Shown: one piece after another, positions 1 to 64,000 of the stretch | Layout of the letters: each line of letters starts with the position of its first letter | Numbering within the stretch: position 1 is the stretch's first letter | From: Nitrospirillum viridazoti CBAmc | Lineage (GTDB): Bacteria; Pseudomonadota; Alphaproteobacteria; Azospirillales; Azospirillaceae | Reading direction: 5' to 3' | NCBI RefSeq assembly: GCF_000730165.1 | Contig: NZ_CP022111.1 | Coordinates: 1,550,001 to 1,614,000, forward strand | Length of the DNA: 64,000 bases | Notes under the pieces: model-generated | The model's database searches: none | The model's input: only the letters and a program-made list of their open reading frames with translations | Told to the model about the DNA's origin: nothing | Translations under genes and position numbers: made by a program

Positions 1-111
1 ACATCCGTGGCCTTGGCTTCCTCGCGTTTCAGTCCGCTACGCTTCCCAAAACGCTCCGGCGGACGCGGTCGCGTCCTAGTACCGGCTGAGACGTTGTACA
101 GGGGCCGCGCC
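1..111. other. Left edge, no gene recognised
   Basis: This short stretch lies beyond the stop codon of the leftmost minus-strand gene. I see no convincing coding frame, RNA gene or terminator in it. Confidence 0.4.
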
Positions 112-1854
112 CTACTGCGGCGGCTCCCGCAAATCACGCACATAGGCCAGCACCTCCCCATCGCGCTCGATGCGCACGATGTCCTGGCCCGCCGGGATTT
201 CCTTGCAGGCCCAGCGGGTGAAGGCAAGGTAGAAATCGACCGGGCCGGTGTTGCGGCGCGTCGGCTTCCAGGCCGGCGGCAGGTAGTGGAACACTGACGT
301 GGGCGGGCCGCAAACGCGGATGCGGTAGGGCTGGGTCAAGGCCTGCGGACCTTCCAGCTTCACCATGGTGTCGGTCAGGCGCTTGGCCGCCTCGGACAGG
401 GAACTGCCCCAGTAGTCCAGCTCGAACTTCGGGCCGGCACCGCGCACGCCGCCCACGAAGCGGTTGAACCAGATGGTCTCATAGGGGTGCAGGTGGACCA
501 TGAACCCGACCTGCACGGCGGCGCAGGCCACCAGCAGCGCGGCCATGAAGGGGTTCAGCCAGAAATTGCGCGGCCAGCGCAGGGGCAGGCGCGTCAGCAG
601 GCCGTTCAGGCCCAGGCCGGCGGCCGTGGCCAGGGGCGGCATCAGGAACAGCATGTGGCGGATGCCATCGTACAGCACGGCGTCCGTCGCCACCACGGCG
701 GCCGGCGGCAGCAGCACGGCGGTGGTCAGCGCCACGCCGTCCAGGCGCACGCCCGCCGGGAAGGGCCGGCGCAGGGCGGCCACGACACCGAAGGCCGCGA
801 TCGCGGCCAGGCCCAGCAGTTCCACCTCCGGCAGCTTCACGCCGAAACCCACGGGCAGGTACCACCAGGGCAGGTTGGTGGTGCGCACCTGCACCCCGGC
901 GAAGGTGAAGGTGAAATCCATGGGAAACTTGGAGAACTCGGCCAGCGCCTCCATCGGGTGGCGCAGCGGGTTCACCTGGGCCCACGGCCACGCCGCCACC
1001 ATGACGACATAGGCGATGGGCGCGGCGATCCACATCCGGCGCACCAGGCGCCAGGCCGTGGCACCCGTCTGCCGCGCGGTGTCACCGGCGAGCACGCCCT
1101 TGGCCAGGTGGGCCAGCAGCGTCAGCATGATGGGACCGGCCAGCAGCACCCCGCCCACGCGGATGCCCAGCGCCATGCCGAAGCACAGGCCCAGCATGGC
1201 GACGGAGCGCAGCGACGGCCCCTTGGCGTCGGCGTCCAGGCTGCGCCCCACCCGCACCAGCCAGGACAGGGTCCAGGCGGCGGCGACGGCGAACGGCACG
1301 TCCTTGGGGTTGGCGAAGGAATGGCCCCACCAGTCGGGAATCAGCAGCAGGCACAGGCCGGCGATCAGCCCGGCGCGCGCGCCCGTCTCTTCACCCGCGA
1401 TATCCCTGGCGATGCGGCGCACGGCCAGCACGCCCAGCAGGCCGGTCAGGCCACCGATCAGGCGGCGGGTGGCATAGACATCCAGCGGCAGCAGGTTTTC
1501 GAACAGCGCCTCGACCGTGTCGAACAGGGCGCCGTAGAGGTAGAGGTTCTGGAATTCCAGGACCGCGCGGTCCTTGCCCAGCGAGGCATACCATTCCAGC
1601 GCCCGCTGGCCGTATTCCACGTGCAGCGGCTCGTCAAACGTGATGCCGAAGTCGGGGAAGGTGGAGGACACGACCGCGACCGCCGCCGCCATGACCAGCC
1701 AGAAGACGACATCCCAGAGCGACAGGCGGCGCCACAGGGGCGCACCCAGCCGCGCGCCGGCCGGCACCATGCGCCCGGCGCCGATGGACGGCATTCCAGA
1801 TGCTGCGTGCGGACGGCCAGCGGCCGGCGTGTCAGGGGAACGGAGGAGGGGCAT
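112..1854 (-). CDS. GT-C / family 39-like membrane glycosyltransferase
   Basis: Predicted polytopic inner-membrane glycosyltransferase of the PMT/ArnT (GT39-like) type, 580 residues. Such enzymes move a sugar from a polyprenyl-phosphate donor onto an acceptor on the periplasmic side. The first hydrophobic segment (about residues 46-64) is followed by a periplasmic loop with an Asp-Glu pair (TFDEPLH, D74/E75), the usual GT-C catalytic signature. About ten more hydrophobic segments follow, then a soluble C-terminal part of about 120 residues. The gene starts 5 nt after the stop of the upstream GT2 gene, so the two are very probably co-transcribed. The start is uncertain: the first 35 residues are Pro/Gly/Ala-rich and a later Met (residue 21 or 29) may be used. 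The acceptor cannot be told from sequence. Confidence 0.8.
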   Translation of the reverse strand: MPLLRSPDTPAAGRPHAASGMPSIGAGRMVPAGARLGAPLWRRLSLWDVVFWLVMAAAVAVVSSTFPDFGITFDEPLHVEYGQRALEWYASLGKDRAVLEFQNLYLYGALFDTVEALFENLLPLDVYATRRLIGGLTGLLGVLAVRRIARDIAGEETGARAGLIAGLCLLLIPDWWGHSFANPKDVPFAVAAAWTLSWLVRVGRSLDADAKGPSLRSVAMLGLCFGMALGIRVGGVLLAGPIMLTLLAHLAKGVLAGDTARQTGATAWRLVRRMWIAAPIAYVVMVAAWPWAQVNPLRHPMEALAEFSKFPMDFTFTFAGVQVRTTNLPWWYLPVGFGVKLPEVELLGLAAIAAFGVVAALRRPFPAGVRLDGVALTTAVLLPPAAVVATDAVLYDGIRHMLFLMPPLATAAGLGLNGLLTRLPLRWPRNFWLNPFMAALLVACAAVQVGFMVHLHPYETIWFNRFVGGVRGAGPKFELDYWGSSLSEAAKRLTDTMVKLEGPQALTQPYRIRVCGPPTSVFHYLPPAWKPTRRNTGPVDFYLAFTRWACKEIPAGQDIVRIERDGEVLAYVRDLREPPQ

Positions 1855-1859
1855 GGAGG

Positions 1860-2924
1860 TCAGGGATGCCCCCCGGCGCCACCCGCGAGTGGCGCATCAT
1901 CGAAGCCCACCTTCTCGTTCACCAGGTACATCGGGCGGCCCTTCACCTCGGTGAAGACGCGGCCGAGATAGTCGCCCAGGACGCCCAGGCCGATGAGCTG
2001 TACGCCCCCCAGGAACAGGACCGCCACCATGAGCGAGGCGTAGCCGGGCGTGTCACGCCCGAACATGATGGTCTTGGTGATGATGACCAGGCCGTAGAAG
2101 AAGGAGGGCACCGACAGGGCGATACCCAGCCAGGACCAGACGCGCAGCGGCACGTTGCTGAAGGAGGCGACACCGTCCAGGCCGAAGCGCAACAGGCGCC
2201 AGAAGTTGAAGGAGGTGGCGCCGGCATGGCGCTGCGCCACCTCGAACGGCACGGCCACCTGGCGGAAGCCCACCCAGCTGAACAGGCCCTTCATGAAGCG
2301 GTTGCGCTCGGGCATGGCGTTCAGGGCGTCGACCACGCTGCGGTCCAGCAGGCGGAAGTCACCAGCGCCGCGCGGCAACGTCACCTCGGACAGATTGTCC
2401 AGCAGGCGGTAATAGATCTTGGTCAGGAAGCGGCGCAGCCACGGGTCGGTCAGCCGGCTGGCGCGCACGCCATAGACCATCTGCATGCCCTGGCGCCACT
2501 GCTCCACGAAAGTGGCGATGGTCTCGGGGGGGTGCTGCAAATCGCCGTCCATCAGCACGACGGCGTCGCCGACGGCGTGGCGCAGGCCGGCGGACATGGC
2601 CGCCTCCTTCCCGAAGTTGCGCGACAGGCGCAACAGCTTCAGCCGGGGTTCGAGCGCCTGGTGGCCCCTGAGGGCGGCGAAGGTGCCGTCGCGCGAGCCG
2701 TCGTCCACGCAAATGATCTCGAATGGCAGGCCGATGCCTTCCAGCACCGGGACCAGGCGCTGGAACAGGGCGGCCAGGTTGCCTTCCTCATTATGCATGG
2801 GGATGACGATGGACAGGCGCTTGGCCGCAGGTGCCGCCGCCTGCTGCGCTTTGGAACCGGACGCGGCCGAGAGGGAGGTCAACATGGGAGCGGTATCTGA
2901 CTCGGGTTCTGACAACGTGATCAT
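1860..2924 (-). CDS. GT2 polyprenyl-phosphate glycosyltransferase (DPM1/GtrB/ArnC type)
   Basis: Family 2 glycosyltransferase of 354 residues with a cytoplasmic catalytic domain and two C-terminal membrane helices. This is the layout of enzymes that load a nucleotide-activated sugar onto undecaprenyl phosphate. Visible motifs are LSIVIPMHNEEGN (from residue 37), the nucleotide-binding DDGS (74-77) and the metal-binding MDGDLQHP (125-132). The membrane helices lie at about 255-282 and 295-320. The first about 35 residues are low-complexity, so translation could begin at Met14. It is the first gene of a two-gene operon with the downstream GT-C enzyme. The inferred division of labour is that this protein makes the lipid-linked sugar and the partner transfers it to lipid A, polysaccharide or protein. 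Confidence 0.87.
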   Translation of the reverse strand: MITLSEPESDTAPMLTSLSAASGSKAQQAAAPAAKRLSIVIPMHNEEGNLAALFQRLVPVLEGIGLPFEIICVDDGSRDGTFAALRGHQALEPRLKLLRLSRNFGKEAAMSAGLRHAVGDAVVLMDGDLQHPPETIATFVEQWRQGMQMVYGVRASRLTDPWLRRFLTKIYYRLLDNLSEVTLPRGAGDFRLLDRSVVDALNAMPERNRFMKGLFSWVGFRQVAVPFEVAQRHAGATSFNFWRLLRFGLDGVASFSNVPLRVWSWLGIALSVPSFFYGLVIITKTIMFGRDTPGYASLMVAVLFLGGVQLIGLGVLGDYLGRVFTEVKGRPMYLVNEKVGFDDAPLAGGAGGHP

Positions 2925-3285
2925 GCAGCGGCGTCCGCCTCACGGAACTCTATCGCATCATCCGCGGCGATGCGGAAGGGTTCCGGACGCAAACGGCACC
3001 AAACGGCACCCCAAATAGCCAAGCCGCGGGTGCCCAAGGCGTTCCCCCGCGGCCCCAACCCTATCCCAGGAAGGTTAACGCCCAGTCTACAGTCACGCAG
3101 GGCGCCTCTCGAAGGCAGCGGAGTCGGAATCGGCGGGAACGGCAGGGTGCCGGCGGGGCACGGCAATGGCTTATGGCGGCTTATGGCACGCCCGAAGGGC
3201 AAAAATGTGACGACGCCCGAAAATCGTTATGCCCGGCATCCTTGTCAGGATGCGGTCAGCTTGGCGTGGCACTGTCCCCTTGTCG
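2925..3285. other. Intergenic region upstream of the glycosyltransferase operon
   Basis: No supported coding frame. The left part should hold the promoter of the minus-strand glycosyltransferase operon, but I could not pick a convincing -35/-10 pair. The right part leads into the structured RNA candidate on the plus strand; its promoter should lie here and was not identified with confidence. Confidence 0.4.
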
Positions 3286-3638
3286 CCAGCCGATGGAGAC
3301 GGCGACAGCCCCGGACGGGAGCCCCAACCCCCCGCCCGCGGCGCCGTCTCCTTGGCTGGTGGCACCGGCGCCCGCTCGTTCTAGACCGCGAGCGACTTCC
3401 CGTCCCTTCTGCCCCAACCGAGAGGGCGGGAACGGCGCCGGCAAGTACCCGGGCTGGGGTTCTAGACCACCCTGCCCGGCGGACGTTCCCCGTACCTGCG
3501 GAGATCGGGCCGGCGTCCTGGCCTGTCCGGTCGCGTAGTGGATCTACCTCAAGCCAAGGCGGTCTGCTGCCGTCCTGTCTTGAATTCCTTCCAAGCCTAC
3601 TGGGTCGGTGGTGCCATGCCACCGACCTTTTCTCTTTT
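3286..3638 (+). ncRNA. Candidate structured non-coding RNA, unknown family
   Basis: The plus strand folds into successive strong hairpins. CCAGCC 3286-3291 pairs with 3354-3359, and GGAGACGGCG 3295-3304 with 3342-3351, giving a 16-bp stem with a small internal loop. CCGGCGCC 3365-3372 pairs with GGCGCCGG 3434-3441 and encloses two hairpins: CGCTCG/CGAGCG (3373-3378 with 3389-3394) and a 10-bp stem with one bulge (3397-3407 with 3423-3432). CCGGGC 3449-3454 pairs with 3474-3479 and extends inward through GGGT/ACCC. Smaller stems follow near 3481-3518 and 3535-3547. A perfect terminator closes the region at 3603-3638. I found no tmRNA tag, RNase P signature, SRP domain or tRNA-like end. The 5' end and promoter are unknown. 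A regulatory or housekeeping RNA is inferred, not shown. Confidence 0.5.
3603..3638 (+). terminator. Rho-independent terminator of the structured RNA candidate
   Basis: A perfect 9-bp stem (GGTCGGTGG 3603-3611 with CCACCGACC 3619-3627) and a 7-nt loop are followed by TTTTCTCTTTT (3628-3638). The T-rich tail is only on the plus strand, so it ends a plus-strand transcript although no plus-strand protein gene precedes it. The next gene to the right converges on it. Confidence 0.8.
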
Positions 3639-3704
3639 GGCCGCCCGGCACCGTCGGCGACAGTGCTTATACGCCGCCCCCGGGCCAACCCGTCGTCGCT
3701 TCGG

Positions 3705-4469
3705 TCATCTGTGTTCCGGGGTAAAGCCCAGGCGTCGGAAAGTGGCGGCCAGATGCGGGGACAACGGCGCCGTGGCCTCCAGCGGCGGCTCGGACGGGGC
3801 CCACCACGGCAAGGCCACCCAGCGGGCGTGCAGGTGCAGCGGGATGGCCGGCGCCGGGTCGCGGCCGCCTTCCACCCGCCAGTCACGGCCATAGATGGGA
3901 TCGCCCAGCATGGGCCAGCCCATGGCCTCGCAATGCACCCGCAGCTGGTGCATACGACCCGTGCGCGGCGTCAGCTCCAGCCATGACAGGACCTGCCCGT
4001 CCGAATCGGTACCGGTGGCCATGAGCCGCCATTCGGTCAGGGCGTGCTTGCCCTCCTCATGATCCACCATCATGCGGGAACATCCCGGCACCGGACGCTT
4101 GATCAGCGGCAGCTCGATACGCCCCTCGGCCGTCTCCGGCCGGCCCTTGACCACCGCCCAGTAGCGCTTGCCCACCCGGCCCGCCAGGAACAGCTTTCCC
4201 AGGCGGGTGGACGCCATCTCGTTCAGGCCCAGCACCAGGCAGCCGGTGGTGTCCTTGTCCAGGCGGTGGGCCAGGCGCGGCGGCGGCGCGCCCTCGGCTA
4301 CCAGCCAGGGCAGATAGCGTTCCAGATGGTCGGTGGACTTGGTGCCGTAATGCACCGGCAGGCCGTAGGGCTTGTCCACGACCAGGACGTCGGCGTCCTG
4401 GTACAAGACGCGGGCGCGCATCTCGTCAGGCGTGTAGGCGGGCGGCGCCAGGGGGAGCATGATGGCCAT
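3705..4469 (-). CDS. RluA-family RNA pseudouridine synthase
   Basis: Pseudouridine synthase of the RluA/RsuA superfamily, which isomerises uridine in rRNA or tRNA. The hallmark catalytic motif HRLDKDTTG is present, with the catalytic Asp at about residue 71 of the 254-residue form chosen here. The RluA-type C-terminal signature GRMHQLRVHCEAMGWPMLGD is also present. There is no N-terminal S4 domain, as in the RluA/RluC-type short members. The start is placed at Met of MAIMLP; a Met three codons later is equally possible and neither has a clear ribosome binding site. Which RNA site it modifies cannot be told. It is a single gene converging on the RNA candidate to its left. Confidence 0.88.
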   Translation of the reverse strand: MAIMLPLAPPAYTPDEMRARVLYQDADVLVVDKPYGLPVHYGTKSTDHLERYLPWLVAEGAPPPRLAHRLDKDTTGCLVLGLNEMASTRLGKLFLAGRVGKRYWAVVKGRPETAEGRIELPLIKRPVPGCSRMMVDHEEGKHALTEWRLMATGTDSDGQVLSWLELTPRTGRMHQLRVHCEAMGWPMLGDPIYGRDWRVEGGRDPAPAIPLHLHARWVALPWWAPSEPPLEATAPLSPHLAATFRRLGFTPEHR

Positions 4470-4694
4470 GGGCAGACGGCGTGCCCCGGCGGGGCATCCT
4501 CGGCAAGTCAAAAGGAAGAGGCGTTCCTATCGCTTTAGGCCCGCCGCCGCATGAAAAAAACTTAATCCTGCTGCCACGGGCTGGAAAGTCTGTCCCGACC
4601 ATGATCATCCTCGTTGCGGCGGGCGATGATCGCCCCATGTTAGTTGGGCCGCCGTGTTAAGACGGTAACAAAGGAAAGCAGTCGAGGAACCATC

Positions 4695-5486
4695 ATGACC
4701 CCGAAGGACCGCGAAGATTTGACAGCCATGCTGGCGCGTGTGTCCCGACTGGACGGCATGCCCCGCGACCCTGAATCGGACCGCCTGGTGGGTGAGGCGC
4801 TGTCGCGCCAGCCCGCCCTGCCCTACATCATGGCCCAGGCCCTGCTGGCCCAGCAGGAGGCGCTGGTGGATGCGCAGCGCCGGCTGGCCGACCTGCAGCA
4901 GAACGCCGCCAGCCGGCCGCAGGGCGGGCCCCCGCCCTTCACCGGCCAGTCCAGCGGCCAGTCGTTCAACCAGCCTCCGGGGCAGCCCGCCAGTCAGCCC
5001 TCCGGCCCCTGGGGCCAGTCCTCCTACCCGGCTCAGCAGCAGCCCCAGCAGCCCTACGGCCAGGCCTACGCCGCGCCGCAGCCGGCATACGGCCAACCGA
5101 CCTACGGCGCGCCGCCCGCCTACGCCCAGCCCCGCAGCTTCATGCGCGGCATGTTCGAGACCATGGCCGGCGTCGCTGGCGGCGTGCTGGCGGCCGACGC
5201 GGTGGAATCCCTGTTCCGGGGCGGCCATGGCGGCCTGGGCGGCGGCTTCGGGGGCGGTTCCCCCTGGGGGGCCGGCTATGGCGGCGACCGGGTGGAGGAA
5301 ACGGTGATCAACAACACCACCGTCAACGAGACTATCGTTAATGAGAACGGCGACCGCTACGACTCCGGCCGCCAGGACGCCAACTACCGTGACGACGCCT
5401 ATCGCGACGACAACAGCGGGTATCAGGACGCCAGCTACGACAGCGCCGACGACGGCGGTTTCGACGATGGCTCCATCGATACCTGA
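4695..5486 (+). CDS. DUF2076 domain-containing protein
   Basis: 263-residue protein of the DUF2076 family, whose function is unknown. The N-terminal part (about residues 1-75, MTPKDREDLTAML onward) is the helical conserved region. It is followed by a long Gln/Pro/Gly-rich linker (about 75-150), then a conserved hydrophobic Gly/Ala stretch (RGMFETMAGVAGGVLAADAV) and a Gly-rich segment. The C terminus is acidic and rich in Asp, Tyr and Asn. No signal peptide is seen. The start at ATG 4695 fits the family N terminus and has a GAGGA ribosome binding site about 6 nt upstream. It stands alone, divergent from the pseudouridine synthase and upstream of the Do-type protease gene. Confidence 0.8.
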   Translation: MTPKDREDLTAMLARVSRLDGMPRDPESDRLVGEALSRQPALPYIMAQALLAQQEALVDAQRRLADLQQNAASRPQGGPPPFTGQSSGQSFNQPPGQPASQPSGPWGQSSYPAQQQPQQPYGQAYAAPQPAYGQPTYGAPPAYAQPRSFMRGMFETMAGVAGGVLAADAVESLFRGGHGGLGGGFGGGSPWGAGYGGDRVEETVINNTTVNETIVNENGDRYDSGRQDANYRDDAYRDDNSGYQDASYDSADDGGFDDGSIDT

Positions 5487-5629
5487 GCCCCTGATATCTC
5501 AGCACCGGCGGCCGATCCGCAATCCGGCCGCAATTCCCTGACCTCATCCTGCGGAACCCGGCCCATGCTGGGCAAGTTCCGGACGCTCAAAGACCAAGAA
5601 ATACCATTCGTGAAAGCGAGCTTGAGACC

Positions 5630-7129
5630 ATGACCTCCCTGCCCACCGTTCGCACCGCCAAGAAGCGCTTTCCCCGTCTGGCCGTCACTGCGCTGGCCAT
5701 CGGCCTGATGACCGGCACCGCGCTGGTGGCACCGCCGGCCGCCATCACCGCCCACGCCGCCAGCCCGGCCTCCCTGCCCAGCTTCGCCGACCTGGTGGAG
5801 AAGGTGACGCCGGCGGTGGTGACCATCACCGCCGCGCACAAGGTGACGACGCCGCAGGTGCCGCAGGAACTGCAGGAGATGATGCGCCACTTCGGCCTGC
5901 CGGACGAGGCGCTGCCGGGCGGCGGCCGTGGCGGCAACGGCCGCCCGCGCATCGAATCCGCCCTGGGCTCGGGCTTCGTCATCGACCCCAGCGGCTACAT
6001 CGTCACCAACCGCCACGTCATCGAGGGTGCCGACGAGGTGAAGGTGCACTTCCAGGACCAGACCGACGACGTGCCGGCCAAGATCGTGGGCCAGGACGAG
6101 CGGTCGGACCTGGCGCTGCTGAAGGTCGAGCCCAAGAAGCCGCTGCAGGCCCTGGCCTTCGGCGACAGCGACAAGATGCGCCCGGGTGACTGGGTGATCG
6201 CCGTGGGCAACCCCTTCGGCCTGGGCGGCACCGTCACCGCCGGCATCGTCTCGGCCCGCGGCCGTGACATCGACGCCGCCAACCTGAACGACTTCCTGCA
6301 GATCGACGCCTCGATCAACAAGGGCAATTCCGGCGGCCCGACCTTCAACGCCAACGGCGAGGTCATCGGCATCAACACCGCCATCTTCTCGCCCACCGGC
6401 GGCTCGGTCGGCATCGGCTTCGCCATCCCGTCCAACGTGGCCAAGCCGGTGATCGAGAAGCTGAAGGCCACCGGCCATGTGCAGCGCGGCTATCTGGGCG
6501 TGACCCTGCAGGCGGTGACGCCGGAGATTGCCGACAGCCTGGGCCTGAAGGAGCCGAAGGGCGCCATCATCAACGCCGTGTCGCCCAAGAGCCCGGCGGA
6601 GAAGGGCGGCCTGAAGCAGGGCGACGTGGTGCAAAGCATCAACGGCAAGTCCATCGACAACCAGCGCGACCTGGCCCGCAACGTGGCCGGCATCGACCCG
6701 GGCAAGACCGTGGACCTGGGCGTGCTGCGCGGCGGCAAGGCCATCACCGTCTCCGTGAAGCTGGGCGAGGCGCCCAACAGCGGCGACAAGGACAACGGCC
6801 CCGGCGGCTCCACCTCGCCGGACGGCAAGGGTGACAACACCTCCGTGGCCGGCCTGAAGCTGGGCAAGCTGGACGACCGCACGCGGGAGCGCATGGGCCT
6901 GGACAGTGACGCCCAGGGCGTCGTCATCGTCGACCCCGGCAAGGACGAGCTGGGCCTGCGCCCCGGCGACATCATCGCCAGCGTGAACAACGAAAGCGTG
7001 AAGGCGCCGGCGGACGTGAACAGCCAGGTGGAAAAGGCCAAGAAGGACGGCCGCAAATCCGTCCTGCTGCTGGTCCGCCGCGGTGACCAGCAGATGTTCC
7101 TGCCCCTGCCCGTGACGCCCAAGGGCTGA
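5630..7129 (+). CDS. degP: Do-family periplasmic serine protease (DegP/HtrA)
   Basis: 499-residue trypsin-like protease/chaperone that degrades or refolds damaged envelope proteins. It has a basic N terminus and hydrophobic signal peptide (about residues 15-43, cleavage near AHAAS). The protease domain carries the triad His129 (TNRHVIEG), Asp160 (DERSDLALL) and Ser234 (NKGNSGGP). Two PDZ domains follow (about 270-375 and 405-495) with a Gly/Asp/Ser-rich linker between them. A long Q-linker with MMRHFGLPDE precedes the protease core, as in DegP/DegQ. A strong terminator lies directly downstream, so the two-component genes that follow probably have their own promoter. Control by that system is plausible by analogy with CpxAR but not shown. 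Confidence 0.95.
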   Translation: MTSLPTVRTAKKRFPRLAVTALAIGLMTGTALVAPPAAITAHAASPASLPSFADLVEKVTPAVVTITAAHKVTTPQVPQELQEMMRHFGLPDEALPGGGRGGNGRPRIESALGSGFVIDPSGYIVTNRHVIEGADEVKVHFQDQTDDVPAKIVGQDERSDLALLKVEPKKPLQALAFGDSDKMRPGDWVIAVGNPFGLGGTVTAGIVSARGRDIDAANLNDFLQIDASINKGNSGGPTFNANGEVIGINTAIFSPTGGSVGIGFAIPSNVAKPVIEKLKATGHVQRGYLGVTLQAVTPEIADSLGLKEPKGAIINAVSPKSPAEKGGLKQGDVVQSINGKSIDNQRDLARNVAGIDPGKTVDLGVLRGGKAITVSVKLGEAPNSGDKDNGPGGSTSPDGKGDNTSVAGLKLGKLDDRTRERMGLDSDAQGVVIVDPGKDELGLRPGDIIASVNNESVKAPADVNSQVEKAKKDGRKSVLLLVRRGDQQMFLPLPVTPKG

Positions 7130-7171
7130 TGCGTCTCCGGGATGCCAAGTCCCGATCCATGAAGACTTGAG

Positions 7172-7207
7172 GGGCCGGGCGGAACACCACCGCCCGGCCC
7201 TTTGTCT
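7172..7207 (+). terminator. Rho-independent terminator after degP
   Basis: Perfect 11-bp GC-rich stem (7172-7182 with 7190-7200), 7-nt loop, then TTTGTCT. It lies 43 nt after the protease stop codon and separates that gene from the response regulator. Confidence 0.8.
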
Positions 7208-7234
7208 AGCGCCTCCCCAACCCAGGTTCCCCCC

Positions 7235-7909
7235 ATGAAGATCCTAGTCATCGAGGACGACGCCCAGGCCGCCGCCTACATGCTGAAAGGCCTGAAGGAG
7301 GCGGGGCACGCCGTGGACCACGCGCCCGACGGCACCCAGGGGCTGTACCTGGCAGGAGCGGAGCATTACGACGCGCTGGTGGTGGACCGGATGCTGCCCG
7401 GCCGCGACGGCCTGTCCCTGGTCAGCCTGCTGCGCGCCGCCGGCAACGACACGCCCGTGCTGGTGCTGAGCGCCCTGGGCAGCGTGGAGGACAGGGTGAC
7501 CGGCCTGCGCGCCGGGGGCGACGACTATCTGACCAAGCCCTACGCCTTTTCCGAGCTGCTGGCCCGGCTGGAAAGCCTGGGACGCCGCCGGGCCGCGCCG
7601 CAGGCCCAGGCCACCAAGCTGGTGGTGGGCGACCTGGAGATGGATTTGCTGGCCCGCACGGTGAAGCGGGGCGCCAAAGTCATCGACCTGCTGCCACGCG
7701 AGTTCCAGCTGCTGGAATGCCTGATGCGCAACGCCGGCAGCGTGGTGACCCGCACCATGCTGCTGGAGCAGGTGTGGGACTATCACTTCGACCCGCAGAC
7801 CAACGTCATCGACGTGCACATCGCGCGCCTGCGCCAGAAGGTGGACAAAGGCTTCGACCCGCCCCTGATCCAGACCGTGCGGGGGGCCGGGTATTGCTTA
7901 CGTCCGTGA
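7235..7909 (+). CDS. OmpR/PhoB-family response regulator
   Basis: 224-residue DNA-binding response regulator. The receiver domain (1-115) has the acidic pair at MKILVIEDD, the phospho-acceptor Asp51 in VVDRMLPG and Lys101 in LTKPYAF. The C-terminal winged-helix domain (about 130-222) includes the typical LPREFQLLECLMRN and VIDVHIARLRQKVD stretches. The start at ATG 7235 gives the canonical receiver N terminus. Its stop overlaps the GTG start of the sensor kinase (GTGA), so the two are translationally coupled. Target genes are unknown; the degP gene just upstream is an obvious candidate by position only. Confidence 0.92.
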   Translation: MKILVIEDDAQAAAYMLKGLKEAGHAVDHAPDGTQGLYLAGAEHYDALVVDRMLPGRDGLSLVSLLRAAGNDTPVLVLSALGSVEDRVTGLRAGGDDYLTKPYAFSELLARLESLGRRRAAPQAQATKLVVGDLEMDLLARTVKRGAKVIDLLPREFQLLECLMRNAGSVVTRTMLLEQVWDYHFDPQTNVIDVHIARLRQKVDKGFDPPLIQTVRGAGYCLRP

Positions 7910-9327
7910 AACGCCCGGCGTCAGAGGCGGCGGGCGGCGACCTGCCGTCCGACCGGCACCGACATCTGGGCCGGCTGCTGCGCACCACCACCTTCCGCTT
8001 CGCCCTGATTTATCTGGGGCTGTTCATTGGCTCCGTCCTGCTGGTGCTGTGGCTGATCTACTGGTCCACGGCGGGGTTCCTCGCTGGCCAGGCCGACACC
8101 GGCATCCGCGAGGACATGCAGGCCCTGGCCGACCGCTACCGCACCGGGGGCATGGCCAGTCTGGCGGAGGCGGTGAACGAACGCGGCATGGGCAACGCCT
8201 CCTCCATCTACATCCTGTCGGCGGGCTCGGGCGCCACCCTGGCCGGCAACCAGTTCTGGCCCAAGGGCGTGGACGAGGCCGGCTGGGCCAACCTGCCGGT
8301 GAAGGATCCCAGCAGCGGCCAGGTGCGGCCCGGCGACGTGCGCGCCCTGATCGCGGTCCTGCCCGGCGGCTACCGGGTGCTGGTGGGCCGCGACCTGGGC
8401 GAGGTGCGGGTGCTGCGCGAGCGGCTGGAGCGCGTCATCGGCTGGAGCATGGGCCTGGCCCTGGTGCTGGGCCTGGTGGGCGGCCTGGCCATGAGCCGCG
8501 TCTGGCTGCGCCGCCTGGATGGCGTCACCCGCACGGCGGAGGCCATCCGCGAGGGCATGCTGGTCAGCCGCGTGCCCCTGACGGGCAGCGGCGACGAGTT
8601 CGACCAGCTGGCCCACACGCTGAACGCCATGCTGGACCGCATCGAGGCGCTGGTGGCCGGCATCCGCCATGTCAGCCAGGGCATTGCCCACGACCTGCGC
8701 ACCCCCCTCACCCGCCTGCGCACGCGCCTGGAACTGGCCTTGATGCACGACACCGTGGAGAACCCGCGCGAGGTGCTGGAGGCCGCGATCGAGGAGGTGG
8801 ACCATCTGCTGGCCACCTTCCGCGCCCTGCTGGCCATCGCGGAGGTGGAATCCGGCGGCAACCTGCCCATCGCCCCCGTGCCGCTGGACACCCTGGCGCT
8901 CAGCACCGGTGAGTTGTACGACGCGGTGGCGGAGGACCAGGGCATCACCTTCACCATGGCGGTGGAGGCCACCGGCCCGGCCGCCACGGTCCAGGGCAAC
9001 CGCCAGCTGCTGGGCCAGGCGCTGGCCAACCTGCTGGACAACGCCCTGAAATATACGCCCGAGGGTGGCCATGTCAGCCTGACCGTCACCGCCGATGGTC
9101 CATCCCGCGTGAAGGTGACCGTGGCCGACAACGGCCCCGGCATCCCGGCGGAGGACCGCGAGCGGGTGCGCGAGCGCTTCTTCCGCCTGGACCGCGACCA
9201 GGCCCGCCCCGGCAGCGGCCTGGGCCTCAGCCTGGTGGACGCGGTGGCCCAGCGTCACGGCGGCACCCTGGTGCTGGACGACAATGGCCCAGGGCTGAAG
9301 GCCCAACTGCTGCTGCCGGTGGGGTGA
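7906..9327 (+). CDS. Membrane sensor histidine kinase partner of the OmpR-type regulator
   Basis: 473-residue inner-membrane kinase. TM1 is at about residues 32-54, a periplasmic sensor region of about 120 residues follows, and TM2 is near 180-200. After that come a HAMP domain, a HisKA domain with the phospho-acceptor His262 in GIAHDLRTPLTRLR, and a HATPase_c domain. The latter shows the N box (ALANLLDNALKYTPEGG), G1 (VADNGPGIP) and G2 (GSGLGLSLVDAVAQRHGG). The start is GTG 7906, overlapping the regulator stop codon by 4 nt; no ATG fits. The domain order is that of QseC/TctE-like sensors. The signal is not identifiable. The gene ends 27 nt from the stop of the convergent GH38 gene. Confidence 0.92.
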   Translation: MKRPASEAAGGDLPSDRHRHLGRLLRTTTFRFALIYLGLFIGSVLLVLWLIYWSTAGFLAGQADTGIREDMQALADRYRTGGMASLAEAVNERGMGNASSIYILSAGSGATLAGNQFWPKGVDEAGWANLPVKDPSSGQVRPGDVRALIAVLPGGYRVLVGRDLGEVRVLRERLERVIGWSMGLALVLGLVGGLAMSRVWLRRLDGVTRTAEAIREGMLVSRVPLTGSGDEFDQLAHTLNAMLDRIEALVAGIRHVSQGIAHDLRTPLTRLRTRLELALMHDTVENPREVLEAAIEEVDHLLATFRALLAIAEVESGGNLPIAPVPLDTLALSTGELYDAVAEDQGITFTMAVEATGPAATVQGNRQLLGQALANLLDNALKYTPEGGHVSLTVTADGPSRVKVTVADNGPGIPAEDRERVRERFFRLDRDQARPGSGLGLSLVDAVAQRHGGTLVLDDNGPGLKAQLLLPVG

Positions 9328-9354
9328 GGTGTCCCACCCGGAAAACCGGTGGCC

Positions 9355-12066
9355 TCAGCTGAGCTGCAGGGTGGTCAGGGCGTTGGTCATCGTCAGGGTG
9401 ACGGTCCCCCCGCTGAGGCTCACCCCCTGGTCCGGCCCTGTCCATGGCCCCTCCGCCGCCGTGACCGCCACCGCCTGCGACGGCGCCAGGCCGGCCCCCA
9501 GCGTGACGGTCACGTCCTGGGCCTGATTGGCCGGGGAATAGAGCCGCAGCACGACGCTGTCCGAATTGGCGGCGAAGCTGCCGGGTTTGGCGGCGGTCAG
9601 GATGGCGGTACCGGTGGTGACGGCGGCGATGCTGTCCCGCTGGGGCAGGCCGTTGGTGACACCCGTCTGGCTGGGCAGCAAGGCGCCCCGCAGCGGGGTA
9701 TTATAGGACAGCGCCTCCTGCAAGGGCGCGCCGCTGTCCGGTGTGCCCAGCCCCCCCGGCACACGCAGGGCGTACGCCAGGGTATGGGCTCCGGTATCCG
9801 TCCCGCTGGCGCCGTGGCCGCCGCTGGTGGGCGTGTTGCGCATCAGGCAGCCGACCAGCGCGCCGTCCGCGTCATGGGCCCAGGCCGGAATGCCGCCGTG
9901 GTAGAGGGCCGCCAGCGTGTCACCGGCCTGATCCTGGGGCAGCACGAAGTTGTGGGTGGCCTGGAAGGTGGGCGGCCCCCAGAAGGGCTGGCCGGCATCG
10001 GTGCGCAGGGGCTGTTGCGTGGTCCAGTGATAGGGCGTGCCGTGCACCAGGCCGGTCACCGCCGCCGACAACGGGAAGCGGGCCATGACGGAATAGCCGG
10101 ACGGCGCCTGGCCCGTGGTCACCATGCGCAGGAACGGCTCTCCCGCCACCAGCTCATAGTCGCGGGTGTAGCGGATCGTCGTCCCATTCACCGCGTACGC
10201 CACGACGGTGCGCAGCCTGACCCGCACGGGGCCCGTCTCCAGCACCACGGCACCCAAGCAGGCGCCGGTGGTGGTGGTGGCGACGTCCGTATCGGGGTGG
10301 AAGGGGTAGGTCCCATCGACATATTCGTTGCCGAACTGGTAGAGCCCGCCCTGGTCGACATAGAAGGTCATGTCGTTGCCGGTGCCCGAGAGGATGTCGG
10401 TGCTGGTCGACTGGTCGACCAACGATTCCACACCCCAGTTGGCGGCGGGCGAGATGGTGGCGATCAGATAATCGTTCTGCAGCACGTAACCGCCGCCGCT
10501 GGTGGCCGGCGTGATGCTGACGGGGGGCGTGCCCTTCGTCCCAGCCCCGCTGGAGAAGCCGGCGGACAGGCTGCCGCTGGCGTCATAGCCCAGGCTGTCG
10601 ACCGTGGCGATGAACAGCATCTCCCCCTCCGAGGAGATCTGGGCCGCGCTCTGCTTGCCCTCGAAGGTGACCTGGTCCAGGCCGGGCACGGCCACGTCGG
10701 ATATGGCGACCAGGCCCGTGCGGGCGAAACCCAGGGAATTGGCCACCAGCACGGGATACTTATCCTCGCTGGGCGCCATCATGGAGGCCAAGGCGTTCAG
10801 GGCCGTGGCACGCAGACCGGCCGCCGTGCCCGCCACACCACGCAGCAGGGGCAACTGTTCGGTGGCGTAGACGGCATCGTTGGCGGTGCCGCAGATATAA
10901 TCATGGTGCGTGCTGGGCAGGAAGGCCATCCAGGCCGCCGCCAGATCGTCCCAGAAACCGGTGGGCAGGGCGTTGTTGTAGGTGGTGTCGCTGGGCCGGG
11001 TCAGCAGCCCGAACACCTCGGCCGCCACCAGCGCGCGCAGCGCCCGGTTGTGCAGCGTCTTCAGCGCCATGCGGCTGGCGTAATAGCCGGTCCAATACGG
11101 TGTGCCGTTGTAGGGCGCCAGCAGGGGCAGGGGATAGTCGGCCTGGTTCTGCTGCAACTGGGTGATGAAGGTGTCGAAGGTCCCCAGCGTCACCTGCGTG
11201 TTGGTCGCCTGGGCGCCGCCGCCGAACACCTGGTTGTCGTTCCACTGGGTGACGGCCGCCTGCAGCCCCGTCAGCGGCGTGCTGAAATCGTTGTCGATGG
11301 GGATGTAAAGGTAGGGGGTGGCCGCGGCACCGTACTGGACCGGGTCGCTGTCCTGGGTCGGCAGGTAGGCGTTGGTGAACAGCGAGATTTGAGAGGCCTG
11401 GGCGGGACTGCCCAATTGGTTGCCGAAGGCGTAACTGTCGGGCATCCAGTGCGTGATGGCGGTCGACCCGTCCGAAGCCTGCCAGGTGAAGTCGAAATGA
11501 GTGGCCGGCCAGTCCTGGCCGGCGGGCGATTGGGTCGGGTCGGGCACCGGGCAGGTGCTGTTACTTCCCGGCAGGCGGGAGAAACCGATACCGGTGAAGC
11601 CCAGCGCCTGGGTCAGCACGGGCAGTTCCGGATCCTGGCCGAAATCATCCGGGATCCAGCAGTGCGGCTTGGGCGTGATGAAGGGAAGCGCCTGTGACAG
11701 CCACACATGGCCCACGAGGTAGTTGCGCAGAAAGGCTTCCCCCGCGCAGACCAGGCAATCCGGCGAGGTGATGCCGCCGCCCAATACCTGGAAAGTGTCG
11801 CCGCTCTTTAGCACCTGCTGCAGCGCGCTGACCTGGTCCGGCGAAACGTCGATGTAGCGCTTGAAATACCCCATCTCGCAGATGGTGTAATAATAGGTGA
11901 CGTCATCGACCGTGGGGGCGGACACGTTGGCGATGGCCTGGTCCAGGATGGCTTTCACCCCTTGTCCATACTTGTAGTACCAGAAGTTCTGCTCGAAGGT
12001 GTAAAGCCAGTCCCAGTCCAGGTGGGCGGACTGGTCCAGATATAGAGTATAGGGCGAAATCGACAT
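9355..12066 (-). CDS. Glycoside hydrolase family 38 (alpha-mannosidase-like)
   Basis: 903-residue protein with the GH38 hallmarks, predicted to remove alpha-linked mannose. The zinc motif is HLDWDW (H15, D17). The nucleophile region is WIPDDFGQDPELP, with D140 aligned to the catalytic Asp of DPFG. The third zinc site HHDYICGT lies at 387-394. A further family motif, YWTGYYASR, lies at about 324-332. The long C-terminal half is beta-rich, as in the family. No signal peptide is visible, which suggests a cytoplasmic enzyme acting on imported oligosaccharide. ATG 12066 is chosen because the family begins just before the zinc motif. It is an isolated gene with no sugar transporter beside it. The substrate is unknown. 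Confidence 0.85.
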   Translation of the reverse strand: MSISPYTLYLDQSAHLDWDWLYTFEQNFWYYKYGQGVKAILDQAIANVSAPTVDDVTYYYTICEMGYFKRYIDVSPDQVSALQQVLKSGDTFQVLGGGITSPDCLVCAGEAFLRNYLVGHVWLSQALPFITPKPHCWIPDDFGQDPELPVLTQALGFTGIGFSRLPGSNSTCPVPDPTQSPAGQDWPATHFDFTWQASDGSTAITHWMPDSYAFGNQLGSPAQASQISLFTNAYLPTQDSDPVQYGAAATPYLYIPIDNDFSTPLTGLQAAVTQWNDNQVFGGGAQATNTQVTLGTFDTFITQLQQNQADYPLPLLAPYNGTPYWTGYYASRMALKTLHNRALRALVAAEVFGLLTRPSDTTYNNALPTGFWDDLAAAWMAFLPSTHHDYICGTANDAVYATEQLPLLRGVAGTAAGLRATALNALASMMAPSEDKYPVLVANSLGFARTGLVAISDVAVPGLDQVTFEGKQSAAQISSEGEMLFIATVDSLGYDASGSLSAGFSSGAGTKGTPPVSITPATSGGGYVLQNDYLIATISPAANWGVESLVDQSTSTDILSGTGNDMTFYVDQGGLYQFGNEYVDGTYPFHPDTDVATTTTGACLGAVVLETGPVRVRLRTVVAYAVNGTTIRYTRDYELVAGEPFLRMVTTGQAPSGYSVMARFPLSAAVTGLVHGTPYHWTTQQPLRTDAGQPFWGPPTFQATHNFVLPQDQAGDTLAALYHGGIPAWAHDADGALVGCLMRNTPTSGGHGASGTDTGAHTLAYALRVPGGLGTPDSGAPLQEALSYNTPLRGALLPSQTGVTNGLPQRDSIAAVTTGTAILTAAKPGSFAANSDSVVLRLYSPANQAQDVTVTLGAGLAPSQAVAVTAAEGPWTGPDQGVSLSGGTVTLTMTNALTTLQLS

Positions 12067-12551
12067 GGGGCCTCCACCGCCAAAACGGCGCCCTCTTCGG
12101 GGCATCTGACCCTGATCAGCAGACCACAACCCAGAGTCGATATTCTGCTAATTTATTGCAGCTCTACCTTCAGGGTATCCAGCGTCGCCGCACCGAACCG
12201 CACCCTGCCCGGCCGGCGTACCCAATAAACGCTACCCCGTTTCCCGGAACGATATCATGAGCGACGCGGCCCGCATCATCGACCTATACCGGCGCCACGG
12301 CCTGGCGTGGGAGGCCCCTGGCTGGACCGCTTCCTTGCCCTGGCGCCGTCTGGACCGATATTGAATCTGGGGTGCGACCAGGGTGGCGCTGGGCCATCGC
12401 GTCCACCAGGCTGGGGCTGCTGCTGTCGGTGGTTAATTCACTGAACTGACGCTATCCGTTCGCGCGCCCCTTTTTAGGTACTCCATTAAGCATCGCTTCA
12501 GAGTCCAGGCCGCAGAATTCCGCGAATGAATATTCGAGGGACCGTCCTGCG
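12067..12551. other. Intergenic region with methyltransferase gene remnant
   Basis: It holds the upstream region of the GH38 gene (minus strand), then the degraded 5' copy of a methyltransferase gene described separately, then about 170 nt before the chemoreceptor start. I found no clear promoter. Confidence 0.5.
12257..12382 (+). pseudogene. Truncated 5' fragment of a SAM-dependent methyltransferase gene
   Basis: Closely matches the first part of the intact methyltransferase gene beginning at 14236. The shared codons spell DLYRRHGLAWEA and then PW/PGW-type sequence. The fragment lacks exactly the 43 nt found at 14299-14341 of the intact copy, between short AGGCC repeats. That deletion shifts the frame, and a stop follows after 35 codons at 12362-12364. 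Similarity fades after the codons for the SAM-binding LDLGC region. It has the same orientation as the intact gene, with the chemoreceptor gene between them. It is a relic of a duplication and is not expected to be functional. Confidence 0.82.
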
Positions 12552-14147
12552 ATGCTGAATGACGTGAAGATTGGGGTTCGCCTCACTCTCCTGGTGGGTT
12601 GCTTGGCGCTTGTCGCCGTCTTGACCGGCTTCATGGGTCTGCGCGGGGCCTGGACCGCCAACCAGGACCTTAAGAGCGTTTACGAGGACCGCACGGTCGC
12701 GCTGGCCGACCTGACCGCCGTTCAGGACAACCTGTACCGGCTGCGCGCGGCGCGCGGCGCCGGCACGACCACCGCCGGCGCCGACAAGGGTTTGGACGCG
12801 GCCTGGTCCCACTACATGTCGACTTACCTGACGCCGGAAGAAGCCGGCCTGGCGCGGGCGTTCGAGCCGGCCTACACCGCGTATCGGCAACTGGCCGGTG
12901 GCGACACCCAGGACCGGGAGGCCTTTGATCGGGTGATGGAGCGGCTGGCGCCGCTGACCGCCCTGCAGGTCAACGAAGCGAAACGGATTTTCGACGAGTC
13001 GGTGGCGCGCTTCAGCCGCACCATGATCCTGACCGTCGGCGTCAGCGCGCTCGGCATCGTCGGCGGCATCATCCTCGCGCTTATCGTCGTCCGGTCCGTG
13101 ACCGGGGGCATCAGCGGCATTATCACCGTCATGTCCCGCTTGACGGCCGGCGACACGACCGTAGAAGTGCGGGGGCTGGGCCGCCAGGACGAGATCGGCG
13201 ACCTGGCCCAGGCCGCCGAGGCGTTCAAGCAAAGCACCCTGCGCGTCCGCGCCATGGAAGAGGCCGCGGCACGCGAAAAGCAGGAGGCCGAGGCGCGGCG
13301 CAAGGCGGCGCTGCTGGGCATGGCGTCCCGTTTCGAAAGCTCCGTCAAGGGGGTGGTCGACGCCGTGGCGGGCGCCGCCACGGAAATGCAGGCCGCGGCC
13401 CAGACCATGGCCGCCACCGCCAAGGAAACCAGCCGCCAGTCGCAGACGGTGGCCGGCGCCGCCGATGCCGCCGCCGCCAACGTCAACACCGTCGCCAGCG
13501 CGACCGAGGAACTGTCGGCTTCGATCGGCGAGATCAGCCGTCAGGTGGCCCGGTCCTCGACCGTGGCATCGGCGGCCGTCGCCACCACCGACGAGACGGT
13601 CGGAACGGTCACCACCTTAAAGGGCTCCGCCGCCGACATCAGCGCCGTGGTGGCCTTGATCAGCGAGATCGCCAGCCAGACCAATCTGCTTGCGCTGAAT
13701 GCGACCATCGAGGCCGCCCGCGCGGGCGAGGCGGGCAAGGGGTTCGCGGTCGTCGCCAGCGAGGTCAAGGCCCTGGCGACCCAAACCGCGAGGGCCACCG
13801 AGGAGGTCGCGACACGCGTCAGCGACATCCAGCGCGCCTCCAACGCGGCCGGCCAATCCATATCCGCCATCGCCGACACCATCGGGGAGATCAGCGGCAT
13901 CGCCGCCGCGATTTCGGCTGCCGTCGACCAGCAGAGCGCCGCGGCGAACGACATCGCCGGAAGCATCACCCAAGCCGCCGCCGGCACCAGCGAGGTGTCC
14001 AGCACCATCGCCAGCGTCACCCAAGCCGCCGGGGAAACCGGGGCCGCCGCCACGCAGGTGCTGGCCGCCGCGCACAGCCTGTCGACCGAGTCCGAGCATC
14101 TGCGGCGGGAGGTGGCGGAGTTCCTGGCGACGGTGCGCGCCGCCTGA
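12552..14147 (+). CDS. Methyl-accepting chemotaxis protein
   Basis: 531-residue transmembrane chemoreceptor. TM1 is at about residues 10-31, a mostly helical periplasmic domain spans about 32-155 (four-helix-bundle size), and TM2 is at about 156-180. A HAMP domain (about 180-235) and a long cytoplasmic coiled coil follow. The kinase-control hairpin tip is conserved ([20 protein letters not shown]). It passes signals to CheA/CheW. No C-terminal CheR-binding pentapeptide is present. The ligand is not predictable. No che genes lie in the window, so it works with a distant array. It lies between a broken and an intact copy of a methyltransferase gene start. Confidence 0.93.
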
Positions 14148-14235
14148 CCGGCACCGGTGCCCTTGTGCCGCCGCCCCGCTTGGCCTATCGCTGGATGGGC
14201 CAGGATGGAAACAGGCCGCACCAAGGATTTGCCCC

Positions 14236-14850
14236 GTGGACGACGACGCCGACCGCATCATCGACCTGTACCGGCGCCACGGCCTGGCGTGGGAGGCCGA
14301 CCGTCAGGCCGCCCAGCGCCGCCGCCCCCACATGGAAGGCCCCTGGCTAGACCGCTTCGTGGCCCTGGCGCCGCCTGGACCTATATTGGATCTGGGCTGC
14401 GGCGGTGGCGACCCCATGGCCACCTACCTGGTGGCGCGGGGCCGCGCCGTCACCGGCGTGGACGCTGCCCCCGCCCTGTTGGACCTGGCCCGCGTCCGCA
14501 TGCCGGAGCAGGACTGGCGCCTGGCCGACATGCGCGGCCTGGATCTGGGCCGGCGCTACGCCGGCATCCTGGCATGGAACAGCTTCTTCCACCTGGATTT
14601 CGACGACCAGCGCGCCCTGTTCGCCGTATTCCAACGACACGCCCTGCCCGGTGCGGCCTTGATGTTCACCAGCGGCCCCCGCCACGGCGTGGCCATGGGA
14701 GACTACGCCGGCGAGCCGCTATACCACGCCAGCCTGGACCCGGCCGAATACCGCGTCCTGCTGGACGCGCACGGCTTCGATGTCGTGGAGTACCGCGCCG
14801 AGGACCCGGACTGCGGCCGGCACACCGTGTGGTTGGCGCGGGGGAGATGA
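14236..14850 (+). CDS. Class I SAM-dependent methyltransferase
   Basis: 204-residue methyltransferase with the Rossmann-type SAM-binding motif I (ILDLGCGGGDP, about residues 49-59), the acidic end of strand 2 (VTGVDAAPALL) and a motif II-like region (YAGILAWNSFFHLDFDD). GTG 14236 is chosen because the conserved region (DRIIDLYRRHG) begins right after it and the duplicated fragment upstream starts at the equivalent codon. The substrate is unknown; the fold resembles small-molecule (UbiE/Tam-like) enzymes. It lies 88 nt after the chemoreceptor stop and is convergent with the transporter gene that follows. Confidence 0.82.
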   Translation: MDDDADRIIDLYRRHGLAWEADRQAAQRRRPHMEGPWLDRFVALAPPGPILDLGCGGGDPMATYLVARGRAVTGVDAAPALLDLARVRMPEQDWRLADMRGLDLGRRYAGILAWNSFFHLDFDDQRALFAVFQRHALPGAALMFTSGPRHGVAMGDYAGEPLYHASLDPAEYRVLLDAHGFDVVEYRAEDPDCGRHTVWLARGR

Positions 14851-14860
14851 CACCGCCCCC

Positions 14861-16162
14861 TCATCCCTCCGCGTGCTGCTTGGCGAAGCGCGTGCTGACC
14901 GGCACGGCCACCAGGCCGCAGAACGCGGCCGCCGACAGCCACAGGCCCGGCATGGCGGCGTTGCCGCCGTGCTTCACCAGATAGGTGCTGACGAAGGGGG
15001 TGAAGCCGCCGGCCGCGGTGGCCAGGCTGTAGGCGAGCGAAAAGCCCGCCGTGCGCACGGCGGCGGGCACGATCTCGGTCAGGTAGACCACCATGGCGCC
15101 GTTGTAACAGGCGTAGAGGAAGGACAGCCACAGCTCCACGCCCAGCAGGCGGCCGAAGCTGGGCGCGTCGGCCAGCCAGCTCAAGGCCGGGTAGGCGGTG
15201 GCCAGCGCCAGCACGGTGCAGGCTACAAGGATGGGCCGGCGCCCCACCCGGTCGGACAGCGCGCCCGACAGGGGCAGCCACAGCAGGTTGCTGGCGCCCA
15301 CGGCCAGGGTCACCAGCAGGGCGTCCATGTCGCTGAGGTGCAGGGCGTCGCGGCCGAAGGTGGGGGTGTAGGCGGTGATGAAATAGAAGGACACGGTGGT
15401 CATCAGCACCAGGCCCACGCCCGTCAGCACCACCCCCCAGTTGGCCGCCACGGAGGCCAGGATCTCCCCCACCGTGGGCCGGTGCTTGCGCGCCAGGAAA
15501 ACCTCCGTCTCGGTCAGGGACCGGCGGATATGGAACAGGAAGGGCACGATCAGGCAGCCCACCACCAGGGGGATACGCCATCCCCAGGCCTGCATGGTGT
15601 CGGGCGGAAGGTAGAAGGTCAGCGCCACGCCGATCAGCGCCGCCACCATGACCGCCACCTGCTGGCTGGCCGACTGCCAGCTGACGTAGAAGCCCTTGCG
15701 GCCCGGCGTCGCGATTTCCGACAGATAGACGGAGACGCCGCCCAGTTCCACCCCCGCCGACAGGCCCTGCACCAGACGGCCCAGCAGCACCAGCAGGGGC
15801 GACAACAGGCCGATGGTGGCGTAGCCCGGCATGAGCGCGATGGTGATGGTGCCCACCGACATCAGGCCCAGGGTCAGCAGCAGACCGTCGCGCCGCCCCT
15901 TGCGGTCGATATAGGCGCCCAGCGCCAGGGCGCCGATGGGTCGCATGAGGAACCCGGCGCCGAAGGTGGCGAAGGTCAGCAGCAGGCCGGCGGTGTCGCT
16001 GCCCTTGGGGAAATAGGCGCGGCTGATGGCGCCGGCGAAATAGCCGAACACCATGAAATCGTACATTTCCAGGAAGTTGCCGCTGGCGACCCGCACCACC
16101 GTCATCACCTGGTGCCACCGCTCTCGGGACACCGCGACGGCCGGCATCACATCCTGAGTCAT
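14861..16162 (-). CDS. MFS transporter, metabolite:H+ symporter (citrate/ProP-like)
   Basis: 433-residue, 12-helix major facilitator permease of the MHS group, which imports organic acids or osmolytes such as citrate, tricarballylate or proline/betaine with protons. Helix 1 carries [16 protein letters not shown]. The loop 2-3 signature DRKGRRDGL follows [16 protein letters not shown]. The region [22 protein letters not shown] is typical of citrate and tricarballylate carriers. The start is put at Met of MTQDVMPA, 12 nt inside the longest frame. Substrate assignment within MHS is uncertain; a citrate-type acid is my best guess. Its position downstream of the protease pair, about 90 nt away, does not help. 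Confidence 0.85.
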
Positions 16163-16252
16163 ATTTCCACCCAACTGTTATTCCACCATCCCTTCGCGAC
16201 ATCACCCTGCCACGGCAGGCACGAGGTCGCCAGGGGACTGTCCAGATGGGTA

Positions 16253-17323
16253 TCAATCGCCGGCGGCGGGATCGCGTTCCGGTTCGGGCGGCGGGCCGCC
16301 GGGGGCCGGTTCGGGCGGTGGGCCGCCGGGGGCCTGTTTTGTGAACGGCGTGAAGATGGGGCCCCGGTTCGCCGCCCCCGGTTCATCCAGCAGCGTGAGA
16401 TAGGCGCGGCCGCGGCTGTTGGCCAGGTAGATGTGATGGGCGCGGATGAAATCCAGGCCCAGCAGCATGCCGTGGAAATCCGCGCGCTGCACATCCTCAC
16501 AGCCGCCGAAATCACCCACGCGCAGACGGACCGGGCGCAGCACCTCGTCGCCCACGGTGAAGCGGTCGAAGGTGCCGATCCAGGTGGGCACAGCCTTCTT
16601 GCCGATGCCGTGGCTGTCGGCCCCGGCCACAACGCCGGGGTCCGTCTCGTGTACCCCGGCCAGGTGGGCGACACAGGCCTGGACGCTGCTGCTGGGCGCG
16701 CCCGTGTCCAGTTTGGCCCAGAATTCATAGCCGTTCAGGGCGACACGCAATTCGTTGCCGATGCGCCGCCCCTGAGGCAGGCGCATCGGCACCTCGGCAT
16801 AATGGTCCGACCAATAGGCCAGCGGCACATCCTCGCAATTCTCCGGGCGCAGCATGCGGACCATGCCATGAGCCACGTCCAGCTCCAGATCTGCCTGGCT
16901 GAAGAAGTCCTGGCCCAGCAGGAGGTCCGTGTTGGGGCCCAAATCTTTGTCCAGGATCTGCATATTCATGGCGTCGGCCCGCCAGTCGCCGATGGTCAGC
17001 GAGCGTACCGGCACCGACCCCATGGCCGCCGTCCCGCCGATGCCCTTGCCGTGGCCTAGCGAAGCCAGCAGCTGGGGATCCAGCTCCAGGCGGCGGGCGG
17101 CCGCCAGGGGAATCAGGGTCTTGTAGGACCCGGTGTCGAGGATGATGCGGATAGGCTTGCCGTTGATTGTGCCCTCGGCCACCACCCGCCCGCCTTCCAG
17201 GCGCACCGGCAGTTCCATTACCTTGGCAAGGCCGCAGCGGCCCGCATCTGCGGCCAGGGCCGGCAAGGGAGCGGCGAGAATGCCTGCCAGAAGGGCCGCC
17301 AACCGTATCCCGGTCTTCCTCAA
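16253..17323 (-). CDS. Secreted two-lobed aspartic protease-like protein (paralogue 2)
   Basis: 356-residue exported protein with retropepsin-type folds. A signal peptide spans residues 1-25 (cleavage near ALAAD). Lobe 1 has ILDTGS (D63) and lobe 2 has KLDTGA (D206), each followed by a second strand-like half and the family motif PLAYWSDHYAEVP in between. Both catalytic Asp-Thr-Gly triplets are intact, so the protein could act as a single-chain pepsin-like enzyme. The C terminus has two GGPPPEP repeats and is Pro-rich. Translation starts at TTG 17323, overlapping the upstream stop codon (TTGA), which fits the signal peptide exactly. It is a tandem paralogue of the upstream gene. The substrate is unknown. 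Confidence 0.8.
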   Translation of the reverse strand: MRKTGIRLAALLAGILAAPLPALAADAGRCGLAKVMELPVRLEGGRVVAEGTINGKPIRIILDTGSYKTLIPLAAARRLELDPQLLASLGHGKGIGGTAAMGSVPVRSLTIGDWRADAMNMQILDKDLGPNTDLLLGQDFFSQADLELDVAHGMVRMLRPENCEDVPLAYWSDHYAEVPMRLPQGRRIGNELRVALNGYEFWAKLDTGAPSSSVQACVAHLAGVHETDPGVVAGADSHGIGKKAVPTWIGTFDRFTVGDEVLRPVRLRVGDFGGCEDVQRADFHGMLLGLDFIRAHHIYLANSRGRAYLTLLDEPGAANRGPIFTPFTKQAPGGPPPEPAPGGPPPEPERDPAAGD

Positions 17324-18291
17324 TTCGCGGCCGCCTGTTGCGGCGGCGCGAAGACAGGGCGGGCTACGTTGGTGAAATAGATGCTGCCCTGGCTGTTAGC
17401 GATGTAGATGCGGTGCGCCTTGATGAAATCCATGCCCAGCATCATGCCGAACATCTCCGTGGCATCGGGGTCGAAACCGGCGGAAAAATCGCCGAAAGCC
17501 AGGCGAGCGCCCCGGATTGTCTCCTCACCGATGGCGAAGGTATCGAAGGTGGCGATCCAGGTGGACACCGACTTCCTGCCTACGCCGTGAAAGGTGGGGC
17601 CCCGTGCGACGCCGGCCCCGTCCTCATTGACATTGGCGCGGCGGGCGGTGCGGGTGAACAGCTGGGTGGCCACGGCACCGGTGTCCAGCAAGGCCCAGGT
17701 TTCGTAGCCGTTGATGGCCACCCGCACCTGGTTGTGACGGCGTACACCCCCGTTAAGGACGCGCAGGGGCGCCTGGGCGTAGGTCTGGGCCCAATAGGCC
17801 AGCGGCACGCCGGCGCAATCCCGGGGCCGGAAGAAGCGAACGGCGCCGTTGGCCACGTCCAGCTCGATATCGTATTGGGCGAAGATGTCCTGGCCAAGGA
17901 TCATTTCGACGCCCGCCGCCGGGTCGTCATGCTCCGCCACGTGAAGGATGGTATTGGCCGCCCACCAGTCGCCCGCCGCCAGTTTTGAAACCATCACCAT
18001 ACCCATCCGCACCTCGCCGCCAATGCCGTGCACACGGTCATTGCCGGTAAGCTCCAGCCCAAGCCGTTCCGCGCCAGACTTCGATATCGTGGTGAGGTCG
18101 GCGCCGGTGTCCAACAGCGCCCGTACCGGCTGGCCGTTGATGGTGGTTTCCACCAGCGCCTGGTTGTGTTCCAGGCGCAGAGGCAGTTCGGCCACCTTCT
18201 CCAGTTTGCAATCGGCGGGATCGGCCAATGCCGCCGGCGCGGCAAGCGCCAAGGCCGACATCAGAAAGACACCTAAAAGGGTGAATCGCAT
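17320..18291 (-). CDS. Secreted two-lobed aspartic protease-like protein (paralogue 1)
   Basis: 323-residue exported protein. The signal peptide is at residues 1-23 (MRFTLLGVFLMSALALAA, cleavage near ALADP). Two retropepsin-like lobes carry LLDTGADLT (D61) and LLDTGAVAT (D203). It shares with its neighbour the same order of motifs, including a Gly-Gln-Asp loop (MILGQDIFAQYDIELDVANG) and PLAYWAQTYAQAPLR. It is the first gene of a coupled pair. The start at Met6 of the longest frame gives the best signal peptide; the earlier Met is possible. Known bacterial relatives are annotated aspartyl or retroviral-type proteases with little biochemical work. Periplasmic proteolysis is inferred. Confidence 0.8.
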   Translation of the reverse strand: MRFTLLGVFLMSALALAAPAALADPADCKLEKVAELPLRLEHNQALVETTINGQPVRALLDTGADLTTISKSGAERLGLELTGNDRVHGIGGEVRMGMVMVSKLAAGDWWAANTILHVAEHDDPAAGVEMILGQDIFAQYDIELDVANGAVRFFRPRDCAGVPLAYWAQTYAQAPLRVLNGGVRRHNQVRVAINGYETWALLDTGAVATQLFTRTARRANVNEDGAGVARGPTFHGVGRKSVSTWIATFDTFAIGEETIRGARLAFGDFSAGFDPDATEMFGMMLGMDFIKAHRIYIANSQGSIYFTNVARPVFAPPQQAAAN

Positions 18292-18419
18292 GCCGACCAT
18301 TCCCATAAGGTTGTGAGTCCCTTATCTCAGAATTGCGCCCCTGTCGGCAAGGCGGCCTCTGGCGGTGTAAGGAACCGAATCGAAGGATCGGGAGGCCCGC
18401 GGCATTCCGCCGCGTGGCC

Positions 18420-19334
18420 TCAGGCCAGGCTGGCCCACAGATGGGCGGTGGCCAGGCTGCGCCAGGGGGCGTGGGGGCGCATCAGGGCGGCCTGCTCCTC
18501 AGCCGTGGGGCGGCGGTCCATGGCGTGGAAGCGTTGCAGGGCCGCCGCCAGGCCGGCGTCGCCCACCGGCACCCGGTCGGGCAGGCCGCAGCCGCGCATC
18601 AGCACGTAGTTGGTGGTCCACGGCCCGATGCCGCGCAGGGCCAGCAGCGCCGCCTCGGCCGCCGCCTCGCCGACCGGGTCGGTATCCAGCCGCTCCAGCG
18701 CGGCCAAGTCCAGCCGGCCGTCCACCGCCGCCTGGGCGGCATCGATCAAATAGCGCGCCTTGGAGCGGGAGAAGCGCCGGGCGGTCAGCAGCTCCGGATC
18801 CAGGGCCGCCACCGCCGCCGCCTCCGGATGCGCGATCATGCCCGAGGGGTGCGGCCGGCCGGCCAGCAGGATCAGCTGGCGGCGCAGGTCGGCGGCGAAG
18901 GTCAGGTTGATCTGCTGGCCGATGATGGCCCAGGCCAGCGCCTCGAACACCGTGGCCGCCAGGGGCGGGCGGTATCCCCGCCGGCGGCCCACCAGGCGCG
19001 CCGTCGTCGCGTCGCGGCTCGCCCGCGCCTCCAGCCCGGCGGCGGCATCGGCCAACGCCGGCGTCAGGCCCAGCATGCGCAAGGCCACCCGCTGGGCACG
19101 GGCCAGGATCAAGGGATCGTCGCTGTCCATGCCCATGACCAGGGTGCCGCCGCCGGCGGGTGCCGTGAGGGTCAGCAGGTAGGCCCGGCCGTCGAACTCC
19201 AGCGCCTTGGTCAGCGCGGGGCCCGCCACCCGTTCCGCCGGGGCGTCACGGTCGCGGTACCAGTCGCGGCCGTGATAGCGCCAGGCGGCGTCGGGGTCGA
19301 AGCCCGGCGGCAGGTCCAGGGTCTGCTGGCTCAA
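18420..19334 (-). CDS. alkA: DNA-3-methyladenine glycosylase II-like (AlkA family)
   Basis: 304-residue HhH-GPD DNA glycosylase, which excises alkylated purines to start base excision repair. An AlkA-type N-terminal domain (1-115) is followed by the HhH-GPD region with [13 protein letters not shown] (135-147), the helix-hairpin-helix [16 protein letters not shown] (233-248) and the catalytic Asp259 in VPVGDAGL. There is no iron-sulphur cluster motif. Translation begins at TTG 19334, overlapping the lolD stop codon (TTGA). No ATG occurs before residue 67, which is too late. It is the third gene of lolC-lolD-alkA, and coupling to lipoprotein export is probably just operon packing. Confidence 0.85.
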
Positions 19335-20080
19335 GACTCCACCAGCACACCGTCCCGCAGTTCCACCACCCGGTCCATGCGCGCCGCCAGGTCCAGGTTG
19401 TGGGTGGCGACCAGGGCGCCGAAGCCGTCCTTGCGTCCCCCCGGGCCGGTACCGCTGCCCCGCACCAGGCGGGTCAGCAGGGCGAACACGTCGTCGGACG
19501 TGTGGTGGTCCAGGTTGCCCGTGGGCTCATCCGCGATCAGCAGGCTGGGCCGGTTGGCCAGGGCGCGGGCGATGGCGACGCGCTGCTGCTCGCCGCCGGA
19601 CAGGCGGGCCGGACGGTGACTGCCGCGCGCGGCCAGGCCCACCTGGGCCAGCAGCTCCTTGGCCCGTTCCCGCGCGGCGGCCTTCGACACGCCGGCGATC
19701 ATCTGCGGCAGGACGATGTTCTCCTCCGCGCTGAACTCCGGCAGCAGGTGATGGAACTGGTAGACGAAGCCGATGGTCTGCCGCCGCAGCGCGGTGCGGC
19801 CGGCGTCGTCCAGCGTGGCGGCGTCGCGGCCGTCGATGCGGATGACACCGCCGTCGGCATGTTCCAACAGGCCCGCGATGTGCAGCAGGGTGGACTTGCC
19901 GGCGCCGCTGGGCCCCACCAGGGCCACGATCTCCCCCCGGCGCACCGAACAGGCGGCACCGCGCAGCACCTCCAGCACGGCGCCCGCCTGCTGGAAGCGG
20001 CGCACGACGCCGGACAGTTCCAGCACGGTATCGCCCGTGGCCGGGATGATGGGCTTTTCCATGACGGACACGTCACTCAT
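19331..20080 (-). CDS. lolD: Lipoprotein-releasing ABC transporter ATPase LolD
   Basis: 249-residue ATPase of the LolCDE system, which extracts outer-membrane lipoproteins from the inner membrane and passes them to LolA. Walker A is GPSGAGKST (56-64), the signature motif [13 protein letters not shown], and Walker [13 protein letters not shown] with the following H-loop (ATHNL). It overlaps the permease gene upstream by 8 nt. A short insertion of about 10 residues ([11 protein letters not shown]) lies between Walker B and the H-loop. Gene order and overlap make LolD the secure reading, although MacB-type ATPases look alike. Confidence 0.93.
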
Positions 20081-21353
20081 AGCGCAGGGCCTCCACCGGA
20101 TCGAGGCGGGCGGCCCGCCAGGAGGGATAGACGGTGGCGGCGAAGGACAGGAACAGGGCCATGACGCCCACCTGCGTCACCTCCATCCAGTCCAGCTTGG
20201 CCGGGATTTGGGTGAAGAAATAGATCTCGGCGTTGAACAGGTCGCGGCCGATGATGGCCTGCAGGAACTGGCGGATGGCCTCGATGTTCTTGGTGAACAG
20301 CACGCCCAGGACCATGCCGAAGACGGTGCCGACCACGCCGATGCTGGCGCCCGTCAGGAAGAAGATGCGCAGCACCATGCCCCGGCTGGCGCCCATGGTG
20401 CGCAGGATGGCGATGTCCCGCCCCTTGTCCTTGACCAGCATGATCATGCTGCTGATGACGTTGAACGCCGCCACCAGGATGATCAGCGACAGGATCAGGA
20501 ACATGACGTTGCGTTCCACGTCGATGGCGCTGACGAAGGCGGCGCTGCGCTGGCGCCAGTCATAAACGCGGTACTCCTGCCCCGCCGCGCGGGTGGCGGC
20601 GGCCAGGTAGGGGTCGATGTGGGTGGGGTCCTGCACGAACACCTCGATGGAGGTGTAGCCGTTGGCCACGCCGAAGAAGGTCTGCGCCGCCGCCAGCGGC
20701 ATGAAGATCAGGCTGTTGTCCACGTCGTACATGCCGACGTCGAAGATGGCGGCCACGGGATAGGTGCGGGCGCGCGGGATGGAGCCGAAGGCCGTCTGGT
20801 TGAAGCGCGGGCTGACCAGGCGCAGCTGGTCGCCCACATGCAGGTTCAGACGCTTGGCCATGCGGCTGCCGATGGCGATACCGTCGCCCAGGTTGGCCTC
20901 ATCCCCCGTGGCGCCGGTGGCGGCGCCGAAGGCCTCGGCCGCCCCCTCGACCAGATGGGTGGAGACGATGGGCCGGCGGCGGAAATCCTCCGGCGTGATG
21001 CCGTGGACATAAGCCGCGCTGGCCGTCCCGTCCTGGGTGATCAGGGCCTGCCCTTCCACTGTCGGCATGACGGCGGTGACGCCGGGCACGGCCAGCAGGC
21101 GCTGGGTGACCGCGTCGTTTTCCGGCATGGGGCCCAGCAGGGACTGCACCTCCAGATGGCTGTACAGGCCCAGCACGCGGCCCAGCAGTTCGGTGCGGAA
21201 GCCGTTCATCACCGACATGACGATGATGAGGGTGGCCACGCCCAGGCCGATGCCCAGCAGGGAAAAGCCGGCGATGACGGAGATGAACCCCTCTTGCCGG
21301 CGCGCCCGGAGGTAGCGCATCGCGACCATGCGTTCGAAGGCGGAAAAGATCAT
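20073..21353 (-). CDS. lolC: Lipoprotein-releasing ABC transporter permease LolC/E
   Basis: 426-residue inner-membrane permease. The N-terminal cytoplasmic motif [20 protein letters not shown] is typical of LolC/LolE. TM1 follows, then a periplasmic domain of about 220 residues. Three C-terminal helices form the FtsX-like core ([16 protein letters not shown] through to the end). Only one permease gene is present, so a homodimer is likely, as in many alphaproteobacteria. The gene heads lolC-lolD-alkA. A terminator between it and proS separates the two transcripts, so a promoter must lie in the 60-nt gap or within that region. Confidence 0.92.
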
Positions 21354-21413
21354 GAGGGCCCGGCGGTCGAGGGGGAGGGATTCAGGGGAGGCAATGCGCG
21401 TGATTCTGGGCGG

Positions 21414-21459
21414 AAAAAAGGCGCCCGCTCCCTATCATGCGCGAAAGGGGCGGGCGTCC
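21414..21459 (-). terminator. Rho-independent terminator after proS
   Basis: On the minus strand a GC-rich stem of about 10-11 bp (21420-21431 with 21447-21459) is followed by six T residues (21419-21414). It lies 16 nt after the proS stop codon. Confidence 0.7.
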
Positions 21460-21474
21460 CGTTTCTTGTCCTGG

Positions 21475-22791
21475 TCAGGCCTTGATCAGCTCGGCCAGGG
21501 CGGCCTCGACCGGCAGCTCGCGCTTCTCGCCGGTGGCGCGGCGCTTCAGCTCCACCACCCCGGCCTTCAGGCCGCGCGGGCCCACGGTCAGCTGCCAGGG
21601 CAGGCCGATCAGGTCCATGTCGGCGAACTTGGCGCCCGGGCGCTCGTTGCGGTCGTCGTACAGCGTCTCGACACCGGCGGCGTTCAGCTTGGCGTACAGA
21701 TCCTCGCACAGGCTGGCGCACGCCGCGTCGTCGGCCTTCAGGTTGATCAGGCCCACGTGGAAGGGGGCCACGGCGTCCGGCCAGATGATGCCGTTCTCGT
21801 CATGGCTGGATTCGATGATGGCGCCCATCAGGCGGGACACGCCGATGCCATAGCTGCCCATCTCCACCGCCACCGGCTCCCCGTCCGGGCCGGCCACGAC
21901 GGCGCCCATGGGCTTGGAATACTTGGTGCCGAAATAGAAGATGTGGCCGACCTCGATGCCGCGGGCGGAAACCAGCTGGTCCTCCGGCACCTCGCAGGTG
22001 GCGGGGTCGTGCTTCTCGTCCGTGGCGGCGTAGATGCTGGTGTACTTGGCGAAGAAGTCCTTCAGGTCGCTGCCGGCCTCGGGCGGGTTCTGCAGCACGT
22101 CCAGGTTCAGCCAATCCTTGTGGCAGAACACGCCGCTTTCGCCCGTCTCGGCCAGGATGATGAACTCATGGCTGAGGTCGCCGCCGATGGGGCCGGTGTC
22201 GGCGCGCATGGGGATGGCCTTCAGCCCCATGCGGGCGAAGGTGCGCAGATAGGCCAGGAACATCTTGCGGTAGGACAGCTTGGCCCCTTCGGCGTCCAGG
22301 TCGAAGGAGTAATTGTCCTTCATCAGGAACTCACGGCCGCGCATGACGCCGAAGCGGGGGCGGATCTCGTCCCGGAACTTCCATTGGATGTGGTAGAGGT
22401 TCTTGGGCAGGTCCTTGTAGCTGCGCACAAACGTCTTGAAGATGTCGGTGATCATCTCCTCGTTCGTGGGGCCGTACAGCAGCTCACGGTCGTGGCGGTC
22501 GGTGATGCGCAGCATCTCCTTGCCGTAATCGTCATAACGGCCCGACTGGCGCCACAGCTCCGCCGACTGGATGGTGGGCATCAGCAGTTCCTGGGCGCCG
22601 GCGGCGTCCTGCTCCTCCCGCACGATCTGCGAAATCTTGCGCAGGACCTTCCAGCCCAGCGGCAACCAGGCGTAGATGCCGGCGCTGGTCTGCCGGATCA
22701 TGCCGGCGCGCAGCATCAGCCGGTGCGAGGCGATCTGCGCCTCCGCCGGGGTTTCCTTCAAGGTGGGCAGGAAAAACTGGGAGGAGCGCAT
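21475..22791 (-). CDS. proS: Prolyl-tRNA synthetase (short form without editing insert)
   Basis: 438-residue class II aminoacyl-tRNA synthetase that charges tRNA-Pro. The N terminus [19 protein letters not shown] and motif 1 region ([15 protein letters not shown]) are present. Motif 2 is [20 protein letters not shown] and motif 3 [14 protein letters not shown]. The anticodon-binding domain spans about 345-438. At about 438 residues it lacks the roughly 180-residue INS editing domain between motifs 2 and 3 found in E. coli ProS, as is normal in alphaproteobacteria. Mischarged Ala-tRNA-Pro would need a separate deacylase. It is a single gene with its own terminator. Confidence 0.96.
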
Positions 22792-23240
22792 CGCGGGAAC
22801 CCGTCGCCTTCATGAACTGGATTACGGAAATGGAGCCGCGACTTTAGGCAATGACGTCCCCCCTGTCCATGGCGGCGGGGCGGAAAGGGATTCCGGACAT
22901 GTCGCGCCGATGATCATCCCCACGCAAACGCATGGCCGGTATAACTACCTGATTTCCGCAGGATAGGTATGTCCCTGCGACGAGCCGCCCAGAGCTCATG
23001 GCCTATGTCATAAGTACTAGTGGGGTAAACATGACAGCACACACATCCATGGCCCGCCATCTCCACTTCCAGTAAAATAACCACTTAGAGCGATTTTTAG
23101 AGAACATCTAAATTATACCTGCCCAGCAATAATGGATGGTGGCCATGCGTTGACCTTGAAATCCGGCTTGTGGTTTTTACCGGCCATTAACCAATCGCTG
23201 TTATCACGCCGGGAAAGCCCGCCGCCAAAGGACCGCAATC
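22792..23240. other. Intergenic region upstream of the second chemoreceptor
   Basis: AT-richer than its surroundings. It contains the dyad at 23096-23112 (listed separately) and a good ribosome binding site (AAAGGA) before the chemoreceptor. No coding frame or structured RNA is evident. Confidence 0.45.
23096..23112. promoter_or_regulatory. Dyad symmetry upstream of chemoreceptor gene
   Basis: Perfect 6-bp inverted repeat TTTAGA-gaaca-TCTAAA about 130 nt before the start codon, beside an AT-rich TTATAC that could be a -10 element. It may be an operator; no regulator can be assigned. Confidence 0.35.
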
Positions 23241-24932
23241 ATGTTGGCCAACGCCAAAATCCTAACAAAGATTAACCTGGTCATCCTCGTCATGGCACTT
23301 TCCGCCGTCGCCATCGGCATCGCCGGCTACATCGGCATGTCGAAGCTGTCGGTCGCGGCGCACCGCCTGGACGTCATGGGGACCAACCTGCACCAGGCGG
23401 CGCAGCTGAACGCCAACGTGATCTACATGAACCGCGGTGAGTACCGCATGGCCGCCGATCCCAAGGATACCGAGGACGTCGCCAAGAACGTCGCCGGCCG
23501 GGTCGATGAGTTCGCCAAGAACATGAGCCTGCTGGACCAGCAGGTGGAGGGCAAGTACCGCCCCATGCTGGCGGAGATCAAGACCGCCTTCGCCGCCTAC
23601 AAAAAGGAATTCGATGGCACGATGGCGGCCAGCCGCAAGCATGCGGACCTGAAGAACGAGGCCGCCCGCCAGGAAATCCTGGACGAGGTCGCGCAGTCGC
23701 GCACCGCGTCCACCGCGCTCAGCAACAAGATCAAGGTGCTGCAGGAGGCCCTGGACGAGGATGGCACCACCGTGGCCCAGGATGCCCAGGCCGTCGCCCG
23801 CGACCTGAACATCATGATCGTCGCGGTCGCCGTCGTCGGCATCGCCATCGGCATCATCGTCGGCATGCTGATCGCCCGCCGCGGCCTGGTCACCCCCATC
23901 ACCCACATCGTGCGCAACCTGCAAGACCTGGCCCACGGCCGCCTGACCATCGAGATATTCGGCACCGAGCGCGGCGACGAGGTGGGCGACATCGCCAAGA
24001 CCGCCTTGGTCTTCCGTGACAACGCCCGGGAGACCGAGCGTCTGCGGGCCGAGCAGGAAAAGGAACAGGCCACCCGCGCCGCCCGTGCCGCTGCCCTGGA
24101 AAACCTGACCCACACCTTCGACGTGCAGGCCGGCGACGTCATCGGCGCCGTCGCCTCCGCCGCCACGCAGATGCAGGCCACCGCCAGCTCGCTGTCCGCC
24201 TCGGCCGAGCAGACCACCCGCCAGTCCGCCACCGTGGCCGCCGGCGCGGTGGAGGCTTCGGCCAACGTCCAGACCGTGGCCGCCGCTGCCGAGGAACTCA
24301 GCTCCTCCATCCAGGAGATCAGCCGCCAGGTGGCGCAATCGACCACGGTCGCCGGTGACGCCGTGCGCCAGGCCACCCACACCGGCACCATCGTCGCCGG
24401 CCTGGAGCAGACCGCCCAGCGCATCGGCGACGTGGTGAAGCTGATCACCGACATCGCCAGCCAGACCAACCTACTGGCGCTGAACGCCACCATCGAGGCC
24501 GCCCGCGCCGGTGAGGCAGGCAAGGGTTTCGCCGTCGTGGCCAGCGAGGTGAAGAGCCTGGCCAACCAGACCTCGAAGGCCACGGAGGAGATCAGCACCC
24601 AGATCGCCCAGGTCCAGGAGGCGACGCGCGAGGCGGTGACCGCCATCGGCGCCATCTCCGGTACCATCGAGAACATCAACAGCATCGCCACCACCATCGC
24701 CTCGGCGGTGGAGGAGCAGGGTGCGGCGACGCAGGAAATCGCCCGCAACGTGCAGCAGGCGGCCGCCGGCGCCGACAGCGTCACCCATAACATCCAGGGC
24801 GTCTCGCAGGCCGCCGATGAGACGGGCCACTCCGCCCACGACGTGCTGACCGCCGCGACCTCGATGGCACGAGAGGCCGAGAAGATGCGCGGCCTGGTGG
24901 AACAGTTCCTGGTGGACGCCAAGGCGGCGTGA
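23241..24932 (+). CDS. Methyl-accepting chemotaxis protein (paralogue A)
   Basis: 563-residue chemoreceptor. TM1 is at about residues 10-30, and a helical periplasmic sensor of about 160 residues (four-helix-bundle type, rich in charged Lys/Asp/Glu) follows. TM2 is at about 193-213, then HAMP ([17 protein letters not shown] onward) and the signalling coiled coil with the conserved tip [20 protein letters not shown]. It ends without a CheR-tethering pentapeptide. It is the same length as, and similar along its whole length to, the receptor encoded at 26706-28397, so the two are duplicates. A terminator follows. The ligand is unknown. A clear AAAGGA ribosome binding site supports the start. Confidence 0.94.
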
Positions 24933-24964
24933 TCTCCCGCCTTCCTTCCGTCAGACAGCGCCGT

Positions 24965-24999
24965 GGCCCGGGAAGAGATTCCCGGGCCCATCTTCTTTC
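24965..24999 (+). terminator. Rho-independent terminator after chemoreceptor A
   Basis: Perfect 10-bp stem GGCCCGGGAA/TTCCCGGGCC (24965-24974 with 24979-24988), GAGA tetraloop, then the T-rich CATCTTCTTTC. Confidence 0.7.
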
Positions 25000-25044
25000 A
25001 AGGGAGGAAAGAAATGCATTCCGGGCGGAAGGGTCCCGAAAGGG

Positions 25045-25067
25045 CGCCATATGGCGGAATAATTCCG
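25045..25067. promoter_or_regulatory. Two adjacent palindromes upstream of the AraC-type gene
   Basis: The perfect 12-bp palindrome CGCCATATGGCG (25045-25056) is directly followed by the dyad CGGAA-TAA-TTCCG (25055-25067). They lie about 190 nt before the regulator start and could be binding sites, perhaps for autoregulation. This is inference only. Confidence 0.35.
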
Positions 25068-25254
25068 GCAATCACTTGGGTGAAAGGAACTTGTCGCAAT
25101 GTTAACGGACGAAAAAATTTAATCAGTTCCTTTGTGGCTCCGGCCACACCCGGTGAAATCTGCCATTCATTTAGACAGTACTAACAAACATGCAATTTAC
25201 TACGCTTAGGTATTAATCTCTAAAAGAAAGGGGTTACCACCTAAGAGGGCCATA

Positions 25255-26229
25255 ATGGCATGGGATTTTAAGAGCGCATGCTTGAATTTTTCCACCGGAG
25301 ACCAAAAATCTGACGACGGAAAGTCATTCTGGACAAAAAAGATCAGCACTTTCCTACCTGGATTACATTTTGATTTCCATCAACACGGCAATTTTTCCGC
25401 ATCAGCAACCATAGCGCCCCTTGGATCTGCCATACTATTGTCCAAACATGTGGACCCTCACACGGTCATACGGGCAAAAAACCTTATTATCCGCGATCAT
25501 ATTGATGATTTTTGTTTGCTTTATATTGTCTGCGGCGCGGCGGTCATATCCTGCAACAATGGCGCCACCACGATCGGGCTCAAACCTGGCCAGTGGATCC
25601 TCAAGAACAGCGCTGTAGAATATCTTCTGCGTTTCGAATCGGAGACCGAGGCCAAAGTCCTGATTTTGCCCAAGAGTTGGCTCGCCTCCAGAACGCCTTG
25701 TGCGGAGGAAATGGCGCTTAAGGATGTCTGCGACAAGAATGGATGGGGCCGCGCCCTGGCCTGCGTGATGGCGGAACTAAACCCTGAAACCGTGCATCAA
25801 CTACCCCTGCCTCCTGGCGAAATTGTCAACCAGATCAGCGCACTGCTGACGTTAACGGCAGGCTGGCAAGAAGCACCAGCGCTTAGGACGGGTCCACGCG
25901 CCACGCTGAGACGCCTGCGTCAGGCCATGCGCGACCGCCTCCATGACCCAGCGTTGACACCTTCTGATTTCGCTGCCCAGCAGGGCATTTCAAAGCGCAC
26001 GCTGCACGCCTTGTTCGCCGCCGCCGGGACAAGTTTCAGCAAGGACCTGATCTCGATGCGCCTCGAATATGCCAGATCCTTGCTGACCACGCCCGGCTTC
26101 CAAAACAAATCCATCGCCGAAATAAGCAGGTACGCCGGCTTCACCAATTCCGGGCATTTCAGCAGGCGCTTCCTCGCTGCGTACGGCGTTGCCCCCTCGA
26201 TCTATTCGCGTGCACGCCAGAGGCCATAG
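25255..26229 (+). CDS. AraC-family transcriptional regulator
   Basis: 324-residue regulator. The N-terminal half (about 1-200) looks like the cupin-type AraC-binding-like ligand domain. The C-terminal AraC/XylS DNA-binding domain (about 222-322) has two helix-turn-helix units, the first in LTPSDFAAQQGISKRTLHALF and the second ending in the family motif IAEISRYAGFTNSGHFSRRF. The 5' half of the gene is visibly AT-richer than neighbouring genes, which suggests transfer or relaxed codon use. It sits between two duplicate chemoreceptor genes, all in the same direction. Control of one or both receptors is a reasonable guess. The inducer is unknown. Confidence 0.88.
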   Translation: MAWDFKSACLNFSTGDQKSDDGKSFWTKKISTFLPGLHFDFHQHGNFSASATIAPLGSAILLSKHVDPHTVIRAKNLIIRDHIDDFCLLYIVCGAAVISCNNGATTIGLKPGQWILKNSAVEYLLRFESETEAKVLILPKSWLASRTPCAEEMALKDVCDKNGWGRALACVMAELNPETVHQLPLPPGEIVNQISALLTLTAGWQEAPALRTGPRATLRRLRQAMRDRLHDPALTPSDFAAQQGISKRTLHALFAAAGTSFSKDLISMRLEYARSLLTTPGFQNKSIAEISRYAGFTNSGHFSRRFLAAYGVAPSIYSRARQRP

Positions 26230-26705
26230 TCGGCCAGTCCTTCCCATCGACATTTGAGAACAGAACTGGGCCAGCGCCCCCTGACGGGCGGCCTGCTGCC
26301 GACATGGCCGTCGTCGGCCCAATGGCAAGGACACCTGGCACGGGGCGTTAACGACGGCCCGCAAAGAATGGCCATGCCGGCCCATAGGAAGCCTTACGGT
26401 GGCAAATGCACCTCATCAGAAAATCCGAAGTTGGAAATCGAACCATGCTGGGGAAACACGAAAATCTGCCAGACACTTCTCTTGGAGTGCATGATTCTCG
26501 TTCTGTCAGCGCATCCACGAAATTCAATCGTTTCTATTTCCTACTAGTCGTTATATGTGTCACATGAAAACAATAAAGCACAATAAAGCAGAAACGACGA
26601 TATTTACCTAAATCGAATCCAATATGTCCAAATTTCATGGGCAATATTGGATAGTCGTGATGTCCATATTATAAATACTTCAACACCAAAAAGGCTTGGC
26701 AAAAA
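26230..26705. other. AT-rich intergenic region upstream of chemoreceptor B
   Basis: No supported gene. It holds a short direct repeat of CAATAAAG (26571-26589) and a 36-bp dyad overlapping a plausible promoter (listed separately). Base composition differs clearly from the GC-rich flanks. Confidence 0.45.
26617..26675 (+). promoter_or_regulatory. Dyad operator overlapping a probable promoter of chemoreceptor B
   Basis: Perfect 9-bp inverted repeat ATCCAATAT (26617-26625) / ATATTGGAT (26644-26652) with an 18-nt spacer. The right arm overlaps a possible -35 TTGGAT (26647-26652). A -10 TATAAA follows after exactly 17 nt (26670-26675), and the receptor start is about 30 nt further on. The layout fits repression by a factor binding the dyad. 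Confidence 0.45.
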
Positions 26706-28397
26706 ATGCTCGAAAACACCAAGATTATTACAAAGATATTGTTCGTCATTGCGATCATGTCACTTTCGGCCTTCGCCATCGGTATCGCCGGGTATACTGG
26801 CCTGTCGAAGCTGGCAACCGCCACCCATCGGCTGGAGGTGATGGACACCAACCTGAATCAAGCCGCCCAAATGGGCGCCAGCATCATTCTGCTGAACCGC
26901 AGTGAATTCCGCATGGCTGCCGACCCCAGGGAAACGGACGAGGTTTTCAAAACTACAAATAAAAGATCAGATGAATTCATCAATACCTTAAGAAATCTAC
27001 AAAAGCTTGCGGAAGATAAATATCAGCCCGCCTTGATAGACATCAAAACTACTTTCGATGACTATAAAAAACAATATGACTCCACGGTGTCAGTCAGCCG
27101 CAAACACGCCGATCTGAAAAATGATGCCGCCCGACAGGAGATCCTGGACGAGGTCATGCGGTCGCGCGCCGTCGCCACCACGCTCAGCGACAAGATCAAG
27201 GCCCTGCAGGAGGAGTTGGACAAAGACGGAACCGCCGTCGCCCAGCAGGCCCAGACGTTAGCCCGCGATTTGACCTGGATGATCGCCATCGTCGCTATCG
27301 CGGGCATCGTCATCGGCGTCGCCATCGGCATACTGATTGCGCGCCGCGGCCTGACAATTCCCATCGACCGCATCGTCCACAACCTCCAGGATCTGGCCCA
27401 GGGCCGACTGGACATTGACATCTATGGCACCGCTCGCGGTGATGAAGTGGGGGACATCGCCAAGACCGCCCTGGTGTTCCGCAACAACGCCCGCGAGACC
27501 GAACGCCTGCGCGCCGAACAGCAGAAGGAGCAGGCCGCCCGCATCGCCCGTGCTGCCACCCTGGAGGGATTGACCCGCACCTTCGATATCCAGGCCGCCG
27601 ATGTCATTGGCGCCGTGGCCTCGGCCGCGACGGAGATGCAGGCCACCGCCAGCTCGCTATCGTCATCCGCCGAGCAAACCACCCGCCAGTCCGCCGCCGT
27701 GGCCACCGCCGCCGTCGAAGCCTCAAGCAACGTCCAGACCGTCGCCTCGGCGGCGGAAGAACTTGCCTCGTCCACGCAGGAAATCGGCCGCCAGGTGGCC
27801 CAGTCGGCAGCGGTGGCCGGCGACGCCGTGCGTCAGGCGACTCAGACCGGCGTCATCGTCGCCGGCCTGGAGCAGACCACCCAGAAGATCGGCGAAATCG
27901 TGAGCCTGATCACCAACATCGCGGCACAGACCAATCTACTGGCCCTGAACGCCACCATCGAGGCGGCGCGAGCAGGTGAAGCGGGCAAGGGCTTCGCCGT
28001 CGTCGCCAGCGAGGTCAAGAGCCTGGCCAATCAGACCTCCAAGGCCACCGACGAGATCAGCACCCAAATTGCCTCGGTCCAGGAGGCTACGCGAGGGGCT
28101 GTGGCCGCCATCGGTGCCATCTCCGGCACCATCGAGAACATCAACAATATCGCCACCGCCATCGCCTCCGCGGTGGAAGAACAAGGGGCCGCCACCCAGG
28201 AAATCGCCCGCAACGTCCAACAGGCCGCGACTGGCACCGACAGCGTCACCCAGAACATCCAAGGGGTGTCAACCGCCGCCGAGGCGACGGGGCATGCCGC
28301 TCACGACGTGCTGGTGGCCGCTACCTCCATGGCCCGGGAGGCGGAAAAGATGCGTGGCCTGGTCGAGACGTTCCTGGTGGAAGCGCGCGCGGCCTGA
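26706..28397 (+). CDS. Methyl-accepting chemotaxis protein (paralogue B)
   Basis: 563-residue chemoreceptor with the same architecture as the protein at 23241-24932: TM1 about 8-30, a helical periplasmic domain, TM2 about 192-213, HAMP, and the signalling domain with [21 protein letters not shown]. The cytoplasmic half is nearly the same as in paralogue A, while the periplasmic half has diverged (for example [19 protein letters not shown]). This suggests a changed ligand. The first third of the gene is AT-richer and the rest matches the genome style. The ribosome binding site is weak. A terminator follows. Confidence 0.94.
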
Positions 28398-28410
28398 GCC
28401 AGATAGACGA

Positions 28411-28443
28411 ACGGCCCGGGGATCGCTCCCCGGGCCGTCGTTT
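28411..28443 (+). terminator. Terminator between chemoreceptor B and the DUF885 gene
   Basis: Perfect 12-bp stem ACGGCCCGGGGA/TCCCCGGGCCGT (28411-28422 with 28427-28438), 4-nt loop, then CGTTTC on the plus strand. It lies between convergent genes and may work in both directions. Confidence 0.7.
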
Positions 28444-28459
28444 CACGGGGGTACCGGCA

Positions 28460-30301
28460 TCAGCCCCGCTGCACCCGGGCGATGTAGTCGCCCACCATGG
28501 TCTGCAGCACGTCCAGCGGCACGGCGCCCGAGTTCAGGCCCACCTGGTGGAAATCCTTGATGTCGAACTTGTCGCCCAGGGCCGTCTTGGCCTGGTCGCG
28601 CAGGCGGTTCCACAGCGTGTGGCCGATCTTGTAGCTGCAGGCCTGGCCCGGCCAGGCGCAATAGCGGTCGGTCTCCCGCGTCATGGCGCTTTCGGTGTCG
28701 CCCGTCAGGTCCACCATGTACTTCACCGCCTGTTCCCGGCTCCACCGCTTGTGGTGCATGCCGGTGTCGATGACGCAGCGGCCGGCGCGGAACAGCAGGA
28801 ACTTCAGGAAGCCGATGCGGCCCAGCGGGTCGGCGTCGTACATGCCCAGCTCATCGGCCAGCTGCTCGGCATATAGGGCCCAGCCCTCGCCGTAGCCGGA
28901 GAAGAACATGTTGGCCCGGTAGAGCGGGATGCCCTTGGTTTCCTGCGCGATACAGCCCTGCAGATGATGGCCGGGGATGCCCTCATGATAGACGGTGGTG
29001 GGCAGCGACCATTTGGGCCATTCGGCCGTGTCGTGCAGGTTGAAGTAGATGGTGCCCACCCGGTCGCCTTCCAGCGGCGGGGATTCGTAGTAGGCCAGCG
29101 GCGCGCCGGCCTCGATGGCAGCCGGCACGCGCTGCACCCGCGCCTTGGCCTTGGGGATGTCACGGAACATGCGCGGCAGGCGCGACGCCATGTCGTCCAG
29201 CTTCACCTGCAAATCGGCCACCAGCTGGGCCTTGCCCGCGTCGGTGTTGGGATAAGTGCTCTCGGGCCGGGCACGCAGGGCCTTGATGCGCTCCGCCACC
29301 GTGCCCTGGGTCAGGCCCTGGGCCGCCAGCAGCGATTCCAGCCGCGCGCCGATCTCCTTGGCCTGGTCCAGGCCGATCTGGTGCACCTCATCCGGGGACA
29401 GGGTGGTGGTGGTGCTGGACTTCAGGCCCTGGGCGTACCAGGCCTCGCCGTCCTTGATGTGCCAAACGCCGGCGTCATGCGTGGCCGTCTTGCGGGCGGC
29501 CTCCACCGCTGCGATCTGGCGGTCCAGCGCCGGGCCGACCTTGTCGGTGTAGATCTTGGCCGCCTGGGCGCCGTAGGCGTCGCCAAGCCCCTTGTCCTTG
29601 GCGCGTCTGGCCACCGAGGACACCAAGCCCGACGCACCCGCGTCCACCCGCAGGGCGCGCAGCTGGGTCAGGGTCGTGTCCAGCATGAAGTCGGCGGCCA
29701 GGATGCCCTGGGCGGCGTCATGCTTGAACTGCGCCGTCTCGGTGTCCAGCGCGCCGGCGAAGGCCTCCAGCCGCGCCAGATACGCATCCGCGTCGGCCTT
29801 GGCCTCGATGGGGTGGTGCACGTCCAGGAAGTTGGGAATGGACTGGTAGGCGCCCTGCAGCTGGCACAGCTCATACGGCGACCCGCTGGAGCCGAAGGGG
29901 AATTTGCGGTCGCTCTCCACCGCCTCGGCCAGCACGTATTCCACGCTGTCGTAGTTCACGGCGTCGATGCCGGTCAGCGCCTTGCGGTTGATGCCCTTGA
30001 GGCGGCGCAGCTGGCTTTCCGTGGCGGCGGTGTCGGCCTTGCGCCCGGCGGGGCTGCGGTCGTCCAGCTTGGCGCGCAGGCCGGCCAGCTTGCCCGTGTC
30101 CATGCCGGCCATGGTGGCGCCTTCGGGGCTGCGTCGCAGATCTTCCTGGAAGAAGGTGTCCAGCAGGTGGTTCAGGTCGGCGGCGGGGCCCGTGGCGGGC
30201 CCCTTGGCGGGCTTGGATGCATCGGCGGCGAAGCCGGGACGGACCGTGGCCAGGGCGACCGAGGCGGCGCTGGCGGCCAGGAAGGCGCGACGATTGAACA
30301 T
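28460..30301 (-). CDS. DUF885 protein, Tat-exported, metallopeptidase-like
   Basis: 613-residue exported protein of the DUF885 family, regarded as zinc-peptidase-like. The N terminus has a twin-arginine signal (NRRAFLAASAASVALA, residues 3-18) with cleavage near GFAAD. The family's zinc-type motif HEGIPGHHLQ lies about two thirds along, followed by conserved YGEGWALYAEQLADELG. The start has a good AAAGGGGA ribosome binding site. Some relatives are described as carboxypeptidase-like, but the substrate is not known. It is a single gene, convergent with chemoreceptor B. Confidence 0.88.
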   Translation of the reverse strand: MFNRRAFLAASAASVALATVRPGFAADASKPAKGPATGPAADLNHLLDTFFQEDLRRSPEGATMAGMDTGKLAGLRAKLDDRSPAGRKADTAATESQLRRLKGINRKALTGIDAVNYDSVEYVLAEAVESDRKFPFGSSGSPYELCQLQGAYQSIPNFLDVHHPIEAKADADAYLARLEAFAGALDTETAQFKHDAAQGILAADFMLDTTLTQLRALRVDAGASGLVSSVARRAKDKGLGDAYGAQAAKIYTDKVGPALDRQIAAVEAARKTATHDAGVWHIKDGEAWYAQGLKSSTTTTLSPDEVHQIGLDQAKEIGARLESLLAAQGLTQGTVAERIKALRARPESTYPNTDAGKAQLVADLQVKLDDMASRLPRMFRDIPKAKARVQRVPAAIEAGAPLAYYESPPLEGDRVGTIYFNLHDTAEWPKWSLPTTVYHEGIPGHHLQGCIAQETKGIPLYRANMFFSGYGEGWALYAEQLADELGMYDADPLGRIGFLKFLLFRAGRCVIDTGMHHKRWSREQAVKYMVDLTGDTESAMTRETDRYCAWPGQACSYKIGHTLWNRLRDQAKTALGDKFDIKDFHQVGLNSGAVPLDVLQTMVGDYIARVQRG

Positions 30302-30435
30302 GAAGTCCCCTTTATAATTTGATGGGCGAGACTACCGCCCCCGGGGACCGGGAAAAAGGCCGGGCCTGTAACGGAACGGTTACAGGCGGCGCCCGCGCCC
30401 CTCGGTGAGGAAAGGGTCGCGGGCGTCACGCATCA

Positions 30436-30984
30436 TCAGGAGTAGGCCTTGCCCCACTCCGCCATCAGTTCCTGCTTGCGGGCCTTCAGGCGCTCGCCCA
30501 TCTCGTTCAGATCCTCATCGCCGCGCTTGGCCTGCGAGAACAGGCCGCCGGGCTGTTCCTCTTCCTTGACGTGGTGCTTGATGTACTCACCCAGCACCTT
30601 GACCTTGGCGTCGTAGAACTCGTCGCCGGGCTTCATGGCCTCGATCTCGGCGATCAGTTTCTTGGCGCCGTCATGCTCGACATAGGCCTCGTCCAGCATG
30701 TCGTCCTCCACCTCGCCCCGTTCCTCGGGATAGAAGATTTCCTCTTCGATGGCGGTGTGGACCTTCAGGGCCAGGGCGATCTGGTTGAACAGCGCCAGCT
30801 TCTCATCATCGCTGTCCAACTGCTCGTACTCGTCGAACCAGCCTTCAACCTTGCGGTGGTCCTTTTTCAGCAGGCTGACCGCCAGCGGATCACGCGTGGC
30901 GGTGCGGCGCGTGCGGCGCGGCTTGGTGCGGGTCTTGGCCTTGGTGTGGCTGCTGTGGGCGGCGGTCTTGTGGGCCGTGGCCAT
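30436..30984 (-). CDS. Hemerythrin/HHE-domain protein
   Basis: 182-residue protein with a basic Lys/Arg/Thr-rich N-terminal tail (about 1-35) and one hemerythrin-like helical bundle. Candidate di-iron ligands are the His in KKDHRKVEGWFDEY, HTAIEEEIFYPE, YVEHDGAKK and YIKHHVKEEE. Such proteins bind oxygen or iron or sense redox state. ATG 30984 is preferred over an upstream frame extension because AGAAGGAG lies 7 nt before it. The basic tail is unusual and could bind nucleic acid, which is speculative. It is a single gene upstream of the DUF885 gene but well separated from it. Confidence 0.87.
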   Translation of the reverse strand: MATAHKTAAHSSHTKAKTRTKPRRTRRTATRDPLAVSLLKKDHRKVEGWFDEYEQLDSDDEKLALFNQIALALKVHTAIEEEIFYPEERGEVEDDMLDEAYVEHDGAKKLIAEIEAMKPGDEFYDAKVKVLGEYIKHHVKEEEQPGGLFSQAKRGDEDLNEMGERLKARKQELMAEWGKAYS

Positions 30985-31070
30985 GGGTGCGCTCCTTCTG
31001 CGGATGGTTGGCGCCATTGTTGGGCCCCTGAAACCCTCCGCGCGCGCCCAAGGTTCCGCTTCGGTGCGCC

Positions 31071-31541
31071 TCAGCGGCCCGACAGCCCCTGCTGGCGGCA
31101 GAGCGCCGCCAGCTCATCCGCCGCCGGATCGGTCAGGGGCTGGCCGTTGAATAGCACCTGATCGCCCTCCACCGTCAGCAGGCCCAGATAGGCATCGGCC
31201 CGGGACCGCGCCGTGCCGGGCGCGCGCGGCAGCGCGCGGGCCAGGCGCGCCGTCAGCGGGATCTCGATGCGTTGGGGCGTTGGCAGGCGGACGCCGCCGT
31301 CCAGGTCGGCCGGCGCCACCGGGTTGCCGTCCACATCCACGCCCGGCTGATAGGCGACATCGGGCGCCGGCTCATGCCGCACCGCCCATTGGCAGGCGGC
31401 GGGGTCGACGGCGATGGTCGGACCTTTCGACGTGCCCTTCTGCGCCCCCTCCTGGGACACCCCTTGGGGCACCCCCTGCCCCCAGGCGGCACCGGCCGCC
31501 AGCACCAGTAGGGCGGTCATCACAGCGGCGATCCGCGGCAT
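31071..31541 (-). CDS. Small secreted protein of unknown function
   Basis: 156-residue protein with a clear signal peptide (MPRIAAVMTALLVLAAGAAWG, residues 1-21). A Gly/Gln/Ser-rich stretch follows, then a compact domain with CQWAVRHEPAPDVAYQPGVD and two cysteines in the mature part (about 51 and 149) that could form a disulphide. I do not recognise the family. It is probably periplasmic. It is divergent from the AzgA-type permease gene, with about 90 nt between the two starts. Confidence 0.7.
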   Translation of the reverse strand: MPRIAAVMTALLVLAAGAAWGQGVPQGVSQEGAQKGTSKGPTIAVDPAACQWAVRHEPAPDVAYQPGVDVDGNPVAPADLDGGVRLPTPQRIEIPLTARLARALPRAPGTARSRADAYLGLLTVEGDQVLFNGQPLTDPAADELAALCRQQGLSGR

Positions 31542-31591
31542 TGGCTTTGTCCTTGCTTGGCGAGGGCGTCCGCGCCGACCATGGGCGCGAT

Positions 31592-31625
31592 CCTTCGAAT
31601 AACGCGGGCCTTAGAATAACGCGGG
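31592..31625 (+). repeat. Tandem 17-bp repeat ending at the permease ribosome binding site
   Basis: CCTTCGAATAACGCGGG (31592-31608) is followed at once by CCTTAGAATAACGCGGG (31609-31625), with one mismatch. The second copy ends in the G-rich sequence just before the GTG start of the permease gene. It could be a regulatory site or a recent slippage duplication. Confidence 0.75.
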
Positions 31626-31633
31626 GGCAACAC

Positions 31634-32926
31634 GTGCTTGATCGTTTTTTCGGGCTGACGCCCCATGGCACCACCGTGCGCACGGAAATCCTGGCCGGGG
31701 TCACCACCTTCCTGACCATGGCCTACATCATCTTCGTGAACCCCCAGGTGCTGGGCAAGGCCGGCATGGATCCGGGGGCGGTGTTCGTGGCCACCTGCCT
31801 GGCCTCCGCCCTGGGCTGCTTCATCATGGGGCTGTACGCCAATTATCCCATCGCGCTGGCCCCGGGCATGGGGCTGAACGCCTACTTCGCCTATTCGGTC
31901 GTGGGCGGCATGGGCTATCCCTGGCCGGTGGCGCTGGGCGCCGTCTTCCTGTCGGGCGTGGGCTTCACAATCTTGAGCCTACTGCCGGTGCGCGAGGCCA
32001 TCGTCAACGCCATCCCGACGGGGCTGAAGCATGCCATCTCCGCCGGTATCGGCCTGTTCCTGGGCCTGATCGCCCTGCAGAACGCGGGGATCGTCGCGGC
32101 CCATCCCGCCACCATGGTGACCCTGGGGGCCCTGGGCAAGCCGCAGGCCCTGCTGGCCTGCGCCGGCTTCCTGGCGCTGGTGGTGCTGGTGGCGCGCGGG
32201 ATCACCGGCGCCGTGGTCATCGCCATCATCGGCACGGCGCTGGCCGGCATGGCGCTGGGCGTCACGCCGCTGATCGCCAGCCCCGTCTCCCTGCCACCCA
32301 ACCCGGCGCCCACGCTGATGCGGATGGATGTGGCCGGCGCCTTCAACATGGGCCTGACCGCCATCATCTTCGCCTTCCTGTTCGTCGACCTGTTCGACAC
32401 CGCCGGCACGCTGGTGGGCGTATCCCACCGCGCGGGGCTGCTGGACGCCCAAGGCCGCCTGCCCCGGCTGAAGCGGGCCCTGCTGGCCGACAGCCTGGCC
32501 ACCACCGCCGGCGCGGCCTTGGGCACCTCCACCGTCACCGCCTATATCGAGAGTGCCGCCGGCACCTTCGCCGGCGGGCGCACCGGCCTGACCGCCGTGG
32601 TGGTCGGCCTGCTGTTCCTGGCTGCCCTGTTCCTGTCGCCGCTGGCGGCCGCCATTCCAGGCTACGCCACCGCTCCGGCGCTGTTCTACGTCGCCTGCCT
32701 GATGGTGCGCGGCCTGGCGGAAATCGATTGGGACGACGTGACCGACTCGGTCCCGGCGGTGATCACGGCCCTGGCCATGCCCTTCACCTTCTCCATCGCC
32801 GACGGCATCGCCTTCGGCCTGATCGCCCACTGCGCCATCAAGCTGCTGACCGGCAAGGGGCGGGAGTTGGGTTTGGCCCTGCCCATTCTGGCAGCACTCT
32901 TCACGCTGCGCTTCGCCCTGGCTTAA
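31634..32926 (+). CDS. NCS2-family purine permease (AzgA-like)
   Basis: 430-residue inner-membrane permease of the AzgA branch of the nucleobase-cation symporter 2 family, which imports hypoxanthine, guanine or adenine with protons. The N terminus LDRFFGLTPHGTTVRTEILA and first helix GVTTFLTMAYIIFVNPQVL are diagnostic. Others are ALAPGMGLNAYFAYSV in TM3 and the TM10-region GTSTVTAYIESAAGTFAGGR. About 13-14 hydrophobic segments are present. The start is GTG 31634, since the family N terminus begins exactly there and no ATG fits. The G-rich ribosome binding site lies within a tandem 17-bp repeat. Confidence 0.92.
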   Translation: MLDRFFGLTPHGTTVRTEILAGVTTFLTMAYIIFVNPQVLGKAGMDPGAVFVATCLASALGCFIMGLYANYPIALAPGMGLNAYFAYSVVGGMGYPWPVALGAVFLSGVGFTILSLLPVREAIVNAIPTGLKHAISAGIGLFLGLIALQNAGIVAAHPATMVTLGALGKPQALLACAGFLALVVLVARGITGAVVIAIIGTALAGMALGVTPLIASPVSLPPNPAPTLMRMDVAGAFNMGLTAIIFAFLFVDLFDTAGTLVGVSHRAGLLDAQGRLPRLKRALLADSLATTAGAALGTSTVTAYIESAAGTFAGGRTGLTAVVVGLLFLAALFLSPLAAAIPGYATAPALFYVACLMVRGLAEIDWDDVTDSVPAVITALAMPFTFSIADGIAFGLIAHCAIKLLTGKGRELGLALPILAALFTLRFALA

Positions 32927-33053
32927 ACGCCAGGGCCTTGACCTGACTAGGGAATTCCCTGGCTTTCGTTGAGTGAAATTTATGATTGGTCGCTGTTTTT
33001 GACCGAAAAGGCCGCCTTTCGGGCATCGTGCCTTGAAAATGATCAAAAAACAG
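32927..33053. other. Spacer between the permease gene and the small RNA promoter
   Basis: The inverted repeat CCAGGG/CCCTGG (about 32932-32960) right after the permease stop may act as a weak terminator but has no clear T tail. The rest is AT-richer, without a gene. Confidence 0.35.
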
Positions 33054-33082
33054 ATGACGGAATGATTTCGTCTCCCTATACT
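33054..33082 (+). promoter_or_regulatory. Promoter of the small RNA candidate
   Basis: -35 ATGACG (33054-33059), exactly 17 nt, then -10 TATACT (33077-33082). A transcript would begin near 33089-33092. It is the best sigma-70-type match I saw in the window, and no protein gene follows closely. Confidence 0.6.
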
Positions 33083-33089
33083 CCGCCCT

Positions 33090-33268
33090 CGTAAACACAA
33101 GGGCATAAAAAAGACCGCGCTCGCGATAGCGCGGCGCGGCCTTGAGTTTAGGGAGGAATCGCCACCAAGCGACTCAATGTCAGAGGGGGATGTACCCTCC
33201 AACGCTTGGATAATGCTACGCCGAGTTTTCGAAAGGCAAGCCCTAACCGAGGGCTGGCCTTTCTTTTT
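33090..33268 (+). ncRNA. Candidate small RNA with possible pseudoknot, unknown family
   Basis: About 180 nt between a good promoter and a strong terminator, with no convincing protein frame. Hairpin 1 is CCGCGCT/AGCGCGG (33115-33121 with 33128-33134). CCAAGCG 33165-33171 pairs with CGCTTGG 33203-33209 and encloses hairpin GAGGG/CCCTC (33183-33187 with 33195-33199). TTGAGT 33142-33147 can pair with ACTCAA 33172-33177, which with the previous stem forms an H-type pseudoknot. The purine-rich AGGGAGGA (33150-33157) lies in the pseudoknot loop and could contact ribosomes or mRNA. It does not match 6S, tmRNA, SRP RNA or a SAM-II riboswitch as far as I can judge. A short frame from 33178 runs through the terminator and is unlikely to be real. 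Confidence 0.55.
33235..33268 (+). terminator. Rho-independent terminator of the small RNA candidate
   Basis: GGC-A-AGCCCT (33235-33244) pairs with AGGGCT-G-GCC (33250-33259): 9 bp with one A/G mismatch and a 5-nt loop. TTTCTTTTT follows. A second T-rich run lies just downstream. Confidence 0.75.
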
Positions 33269-33301
33269 GTGCTTTTTCTGTGCTTTTGCATAATGGCTAG
33301 T

Positions 33302-33347
33302 CAATTGCCCAGTTTATGGGCTGGCAATTGCCCAATATATAAGCTGG
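33302..33347. repeat. Two tandem 23-bp imperfect repeats
   Basis: Two units of 23 bp each begin CAATTGCCCA (33302 and 33325) and end G-CTGG. The middle differs. It lies between the small RNA terminator and the LysR gene. It could be an operator pair or a decayed repeat. Confidence 0.6.
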
Positions 33348-33679
33348 CGCTACTCCACGACGCTTCGGAGACGCTCCGCAGCGCAACAGAATCACCTCCG
33401 AATCATCCCCTTTTCATGTTGCGACGCCGAAGCCCGCGCCGCCATCTATCCGTAATGGCGGAGATCACCCCTGCCGGACGACCGCGTCGGTCGGTCGCGG
33501 CTAGCACCGTCGGCCGACGAGAAATGCCCAGGACGACGGCAAAGCCCCCATGGTTGCGGTATCAGCCTGAATAATAGGCAATCGGCCGCCCACGGGGACG
33601 CCAGACCGCCCTCCCATGGACGGCCGCCAGGATTTTCGTTTAAAATACCAATGCCCTTTATTCATTGCCGTTCGTGATC
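33348..33679. other. Intergenic region before the LysR-type gene
   Basis: No gene or clear promoter seen. The last 20 nt before ATG 33680 lack a strong ribosome binding site. Confidence 0.4.
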
Positions 33680-34579
33680 ATGACGACCACCGCCACCGCC
33701 GCTTCGTTCCGGCCCCTGGACCTGGACGCCGTGCACGCCTTCGTGCTGGTGGCCACGCTGCGCAGCTTCACCCGCGCGGCGGAGGCGCTGGGCACCACCC
33801 AATCGGCCATCAGCCTGAAGCTGAAACGGCTGGAGGACAGGCTGGGCCAGCGGTTGCTGGAGCGCACCCCCCGCCAGGTGCGGCTGTCGTCGCAGGGGGC
33901 CGCCTTCCTGGAACCGGCGCGCCGGCTATTGGCGGCGCATGACCAGGCGCTAGCCGGGCTGGAGGAGGCGCCGCACCGCCTGGTCATCGGCATCAGCGAC
34001 CACGTCGCCGGCCGCGACCTGCCCGGCCTGCTGGCCCGTCTGCAAGGCCGCGACCCCACCCTGGTGATGGAGGTGCGCATCGCCGCCTCCCGCGACCTGG
34101 GCGGCCTGCTGGAACGCGGGGAACTGGACGCCGCCATCCTGCGGCTGGAACCACCCCTGGACGGACGCCCGGCGGAACTGACGGCCGAGGCGGGGGAGCC
34201 GCTGTTCATCGACCCCCTGTGCTGGTTCGCCGCCCCGGGCTGGGAGCCGCCCCCGGCCGCACCGCTACCCATCGCCACCCTGTCCGCCCCGTGCGGCGTG
34301 CGCGGCCATGCCGTGCGGGCGCTGGACGCCGCCGGCATTCCCTGGACCGAGGTGTTCGTGGGCGGTGGCGTCGCCGCCGTGGGCGCCGCCGTGCTAGCCG
34401 GCCTGGGCGTCGCGGCCCTGGCGCCGCGGGCGGCCCCGCTGGGTGCAGTCGAGGTGGGCGGGCGCTTCGGCCTGCCGCCCCTGCCCAGCGCGCCGGTGGT
34501 GCTGCGTTCCACCGTCAGCGACCGGCGCAGCCGCGCCGCGCTGGCAACGCTTGTGGCGGCGTTCCGTGCCGCTGGTTAG
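33680..34579 (+). CDS. LysR-family transcriptional regulator
   Basis: 299-residue regulator. The N-terminal winged helix-turn-helix (about residues 10-70) reads LDAVHAFVLVATLRSFTRAA, GTTQSAISLKLKRLEDRLGQ, typical of LysR proteins. A periplasmic-binding-protein-like effector domain follows (about 90-295). ATG 33680 is chosen over a TTG five codons upstream because it gives the family N terminus. The gene abuts the convergent tag gene with no spacer. A LysR regulator usually controls a divergent neighbour, but the divergent side here is only the repeat region and small RNA. The effector is unknown. Confidence 0.88.
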   Translation: MTTTATAASFRPLDLDAVHAFVLVATLRSFTRAAEALGTTQSAISLKLKRLEDRLGQRLLERTPRQVRLSSQGAAFLEPARRLLAAHDQALAGLEEAPHRLVIGISDHVAGRDLPGLLARLQGRDPTLVMEVRIAASRDLGGLLERGELDAAILRLEPPLDGRPAELTAEAGEPLFIDPLCWFAAPGWEPPPAAPLPIATLSAPCGVRGHAVRALDAAGIPWTEVFVGGGVAAVGAAVLAGLGVAALAPRAAPLGAVEVGGRFGLPPLPSAPVVLRSTVSDRRSRAALATLVAAFRAAG

Positions 34580-35137
34580 CTAATAGACAAACCCGTCAGC
34601 CACCGCCTTGCGCCACGGCTGGCCCAGCGCGGCCAGCTCATGATCCACGGGGCAGTCCTCGGCATGGGCCAGCGGCAGGTAGCCGATGCTCATCAGGAAT
34701 TCGCCCACGATCTCGCCGCCGGTGAAGCGGAAGGTGCGGCGGAACAGCTTCACCCACTCCGCCTTGGTCAGGGGATGGTGCGCGGCGATCCAGGCGGCGA
34801 AGCCGCCGTGGCTGGCGCGCAGGCCCTGGATGACCCGGGCGTTGTGGATGGCGGCCTCGATCTTCAGACGGTTGCGCACGATGCCGGCGTCCTGCATCAG
34901 GCGCTCCACATCATCAGGCCCGAGCGCCGCCACCTTGTCCACATCGAAGCCATGGAAGGCGGCGTTGAAGGCCTGCCGCTTGCGCAGCACCACCAGCCAG
35001 GACAAGCCGGCCTGGTTGACCTCCAGCATCAGGCGTTCGAACAGCACCGCCTCATCCGTCGTGGGGAAGCCATGTTCCCGCTCATGGTAGGGCCCGTGGA
35101 AGGGATGGCCCGGGGCGATGGCGCAGTATCCCGACAT
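34580..35137 (-). CDS. tag: DNA-3-methyladenine glycosylase I
   Basis: 185-residue glycosylase of the Tag family, which removes 3-methyladenine from DNA. It shows GFPTTDEAVLFERLMLEVNQ AGLSW-type family sequence, the conserved IVRNRLKIEAAIHNA helix, and GGEIVGEFLMSIGYLP near the end. The zinc snap is visible as Cys near the N terminus (MSGYC) and the His-x3-Cys of AHAEDC. The start at ATG 35137 gives the canonical short N terminus; an upstream extension of 34 residues lacks similarity. A second alkylation-repair glycosylase (AlkA type) is encoded at 18420-19334. The gene is divergent from the alcohol dehydrogenase gene. Confidence 0.9.
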   Translation of the reverse strand: MSGYCAIAPGHPFHGPYHEREHGFPTTDEAVLFERLMLEVNQAGLSWLVVLRKRQAFNAAFHGFDVDKVAALGPDDVERLMQDAGIVRNRLKIEAAIHNARVIQGLRASHGGFAAWIAAHHPLTKAEWVKLFRRTFRFTGGEIVGEFLMSIGYLPLAHAEDCPVDHELAALGQPWRKAVADGFVY

Positions 35138-35216
35138 GGGCTGTAATCCTGTGGTGAAGGGTAGGAGGATGAGGCGGGCGGATGCTAGAAGGGGACGCGG
35201 CAGGAGGAAACCCCAA

Positions 35217-36398
35217 ATGACCCCAACGATCACCGACATCCATCACAGCGACTTCACGTTCGAGACCACGCCCCGCATCCTGGCCCAGGTGGGTGGGGCC
35301 GCGCGGTTGGGTGAGCTGGCGCGCGACCTGGGGGTGGGGCGCGTCTTCGTGGTGACTGATCCTGGCTTGGTGAAGGCCGGGGTGGTGGAGCCGGCCTTGG
35401 CCGGCCTGCGTGCCGCCGGCATCGAGACCGTTCTGTACACCGAGGTGCAGGCCGACCCGCCGGAGGCGGTGGTGCTGCACGCCGTGGCCGCCGCCCGCGC
35501 GGCCCAGGCGGATGCCGTCATCGGCCTGGGTGGGGGCAGTTCCCTGGACACGGCCAAGCTGGTGGCCCTGCTGGCCGGCCACCCGCAGAACCTGGCCGAT
35601 ATCTACGGCATCAACCTGGCACGCGGCCCCCGGCTGAAGCTGATCCAGGTGCCGACCACGGCGGGCACGGGCTCGGAAGTGACGGCCATTGCCATCGTCA
35701 CCACGCCCAGCCATGAGAAGAAGGGCGTGGTCAGCCCCCTGCTCTACCCCGACGCCGCCGTGCTGGACGCGACGCTGACCCTGGGCCTGCCCCTGGCGGT
35801 GACGGCCATGACCGGCATCGACGCCATGGTGCACGCCATCGAGGCCTACACCAGCCGGCTGAAGAAGAACCCCCTGTCCGACAGCCTGGCCACCCGGGCG
35901 CTGACGCTGCTGTATGCCAACCTTCCCCGCGTGCTGGCCGACGGCCGCGACGTGGCGGCCCGCGCCGCCATGCTGCAGGGCTCCCTATTGGCCGGTATGG
36001 CCTTCGCCAACGCGCCGGTGGCGGCGGTGCACGCCCTGGCCTATCCCCTGGGCGGCCATTTCCATGTGCCGCACGGCCACAGCAACGCCCTGGTGCTGGC
36101 CCCCGTCCTGGCGTTCAACCGCAGCCATGCGGAACAGGCCTATGCCGAGCTGGGCCGACTGATCGACCCGGCGTTGAGCGGCGCCGACGACACCGCCGCC
36201 TCCCACGGTTTCGTGGACGCCATGACCCGCCTGGTCGGCGCCATGCCCTTCGGCCGGCGCCTGGCGGACGTGGGCGTCACCGCCGGCCACATCCCCCTGC
36301 TAGCAGCGGACGCGATGAAGGTGCAGCGCCTGCTGGTCAACAACCCCCGTCCCGTCACCCTGGACGACGCCGTGGCCCTCTATAGCGCCGTCCTCTGA
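35217..36398 (+). CDS. Iron-containing (group III) alcohol dehydrogenase
   Basis: 393-residue Fe-ADH, an NAD(P)-dependent enzyme that oxidises alcohols or reduces aldehydes. The N-terminal Rossmann part has VIGLGGGSSLDTAK (NAD-binding). The C-terminal helical part holds the metal-binding His residues in MVHAIEAYTS and HALAYPLGGHFHVPHGHSNA. The signature PTTAGTGSEVTAIAIVTTPS is also complete. AGGAGG at 35202-35207 gives a strong ribosome binding site for ATG 35217. The substrate cannot be told; relatives include 1,3-propanediol, lactaldehyde and maleylacetate-type enzymes. A small membrane protein gene follows 27 nt later and may be co-transcribed. Confidence 0.92.
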   Translation: MTPTITDIHHSDFTFETTPRILAQVGGAARLGELARDLGVGRVFVVTDPGLVKAGVVEPALAGLRAAGIETVLYTEVQADPPEAVVLHAVAAARAAQADAVIGLGGGSSLDTAKLVALLAGHPQNLADIYGINLARGPRLKLIQVPTTAGTGSEVTAIAIVTTPSHEKKGVVSPLLYPDAAVLDATLTLGLPLAVTAMTGIDAMVHAIEAYTSRLKKNPLSDSLATRALTLLYANLPRVLADGRDVAARAAMLQGSLLAGMAFANAPVAAVHALAYPLGGHFHVPHGHSNALVLAPVLAFNRSHAEQAYAELGRLIDPALSGADDTAASHGFVDAMTRLVGAMPFGRRLADVGVTAGHIPLLAADAMKVQRLLVNNPRPVTLDDAVALYSAVL

Positions 36399-36425
36399 TC
36401 CCTTGAGAGAGCGTCCCCTCCGACC

Positions 36426-36764
36426 ATGACACCGACCCTGTCGCCCGCCGCCCGTCGCCGCCTGCTGCGCAACGTCCTGGCCTTTTTCATCACCCTGGTC
36501 GCCGTCTGCGTGGCGGCGGGGCTTATCGGCGGCACCATGGCCGTGGTGCTGGTGCTGCGCCTGGTATTCGGCATTGGCGCACTGTGTTCCGGGGTTTGGA
36601 TGTTCTTCCTGCTGGCGCGCCAAATGATCCGCAACGGCCGTCCGCCCCACCCCTTCTTCTATGGCGGCTACGCCATCATCCTGGGCTGCCTGGGCGGTGT
36701 GGCGGTGCTGGGCGCCCTGATGCTGCTTCAGGTGGCACAGCAGTTTTCCTGGACCGCACCCTGA
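36426..36764 (+). CDS. Small three-helix membrane protein, unknown
   Basis: 112-residue protein with a basic N terminus (AARRRLLRN) and three hydrophobic segments (about 17-40, 42-64 and 76-100). No family recognised. It lies 27 nt downstream of the alcohol dehydrogenase gene in the same direction, so it may be the last gene of a short operon. The ribosome binding site is weak. Confidence 0.65.
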   Translation: MTPTLSPAARRRLLRNVLAFFITLVAVCVAAGLIGGTMAVVLVLRLVFGIGALCSGVWMFFLLARQMIRNGRPPHPFFYGGYAIILGCLGGVAVLGALMLLQVAQQFSWTAP

Positions 36765-37030
36765 ATCATCCACATGGCGGCAAAACGCCTCAGCCGGACA
36801 GGATAGCACGGACGACCTAACCGCCCACCGATATATGAATATTTTCCAGTAGAGCGGACAAAATGTGGAGCTCGCGGCGACACCATTTTGCCATCAATCC
36901 TTGGCCTCATTGGCGATGAGGGCCGAGCGATTGGCGTTCACCTGCGTTAAGTGCGACGGGACCTTACCGTCTTCTTCGTAACAACGGTGGCGCCAACGAT
37001 ATCGGCCCAATCAAACCAAGAGGTGACCCC

Positions 37031-37375
37031 ATGAAGTCCGTCATGAAGTCCGCCCGCGCCACCGTCAGCGCCGCCGCCCTGGCCGTGGCCCTGACCGGTG
37101 GCCTGTTCATCGCCGGTGCCGGCACAGCCAACGCCCAGGTGGGCATCGACCTGTGGGTGCGGGAGGCCCCGCCGCCACCGCGCCACGAGGTGATTCCCCC
37201 GCCGCCGGAGCCCGGCCATGTCTGGGTGGGCGGCCACTGGGCCTGGCATGACCGCTGGGACTGGGAGGAAGGCCATTACGCCGCCCCGCCCCATCCCCAC
37301 GCCCATTGGGTGCCCGGCCACTGGCGGACCCGCCCCGACGGCCGCCACATGTGGGTCGAGGGCCACTGGCGCTGA
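37031..37375 (+). CDS. YXWGXW repeat-containing exported protein
   Basis: 114-residue protein with a signal peptide (about residues 1-36, cleavage near ANAQV). It has a Pro-rich linker (EAPPPPRHEVIPPPPEPG), then four repeats of the form HxWVxGHW (HVWVGGHWAWH, DWEEGHYAAP, HAHWVPGHWR, HMWVEGHWR), as in YXWGXW-repeat proteins. These are small, probably periplasmic or outer-membrane-associated proteins of unknown function, rich in Trp and His. The start could also be Met4 or Met9. A strong bidirectional terminator follows. Confidence 0.85.
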   Translation: MKSVMKSARATVSAAALAVALTGGLFIAGAGTANAQVGIDLWVREAPPPPRHEVIPPPPEPGHVWVGGHWAWHDRWDWEEGHYAAPPHPHAHWVPGHWRTRPDGRHMWVEGHWR

Positions 37376-37396
37376 CGACAGCCACGGCTGAATGAG

Positions 37397-37436
37397 AAAG
37401 GGCGGCATCCGGCAGACCGGTGCCGCCCTTTTCCAT
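37397..37436 (+). terminator. Bidirectional terminator after the YXWGXW gene
   Basis: AAAGGGCGGCA (37397-37407) pairs with TGCCGCCCTTT (37421-37431), with an inner CCGG/CCGG stem and a 4-nt loop. A T-rich tail follows on the plus strand and AAAG flanks serve the other strand. It lies between convergent genes. Confidence 0.7.
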
Positions 37437-37465
37437 GCCCTCTTTTCCATGCCCTCGGCCAAGCC

Positions 37466-37999
37466 TCAGCGGCGGCGGAAAGCGACGGCGCCCAGGACCC
37501 GGTACCCCATGGACGCACTGAAGCGCTGGGTGGCGCGCTTGGTCGCCTCCTCCGCCGTGTCGGCCCCCACCAGGTAGACACGGCCGGACACCCAATCGTC
37601 GACATAATCGGACGGCGCCATGCGGGCGGTCGCCGTCTCGCCGAAATCGGGGTTGGAGATGGTCAGTTCCCAGAAATGCTGGGCGTTCAGGGTCTGGCGA
37701 TCCAGCAGGACCAGGGGCTGCAGCCGCCGTTCGCGCAGGGCCTTGCGCTCCTTGTCCAGGTTGTCCAGTTCCTCGCGCAGTTCCTCCAGCGTGGCGGTCA
37801 CCGTGTCCATGGTGTTGGTGATCTGCTCCAGCTCACCGGAGGTGCCGTCGATCTCCTGCCGGAACTGGGCCACCAGGGCCTCGCGCTTCTCCAGTTGGCG
37901 GCTCAGTTCCAGCCGGCGCACCGTCAGTTCCCGCCACTGGCGGAACAGCAGCGCCGCCAGCAGGCCGATCATCAACAGCATCAACCAACCCAGTTCCAT
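37466..37999 (-). CDS. Membrane-anchored coiled-coil protein, unknown (second of pair)
   Basis: 177-residue protein with one N-terminal membrane helix (about residues 3-20). A coiled coil follows (about 25-95, for example LEKREALVAQFRQEIDGT and TATLEELREELDNLDKERK), then a compact C-terminal domain (about 100-177). No family recognised. ATG 37999 overlaps the stop of the upstream gene by one base (TGATG); a GTG three nt earlier would give GTGA. Its partner has the same layout, so the two may form a complex through their coiled coils. This is inference. Confidence 0.65.
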   Translation of the reverse strand: MELGWLMLLMIGLLAALLFRQWRELTVRRLELSRQLEKREALVAQFRQEIDGTSGELEQITNTMDTVTATLEELREELDNLDKERKALRERRLQPLVLLDRQTLNAQHFWELTISNPDFGETATARMAPSDYVDDWVSGRVYLVGADTAEEATKRATQRFSASMGYRVLGAVAFRRR

Positions 38000-38505
38000 C
38001 ACGCCCCCCGACGGAAGCCGGTAGGGCGCAAGGGGCCCTTTTCCGGGAAGTGCATTTCAATCTGGCGCCGGGCGGCGGCTTCCGATTCAGCCCAGATGCT
38101 GCCGCGGTGGTCGATACCGCGCAGGGCGGGCGGCAGCTCGCGCCCCGGTTCCACCGTGGCCGACGGCATGAGGTTGCAGGCGTACTCCTCCTTGTCCTTC
38201 GAGGGCTCGCCGATCTGGTGCAGGACGTAGAAGTCGCGGGCGCGCATCTCGTTGTTGTCGACGCGCAGCTGGGAAATGGCCATGCGCATCTTGGCGGCAT
38301 CCGCCCGCTTGGAACCCAGCGCCATGCGCTGCTGCTCCAGAAAGGACAGAACCTGCGTCTTCTCGTTGGAGACGGCGCGCATCTTGTCAGTGGAGGAGCC
38401 CAGCGACTTGCGCAGGCGCAATTCCACGGTCTGCCGCCACAGCCACAGCAGAATGGCGGCCAGCAGCAGCAGGGCGGAAAACCCCATCAGGATTTGGATC
38501 AGCAT
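37999..38505 (-). CDS. Membrane-anchored coiled-coil protein, unknown (first of pair)
   Basis: 168-residue protein: an N-terminal membrane helix (MLIQILMGFSALLLLAAILL), a basic charged segment, and a helical coiled-coil-like region (about 30-85). A C-terminal part with a conserved-looking EYACNLMPSATVEPGREL follows. No family recognised. The start at Met of MLIQ is chosen because it opens directly into the membrane helix; the longer frame would add 39 residues without similarity. It is translationally coupled to the next gene. It is encoded just downstream of the DUF1467 gene and may belong to the same transcript. Confidence 0.65.
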   Translation of the reverse strand: MLIQILMGFSALLLLAAILLWLWRQTVELRLRKSLGSSTDKMRAVSNEKTQVLSFLEQQRMALGSKRADAAKMRMAISQLRVDNNEMRARDFYVLHQIGEPSKDKEEYACNLMPSATVEPGRELPPALRGIDHRGSIWAESEAAARRQIEMHFPEKGPLRPTGFRRGA

Positions 38506-38566
38506 TCCCCAGACGACCAAACCGGCCCGTACCAACCGCCGACCGGCCGCACCAACCCCGCCCGCC

Positions 38567-38830
38567 TCAAGAAGGGGCGTTCCCCGGGGGATCGAACAGC
38601 TGATCGTAGTTAATGAGGCCAAAATGAAAAACAGCCCAGACGAGCCCGAGAATTACCGCTGAAATCAGGCTCGTCCATATGAATTTGCGCTTGAGATCGG
38701 GAAATACCGGGGCGCCGGGATCGTTGCCCTTTTGCGGGCTGTCATCGCGCCGCACGCCAATGGGCAGCACCGCGAACAGAACCACCCACCACAGCGTGAA
38801 ATAGACCGCGACCAGCGTGACCAGGCTCAT
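38567..38830 (-). CDS. DUF1467 family small membrane protein
   Basis: 87-residue protein with two membrane helices (about residues 4-22 and 50-70). The conserved family core VYFTLWWVVLFAVLPIGVRR lies in and after the first helix. DUF1467 proteins are common in alphaproteobacteria, often encoded next to the ribonuclease J gene as here. Function unknown. The start may also be Met four codons upstream. Confidence 0.85.
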   Translation of the reverse strand: MSLVTLVAVYFTLWWVVLFAVLPIGVRRDDSPQKGNDPGAPVFPDLKRKFIWTSLISAVILGLVWAVFHFGLINYDQLFDPPGNAPS

Positions 38831-38926
38831 GACGCTTCCCATTCCCTGGGCCCGTGATCAGCGCAAAGTAACGCGCGCACGGGCCGTTTTGGCGGCGTCC
38901 CAGGGGCGCCGCTTCCCCTGTCCGGC

Positions 38927-40591
38927 TTACACCCGCACCAGGTGCACCTCAGTCACCGGCTTGCGGCCCTGCGCCGCATGGAAGGTGCGGCGCACCGCCA
39001 GCCGGGCGGCCTCGGTCACGGCCGCGTCATCACGCCGCTCCGCCTCGGCCAGCTTGTCGACCGCCTGGCCGATGCCCTTGACCAGCCCCTCGATGAACAG
39101 CGCGTCCTCTTCCCCATCCAGCAGGCCGATGACCGACAGCTTCGGGTCGGCCAGCAGCTCGGTATCGTCCATCACCAGGGTGACGACCGCCGCGCCGTTG
39201 AAGACCATGCGGTTGCGGGTACGCAGCAGATTTCCGCTCAGGGGCACAAGGCGGCGACCGTCCAGGCACAACTTGCCCGAAGGCACGGTACCGATGATCT
39301 CCGGCTCGCCCGGGCCGATGCGGATGACGACGCCGTTCTCCGGCACCAGGGCGCGTGGCACCTGGCATTCCAGCGCCAGGTCGGCGTGGGCCTTCAGGTG
39401 GCGCTGCTCGCCATGCACCGGCACGGCCAGGAAGGGGCGCACCCACTGGTACATCTGCGCCAGCTCGTCCCGCGCCGGATGGCCGGAGACATGGACATCG
39501 GCGTCGCTGGCCGTCACCACCTCGATGCCACGGCGGATCAGGCCGTTCTGCACCTTGGCGATGGCCTTCTCGTTGCCCGGGATTTCGCGGGAGGAGAAGA
39601 CGACGACATCGCCCGGTTCCAGGTCGATCTCGGGATGGTCGCCGTCGGCGATGCGGGCCAGGGCGGCGCGCGGCTCCCCCTGGCTGCCGGTGCAGATCAG
39701 CACCTGGGCCTCGCGCGGCAGATAGCCCACGTCATGCTCGGTGACGAAGGGCGGCAGGTCCTTGAGATAGCCGGTGGCGCGCGCAGCCTCGTTGATGCGG
39801 CGCAGGCTGCGGCCCACCAAGGCCACTTGGCGATCGTGCGCGGCGGCGGCCTTGGCGATGGAATGCAGACGGGCGACGTTGGTGGCGAAGCAGGCCACGG
39901 CCACCCGGCGGCCGGGGTAGCGGCCGATCAGTTCCTCCAACCCCACGGCCACGGTGCCTTCGGAACCGGACGTGCCGGGCACGGTGGCATTGGTGCTGTC
40001 GCAGACCAAGGCGGTGACGCCCTGGTGTCCAAGCGCGATCAGCGCCGCCTCATCCACCGGCGCGCCCACGCGCGGGTCGGGGTCCAGCTTCCAGTCGCCG
40101 GTGTGCAGAACCGTCCCGCCGGCGGTGCGGATGACCAGGGCGTTCGGCTCGGGAATGGAATGGGTGAGGCTGATCAGCTCGATATCGAAGGGGCCGACCT
40201 GGAAGCGGCCGGACAGCGGCACCTCGATGATCTGCACCAGGCCGCTGAACTCCGTCTCGCGCAGCTTGGCGCGCAGCACGGCGGCGGTGAAGGGGGTGGC
40301 GTAGACGGGGCAGCGCAGCTCCGTCCAGAGGTACTGCACGGCACCCAAATGGTCCTCATGCGCGTGGGTCAGCACCAGGCCGGCCAGGTCTTCCCGCCGC
40401 TCGGCAATGAACTCGGGGTCGGGCATGACCACGTCCACGCCCGGCGCAGCGTCATCGCCGAAGCTGACGCCCAGGTCGACCATCAGCCATTTGCCGGCGT
40501 GATGGTAGAGATTGAGATTCATACCAATTTCGCCGGACCCACCCAACGGCAGGAAATACAGGGCGTCGGGGGACAGCAAATCGTCGATCAT
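38927..40591 (-). CDS. rnj: Ribonuclease J
   Basis: 554-residue metallo-beta-lactamase/beta-CASP ribonuclease with 5'-to-3' exonuclease and endonuclease activity in mRNA and rRNA processing. The zinc motif is THAHEDHLG (H76, H78, D80, H81), preceded by VDLGVSFGDD. Further motifs are VLHTGDWKLDP and VCDSTNATVPG, the beta-CASP core, and ISGHP-like VSGHPARDEL. The length fits the family. It lies 44 nt after coaX in the conserved nuo-birA-coaX-rnj order of alphaproteobacteria, so it is probably reached by nuo read-through. Confidence 0.94.
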   Translation of the reverse strand: MIDDLLSPDALYFLPLGGSGEIGMNLNLYHHAGKWLMVDLGVSFGDDAAPGVDVVMPDPEFIAERREDLAGLVLTHAHEDHLGAVQYLWTELRCPVYATPFTAAVLRAKLRETEFSGLVQIIEVPLSGRFQVGPFDIELISLTHSIPEPNALVIRTAGGTVLHTGDWKLDPDPRVGAPVDEAALIALGHQGVTALVCDSTNATVPGTSGSEGTVAVGLEELIGRYPGRRVAVACFATNVARLHSIAKAAAAHDRQVALVGRSLRRINEAARATGYLKDLPPFVTEHDVGYLPREAQVLICTGSQGEPRAALARIADGDHPEIDLEPGDVVVFSSREIPGNEKAIAKVQNGLIRRGIEVVTASDADVHVSGHPARDELAQMYQWVRPFLAVPVHGEQRHLKAHADLALECQVPRALVPENGVVIRIGPGEPEIIGTVPSGKLCLDGRRLVPLSGNLLRTRNRMVFNGAAVVTLVMDDTELLADPKLSVIGLLDGEEDALFIEGLVKGIGQAVDKLAEAERRDDAAVTEAARLAVRRTFHAAQGRKPVTEVHLVRV

Positions 40592-40635
40592 GGAAACCTA
40601 AAAAACGGGAAACGGCGGGACGGGCGAACGGGGCG

Positions 40636-41427
40636 TCAGCCCCCTGATTTGGCGTTGCGGCGGTAGATGAGCAAGAGCCCGCGTAAGGTCAGGTCGGCAT
40701 CGATGTGGTCGACCATGCCCGTCTCCTCCGCGAACACCCGCACCATGCCGCCGGTGCCGATGACGGTGACGGGGGGCGTGCCGGTGGGCGACAGCTCCGC
40801 CTTGATACGGCGCAGCAGGCCCTCGATCATCGCGGTATAGCCCCAATACATGCCCGACTGCATGGCGCCCACGGTGCCGCGGCCGATGACGCGGTCAGGC
40901 TTGGCGATGTCCACCTTGGGCAATTGGGCGGCCACGCGGTGCAGGGCGTCCAGCGACAGGGTGGGGCCGGGGGCGATGATGCCGCCGGCGAAGGCGCCAT
41001 CGGCATCGACCACGTCGAAGGTGGTGCCGGTGCCGATATCCAGCACCACCAGCGGCGCCTGATATCGTTCCGTGGCTGCAACGGCATTGACCAGGCGGTC
41101 GGCGCCCGCCTCGCGCGGATTGTCGATGCGGATCTCGATGCCCACATCCACCGCCGGGTCGCCGATGCGCATGGGCACGCAGCCGAAATGATCCTTGCAC
41201 AGCCGGATCAGGTCGGGTGTGGTCGCCGGGACGACGGAGGACAGGATGGCCGCGTTGACATCCTGGGCCGCCAGCCCCTTCAGCGCCATGGCCGAGGTCA
41301 GCCACACCGCGTACTCGTCGGAGGTGCGGCGGCTGTCGGTGGAGATGCGCCAACGGCCCCGGGGCGTGTCGCCATCATAGATGGCGAAGACCACGTTGGT
41401 GTTGCCGGCGTCGATGGCGAGCAGCAT
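40636..41427 (-). CDS. coaX: Type III pantothenate kinase
   Basis: 263-residue kinase that phosphorylates pantothenate, the first committed step of coenzyme A synthesis. The N terminus MLLAIDAGNTNVVFAIYDG is the phosphate-binding motif. VVLDIGTGTTFDVVDADGAFAGG (shown here split between the catalytic and second phosphate motifs) and GYTAMIEGLL are also family features. No coaA-type gene is seen in the window. It lies 17 nt after birA. Confidence 0.95.
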   Translation of the reverse strand: MLLAIDAGNTNVVFAIYDGDTPRGRWRISTDSRRTSDEYAVWLTSAMALKGLAAQDVNAAILSSVVPATTPDLIRLCKDHFGCVPMRIGDPAVDVGIEIRIDNPREAGADRLVNAVAATERYQAPLVVLDIGTGTTFDVVDADGAFAGGIIAPGPTLSLDALHRVAAQLPKVDIAKPDRVIGRGTVGAMQSGMYWGYTAMIEGLLRRIKAELSPTGTPPVTVIGTGGMVRVFAEETGMVDHIDADLTLRGLLLIYRRNAKSGG

Positions 41428-41444
41428 GGGGCGGGCTCCCTGTC

Positions 41445-42233
41445 TCAGGCGATCGGCTGAAGAGCATGAGGGAAAAACACATCACCGGCTGTGACCCTCA
41501 CCGTGCCACCGGCGGTTTCCACCAGCAGGGCGCCATCGGCGTCCAGATCGACCAGGCGGCCCTCGAACGCGCGGTCATGCAGGCGGACGGTGACGGGGCC
41601 GCCGACGCCCTGGGCGGCGTTCAGCCAGGCGGCGCGCACGGGCGCGAAGCCATAGTCCTGCCAGCGGCGGTACCAGCGGTCAAAGGCGCGGGCGTAGGCG
41701 GCCATGACCAGGTCCGGCTCCACATCCGCACCCTGGGCCAGCAGCGAGGTGGTGGCGTAGCCCGGCGTGTCCGGATGGTGCCGCACATTCATGCCCATGC
41801 CGACGGCCACCCAGGCGACGCCGCCGTCCGCCTCAGCCTCGGATTCCAGCAGGATGCCAGCGATCTTGGCGCCGCCGACCAGGACGTCATTGGGCCATTT
41901 CAGCTTGGGCGCCGCGGCGACCAGGCCGTCCACCGCCTCCCCCGCCGCCAGCGCGGTGACGAAGGACAGCTCGGCCGCCCGCTGGGGCATACCACCGGGG
42001 CGCAGCAACAGGGTGCAGTAGAGATTGCCGGGCTCGGAGGTCCAGGACCGGCCGCGCCGGCCCCGGCCCGCCTCTTGACGAACGGCCCGTACCAGCGTGC
42101 CTTCCGGCGCACCGGCACGGGCCATGTCCTTGACGATGTCGTTGGTGCTGCCGCAGCGCTCCAGCACCGTCGGCCGGATCCATTCCGGCAGACGGTGGGA
42201 CGGGGCGCCGGGATTCAGCGCCCGCCCGCTCAA
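41445..42233 (-). CDS. birA: Biotin-[acetyl-CoA carboxylase] ligase
   Basis: 262-residue biotin protein ligase that attaches biotin to the carboxylase carrier protein. It contains [10 protein letters not shown], the biotinyl-AMP loop [19 protein letters not shown] and the C-terminal SH3-like domain. It lacks the N-terminal DNA-binding domain of E. coli BirA, so it is a group I ligase without a repressor role. Translation probably begins at TTG 42233, overlapping the nuoN stop (TTGA); the next ATG is inside the catalytic domain. Confidence 0.93.
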
Positions 42234-43669
42234 TGGAACAGGCTGGCGGCGGCGGCGGCCGCGCTGTTCAGCACCGGGGTGCCGATCACCAGGGCCACCG
42301 GGAACACCACCAGGGCGGTGGCGGTGACGACCCAGGACAGGCCGGCCGCGGGGCGGTCCAGCGGCTCTTTCACATCGTCGAACCAGGAGACCTTACAGAC
42401 CTTCAGGTAGTAGTAGAGGCTGATGCCACTGGTCAGCGCCATGATGATGGACAGCGGGTACAACCCAGCCTTCCACGCGGCCATGAACACCAACAGCTTA
42501 CCGAAGAAGCCGGCCGCCGGCGGGACGCCCGCCATAGAGAACATGAAGACGGCCAGGGCCAAGGCCAGCATGGGATTGGTCTTGGAGAGGCCCGCCAGGT
42601 CGGCGATCTCTTCCACGGCCTTACCCTTCTGGCGCATGCCGATGATGATGGCGAAGGTGCCGACGGTCATCACCAGGTAGATCGCCATGTAGATCAGCAC
42701 GGCCTGCACGCCATCGGCGGTGCCGGCCGCCACGCCGACCAGGGCGTAGCCGATGTTGGCGATGGAGCTGTAGGCCATCAGGCGCTTGATGTTGCTCTGG
42801 CGGATGGCCGCCAGGGAGCCCACCACCATGGAGGCGACGGAGCAGAACTCGATCACCTGGCGCCACTGCGGCAGCAGGGAACCGAAGGGGCCCTCCAGCA
42901 CGCGGATAAACAGGCAGATGGCGGCCACCTTGGGCGCCACGGCGAAGAAGGCCGTGACCGGGGTGGGGGCGCCTTCGTACACGTCCGGCGTCCACATATG
43001 GAAGGGCACGGCGGAGATCTTGAAGGCCAGGCCGGCGGCGACGAAGACCAGGCCGACGATGACGCCCAGGGACGCCGGGCCGGCCTGCAGGACCTGGGCG
43101 ATGGTGATGAAGTTGGTGGTGCCGGCGAAGCCATAGATCAGGCTGATGCCGTACAGCAGCATGCCGGAGGACAGCGCGCCCAGCACGAAGTACTTCAGAC
43201 CGGCCTCGGTGCTCTTGGCGGAATCGCGGCGGAAGGCCGCGATGACGTAGAGCGACAGGCTCTGCAGCTCCAGGCCGACATAGAGGGTCAGCAGGTCGTT
43301 GGCCGACACCATCATCATCATGCCGACGGTCGCCAGCAGCATGAGCACCGGATATTCGAACCGGTCCATGTCCTCACGGGCGATGAAGTTCTGGGCGATG
43401 ATGATGGACAGGCCGGTGCCCAGCAGGACCAGCAGCTTGGAGAAGACGGCGAAGCCATCGGTGATGAACAGGCCGGAGAAGGCCACGTCGTAGCCTTCCT
43501 GGCGGAACAGCAGCACGGATGTCGCCACCAGCGCCACCACGGACAGGCCGCTGACCAGGCGGGTGCCATTCTTGCCGCTGAACACACCCAGCATCAGCAG
43601 CGCCAGCGCCGCCACGGCCAGGAAGATCTCAGGCAGGGCCGGGATCAGATCGGTAAGGACAGGTTGCAT
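42230..43669 (-). CDS. nuoN: NADH-quinone oxidoreductase subunit N
   Basis: 479-residue antiporter-like membrane subunit of complex I, with about 14 helices. Family features include the conserved Lys/Glu-bearing helices, for example [20 protein letters not shown] (Glu in TM5) and the region [40 protein letters not shown] is also typical. It is the last gene of nuoA-N and overlaps birA by 4 nt. Confidence 0.96.
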
Positions 43670-43687
43670 GGATCGTTTCCCGCTGGA

Positions 43688-45373
43688 TCAGTGGCCGGCG
43701 TCGGGGCTGGCATCCGCCTTGGGCTCGCTCTGCGCGGGCGCCTCGGCGGGCATTTCAGGGGTGGACGGCTCAGCCGCCGGCTCGGTGCCCGGCGTCTCGC
43801 TGGTGGCCGGGTGGGCCGAGAGGGTCCCGGCGTTGGCGGCCGGGACGAAGGCGGAGGCCGGGTTGGCGACCGGCGGGGTCAGACCCTCGGCGGCCAGGGC
43901 CTCGCGGTGGTGCGACAGGATGTGGTCCAGCGACGCGGCGTACACGCTGCTGAAGCTCTTCGGATACACGCCCATCATGATGACGATGGCGACCAGCGGG
44001 GCGAAGTAGAGGATCTCCTTCGCGTTCAGGTCGGGCATGGCGATCACGTCCGGCTTCTCCAGCTTGCCGTAGAACAGCTTGCGATAGAGCAGCAGCATGT
44101 AGGCGGCGCCGAACACCAGGCCGGTGGAGGCGAACAGGCCCACCCACGTGTTGGCCTCGTACGCGCCCAGCATGGACAGGAACTCACCCACGAAACCCGA
44201 GGTGCCGGGCAGGCCGACCGAGGCCAGCATGAACAGCATGAACACCACGGCGTACTTGGGCATGTTGTGCGCCATGCCGCCGTAGCGCGCGATCTCACGG
44301 GTGTGCAGGCGGTTGTAGACCACGCCGATGCAAAGGAAGAGGGCCGCCGACACCACGGTGTGCGACAGCATCTGGAACATGGCGCCGTCCAGGCCCTGGG
44401 CGTTGGCGGAGAAGATGCCCATGCTGACGTAACCCATGTGGGCCACGGAGGAATAGGCGATCATCTTCTTCATGTCGGTCTGCGCCAGCGCCACCAGCGA
44501 GGTGTAGATGATGGCGACGACCGACATCACGAACACCAGGTTGGTGTAGGTGGCCGAGCCGATGGGCAGCATCTGCAGGTTGGCGCGGATCAGACCGTAG
44601 CCGCCCATCTTCAGCATGACGCCGGCCAGCATGACGGAGCCGGCGGTCGGCGCCTCCACGTGGGCGAAGGGCAGCCAGGTGTGGAACGGCCACATCGGGG
44701 TCTTCACCGCGAAGGCGGCGAAGAAGGCCAGCCACAGGATCTTCTGCATCGACGGATCGAAGGTGTGGTCCAGCATCACCCGCATGTCCATCGTGCCGAC
44801 CTGCAGGTACATGGCGACGATGGCCAGCAGCATCAGGACGGAGCCGATGAAGGTGTAGATGAAGAACTTGTAGGCGGCGTAGATGCGGCCCGGACCACCC
44901 CACACGCCGATCATCAGGAACATCGGCAGCAGGACACCTTCGAAGAAGATGTAGAACAGGATGAAGTCCAGCGCGGTGAACATGCCGACCAGCATGGTCT
45001 CCAGCAGCAGGAGCGACATCATGAACTCCTTCACCCGCTTCTCGATGCTGTCCCAGGAGGCCAGCACGCAGACGGGGGTGAGGAAGGTCGAGGCCAGCAC
45101 GAACCAGACGGACACGCCGTCGATGCCGCGCAGGTACTGGATGCCCAATGCCGGGATCCAGCTGTGTTCCTCCACCAGCTGGAAACCGGCGCTGGAGGGG
45201 TCAAACTTCACCAGGATGAACAGCGAAACGATGAAGGTGAGAAGCGAGGTCGCGAGGGCGATCGCCTTCGCGTTCCGCGCCACGGCCTGTTCTTCGCCGC
45301 GCACCAGCAGGATGAGTAGGGCGCCAATCGACGGAAGGAACGTCGTCAGCGACAGGATCGGCCAATCAGCCAT
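43688..45373 (-). CDS. nuoM: NADH-quinone oxidoreductase subunit M, with long C-terminal tail
   Basis: 561-residue proton-pumping membrane subunit of complex I. Conserved features are the TM5 Glu in the FFEGVLLPMFLMIGVWGG region, MWPFHTWLPFAHVEAPTAGS, and KKMIAYSSVAHMGYVSMG. The membrane core ends near residue 490. After it comes a tail of about 70 residues, rich in Ala, Pro, Glu and Ser (for example ETPGTEPAAEPSTPEMPA), which E. coli NuoM (about 509 residues) lacks. The reading frame is continuous, so the tail is not caused by a visible frameshift. Confidence 0.96.
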   Translation of the reverse strand: MADWPILSLTTFLPSIGALLILLVRGEEQAVARNAKAIALATSLLTFIVSLFILVKFDPSSAGFQLVEEHSWIPALGIQYLRGIDGVSVWFVLASTFLTPVCVLASWDSIEKRVKEFMMSLLLLETMLVGMFTALDFILFYIFFEGVLLPMFLMIGVWGGPGRIYAAYKFFIYTFIGSVLMLLAIVAMYLQVGTMDMRVMLDHTFDPSMQKILWLAFFAAFAVKTPMWPFHTWLPFAHVEAPTAGSVMLAGVMLKMGGYGLIRANLQMLPIGSATYTNLVFVMSVVAIIYTSLVALAQTDMKKMIAYSSVAHMGYVSMGIFSANAQGLDGAMFQMLSHTVVSAALFLCIGVVYNRLHTREIARYGGMAHNMPKYAVVFMLFMLASVGLPGTSGFVGEFLSMLGAYEANTWVGLFASTGLVFGAAYMLLLYRKLFYGKLEKPDVIAMPDLNAKEILYFAPLVAIVIMMGVYPKSFSSVYAASLDHILSHHREALAAEGLTPPVANPASAFVPAANAGTLSAHPATSETPGTEPAAEPSTPEMPAEAPAQSEPKADASPDAGH

Positions 45374-45392
45374 CTTAGATGCCTCGTCCTGC

Positions 45393-47339
45393 TCAGGGCT
45401 TGAAGTAGAACCAGCCGACCAGCGCGACCACGCCGATCACCATGGCGAATGCGTAATGGTAGACGTACCCAGACTGCAGACGGCTGACGCCGGCGGCCAC
45501 ACCGCGGGTGGTCTTGGCGACGCCATCGGGGCCGAGGCCGTCGATGATGGCGCCGTCGCCGGCCTTCCACAGGCCAAAGCCGAGGACCTGGGCCGGCTTC
45601 ACGAACAGCACGTCGTAAATCTGGTCGAAGAAGTACTTGTTGAAGACCAGCACGTGCAGCGGCTTCACGATCTTGGTGAAGGTCGCCGGGATGCCGGGCA
45701 CGAACATGTAGCAGACATACGCCAGGGCGATGCCGGCCAGACCCACCAACAGCGGCAGAAGGCCCACCCACTCCGGCCCCTCGTGGGCGGCGTGGATGCT
45801 GTCATGGGCGTGCAGCACCTGGATGGCGCCGCGCCAGAACTCGGCGCGGGCGGCATGGCCGACGAACCACTCGTAGCCACCGATACCCGCGACCAAGGCG
45901 CCGATGGCCAGCACGGTCAGCGGGCCGGTCATGACCAGCGGGCTCTCGTGCACGTGGTCCATAACCTCCTTCGAAGCGCGCGGCTTGCCATGGAAGGTCA
46001 TGATCAGCAGGCGCCAGGAGTAGAAGGCGGTCATGAAGGCGGCGGCGATGCCCAGCCAGTAGGCGAAGTGGCCGACGGCGGTGCCGGAGCCGTAGGCGGC
46101 CTCCAGCACGATGTCCTTGGAGTAGAAACCGGCGAAACCGTACACGCCGGGGATGCCGACACCGGCCAGGGCCAGGTTGCCGATCCACATCACCACATAG
46201 GTGAAGGGGATCAGCCTGGCGATGCCGCCCATCTTGCGCATGTCCTGCTCACCCGACATGGCGTGGATGACGGAACCGGCGCCCAGGAACAGCAGGGCCT
46301 TGAAGAAGGCGTGGGTCATCAGATGGAAGACGGCGGCCTGGTAGGCCGACACGCCGATGGCGAAGAACATGTAGCCCAGCTGGCTCATCGTCGAATAGGC
46401 GATGACGCGCTTGATGTCGAACTGGGTCATGCCGATCGTCGCGGCGACGAAGGCGGTCAGGGCGCCCAGCACGGTCACCACGGCCAGGGCGGTGGGGGCG
46501 TATTCGAACACCGGGCTCATGCGGGCCAGCATGAACACGCCGGCGGTCACCATGGTGGCGGCGTGGATGAGGGCCGACACCGGGGTCGGGCCTTCCATCG
46601 CGTCGGGCAGCCAGGTGTGCAGGCCCAGCTGGGCCGACTTGCCCATGGCGCCGACGAACAGCAGCAGGCAGGCGCAGTCCAGCGCCGAGACGTGCCAGCC
46701 CAGGAAATTGAAGGTGGCGTGCGCCTTGCCGGCGGCGGCCGGGAAGATCGTGCCGAACTCGACGCTGCCGAAGATGATAAAGATCGAGAAGATGCCCAGC
46801 GCGAAGCCGAAGTCGCCCACGCGGTTCACCAGGAACGCCTTCATGGAGGCGTCGTTGGCGCTCTTCTTCTCGAACCAGAAGTTGATCAGCAGGTAGGAGG
46901 CGACACCGACGCCCTCCCAACCGAAGAACATCTGCACCAGGTTGTCCGACGTCACCAGCATGAGCATCATGAAGGTGAACAGGCTGAGGTAGGACATGAA
47001 CCGGGGCTTGTCCGGGTCATGGCTCATGTAGCCGACGGAGTAGATGTGGACCATGGTCGACACGCCATTGACCACGATCAGCATGACCGCCGTCAGGGTA
47101 TCGACACGCAGGGCCCAATCGACGTGGAAGTCGCCGCTGGCAACCCAGTTGGCCAGCGGAACCACGGTGGCATGACCGTTCACGGCCACGTCGATGAACA
47201 GGATGATGGACAGGACCAGCGCGGCCACCATGGCGCCGCAGGTGACGAGCTGGGAACCCAGGTCACCGATGCGGCGGCCGAAGAAGCCGGCGATGAACGC
47301 CGCGAGGAGCGGCAGGAAGATTGCAGCGATAACGGCCAT
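45393..47339 (-). CDS. nuoL: NADH-quinone oxidoreductase subunit L
   Basis: 648-residue distal antiporter-like subunit of complex I with about 16 helices. It shows MFFGWEGVGVASYLLINFW, the conserved QLGLHTWLPDAMEGPTPVS, TQFDIKRVIAYSTMSQLGYM, and the long C-terminal lateral helix region. ATG 47339 is preferred over the TTG three codons earlier, because GAGGG lies 3-7 nt before it, inside the nuoK stop region. Confidence 0.96.
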   Translation of the reverse strand: MAVIAAIFLPLLAAFIAGFFGRRIGDLGSQLVTCGAMVAALVLSIILFIDVAVNGHATVVPLANWVASGDFHVDWALRVDTLTAVMLIVVNGVSTMVHIYSVGYMSHDPDKPRFMSYLSLFTFMMLMLVTSDNLVQMFFGWEGVGVASYLLINFWFEKKSANDASMKAFLVNRVGDFGFALGIFSIFIIFGSVEFGTIFPAAAGKAHATFNFLGWHVSALDCACLLLFVGAMGKSAQLGLHTWLPDAMEGPTPVSALIHAATMVTAGVFMLARMSPVFEYAPTALAVVTVLGALTAFVAATIGMTQFDIKRVIAYSTMSQLGYMFFAIGVSAYQAAVFHLMTHAFFKALLFLGAGSVIHAMSGEQDMRKMGGIARLIPFTYVVMWIGNLALAGVGIPGVYGFAGFYSKDIVLEAAYGSGTAVGHFAYWLGIAAAFMTAFYSWRLLIMTFHGKPRASKEVMDHVHESPLVMTGPLTVLAIGALVAGIGGYEWFVGHAARAEFWRGAIQVLHAHDSIHAAHEGPEWVGLLPLLVGLAGIALAYVCYMFVPGIPATFTKIVKPLHVLVFNKYFFDQIYDVLFVKPAQVLGFGLWKAGDGAIIDGLGPDGVAKTTRGVAAGVSRLQSGYVYHYAFAMVIGVVALVGWFYFKP

Positions 47340-47344
47340 GGCCC

Positions 47345-47665
47345 TCAACCCTTCATCAGGTTGATGTCCTCAACCGCGATCGAGCCACGGTTGCGGAAGT
47401 AGATGACGAGGATGGCGAGGCCGATGGCGGCCTCGGCAGCCGCGACGGTCAGGATGAACAGGGCGAAGACCTGTCCCACCAGATCGTGCAGGAAGACCGA
47501 GAAGGCGACGAGGTTGATGTTGACCGCGAGCAGGATCAACTCGATCGACATCAGGATGATGATGACGTTGCGGCGGTTCAGGAAGATGCCGAACACGCCC
47601 AGGATGAACAGGATGGCCGCCACCGACAGGTAGTGGCCCAGACCGATATCCATCATGTTTTCCAT
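47345..47665 (-). CDS. nuoK: NADH-quinone oxidoreductase subunit K
   Basis: 106-residue three-helix membrane subunit of complex I. It contains [20 protein letters not shown] and the two Glu-bearing helices ([33 protein letters not shown]). The first Met (three nt after the nuoJ stop, with GGGGAGGG upstream) is used; a start at MDIGLG would match the common 101-102-residue form. Confidence 0.95.
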
Positions 47666-47668
47666 GGT

Positions 47669-48277
47669 TTACACGCCCTCCCCGGTCTGGACCTTGACCA
47701 CGGCCACCACGTCCTCGCGGCGGCGGGCCAGCTGGTCGGCGATGACCTGGCGGCGCACGCCCTTGCGCGAGCGCAGGGTCAGCACGATGGCGCCGATCAT
47801 GGCGACCAGCAGCACCAGGCCCGAGGCCTCGAAGATGAAGGCGTATTGGGTGTAGAGCAGGTCGCCCAGCGCCTGGGCGTTGCCCACGCTTTCCGGCGTC
47901 GGCGCCGCGCGGACGCTGTCGGCCGGGCCGGCATAGACCCAGCCGGAGATCACCAGGCCCAGTTCCGCCAGCAGGGCCGCCCCCACGGCGAGGCCCGCCG
48001 GCAGGTAGCGCAGGAAGCCCTTGCGCAGTTCCTGGAAGTTGATGTCCAGCATCATGACGACGAAGAGGAACAGCACCGCCACGGCGCCCACGTAGACGAT
48101 GACCAGGATCATCGCCACGAATTCCGCCCCGATCAGCACGAACAAGCCGGCCGCGTTGAAGAAGGCCAGGATCAGGAACAGGACGGAGTGCACCGGGTTG
48201 CGCGCCGTGATCACCAGCATGCCGGCCAGCACCAGCACGGCGGCGAACAGATAGAAGGCGAGAGCGGGCAGTATCAT
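47669..48277 (-). CDS. nuoJ: NADH-quinone oxidoreductase subunit J
   Basis: 202-residue five-helix subunit of complex I (ND6). It has ARNPVHSVLFLILAFFNAAG and EFVAMILVIVYVGAVAVLFL, the pi-bulge helix region typical of NuoJ. It is separated from nuoI by an unusually long gap of 167 nt. Confidence 0.95.
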   Translation of the reverse strand: MILPALAFYLFAAVLVLAGMLVITARNPVHSVLFLILAFFNAAGLFVLIGAEFVAMILVIVYVGAVAVLFLFVVMMLDINFQELRKGFLRYLPAGLAVGAALLAELGLVISGWVYAGPADSVRAAPTPESVGNAQALGDLLYTQYAFIFEASGLVLLVAMIGAIVLTLRSRKGVRRQVIADQLARRREDVVAVVKVQTGEGV

Positions 48278-48444
48278 CGGCGGCTCTCCTTCCGGTGCGG
48301 GTTGCGGACGTTGGCGATCAAGATTTCTCTCCGGTAACCGGGCCCATCGTCTGGGTCCCTGACTCGACGTCGGGGGCGCGGGCGATCCCGCGCGCGGGTG
48401 TCACGGGGTTAGGCGTCAAAAGGCGTTAAAGGCGCACTCAAGGC
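48278..48444. other. Gap between nuoI and nuoJ
   Basis: The longest gap inside the nuo operon. It has a GC-rich near-palindromic stretch (about 48374-48398) and a tandem decamer AGGCGTCAAA/AGGCGTTAAA (48411-48430). It might hold an internal promoter or processing site; no clear signal. Confidence 0.4.
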
Positions 48445-48933
48445 TCAGCGGTAGGGCGCATCCGCAGCGATGTTGGCCGCCAGCAGCGGCTCCCACCGGT
48501 CGCCGTTCGCCAGCAGCTTTTCCTTGTTGTAGAAAAGCTCCTCACGCGTCTCGGTAGCGAACTCGATGTTCGGCCCCTCGACGATGGCGTCCACCGGGCA
48601 AGCCTCCTGGCAGAGACCGCAGTAGATGCACTTGGTCATGTCGATGTCGTAGCGGGTGGTCCGGCGTGAGCCGTCCTCACGGGGTTCCGCTTCGATGGTG
48701 ATGGCCAGGGCCGGGCACACCGCTTCACACAGCTTGCAGGCGATGCAGCGCTCTTCCCCGTTGGGATAGCGGCGCAGCGCGTGTTCGCCACGGAAGCGGG
48801 GGCTGAGCGGGCTGCGCTCATACGGGTAGTTGAGGGTCACCCGGGGCTTGAACATGTAGCTGAAGGTCAGGGCGAAGCCCTTCACCAGCTCGGTCATGAA
48901 CAGGCCGCGCGCCGTGCGGTCGAGCCAGGCCAT
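48445..48933 (-). CDS. nuoI: NADH-quinone oxidoreductase subunit I (2x[4Fe-4S])
   Basis: 162-residue TYKY-type subunit of complex I carrying clusters N6a and N6b. The two ferredoxin motifs are [16 protein letters not shown] and [20 protein letters not shown]. The family N-terminal arm ([18 protein letters not shown]) is present and the length is normal. Confidence 0.97.
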
Positions 48934-49023
48934 GTCGTCACCTCATTCCTTGATGCGGGGGGCGGCTCCCCCCGCGGTCACAAGTCAGTACCAAAGTCCC
49001 GCCCCGGGGCTGGGACGCATCGC

Positions 49024-50043
49024 TCAGTGCGGCAGCTTGTCGAAGTAGACAAGGAAGCCGGAAGTCAGGATCACCCAGACCAGGGAGAACGGCAGGAAGA
49101 CCTTCCAGCCCAGGCGCATCAGCTGGTCATAGCGGTAGCGGGGCAGCGTGCCGCGCACCCAGATGAACACGAACATCAGCAGGCAAATCTTGATGATCAG
49201 GTTCAGCGGGCCGGGGATGAAGCCCAGGAAGGGGAACGGCTGCCAGCCACCCAGGAACAGGATGGAGGTCATCCCGCTCATCAGGAGCATGCTGATGTAC
49301 TCGCCCAGGAAGAACAGGGCGAAGGTCATGGCCGAGTATTCGGTATGGAAACCGCCCACCAGTTCGGACTCGCCTTCCGGCAGGTCGAAGGGGGCACGGT
49401 TGGTTTCCGCCAGCGCCGAGATGAAGAACACCACAAACATGGGGAACAGCGGGATGCAGAACCACAGGTGCGTCTGCGCCCGGACGATGTCCGACAGGTT
49501 CAGCGAGCCGACGCACAGCAGCACGGTGATGATGACGAAGCCGATGGAGACCTCGTAGGACACCATCTGCGCGGCGGAGCGCAGACCGCCCAGGAAGGCG
49601 TACTTCGAGTTGGACGCCCAGCCCGACATGATGATGCCGTAGACGCCCAGCGAGCTGATGGCGAAGAGGTAGAGCACGCCGACATTGATGTCGGACAGCA
49701 CCAGGCCCTCACCGAAGGGGATGACCGCCCAGGCCACCAGCGCCAGGATGAAGGTGATCATCGGCGCCACCAGGAACACGGCGCGGTTGGCGCCGGCCGG
49801 GATGATGGTCTCCTTGGTCATCAGCTTCAGGCCGTCGGCGAACGGCTGCAGCAGACCGAAGGGGCCGACCAGGATCGGGCCCTGGCGCAGCTGGATGGCG
49901 GCCAGCACCTTGCGTTCCATGTAGGTCATCATGGCCATCGCGATCAGCAACGGCACCGTGATCACCAGGATCTTCAGGATGATCGCCACCAGGGTCGCCC
50001 AGGTGAGGGGCAGGCCCAGGTGCAGGGCGAGGAAATCAGCCAT
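49024..50043 (-). CDS. nuoH: NADH-quinone oxidoreductase subunit H
   Basis: 339-residue eight-helix subunit of complex I lining the quinone site. Conserved features are [53 protein letters not shown] and [16 protein letters not shown] 50043 overlaps the end of nuoG by 8 nt and gives the usual N terminus. Confidence 0.96.
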
Positions 50044-52102
50044 GGGTACCGGTCCTCTCGGCAACGGCGGGCGACACGAAGGCCTCCGTGCATTCGGCCA
50101 TGGTGGCCGAGGCGCGGCTGATCGCGTCGGTCATGTAGAAGTTCTCCACCGGCAGGGTGAAGGGGGCGGCGGCCACGGCACCGGCGGTACCAAAGGCACC
50201 CCAGGCGGCCGGCGTGACGCGGTCGACCTGGGCGAACACCGGGTTGGCGTCGGCCAGCCGCTTGCGCAGCTGCTGCAGGGTGTCATACGGCAGGGGCTTG
50301 CCCAGGGCGCCCGACAGCGCGCGGATGATCTTCCAATCCTCGCGCGCCTCGCCCACCGGGAAGGTGGCCTGGCGGGTATGCTGGGCGCGGCCCTCGGTGT
50401 TGACGTAGGTCGCGTTCTTCTCGGTATAGGCGGCACCCGGCAGGATGACGTCGGCGCGATGGGCGCCCCGGTCGCCGTGGTGGCCCTGGTAGATCACGAA
50501 GGCGCGGCCGAAGTTCTGGGCGTCGATCTCGTCGGCACCCAGCAGGTAGACCACCTCGACCTCGCCCTTGCGGGCGCCGTCCAGGATGCCGGCCAGGTCG
50601 CGACCGCCCTTGGCGGGCAAGAAGCCCAGGTCCAGGGCGCCGACGCGCGAGGCCGCGCGGTGCAGGACGTTGAAGCCGTTCCAGTCCTCACGCACCAGGC
50701 CGCAGGCCTCGGCCACCGCGCGGGCGGCGGCCCAGACGGCGGCGCCGTCCGGACGGGCCAGGGCGCCGGAACCCAGGATCAGCAGGGGCTTCTTGGCGGC
50801 CTTCAGCGTCTCGGCATAGGGGTGGCTGCCGTCGGCGATGGCATTCAGCAGCGTGGCGTCGTTGCCCAGGTGCTCGATGGGGAAGGTCAGATCGACACGC
50901 GGGCCCAGCACGGTGACGGTCAGGCCGCCCTGCAGGTAGCGCTTGCGGATACGGGCGTTGACCAGCGCGCCTTCCCAGCGCGGGTTGGTGCCGATCAGGA
51001 GGATCTGGTCCGCCTGCTCGATGCCCGCGATGGTGCTGTTGAAGATGTAGCCGGCGCGGGACGCCGCGTCGATGGCGCTGCCGTCCTGGCGGCTTTCCAG
51101 GCTGGCCACACCCATGCCGCCCAGCAGGTCCTTCAGGGCCAACAGGCTTTCGGCGTCGGCCAGGTCGCCGGCGATGGCGGCGATCTTCTCCGGCGCGGCA
51201 CCCTTCAGCTTGGCGGCGGTCAGGGCCAAGGCCTCTTCCCAGGAGGCGGCACGCAGCTTGCCGTTCTCACGGATGTAAGGGCGGTCCAGACGCTGGCGCT
51301 TCAGGCCGTCATGGGCGTAGCGGGTCTTGTCGCTGATCCATTCCTCGTTCACCGCCTCGTTCAGGCGGGGGAGGATGCGCAGCACTTCGCCGCCGCGGGT
51401 GTCGATGCGGATGTTGGACCCGACGGCGTCCAGGACATCCACCGATTCCGTCTTGCGCAGTTCCCAGGGGCGGGCGGTGAAGGCGTAGGGCTTGGAGGTC
51501 AGCGCGCCCACCGGGCACACGTCCACCAGGTTGCCCGACAGCTCGGACGAGACGGCGGCCTCGACGTAGGTGCCGATCTCCATATGCTCGCCACGGCCGG
51601 TGGCGCCCATCACGGACACGCCCGCGATCTCGTCGCTGAAACGGATGCAGCGCGTGCAGTGGATGCAGCGCGTCATGATCGTCTTGATCAGCGGGCCCAG
51701 GTTCTTGTCCTTGACCGCGCGCTTTTCCTCGCCATAGCGGCCGCGATCGAAACCGTAGCCCACGGCCTGGTCCTGCAGGTCGCACTCGCCGCCCTGGTCG
51801 CAGATGGGGCAGTCCAGCGGGTGGTTGATGAGCAGGAACTCCATCACCCCCTTGCGCGCCTTGTGCACGGTGTCGGTGTCGGTCTTGATCACCATGCCTT
51901 CGCCGCAGGGCATGGCGCAGCTGGCGATGGGCTTGGGGGCCTTCTCCATCTCCACCAGGCACATGCGGCAGTTGGCCGGGACCGACAGCTTCTCGTGATA
52001 GCAGAAGCGCGGAACCTCGATGCCCAGCTGCTCGCAGGCCTGCAGCACGGAGGTGCCAGGCGCCACTTCAAGCTCAATACCGTCGATGGTCAGTTTCGGC
52101 AT
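50036..52102 (-). CDS. nuoG: NADH-quinone oxidoreductase subunit G
   Basis: 688-residue 75-kDa-type subunit of complex I. The N-terminal ferredoxin domain has [18 protein letters not shown] and [15 protein letters not shown]. The cysteine-rich [17 protein letters not shown] follows, then a molybdopterin-oxidoreductase-like domain without cofactor role. It is shorter than E. coli NuoG and of the mitochondrial/alphaproteobacterial type, without the extra N7 cluster motif that I can see. Confidence 0.96.
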
Positions 52103-52122
52103 GTCTCAAATCCTTCCACCGA

Positions 52123-53403
52123 TCACTCGGCAGCGATGCTCTGGCGATAATCGGCGATGCGGCGTTCCATCTCCGGACGGAAGTGCCGGATCAGGCCCTG
52201 CACGGGCCAGGCGGCGGCGTCGCCCAGGGCGCAGATGGTGCGGCCTTCGATCTGCTTGGTGACGTCCTGCAGCATGTCGATCTCTTCCAGGCGGGCCTGG
52301 CCGCGGACCATGCGGTCCATGACGCGGGCCAGCCAGCCGGTGCCTTCGCGGCAGGGCGTGCACTGGCCGCAGCTCTCATGCATGTAGAACTTCGACAACC
52401 GGGCGATGGCGCGGACAATGTCGGTGGACTTGTCCATGACGATCACGGCCGCCGTGCCCAGGCCGGACCCGACCTCGCGCAGGCTGTCGAAATCCATCAG
52501 CACGGTGTCGCAGATGCTCTTGGGCATCACCGGCACGGAGGAGCCGCCGGGGATGATGGCCAGCAGGTTGTCCCAGCCGCCGCGCACGCCGCCCGCATGG
52601 CGCTCGATGAGCTCCTTCAGGGGGATGCCCATCTCCTCTTCCACGTTGCACGGCTTGTTCACGTGGCCGGAGATGCAGAACAGCTTGGTGCCCACGTTCT
52701 TGGGGCGGCCGATGCCGGCGAACCAGGCGGGACCGCGGCGCAGGATGGTGGGAACGCCCGCGATGCTTTCCACGTTGTTGACCGTGGTGGGGCGGGAGTA
52801 CAGGCCGGCGTTGGCGGGGAACGGCGGCTTGTTGCGCGGCTGGCCCTTCTTGCCCTCGATGGACTCGATGAGCGCGGTTTCCTCGCCGCAGATGTAGGCG
52901 CCCGCACCCTTGTGCAGGTAGATGTCGTAGTCGTAGCCGCTGCCGCAGGCGTTCTTGCCGATCAGGCCGGCGGCGTAGGCCTCGTCGATGGCGACCTGGA
53001 CGTTGGATGCCTCGTTGTAGAACTCGCCACGGATGTAGATGTAGCAGGCGGTGGCGCCGATGGCGAAACCGGCGATCAGGCAGCCTTCGATCAGCTTATG
53101 CGGATCGTGGCGCAGGATCTCGCGGTCCTTGCAGGTGCCGGGCTCGCCCTCATCGGCGTTGATCACCAGGTAGACGGGACCGTCCACCTTCTTGGGCATG
53201 AAGGACCACTTGAGGCCGGTGGAGAAACCGGCGCCACCGCGGCCGCGCATGCCCGATTCCTTCACCTGCTCGATGATGGTGTCGCGGCCACGGGCCAGGA
53301 TGTCCTTGGTGCCGTCCCAGTCGCCGCGCTTGCGGGCGGCTTCCAGGCGGAAGTCCTCATAGCCGTAGAGGTTGGTGTAGATGCGGTCTTCGTCGCGCAA
53401 CAT
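52123..53403 (-). CDS. nuoF: NADH-quinone oxidoreductase subunit F (FMN, NADH binding)
   Basis: 426-residue NADH-oxidising subunit of complex I. The FMN/NADH region is [34 protein letters not shown] follows and cluster N3 ligands lie in [15 protein letters not shown]. Normal length. Confidence 0.97.
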
Positions 53404-53408
53404 CGGCC

Positions 53409-54041
53409 TTACTCCTGCGACGCCGGCTTGACGCCGTTACGCTGCGCCATCTCGGTCAGGGTCGTCGGACCGCCGATGGGCGCGGAATTGATGCGGCCGT
53501 TCTGCGGGCCGGGCTTGGGCGTCTCGCCCCGGATCAGGGTATCCAGCAGCGCCTCGGTGGAGGGGCCGTCCAGGTCCTCGTAATAGACGTCGTTGAGCGA
53601 GATGACGGGCGCGTTGACGCAGGCGCCGGCGCACTCCACCTCGACCACCGTGAACTGGCCGTCGGCCGTGGTCTCGCCCGGGCCGATGCCCAGCTTGCGC
53701 TTGCACGCCGCCAGCACCTCGTCCGACCCGCGCAGCCAGCAGGGGGTTGTCGTGCAGACCTGCACGAAGTGCTTACCCACCGGCTTCAGGTTGTACATGG
53801 TGTAGAAGCTGGCGACCTCGTACACGCGGATGGGGGCCATGCCCAGCATGCCGGCGACGTAGTCCATGGCGGCGCGGGGCAGCCAGTTGTCGTGCTGGCG
53901 CTGGGCCAGGTCCAACAGGGGCATCACGGCGCTCGCCTGGCGGCCTTCCGGATACTTGGCGATGATCCGCTGGGCCAGGGCCAGGTTGTCGGCGGTGAAT
54001 TCGAAGGTCGCCGGACCGGCAGGGGTCTCGGAAGCGCTCAT
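53409..54041 (-). CDS. nuoE: NADH-quinone oxidoreductase subunit E ([2Fe-2S])
   Basis: 210-residue 24-kDa-type subunit with a thioredoxin-like [2Fe-2S] domain. Cluster N1a ligands are in [10 protein letters not shown] and [10 protein letters not shown]. The start overlaps the nuoD stop by 4 nt and nuoF follows 5 nt after its end. The C terminus is extended by a Pro/Gly-rich stretch ([13 protein letters not shown]). Confidence 0.96.
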
Positions 54042-55231
54042 CGGTCGATCTCTCCGAACACGACGTCGATGGAGCCGATGATCGCGACGGCGTCAGCGAG
54101 CATGTGGCCCCGGGACATGAAATCAACACCCTGCAGATGGGCGATGCCCGTCGGCCGGATCTTGCAACGATAAGGACGGTTGGTGCCGTCGGAGACCAGG
54201 TACACGCCGAACTCACCCTTGGGCGATTCGGTGGCGGTGTAGGTCTCGCCGGCGGGGACGTGATAGCCCTCGGTGTACAGCTTGAAGTGATGGATCAGCG
54301 ATTCCATCGAGCGCTTCATGTCGCCGCGCGGCGGCGGGGCGATCTTGCGGTCGTCCACCTTGATGGGGCCCGGCGTCTGGCGCAGCTTGGCCACGGCCTG
54401 CTGCACGATCCGGTTGGACTGCCGCATCTCCTCCACGCGCACCAGGTAGCGGGCGTAGCAGTCGCCGGTCTTGCCCACGGCGACGTCGAAGTCGTACTCG
54501 GCATAGGTGTCGTAGGGCTGGGCCTTGCGCAAGTCCCACGGAATGCCGGAGGCGCGCAGCACCGGGCCGGTGAAGCCCCAGGCCAGCGCCTCGTCACCCG
54601 AGACGATGCCGATGTCGACCAGGCGCTGCTTGAAGATGCGGTTGGCCGTCAGCAGGCCTTCCACGTCGTCGACGAACTTCTCGAACTTGGCCGCGTAGGC
54701 CTCGATGTCGTCCAGCATGCCGGCCGGCAGGTCCTGGTGGACACCGCCCACGCGGAAGTAGTTGGCGTGCATGCGGGCACCCGACACCCGCTCGTAGAAC
54801 TCCATGAGCAGCTCGCGCTCCTCGAAGCCCCACAAGGCCGGGGTCAGCGCGCCCACGTCCATGGCGAACGTGGTGACGTTCAGCAGGTGGTTCAGAATAC
54901 GGGTCAGCTCGGCGAACAGCACGCGGATGTGCTGCGCGCGCTTGGGCGGGGTGATACCCAGCAGCTTCTCCGCGGCCAGGACGAAGCTGTGCTCCTCCGA
55001 CATCGGCGAGACATAGTCCAGCCGGTCGAAGTAGGGCATCGCCTGGATGTAGGTCTTGTACTCGATGAGCTTCTCGGTGCCGCGATGCAGCAGACCGATG
55101 TGCGGGTCCGCCCGCTCCACGATCTCGCCATCCATCTCCAGAACCAGGCGCAACACGCCGTGGGCGGCAGGATGCTGCGGCCCGAAGTTCATCGTGTAGG
55201 GTTTGATTTGGCTTTCGACAGGATTGGCCAT
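54038..55231 (-). CDS. nuoD: NADH-quinone oxidoreductase subunit D
   Basis: 397-residue 49-kDa subunit of complex I forming part of the quinone pocket. Conserved features are [46 protein letters not shown] and the C-terminal DVVFGEIDR. It is separate from nuoC, unlike the fused NuoCD of E. coli. ATG 55231 gives the usual N terminus ([15 protein letters not shown]). Confidence 0.97.
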
Positions 55232-55239
55232 GGCCGATC

Positions 55240-55887
55240 TCACTTCTTCACGCTGCCGTCGCGCAGCGACGCGCCCAGCGGGATGGCCGCCTTCTCGTCG
55301 CCCGGCAGTTGCACATCGGTCATCGCCTCCCAGGGCGACATGAAATCAAAGGCCCGGAAGTCCTGCGTCAGCTTCACCGGCTCATAGACGACGCGCTTCT
55401 GCTCATCGTCATAACGGACCTCGACATAGCCCGTCAGGGGGAAGTCCTTGCGCAGGGGGTGCCCCTCGAAACCGTAGTCGGTCAGGATGCGGCGCAGGTC
55501 GGGGTGGCCCGCGAAGAACACGCCGAACATGTCCCAGGTCTCGCGCTCATACCAGCCGGCGGCCGGGAACAGCGGGACGCAGGACGGCACGGGCGTGTCC
55601 TCATCCGTGGTGACCTTCACCCGCGCGCGCAGGTTCTTGGACACCGACAGCAGCATGTAGTTGACCTCGAACCGCTCCGGCTTGGAGGGCCAGTCCACCG
55701 CGGTGATGTCGACCAGCTGGGTGAAGCGGCAGCCGGCGTCGTCACGCAGCACGGTCAGGGTCTGCAGCAGACCCTCGCGCGTGGTGCGGACCACCAGCTC
55801 GCCGTTCTGGATCTCGGTGCCGGTCACGGCACCCGGCAGGGCCGCCGCGATCTTGGCGCCCAGCGCCTGTAGGGTTTCTTCGTTCAT
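55240..55887 (-). CDS. nuoC: NADH-quinone oxidoreductase subunit C
   Basis: 215-residue 30-kDa subunit of complex I. Family signature: [20 protein letters not shown], then [19 protein letters not shown]. It is a stand-alone protein, as is usual in alphaproteobacteria. Confidence 0.96.
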
Positions 55888-55908
55888 TCCCGATCCCTCG
55901 AGGGCCGC

Positions 55909-56490
55909 TTAGCGCCGAACCAGGCGGTTACCGCCCTTGATCTTCTTCTGCAGCTGCAGCACGCCATAGACCAGCGCCTCAGCCGTGGGCGGGCAGCCCG
56001 GAACGTAGATGTCCACGGGCACGATGCGGTCGCAGCCGCGCACCACGGAATAGCTGTAGTGGTAATAGCCGCCGCCGTTGGCGCAGGAGCCCATGGAGAT
56101 GACCCAGCGCGGCTCCGCCATCTGGTCGTAGACCTTGCGCAGGGCGGGAGCCATCTTGTTGCACAGGGTGCCGGCCACGATCATCACGTCCGACTGGCGC
56201 GGGCTGGGGCGCGGAATCACGCCGAACCGGTCCAGGTCAAAGCGGCTCATGTAGGCGTGGATCATTTCCACGGCGCAGCAGGCCAGACCGAAGGTCATGG
56301 GCCACAGCGACCCGGTGCGCGCCCATTCCTGCAGGGCGTCCAACTTGGCGACGACGAAGCCTTTGTCCTGCAACTCCGTCGTCACGGCCTTGATGTAGGC
56401 GTCCTGGGCGGGGCCCGGCGGCAGGGGCGCGCCCGCACCGGCGGGAACACCGGCGGGGGAAACGGAAGAGTGGGTTGGCAAAGACGTCAC
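55909..56490 (-). CDS. nuoB: NADH-quinone oxidoreductase subunit B (cluster N2)
   Basis: 193-residue PSST subunit carrying cluster N2. Ligands are in the tandem-Cys motif GLACCAVEM, in [20 protein letters not shown] and in [12 protein letters not shown]. It starts at GTG 56490 with GGAG about 8 nt upstream. The first about 35 residues are a Pro/Ala/Gly-rich extension not needed for the fold. Confidence 0.96.
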
Positions 56491-56562
56491 GGGTCTGGCT
56501 CCGGTGTGAACGGGCAGCGATGCGAAGAAACGAGAGGGGAAAGGCTCAAGCGCCGTCCGGGA

Positions 56563-56946
56563 TCACTCCCAGTCCAGCGCGCCCTTCTTCCATTCGTAGA
56601 TGAAGCCGATGGTCAGGATGCCCAGGAAGGCCATCATGGACCAGAAACCGAACAGGCCGATGCGACCCAGCGACACGGCCCAGGGGAACAGGAAAGCCAC
56701 TTCCAGGTCGAAGATGATGAACAGGATGGCGACCAGGTAGAAGCGCACGTCGAACTTGCTGCGGGCGTCGTTGAACGGTTCGAAGCCGCATTCGTACGCC
56801 GACAGCTTCTCGCTATCCGGCTTCTGCTTGGCGACCAGCATGGAGCCGAAGACCATCGCCGCCGCGATCACCCCGGCGATGGCCAGGAAGATGATGATCG
56901 GCAGATACTGGCTCAGCAGCTCGGTGGACATAACCTGACTGGACAT
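56563..56946 (-). CDS. nuoA: NADH-quinone oxidoreductase subunit A
   Basis: 127-residue three-helix subunit of complex I (ND3). It has [20 protein letters not shown], the conserved Cys-containing loop, then [17 protein letters not shown] start at Met of MSSQVM (56946) or five codons later is possible. It is the first gene of nuoA-N; the operon promoter must lie upstream in 56947-57377. Confidence 0.95.
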
Positions 56947-57125
56947 GAGTGTGCCCCAAATTTCGTCCCGGTTGGCCCGACGGGGCTTGCGGAAGGTGCC
57001 AGCCGCAACCAAGTGCATGAAGCCCAGGCCCACACATCTGATTGTCGGTTTTTGGCCCCACCCGGCCTGCCCGCCGGTTCTGGACATAACCTCCGAACCC
57101 ATGCGGGGGTCCGGACGCCTGCAAC

Positions 57126-57148
57126 AAAAGCCCGGCTTGGGGCCGGGC
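57126..57148 (-). terminator. Terminator-like hairpin upstream of nuoA
   Basis: On the minus strand GCCCGGC (57148-57142), a 5-nt loop and GCCGGGC (57136-57130) are followed by TTTTGTT. It lies about 180 nt before nuoA, in the direction of nuo transcription. It could end a transcript from the tRNA-Asp side or attenuate nuo. Confidence 0.5.
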
Positions 57149-57304
57149 GTGTTGGAATATAGGCGGGTGCCGTGCCCAAGGAAAGCAAATTACGCCATGC
57201 GTCCCGCAGGGGCCAAGGCGCTGAAAATATGGGGGAAATGTCCGGAAACGAAGTTGTTGAGAGCCACTCTCAACCGCCACTCTACCGCAGGTGCGAGAGC
57301 CCGG

Positions 57305-57339
57305 AAAGCAAGCAGGCCGCGCTGTTGCCAGCGCGGCCT
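57305..57339 (-). terminator. Terminator after tRNA-Asp
   Basis: On the minus strand an 11-bp stem AGGCCGCGCTG/CAGCGCGGCCT (57339-57329 with 57324-57314) and a 4-nt loop are followed by GCTTGCTTT. It lies 39 nt after the tRNA 3' end. Confidence 0.65.
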
Positions 57340-57377
57340 TGCTAATGCATCGAACCTTCTGTCTAGGCTCGATGAAG

Positions 57378-57454
<77 letters not shown>

Positions 57455-57628
57455 GTCGTTCGCAACTTGCTTTCAGGCCTTATTTCGCACCGTTCGTTTA
57501 TCGTTCGGTGCGTTTCGCGCCGTCAGCGTCGCTGCGGTGCGCGGTTTGTAGTAAAAAGCCCCACCCCTTGTCAAACAAGAAAAACGCGGCGGCGACGATT
57601 TTTTTTACTTTTTTCTAAACTATTGATA

Positions 57629-57853
57629 TCACGCGACTTTCTGGGCGCGGCGCAGGTTGTCCAACCGGTCAAGCGCGTCCAGCAGGCGCATCGGCACGCC
57701 GCGGTGGTCCACGGCATCGGGCCCGCCGAAGGCCGTCATGCTCAGTTCCAGGGCCTGGGCCAGCGGCTCCGCCACCGTAAGGTTGCCCTGCTCCACCGCC
57801 AGTTCCAGCGCGCTCAGAATCCGATCGCCCAGGCGGCGCTCATCACTCTCCAT
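57629..57853 (-). CDS. Small helical protein, unknown
   Basis: 74-residue acidic helical protein (MESDERRLGDRILSALELAV and LLDALDRLDNLRRAQ). No signal peptide or membrane segment. I do not recognise it. The codon pattern and an internal frame free of stops suggest it is real. It is flanked by T-rich DNA on its 3' side. Confidence 0.6.
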   Translation of the reverse strand: MESDERRLGDRILSALELAVEQGNLTVAEPLAQALELSMTAFGGPDAVDHRGVPMRLLDALDRLDNLRRAQKVA

Positions 57854-58041
57854 GACCCTATGCTCCGGTTCGTTGCCAGGCAGGCCCCCCGGACTCATGC
57901 ATCCGGGGCTGGTCCGAGGGTAGCACTTTCCGGGAAGGCGCCCGACGGGAAAACGACCACTGCTCTTGGATAGGGGCAGCCATGTGCACACCGGCCAGCG
58001 ACCCCGCCACCGCAAGTGGCGGTGCAACGCGCTCCCGGGGT

Positions 58042-59727
58042 CTACAGGATCCGGGAGCGGCCGAGGGACGCTTCCATCATGTCCAGGCTGTGCATCATGC
58101 GGCGCCAGGTCTCGTCGCTGATGGCGTGGGTGCGGTGCAGACGCGCCAGCTCATCGCGCTTGGCCCGGACCGCCGCCAGCCGCAGTTCCGCCTCGATGGC
58201 CAAGCGCCGGCGGCTCAACACCCGGGCATCCACCGGCATGTCCGGATCCTCCACCTGGCGGCGGTAGAACTCCATCAGGCGCAGCGCCGCCTCCGTATAA
58301 AGGTCGGCCTCGGATGCGGCGGGAGACACGGCCTGGTGGGCCTGCTCCAGACGGCGCAGGGCAGCGCGGGCCAGGGCGGCCTCCGCCACCCTCTCCTCCT
58401 CCACCGTAAGGTCCTCTCCCGGCATGCTAAGGCCGCGCAGCAGCCAGGGCAGCATCAGGCTGGCCATGGGCAGCGACACCAGGATGACGCCGGAGGCCAG
58501 GAAAATGGCGACGTCACGACCGGGAAAGGCCACGCCCTCCCGCAGCCAGACCGGCAGGGACAGCACGCCCGCCAAGGTGACGGCGCCGCGCACGCCGGAA
58601 ACGGTGGTGACGCTGACCAGGCGGAAGGTTGTCCCGGCCGGCCCTCCGGCTCCCGGGCGCCCCCGCCGCTGGGCGATGGCCCGGCTGACCAGCAGCGACA
58701 GCCAGACCCACACCAGCCGCAGGGCCAGCAGGGCGCCGACGATGGCGGCGACATGCAGCCCCAGCCAGCCGAGGCTGACCGGCATATCCATAGGCCCGGT
58801 GTGCGGGGCGCCCGCCTGCATGGCGATCATGGGCGCCTGCACCAGGATGCCGGGCAGTTGCCAGCCCAGCAGCACGAAGATGACGCCGTTGAGGGTGAAC
58901 TGGATCATGTCGCCCACCGCCGTGCCCTGCAGGCGGGTGGCCACCTGCCCCGACTCCTCCAGCGGCAGCAGGTTCAGCGTCATGCCGGCGGCGACCGCCG
59001 CCAGGATGCCGGACATGTCCAGATGCTCCGCCGCCAGATAGGCGGCGAAGGGAACCAGCAGCATGGTCAGGATGGTGGCGGCGGGGGAATCGCCCCGCAG
59101 GCGGATGATCCAGCTCTGGGCCAGGTGCACGGCGGCCACCACGATCACGCCCACCAGCAGGCCGCCGCCCGCCGCCCAAAGGAAGGCCACCGCGGCACCG
59201 CCGATGGAAAAGGTGCCGGTCAGCGCCGCCGTCACCGCGAACTGCAGGCACACCAGGCCGGAGGCGTCGTTCAGCAGCGCCTCCCCCTCCAATATGTGCT
59301 TCAGGCGGCGGGGCATGCCGCCGCCGCCCGTCATGCCGGAAACGGCCACGGCGTCGGTGGGCGACAGCACGGCCGCCAAGGCAAAGGCGGTGGACAGGGG
59401 AACCGCCGGCAGCAGCCAGTGGATGACATGGCCCGCCCCCACCACGGTGAACACAACCAGGCCCACCGCCAGGGTCACGATGATGCCGCCCAGGCGCCGC
59501 AACTCCGTCGCCGGGAATCGCCAGGCGTCCAGGAACAGCAATGGTGGAATGAACACCAACAGGAAGAGGTCGGGGTTGAGGATGATGGGCACGCCCGACG
59601 CCCAGCCCAGGGCCGCCCCCAGCGCCACTTGGATCAGGGGCTGGGGCACCCGTGTCACGAACCGGCCGATGATGCCGGAAACCGCCACGGTCACCAGCAG
59701 GATCAGGACGGCGGTCATCGTTTCCAT
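58042..59727 (-). CDS. CPA1-family Na+/H+ antiporter
   Basis: 561-residue cation:proton antiporter of the CPA1 (NhaP/NHE-like) type. About 12 membrane helices are followed by a C-terminal cytoplasmic helical domain (about 420-561). The ion-binding motif is in EALLNDASGLVCLQF, the family Asp is in LSPTDAVAVSGM, and FIPPLLFLDAWRF lies in the third-helix region. It exports Na+ or another cation in exchange for protons for pH and salt control. It is a single gene. Confidence 0.92.
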   Translation of the reverse strand: METMTAVLILLVTVAVSGIIGRFVTRVPQPLIQVALGAALGWASGVPIILNPDLFLLVFIPPLLFLDAWRFPATELRRLGGIIVTLAVGLVVFTVVGAGHVIHWLLPAVPLSTAFALAAVLSPTDAVAVSGMTGGGGMPRRLKHILEGEALLNDASGLVCLQFAVTAALTGTFSIGGAAVAFLWAAGGGLLVGVIVVAAVHLAQSWIIRLRGDSPAATILTMLLVPFAAYLAAEHLDMSGILAAVAAGMTLNLLPLEESGQVATRLQGTAVGDMIQFTLNGVIFVLLGWQLPGILVQAPMIAMQAGAPHTGPMDMPVSLGWLGLHVAAIVGALLALRLVWVWLSLLVSRAIAQRRGRPGAGGPAGTTFRLVSVTTVSGVRGAVTLAGVLSLPVWLREGVAFPGRDVAIFLASGVILVSLPMASLMLPWLLRGLSMPGEDLTVEEERVAEAALARAALRRLEQAHQAVSPAASEADLYTEAALRLMEFYRRQVEDPDMPVDARVLSRRRLAIEAELRLAAVRAKRDELARLHRTHAISDETWRRMMHSLDMMEASLGRSRIL

Positions 59728-59778
59728 GGGGCGTCTAGTCCAGGCGCGGGGGCGGGCGGGCGTTTCCAGGCGGGCGAA

Positions 59779-59991
59779 TTAGCGTCCGGACCGGTCCCGG
59801 CCCGCCAGCAAGGCCGCCGCCAGGACGACGGCGCCCAGGACGATGACCAGGACGTTCATCCACGGGCCAGCGCTGCGATCGTGGTTCATGTCCCAGACGC
59901 GACCGCCGATCATGGCCAAGCCCAGGATGATCAGCAAGATACGATGCTGGCGGGTTAGCCCACCGGCCCCGTCAGGCGGCAGGATACCCAT
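59779..59991 (-). CDS. Small two-helix membrane protein, unknown
   Basis: 70-residue protein with two hydrophobic segments (about 19-29 and 46-62) and a short basic C terminus. ATG 59991 overlaps the stop of the upstream membrane protein gene by one base (TGATG), so translation is coupled. No family recognised. Confidence 0.6.
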   Translation of the reverse strand: MGILPPDGAGGLTRQHRILLIILGLAMIGGRVWDMNHDRSAGPWMNVLVIVLGAVVLAAALLAGRDRSGR

Positions 59992-60854
59992 CACCGCCCC
60001 TGGCCGCCCGCGGCCGGCAGAACCAGGGCGGCCGTGCCATCCTGGCTCAACGCCCGGTGCGCCCGGGCCAGGGCCACGCCCAGCAAGGCGACACAGATGA
60101 AATTCACCACGGCCATGGCCAAGGTCCACAAGAGGCTAACGACCACGTCGGGGGGCGAGGTGGTGCTGGCGGTCAGCCAATCCCCCATCAGCAGGCGGTT
60201 GATGAGAAAGCAGGGCAACTGCAGCGCCGCCTGGCTGAGGAGCACCACGCCGGTCAGGCGCCAGCCCAGGACGGACGAGGCTCTCCAATAGCGGCTGAAG
60301 GCCGGCGTCTCCCCCGCCAGGACGGCCATCAGGCCAATGCCGAGGCGCACCGTGACGTGCAGGGCCAGGACGCCCACGGCGATGGCCCCGGCCAGGACGG
60401 CGAGCCACACACCTGGGCCCGCCTGATCCTCCACCGAGGGCTCCGTGATCAGGGCGCGGGCGAACATCAGCACCATCAAGGCGATGAGCAGCATGAAGAA
60501 ATAAAGGATTTGCCAGCCGGTGGCGGCCCATTCGTTGCGGCCGAATCCCGGCTGCAGGAAGGTCACCGGTTCCTGCCCCGTGCGGACCCAGCGCCCCCAG
60601 GCGGAGAGGGAGCGCATGTGCGCCCAGGTCTGGAAGACGACCAGGACCAGGAAGATGAAGCCGAACTCGCCCCACTGCTCCTGGTCAGGCTCATGGCCCA
60701 GGTACTGGATGCTGCGGAACTGGAAAAACAGGGCGGCGGCCAGACTGAAGACCGCCGGCATGCCCAGGAAACGGGCGATGCGCACGGGGGCGGCGAACAC
60801 CTCGCGATAAAGGTCGACCACTTCCCCCCAGATCGACTGCCCGTTCGACGCCAT
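59991..60854 (-). CDS. Polytopic membrane protein, unknown
   Basis: 287-residue inner-membrane protein with about six hydrophobic segments (for example PAVFSLAAALFFQFRS, GFIFLVLVVFQTWA, WLAVLAGAIAVGVLALH and VVVSLLWTLAMAVVNFICVA). The layout resembles small Yip1-like or DUF membrane proteins, but I cannot name a family. GGAGGGGGC just before ATG 60854 fixes the start. It is co-translated with the 70-residue protein downstream. Confidence 0.7.
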   Translation of the reverse strand: MASNGQSIWGEVVDLYREVFAAPVRIARFLGMPAVFSLAAALFFQFRSIQYLGHEPDQEQWGEFGFIFLVLVVFQTWAHMRSLSAWGRWVRTGQEPVTFLQPGFGRNEWAATGWQILYFFMLLIALMVLMFARALITEPSVEDQAGPGVWLAVLAGAIAVGVLALHVTVRLGIGLMAVLAGETPAFSRYWRASSVLGWRLTGVVLLSQAALQLPCFLINRLLMGDWLTASTTSPPDVVVSLLWTLAMAVVNFICVALLGVALARAHRALSQDGTAALVLPAAGGQGR

Positions 60855-61192
60855 GCCCCCTCCAAAACCGGACGCCGTCGCCGCCGTCCTCACATGCGCG
60901 ACCGCCACCGTCCCCGCCGCATAAGGGTGAGCATGGGAAGGCTTCGCGCGCTTTGCCAGTCACAGAAATGCCCCGTGCCGCTGGATCGCCCCTATATAGG
61001 CAACCCGGGGCGATGATTACAGGTTTGCCCCGCCGGTCAAAGTGACAATCCAGGGCCAAACGGCGTAGCGGCGCCCGCCTTCAACCCGGCCGTCGACCGC
61101 TTGACGCCCCGCTGCGGGTGTCGGGGCGAAAGACTGGCGGCATGCTGTCCTGGATCTGTGGCCCTGGACCTGTGGCCCTGGACGTGTGGCGA
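60855..61192. other. Intergenic region with tandem 14-mers downstream of tRNA-Val
   Basis: It holds a CTATATAG palindrome near 60991, a hairpin CGCCCC/GGGGCG near 61104-61129 without a T tail, and the three tandem 14-bp units at 61149-61190. No gene. Confidence 0.45.
61149..61190. repeat. Three tandem 14-bp repeats next to tRNA-Val
   Basis: Three units read CCTGGATCTGTGGC (61149-61162), CCTGGACCTGTGGC (61163-61176) and CCTGGACGTGTGGC (61177-61190). They end two bases from the encoded CCA end of the tRNA gene. Confidence 0.8.
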
Positions 61193-61267
61193 TGGTGGGC
61201 GGTGAGGGATTTGAACCCCCGGCCCGATGCGTGTAAAGCACCTGCTCTACCCCTGAGCTAACCGCCC
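61193..61267 (-). tRNA. tRNA-Val (TAC)
   Basis: Complete cloverleaf on the minus strand. Acceptor GGGCGGT pairs with ACCGCCC and the D arm is AGCTCAGGGGTAGAGC. The anticodon stem is GGTGC/GCATC with loop TTTACAC (anticodon TAC), and the T arm contains GGTTCAAATCC. The discriminator is A and CCA is encoded. 75 nt with CCA. Confidence 0.96.
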
Positions 61268-61584
61268 ATCGCGCCCAACCGGCCCCCCTCAAGCGGGCCG
61301 CCGGGACATGAGGCTTTAGCCGCCCGTGACCCGTTTGGGAACCCCTTTTGCGAAAGGGGGCCTGGAAAAATAAATAATGCCGTGGAAACAAAAAAGACGG
61401 GAACACCCATCGGCGTCCCGCCTTTTATAAGCACTGGGCTCGGACTGTGGCCGGCCATGGCCGGTGTCCCCCGAGCGCGCCGCCACATCGTGGAGCGGCG
61501 TGCCTGAACATCCGGAACCGGGGGCGGGCCGCAGGCTGCGGCGACCGGCCCCCAAGACCGGCGTAAAACGGCGCTTAGCCGTTC
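61268..61584. other. Region between tRNA-Val and hupB
   Basis: No gene. It contains the hupB terminator and the presumed tRNA-Val promoter on the minus strand, which I could not identify. Confidence 0.4.
61389..61427 (-). terminator. Terminator downstream of hupB, probably bidirectional
   Basis: On the minus strand, GGCGGGA pairs with TCCCGTC (7 bp with one G-T, plus inner pairing) and is followed by TTTTTTG. On the plus strand the same stem is followed by TTTTAT. Confidence 0.65.
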
Positions 61585-61857
61585 TTAGTTCAGCGCGTCC
61601 TTCAGGCCCTTGCCGGGCTTGAACTTCGGCTGCTTGCTGGCGGCGATGGAGATCGCCTCACCCGTGCGCGGGTTGCGGCCTTCCGAAGCGGCGCGCTCGG
61701 CAACGGCGAAGGTGCCGAAACCAACCAGGCGAACCTCGTCGCCCTTCTTGAGGGCTTCGGTGATGCCCTCGAACACCGCATCGACCGCCTTGTTCGCATC
61801 AGCCTTGGACAGCTCCGCACTAGCGGCGACGGCGGCAACGAGATCGTTCTTATTCAC
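61585..61857 (-). CDS. hupB: DNA-binding protein HU
   Basis: 90-residue histone-like nucleoid protein that bends and compacts DNA. It has MNKNDLVAAVA, the conserved RLVGFGTFAVAERAAREGRNP-type arm (here FGTFAVAERAASEGRNP), RTGEAISIAASKQPKFKPGK and a short C-terminal helix. It starts at GTG 61857 with AAGGGGGG upstream. It follows lon in the same direction, as in many alphaproteobacteria. Confidence 0.96.
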   Translation of the reverse strand: MNKNDLVAAVAASAELSKADANKAVDAVFEGITEALKKGDEVRLVGFGTFAVAERAASEGRNPRTGEAISIAASKQPKFKPGKGLKDALN

Positions 61858-61946
61858 TTAAGGCCCCCCTTCTTGAAGCAGGATCTGATCTTGGATTTCG
61901 TCCCGGTCGCGGGGCACGCGCCGGGATTGGGATTCGGTTCGGACGT

Positions 61947-61977
61947 ACGGCCCCGGGGTTATCCGCCCCGGGGCCGT
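61947..61977. repeat. 12-bp perfect inverted repeat between lon and hupB
   Basis: ACGGCCCCGGGG (61947-61958) and CCCCGGGGCCGT (61966-61977) with a 7-nt loop. There is no T tail on the minus strand. It may slow or end lon transcription or stabilise its mRNA end. Confidence 0.6.
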
Positions 61978-62016
61978 CGCGTCAGGCCTTCAATTCACAC
62001 GATTTCGGTTCGTACT

Positions 62017-64000
62017 TCAATGCCGAATCACGTCGTCCTTACCGTCTTCCGCGGCTTTCGCGGCAACAGGCTCAACGACTTCCGGCTCCGACCACTCGAT
62101 CGGCACCAGCGGCTGTACCAGGGCGTTGGCCAGCACCTCGTCCGCCGTCGACACCGGGATGATGGTCAGGCCGCGCTTGACGTTGTCGGGAATGTCAGCG
62201 AGGTCCTTCTCATTATCCTTTGGAATCAACACGGTCTTGATGCCGCCGCGCAAAGCCGCCAGCATTTTCTCCTTCAGGCCACCGATGGGCAGAACCCGGC
62301 CGCGCAGGGTGATTTCGCCGGTCATGGCGACATCCTTGCGCACGGGAATGCCTGTCAGCACCGACACGATGGACGTGGTCATCGCGACGCCGGCGGACGG
62401 ACCGTCCTTAGGCGTAGCTCCTTCGGGCACGTGGACGTGGATATCCTTGCGCTCGAAAAGCGTCGGTTTGATGCCGAACTGGGCGGAACGGGACTTCACG
62501 AAGCTCTCGGCGGCCTGCACCGATTCCTTCATGACGTCGCCCAGCTTGCCCGTGGTGGTGACGCGGCCCTTGCCGCGCAGCATCACCGCCTCGATGGTCA
62601 GCAACTCGCCGCCCACTTCGGTCCAGGCAAGACCGGTGGTGCAGCCCACCAGATCCTCCTTCTCCGCCTCGCCATAGTGGTACCGGCGCACGCCGGCATA
62701 CTTGTCGAGGTTGCGACGGGTGATCGACACCTTGTCGACCCCCTTCATCAGGATCTCCTTGATGGCCTTGCGGGCCAGGTTGGCGATCTCACGCTCCAGG
62801 CTGCGCACGCCGGCTTCCCGGGTGTAGTAGCGGATGAGGTCGCGCAACGCGTCATCGGAGATGGTGAACTCGCCTGCCTTCAGGCCGTGGGCCTTCAGCT
62901 CCTTGTCGATCAGGTGGCCACGGGTGATCTCGATCTTCTCGTCTTCGGTGTAGCCCGACAGCCGGATCACCTCCATGCGGTCCAGCAGGGGCTGGGGCAT
63001 GCGCAGGGTGTTGGCCGTGCAGACGAACATCACGTCGGAGAGGTCGTAGTCCACTTCGAGGTAGTGATCGTTGAAGGTGCCGTTCTGCTCGGGATCCAGG
63101 ACCTCCAGCAGGGCGGAGGACGGATCGCCCCGCCAATCGGCGCCCAGCTTGTCGATCTCGTCCAGCAGGAACAACGGATTCGACGACTTCGCCTTCTTCA
63201 TGCCCTGGATGACCTTGCCGGGCATGGAGCCGATGTAGGTGCGGCGGTGGCCGCGCACCTCGGCCTCATCCCGCACGCCGCCCAGCGACACGCGGACGAA
63301 GTTGCGGCCCGTGGCCTTGGCGATGGACTTGCCGAGCGAGGTCTTGCCGACGCCGGGCGGGCCGACGAGGCACAGGATGGGACCCTTCACCTTGTCCATG
63401 CGCTGCTGCACGGCCAAGTACTCCAGGATGCGCTCCTTGACCTTCTCCAGACCATAGTGATCGGCATCCAGGATGGCCTCGGCCCCCTTGATGTCCTTCT
63501 TCACCTTGGTGCGCTTCTTCCACGGAATGGACAGCATCCAATCCAGGTAGTTACGCACGACGGTCGCCTCGGCGGACATGGGGCTCATGGTCCGCAGCTT
63601 CTTGACCTCGGCCAGCGCCTTTTCCCGGGCTTCCTTGCTGAAGCGGGTCTTGGCGATTCGCTCCTCAAGCTCGGCGACCTCGTCCTTGCCATCCTCGGAC
63701 TCGCCGAGTTCCTTCTGGATGGCCTTCATCTGCTCGTTCAGATAGTACTCGCGCTGGGTCTTCTCCATCTGCCGCTTGACGCGGTTACGGATGCGCTTTT
63801 CCACCTGCAGCACGCCGATCTCGCCTTCCATGAAGGCGTAGACCTTCTCCAGCCGCTCACCCACCGTCGCCGCTTCCAGAAGCTGCTGCTTCTCCGGAAT
63901 CTTCAGCGCCAGGTGCGAAGCGATGGTGTCGGCCAGCTTGCCCGGTTCCTCGATCTGGTTGACCGAGACCAGGACCTCCGGCGGGATCTTCTTGTTCAGC
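62017..64000 (-). CDS. lon: ATP-dependent protease Lon (5' end outside window)
   Basis: The C-terminal 661 residues of Lon, an AAA+ serine protease that degrades misfolded and regulatory proteins. The open frame continues to the window edge ([20 protein letters not shown]), so the start is missing. Walker A is GPPGVGKTS and Walker [10 protein letters not shown]. The proteolytic domain has the catalytic Ser in [10 protein letters not shown] and the catalytic Lys about 43 residues later in [11 protein letters not shown]. The C-terminal tail is Val/Ala/Glu-rich. hupB follows downstream. Confidence 0.96.

Follow-up and report, generated by a model that had tools for sequence, protein, structure and literature searches.

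The 64,000-nucleotide stretch of Nitrospirillum viridazoti CBAmc DNA analysed here (the window) very probably contains a functional noncoding RNA gene, as judged from sequence analysis. The predicted structured RNA lies on the plus strand, and its folded unit, recognised by folds, conservation and compensatory changes, extends from ∼3281 to ∼3636 with an approximate 5′ end, a small adjustment of the 3286..3638 given in the initial annotation. It would represent an independent noncoding RNA gene of ∼350 nt specific to Nitrospirillum, a genus of plant-associated nitrogen fixers. The initial annotation proposed a large structured RNA of unknown family that ends in a terminator and has the position and size of a housekeeping or regulatory RNA. 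Its structural part is confirmed by an island of conservation, good folds in seven sequences, compensatory changes and a plus-strand terminator, and the family is new to Rfam. A housekeeping role is unsupported, because the RNA was found only in Nitrospirillum and the 6S RNA of the genome is located elsewhere. We know of few large, strongly folded bacterial RNAs beyond the housekeeping set, and the present one is under clear structural constraint, without an Rfam match, in a nitrogen-fixing genus.

The distribution of the RNA is narrow. A blastn search of 59 whole genomes with positions 3180-3720 was positive in seven (its own and six others), all of one genus; 28 same-family and 24 same-class genomes from other genera gave no match. 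From the seven loci a covariance model of the full RNA (R1) was built, which recovered the same seven of 82 family genomes at 336–416 bits, with one match per genome at E values up to 1. Every one of the seven Nitrospirillum genomes searched has a single copy of the RNA. The hoped-for conservation across Azospirillaceae is not there: R1 matched none of the 75 other family genomes, under the stricter Infernal filters that apply above 40 genomes and lose weak matches. The order-level search covered the same 82 genomes, and a 19-letter word with two mismatches was again found in seven of them, all Nitrospirillum. In a collection of 84,980 species with one genome per species, a pattern of 22 fixed letters from hairpin H3 matched five contigs, from Nitrospirillum amazonense BR 11622, BR 12005 and BR 11880, N. 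iridis DSM 22198 and a record labelled Azospirillum sp. B4; this exact pattern is blind to diverged relatives, and the collection may omit records near the window's own. Plasmid and phage collections contained no match to the RNA. Genomic position is no guide for a homolog search in other genera, since 11 same-family genomes from other genera have both neighbouring genes and in none of them are the best matches adjacent, most having the two on different contigs.

Two domain models, R2 and R3, were run on a selection of 30 genomes. Among the 28 from outside the genus, the best E value of R2 was 0.22. R3 matched genomes G017 (E 0.0024), G021 (0.0028) and G014 (0.019), and a second place in the N. 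viridazoti genome (G000; 0.005). The matches in G014 and G000 were rejected because their alignments depend largely on a similar terminator, and the one in G021 because it is without the seed and without a U-tailed terminator. The match in G017, which belongs to another genus of the same family, is in a TTGACA-bearing intergenic stretch (L118 ∼1455-1631, G017:C1 near 620350), scores 31.5 bits and consists of a similar hairpin followed by CCTTCCGAACCT. Its vicinity contains no TCTAGACC or GCCCCAACC beyond GCCCCATCC, with one mismatch allowed, and the matched stretch has no U-tailed terminator; it is possibly a remote relative of the 3′ part of the RNA, or another sRNA.

The seven Nitrospirillum loci were aligned with the window as reference, and the RNA stands out as a conserved island with identity falling off on both sides. 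The six homologs are identical to the window at 99, 99, 90, 87, 88 and 82% of positions over the RNA (3281-3636) and 98, 95, 90, 90, 92 and 85% over the 84 bases 5′ of it, as compared to 82, 94, 44, 45, 42 and 38% in the upstream spacer (3080-3196) and 83, 88, 53, 74, 46 and 55% in the downstream spacer (3640-3704). These seven sequences represent a single genus and three are nearly identical; identities at the end of the downstream RluA-type gene were left out, being lowered by the cut ends of the aligned pieces. No reading frame on either strand is open over the whole 374-base stretch in all seven genomes. One plus-strand frame is open in four of the seven and at least one minus-strand frame in four, while stops occur in every frame of the plus strand in three genomes and of the minus strand in three; the test concerns frames across the full length and leaves room for a short internal ORF. 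Plus-strand ORFs crossing the RNA are not preserved along its length in the other genomes.

Positions 3270-3640 fold with a minimum free energy of −194.7 kcal/mol (z −5.28), and none of 100 shuffles was equally low. Tiling of the plus strand of the window (199 tiles of 352 bases, 16 shuffles per tile) gave a mean z of −0.8 (sd 1.3) and placed the lowest value, −5.3, in the tile from 3201. The tile starting at 3281, the RNA itself, has a z of −5.0, equal to that of tile 32961, which contains an alpha-r8 sRNA, and slightly behind tile 57281-57632 (−5.2). The latter tile is the second lowest of the 199 and contains a tRNA-Asp gene on the minus strand, so that part of its plus-strand signal may have another source. 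When folded singly, the seven sequences reach z scores of −4.3 to −8.0 (60 shuffles each), with 68 pairs common to all seven folds and 82 present in six or more (alignment coordinates).

A structure of 94 pairs from the window's fold is paired in 98.2% of 658 alignment cells, a figure that favours this structure because it is drawn from one of the seven sequences. Both sides have changed at six pairs and in eight cells, against shuffled means of 1.8 and 2.1; the shuffles, which ignore relatedness, equalled these counts in 2/500 (pairs) and 0/500 (cells), and sliding the partners left 0–2 such pairs. Thirty of the 42 changed cells still pair and 12 do not, whereas a random single change would preserve pairing in 34%. 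Seventy of the 94 pairs are invariant across the seven sequences, and RNAalifold returned 115 pairs, of which seven have changed on both sides, with a covariation term that is small (−1.29). The check on relatives suggested by the initial annotation has thus yielded conservation and some covariation.

The fold starts with hairpin H1 (3281..3364), composed of 12-bp, 9-bp and apical stems, whose core pairs occur in all seven independent folds. The longest stem, earlier described as 16 bp with one internal loop, is in fact 12 + 9 bp around one bulged base. H1 is 87–100% identical in the six homologs, with both-side changes at two pairs and three unpaired cells at two other pairs, and its apical loop A1 (3322-3329, CCCCAACC) has an unpaired probability of 0.97. 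An 8-bp stem (3365-3372 with 3434-3441), paired in 100% of cells and varying at one of its eight pairs, closes the branch 3365..3441 that holds hairpins H2a and H2b. H2a (3373..3394) presents loop B1 (3380-3387, UCUAGACC; CCUAGACC in homolog L002) on three different stem sequences among the seven genomes, CGCTCGT/GCGAGCG in four, CCGCTT/AAGCGG in two and CCGCTT/GAGCGG in one; it is gapped in the alignment and was therefore left out of the pair counts. H2b (3397..3432), with loop A2 (3412-3419, CCCCAACC), is paired in 100% of cells and has three pairs with both-side changes. Hairpin H3 (3449..3479) is 97–100% identical in the six homologs, has two unpaired cells and carries loop B2 (3461-3468, UCUAGACC). 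The most variable element is H4 (3496..3538), with 92.9% of cells paired in its base, 94.8% in its body and one both-side change, and H5 (3550..3582) is paired in 98.8% of cells. A mostly single-stranded stretch (3583..3601) follows, with the candidate seed AUUCCUUCC located where alpha-r8 sRNAs have theirs; within it GAATTCCTTCCAA is identical in all seven genomes and ATTCCTTCC has a mean unpaired probability of 0.67–0.78.

The RNA ends in an intrinsic terminator with a U-rich tail (3602..3639), detected by a terminator scan. The plus-strand terminator with a T-rich tail was correctly noted before, and the stem assigned 9 bp is 11–12 bp long (3602-3628) and followed by TTTTCTCTTTT. Its 11 pairs are standard in all alignment cells (100% paired), and the helix is present in five of the seven best folds, since in those of the window and of homolog L003 part of the terminator is paired with sequence 5′ of the RNA.

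Two loop words thus alternate from 5′ to 3′, CCCCAACC (3322), UCUAGACC (3380), CCCCAACC (3412) and UCUAGACC (3461), and mean unpaired probabilities of the four loops are 0.88–1.0 in the window. In the seven genomes taken together, all 14 A-type loops read CCCCAACC (unpaired probability 0.89–0.97) and 13 of the 14 B-type loops read UCUAGACC, L002 being the exception; loop probabilities overall are 0.80–1.0. The repetition of words is in itself within chance, with two repeats of at least nine letters in 51 of 500 same-composition shuffles. UCUAGA is its own reverse complement, and loops B1 and B2 can therefore pair with each other over six bases; the CCUAGACC variant costs one kissing pair. We infer an internal kissing contact, the alternative being dimerisation of two RNAs. 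Within the 7.38-Mb genome, UCUAGACC or its complement occurs at 12 places, including two in the RNA (222 for the pattern written backwards); it occurs at 8, 10 and 11 places in three other genomes, two of each inside the RNA. This rarity leaves few perfect pairing sites elsewhere and favours an internal role, and the rare palindromic loops make for a folding hypothesis that is both simple and testable. We discarded a resemblance between GGTTCTAGACC and a tRNA T-arm, as the H2a stem does not permit a 7-base loop.

Tentatively, and with somewhat less than even confidence, we read the whole as a genus-specific sRNA acting in trans by base pairing at several sites, and held together by a kissing clamp. 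It would be expressed from its own conserved control region and end at its own terminator. A rigid scaffold, clamped by the kissing of the two palindromic UCUAGA loops, would expose the two C-rich CCCCAACC loops and the 3′ CU-rich strand AUUCCUUCC, and these could base-pair with mRNAs at G-rich leaders or at ribosome-binding sites. Hfq would perhaps bind at the U-rich end, the U-rich tail being the sole feature that suggests it.

A motif search for mRNA targets gave no defensible candidate. GGTTGGGGC, which is complementary to the C-rich loop, shows no enrichment (148 genome places, against 210 for the backward control). When GGTCTAGA sites of four Nitrospirillum genomes were compared, two intergenic sites were orthologous among them, and neither is good evidence for pairing with the RNA. 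One site (L155 ∼1475-1510, G000:C1 near 2401048) is a promoter-like TTGACA-N17-TAGATA sequence overlapping GGTCTAGATA, kept in 4/4 genomes ahead of a gene read by eye from its translation as ffh; promoter constraint explains its conservation. The other (L151 ∼1490-1520, G000:C1 near 2328453) is a conserved GGTCTAGATGCGGAACA, present in three of the four genomes compared, between genes read by eye from their translations as rsmE and ubiA.

The same loops could instead be protein sites, two of each kind, on an RNA that titrates or organises a protein. The alternation of two pairs of identical conserved loops on a rigid scaffold would suit a protein-binding or sequestering RNA, and with so few genomic occurrences UCUAGACC could not serve many mRNA targets. 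Such an RNA has no known partner here, each kind of loop is present in only two copies, and the 3′ CU-rich strand ahead of the terminator resembles a pairing seed; we regard this explanation as somewhat unlikely.

The 3′ end bears on the relation to known families. None of 4227 Rfam families reached its gathering score here, which upholds the earlier failure to match the RNA to RNase P RNA, tmRNA, SRP RNA, 6S RNA or a riboswitch. ARAGORN found no tmRNA in the window, and 6S RNA (RF00013) has no match at the locus, the genome's own copy being at G000:C1:2077456-2077615. The miRNA model mir-4928 also matched the minus strand of H1, scoring 20.6 bits for the window and 30.3 bits for homolog L087 (cut-off 100), which was read as a long-hairpin artefact. 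The best permissive match is RF00519 (suhB/mmgR), whose 24.0 bits fall short of the cut-off of 41 (E value 0.015 over 801 bases), with 23.6 bits for L087. Weak suhB matches are nonspecific, as 8 of 14 control genomes also match, one of them above the cut-off. Membership of RF00519 (suhB/alpha-r8, MmgR) was rejected, since the score is below gathering and the conserved core UUUCCUCCCU is absent; the core position carries AUUCCUUCCAA in all seven genomes, where genuine alpha-r8 siblings have UUCCUCCC. The alpha-r8 arrangement of a core position followed by a rho-independent terminator is found in the RNA, and the conserved folded unit is ∼350 nt long, as compared to ∼77 nt for the short alpha-r8 transcript.

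The N. viridazoti genome itself has seven RF00519 matches at E values up to 0.1. Its alpha-r8 sRNAs include one with 55.5 bits and a further sibling with 27.0 bits and UUUCCUCCC. Within the window, the minus strand of 33085-33230 contains an alpha-r8-type sRNA with AUUCCUCCCUAAACUC, a terminator and a fold z of −4.94, and all seven genomes of the genus have matches of this type at 30.3–30.8 bits. The sRNA itself (33100-33196, minus strand) scores 30.5 bits against the cut-off of 41 and carries AUUCCUCCCUAAACU; the seed stretch of the RNA has 11 of 15 letters in common with it.

The existence in this genome of real alpha-r8 siblings below the cut-off, together with the RF00519 scores of the window and L087, raises the question of whether the RNA is a lengthened relative of alpha-r8 whose activity resides in the 3′ module alone (H5, AUUCCUUCC and terminator), with a 5′ domain that provides stability or processing. 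This is unlikely in our judgement, as the 5′ domain is conserved like the 3′ part (see H1 and H3 above) and the seed is unlike that of alpha-r8.

The locus lies in a 780-base gap between two minus-strand genes, a location that would also suit a leader, untranslated end or operon spacer of those genes. The RNA is flanked by a divergent family-2 glycosyltransferase gene (1860-2924) and a convergent RluA-type pseudouridine synthase gene (3705-4511), which settles the earlier description of the neighbours as "divergent or convergent"; as that description also held, no protein gene precedes the terminator on the plus strand within the window, both genes to its left being on the minus strand. A cis-acting element is very unlikely, because the terminator stem has no T-run behind it when read on the minus strand (the scan output comprised plus-strand terminators only), the interval from the terminator to the convergent gene contains no gene on the plus strand, and a separate conserved block is present on the plus-strand 5′ side. 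This block (3197..3280), 85–98% identical in the six homologs, is probably the control region and promoter of the RNA, and the spacer before it drops to 38–45% identity in four of the six. A scan of 2900-3750 found no sigma-70-like promoter, and sigma-54, RpoH and EcfG readings, made by eye only, did not fit. A direct repeat, TGTCAG / GGTCAG, 11 bases apart (3244-3259), was also noted by eye and is possibly a regulator site; a PhoB-type reading of the region was made in the same way, and the repeat is best taken as a lead.

CrfA is reported to sponge the alpha-r8 sRNAs SisA-D in Caulobacter (PMC12559287) and is, like the present RNA, a noncoding RNA of an alphaproteobacterium whose genome has several alpha-r8 siblings. 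A comparable sponge is highly improbable here: unlike in CrfA, complementarity of the RNA to the alpha-r8 core is within chance, the longest complement being six bases, which 184 of 200 shuffles reach or pass. Duplex energies to three alpha-r8 siblings were borderline in one case (5% of shuffles as low) and unremarkable in the others (27% and 90%). Least probable of all is the absence of a functional RNA, with the signal due to DNA constraint or to GC-rich DNA that folds stably by chance, for although GC-rich sequence folds well everywhere and several tiles have equal or lower energy, the z-score corrects for composition, the changes preserve G-U and compensated pairs, and the H2a stems have been replaced with the loop kept.

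We take the RNA as a new family that belongs to a known kind. We could match its architecture to none described, and beyond the genus the searched collections yielded no convincing homolog. It is conceivable, though rather doubtful, that the architecture itself is new: a UCUAGA-kissing scaffold showing two C-rich loops and joined to an alpha-r8-like 3′ seed module, that is, a ribonucleoprotein-like core with an sRNA tail in one genus. Large, strongly folded RNA presenting several C-rich loops is also seen in staphylococcal RNAIII, of another phylum; to our knowledge such RNAs have no sequence relation to the present one, and the UCUAGACC loop pair has no counterpart. No paper naming both Nitrospirillum and sRNA was found in the literature searched, where the genus occurs together with non-coding RNA in one review and with RNA-seq in five papers. 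An sRNA survey exists for A. brasilense (PMC7685610).

Closer parallels come from the alphaproteobacteria. GsrN, a Caulobacter stress sRNA, uses a C-rich 5′ loop to pair with G-rich leaders, and both RNAs have an exposed conserved C-rich loop and a second exposed region in the 3′ part; GsrN was found in one family by blastn, the present RNA in one genus (PMC5869019). The RNA is much larger, with two C-rich loops and two UCUAGACC loops, and Rfam and blast showed no sequence relation; no EcfG-like motif, which would indicate GsrN-type control, was seen by eye at the locus. AbcR1 and AbcR2 (alpha-r15) act in trans through CU-rich anti-Shine-Dalgarno motifs in unpaired regions, to which the CU-rich unpaired strand is similar; they are 114–120 nt long with three stem-loops and have no Rfam sequence match here (PMC7143759). 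The alpha-r8 sRNAs (RF00519; MmgR of Sinorhizobium, SisA-D of Caulobacter) come from the same class of bacteria as the host and have the same 3′ layout of hairpin, CU-rich single strand and terminator, whereas the RNA has the seed AUUCCUUCCAAGCCU in place of UUUCCUCCCU and a large 5′ domain with four hairpin loops. The CU-rich motif of MmgR is a precedent for pairing by the 3′ strand. By analogy, the alpha-r8 layout of the 3′ end, the open loops and the precedents of GsrN, AbcR and MmgR argue for a pairing sRNA.
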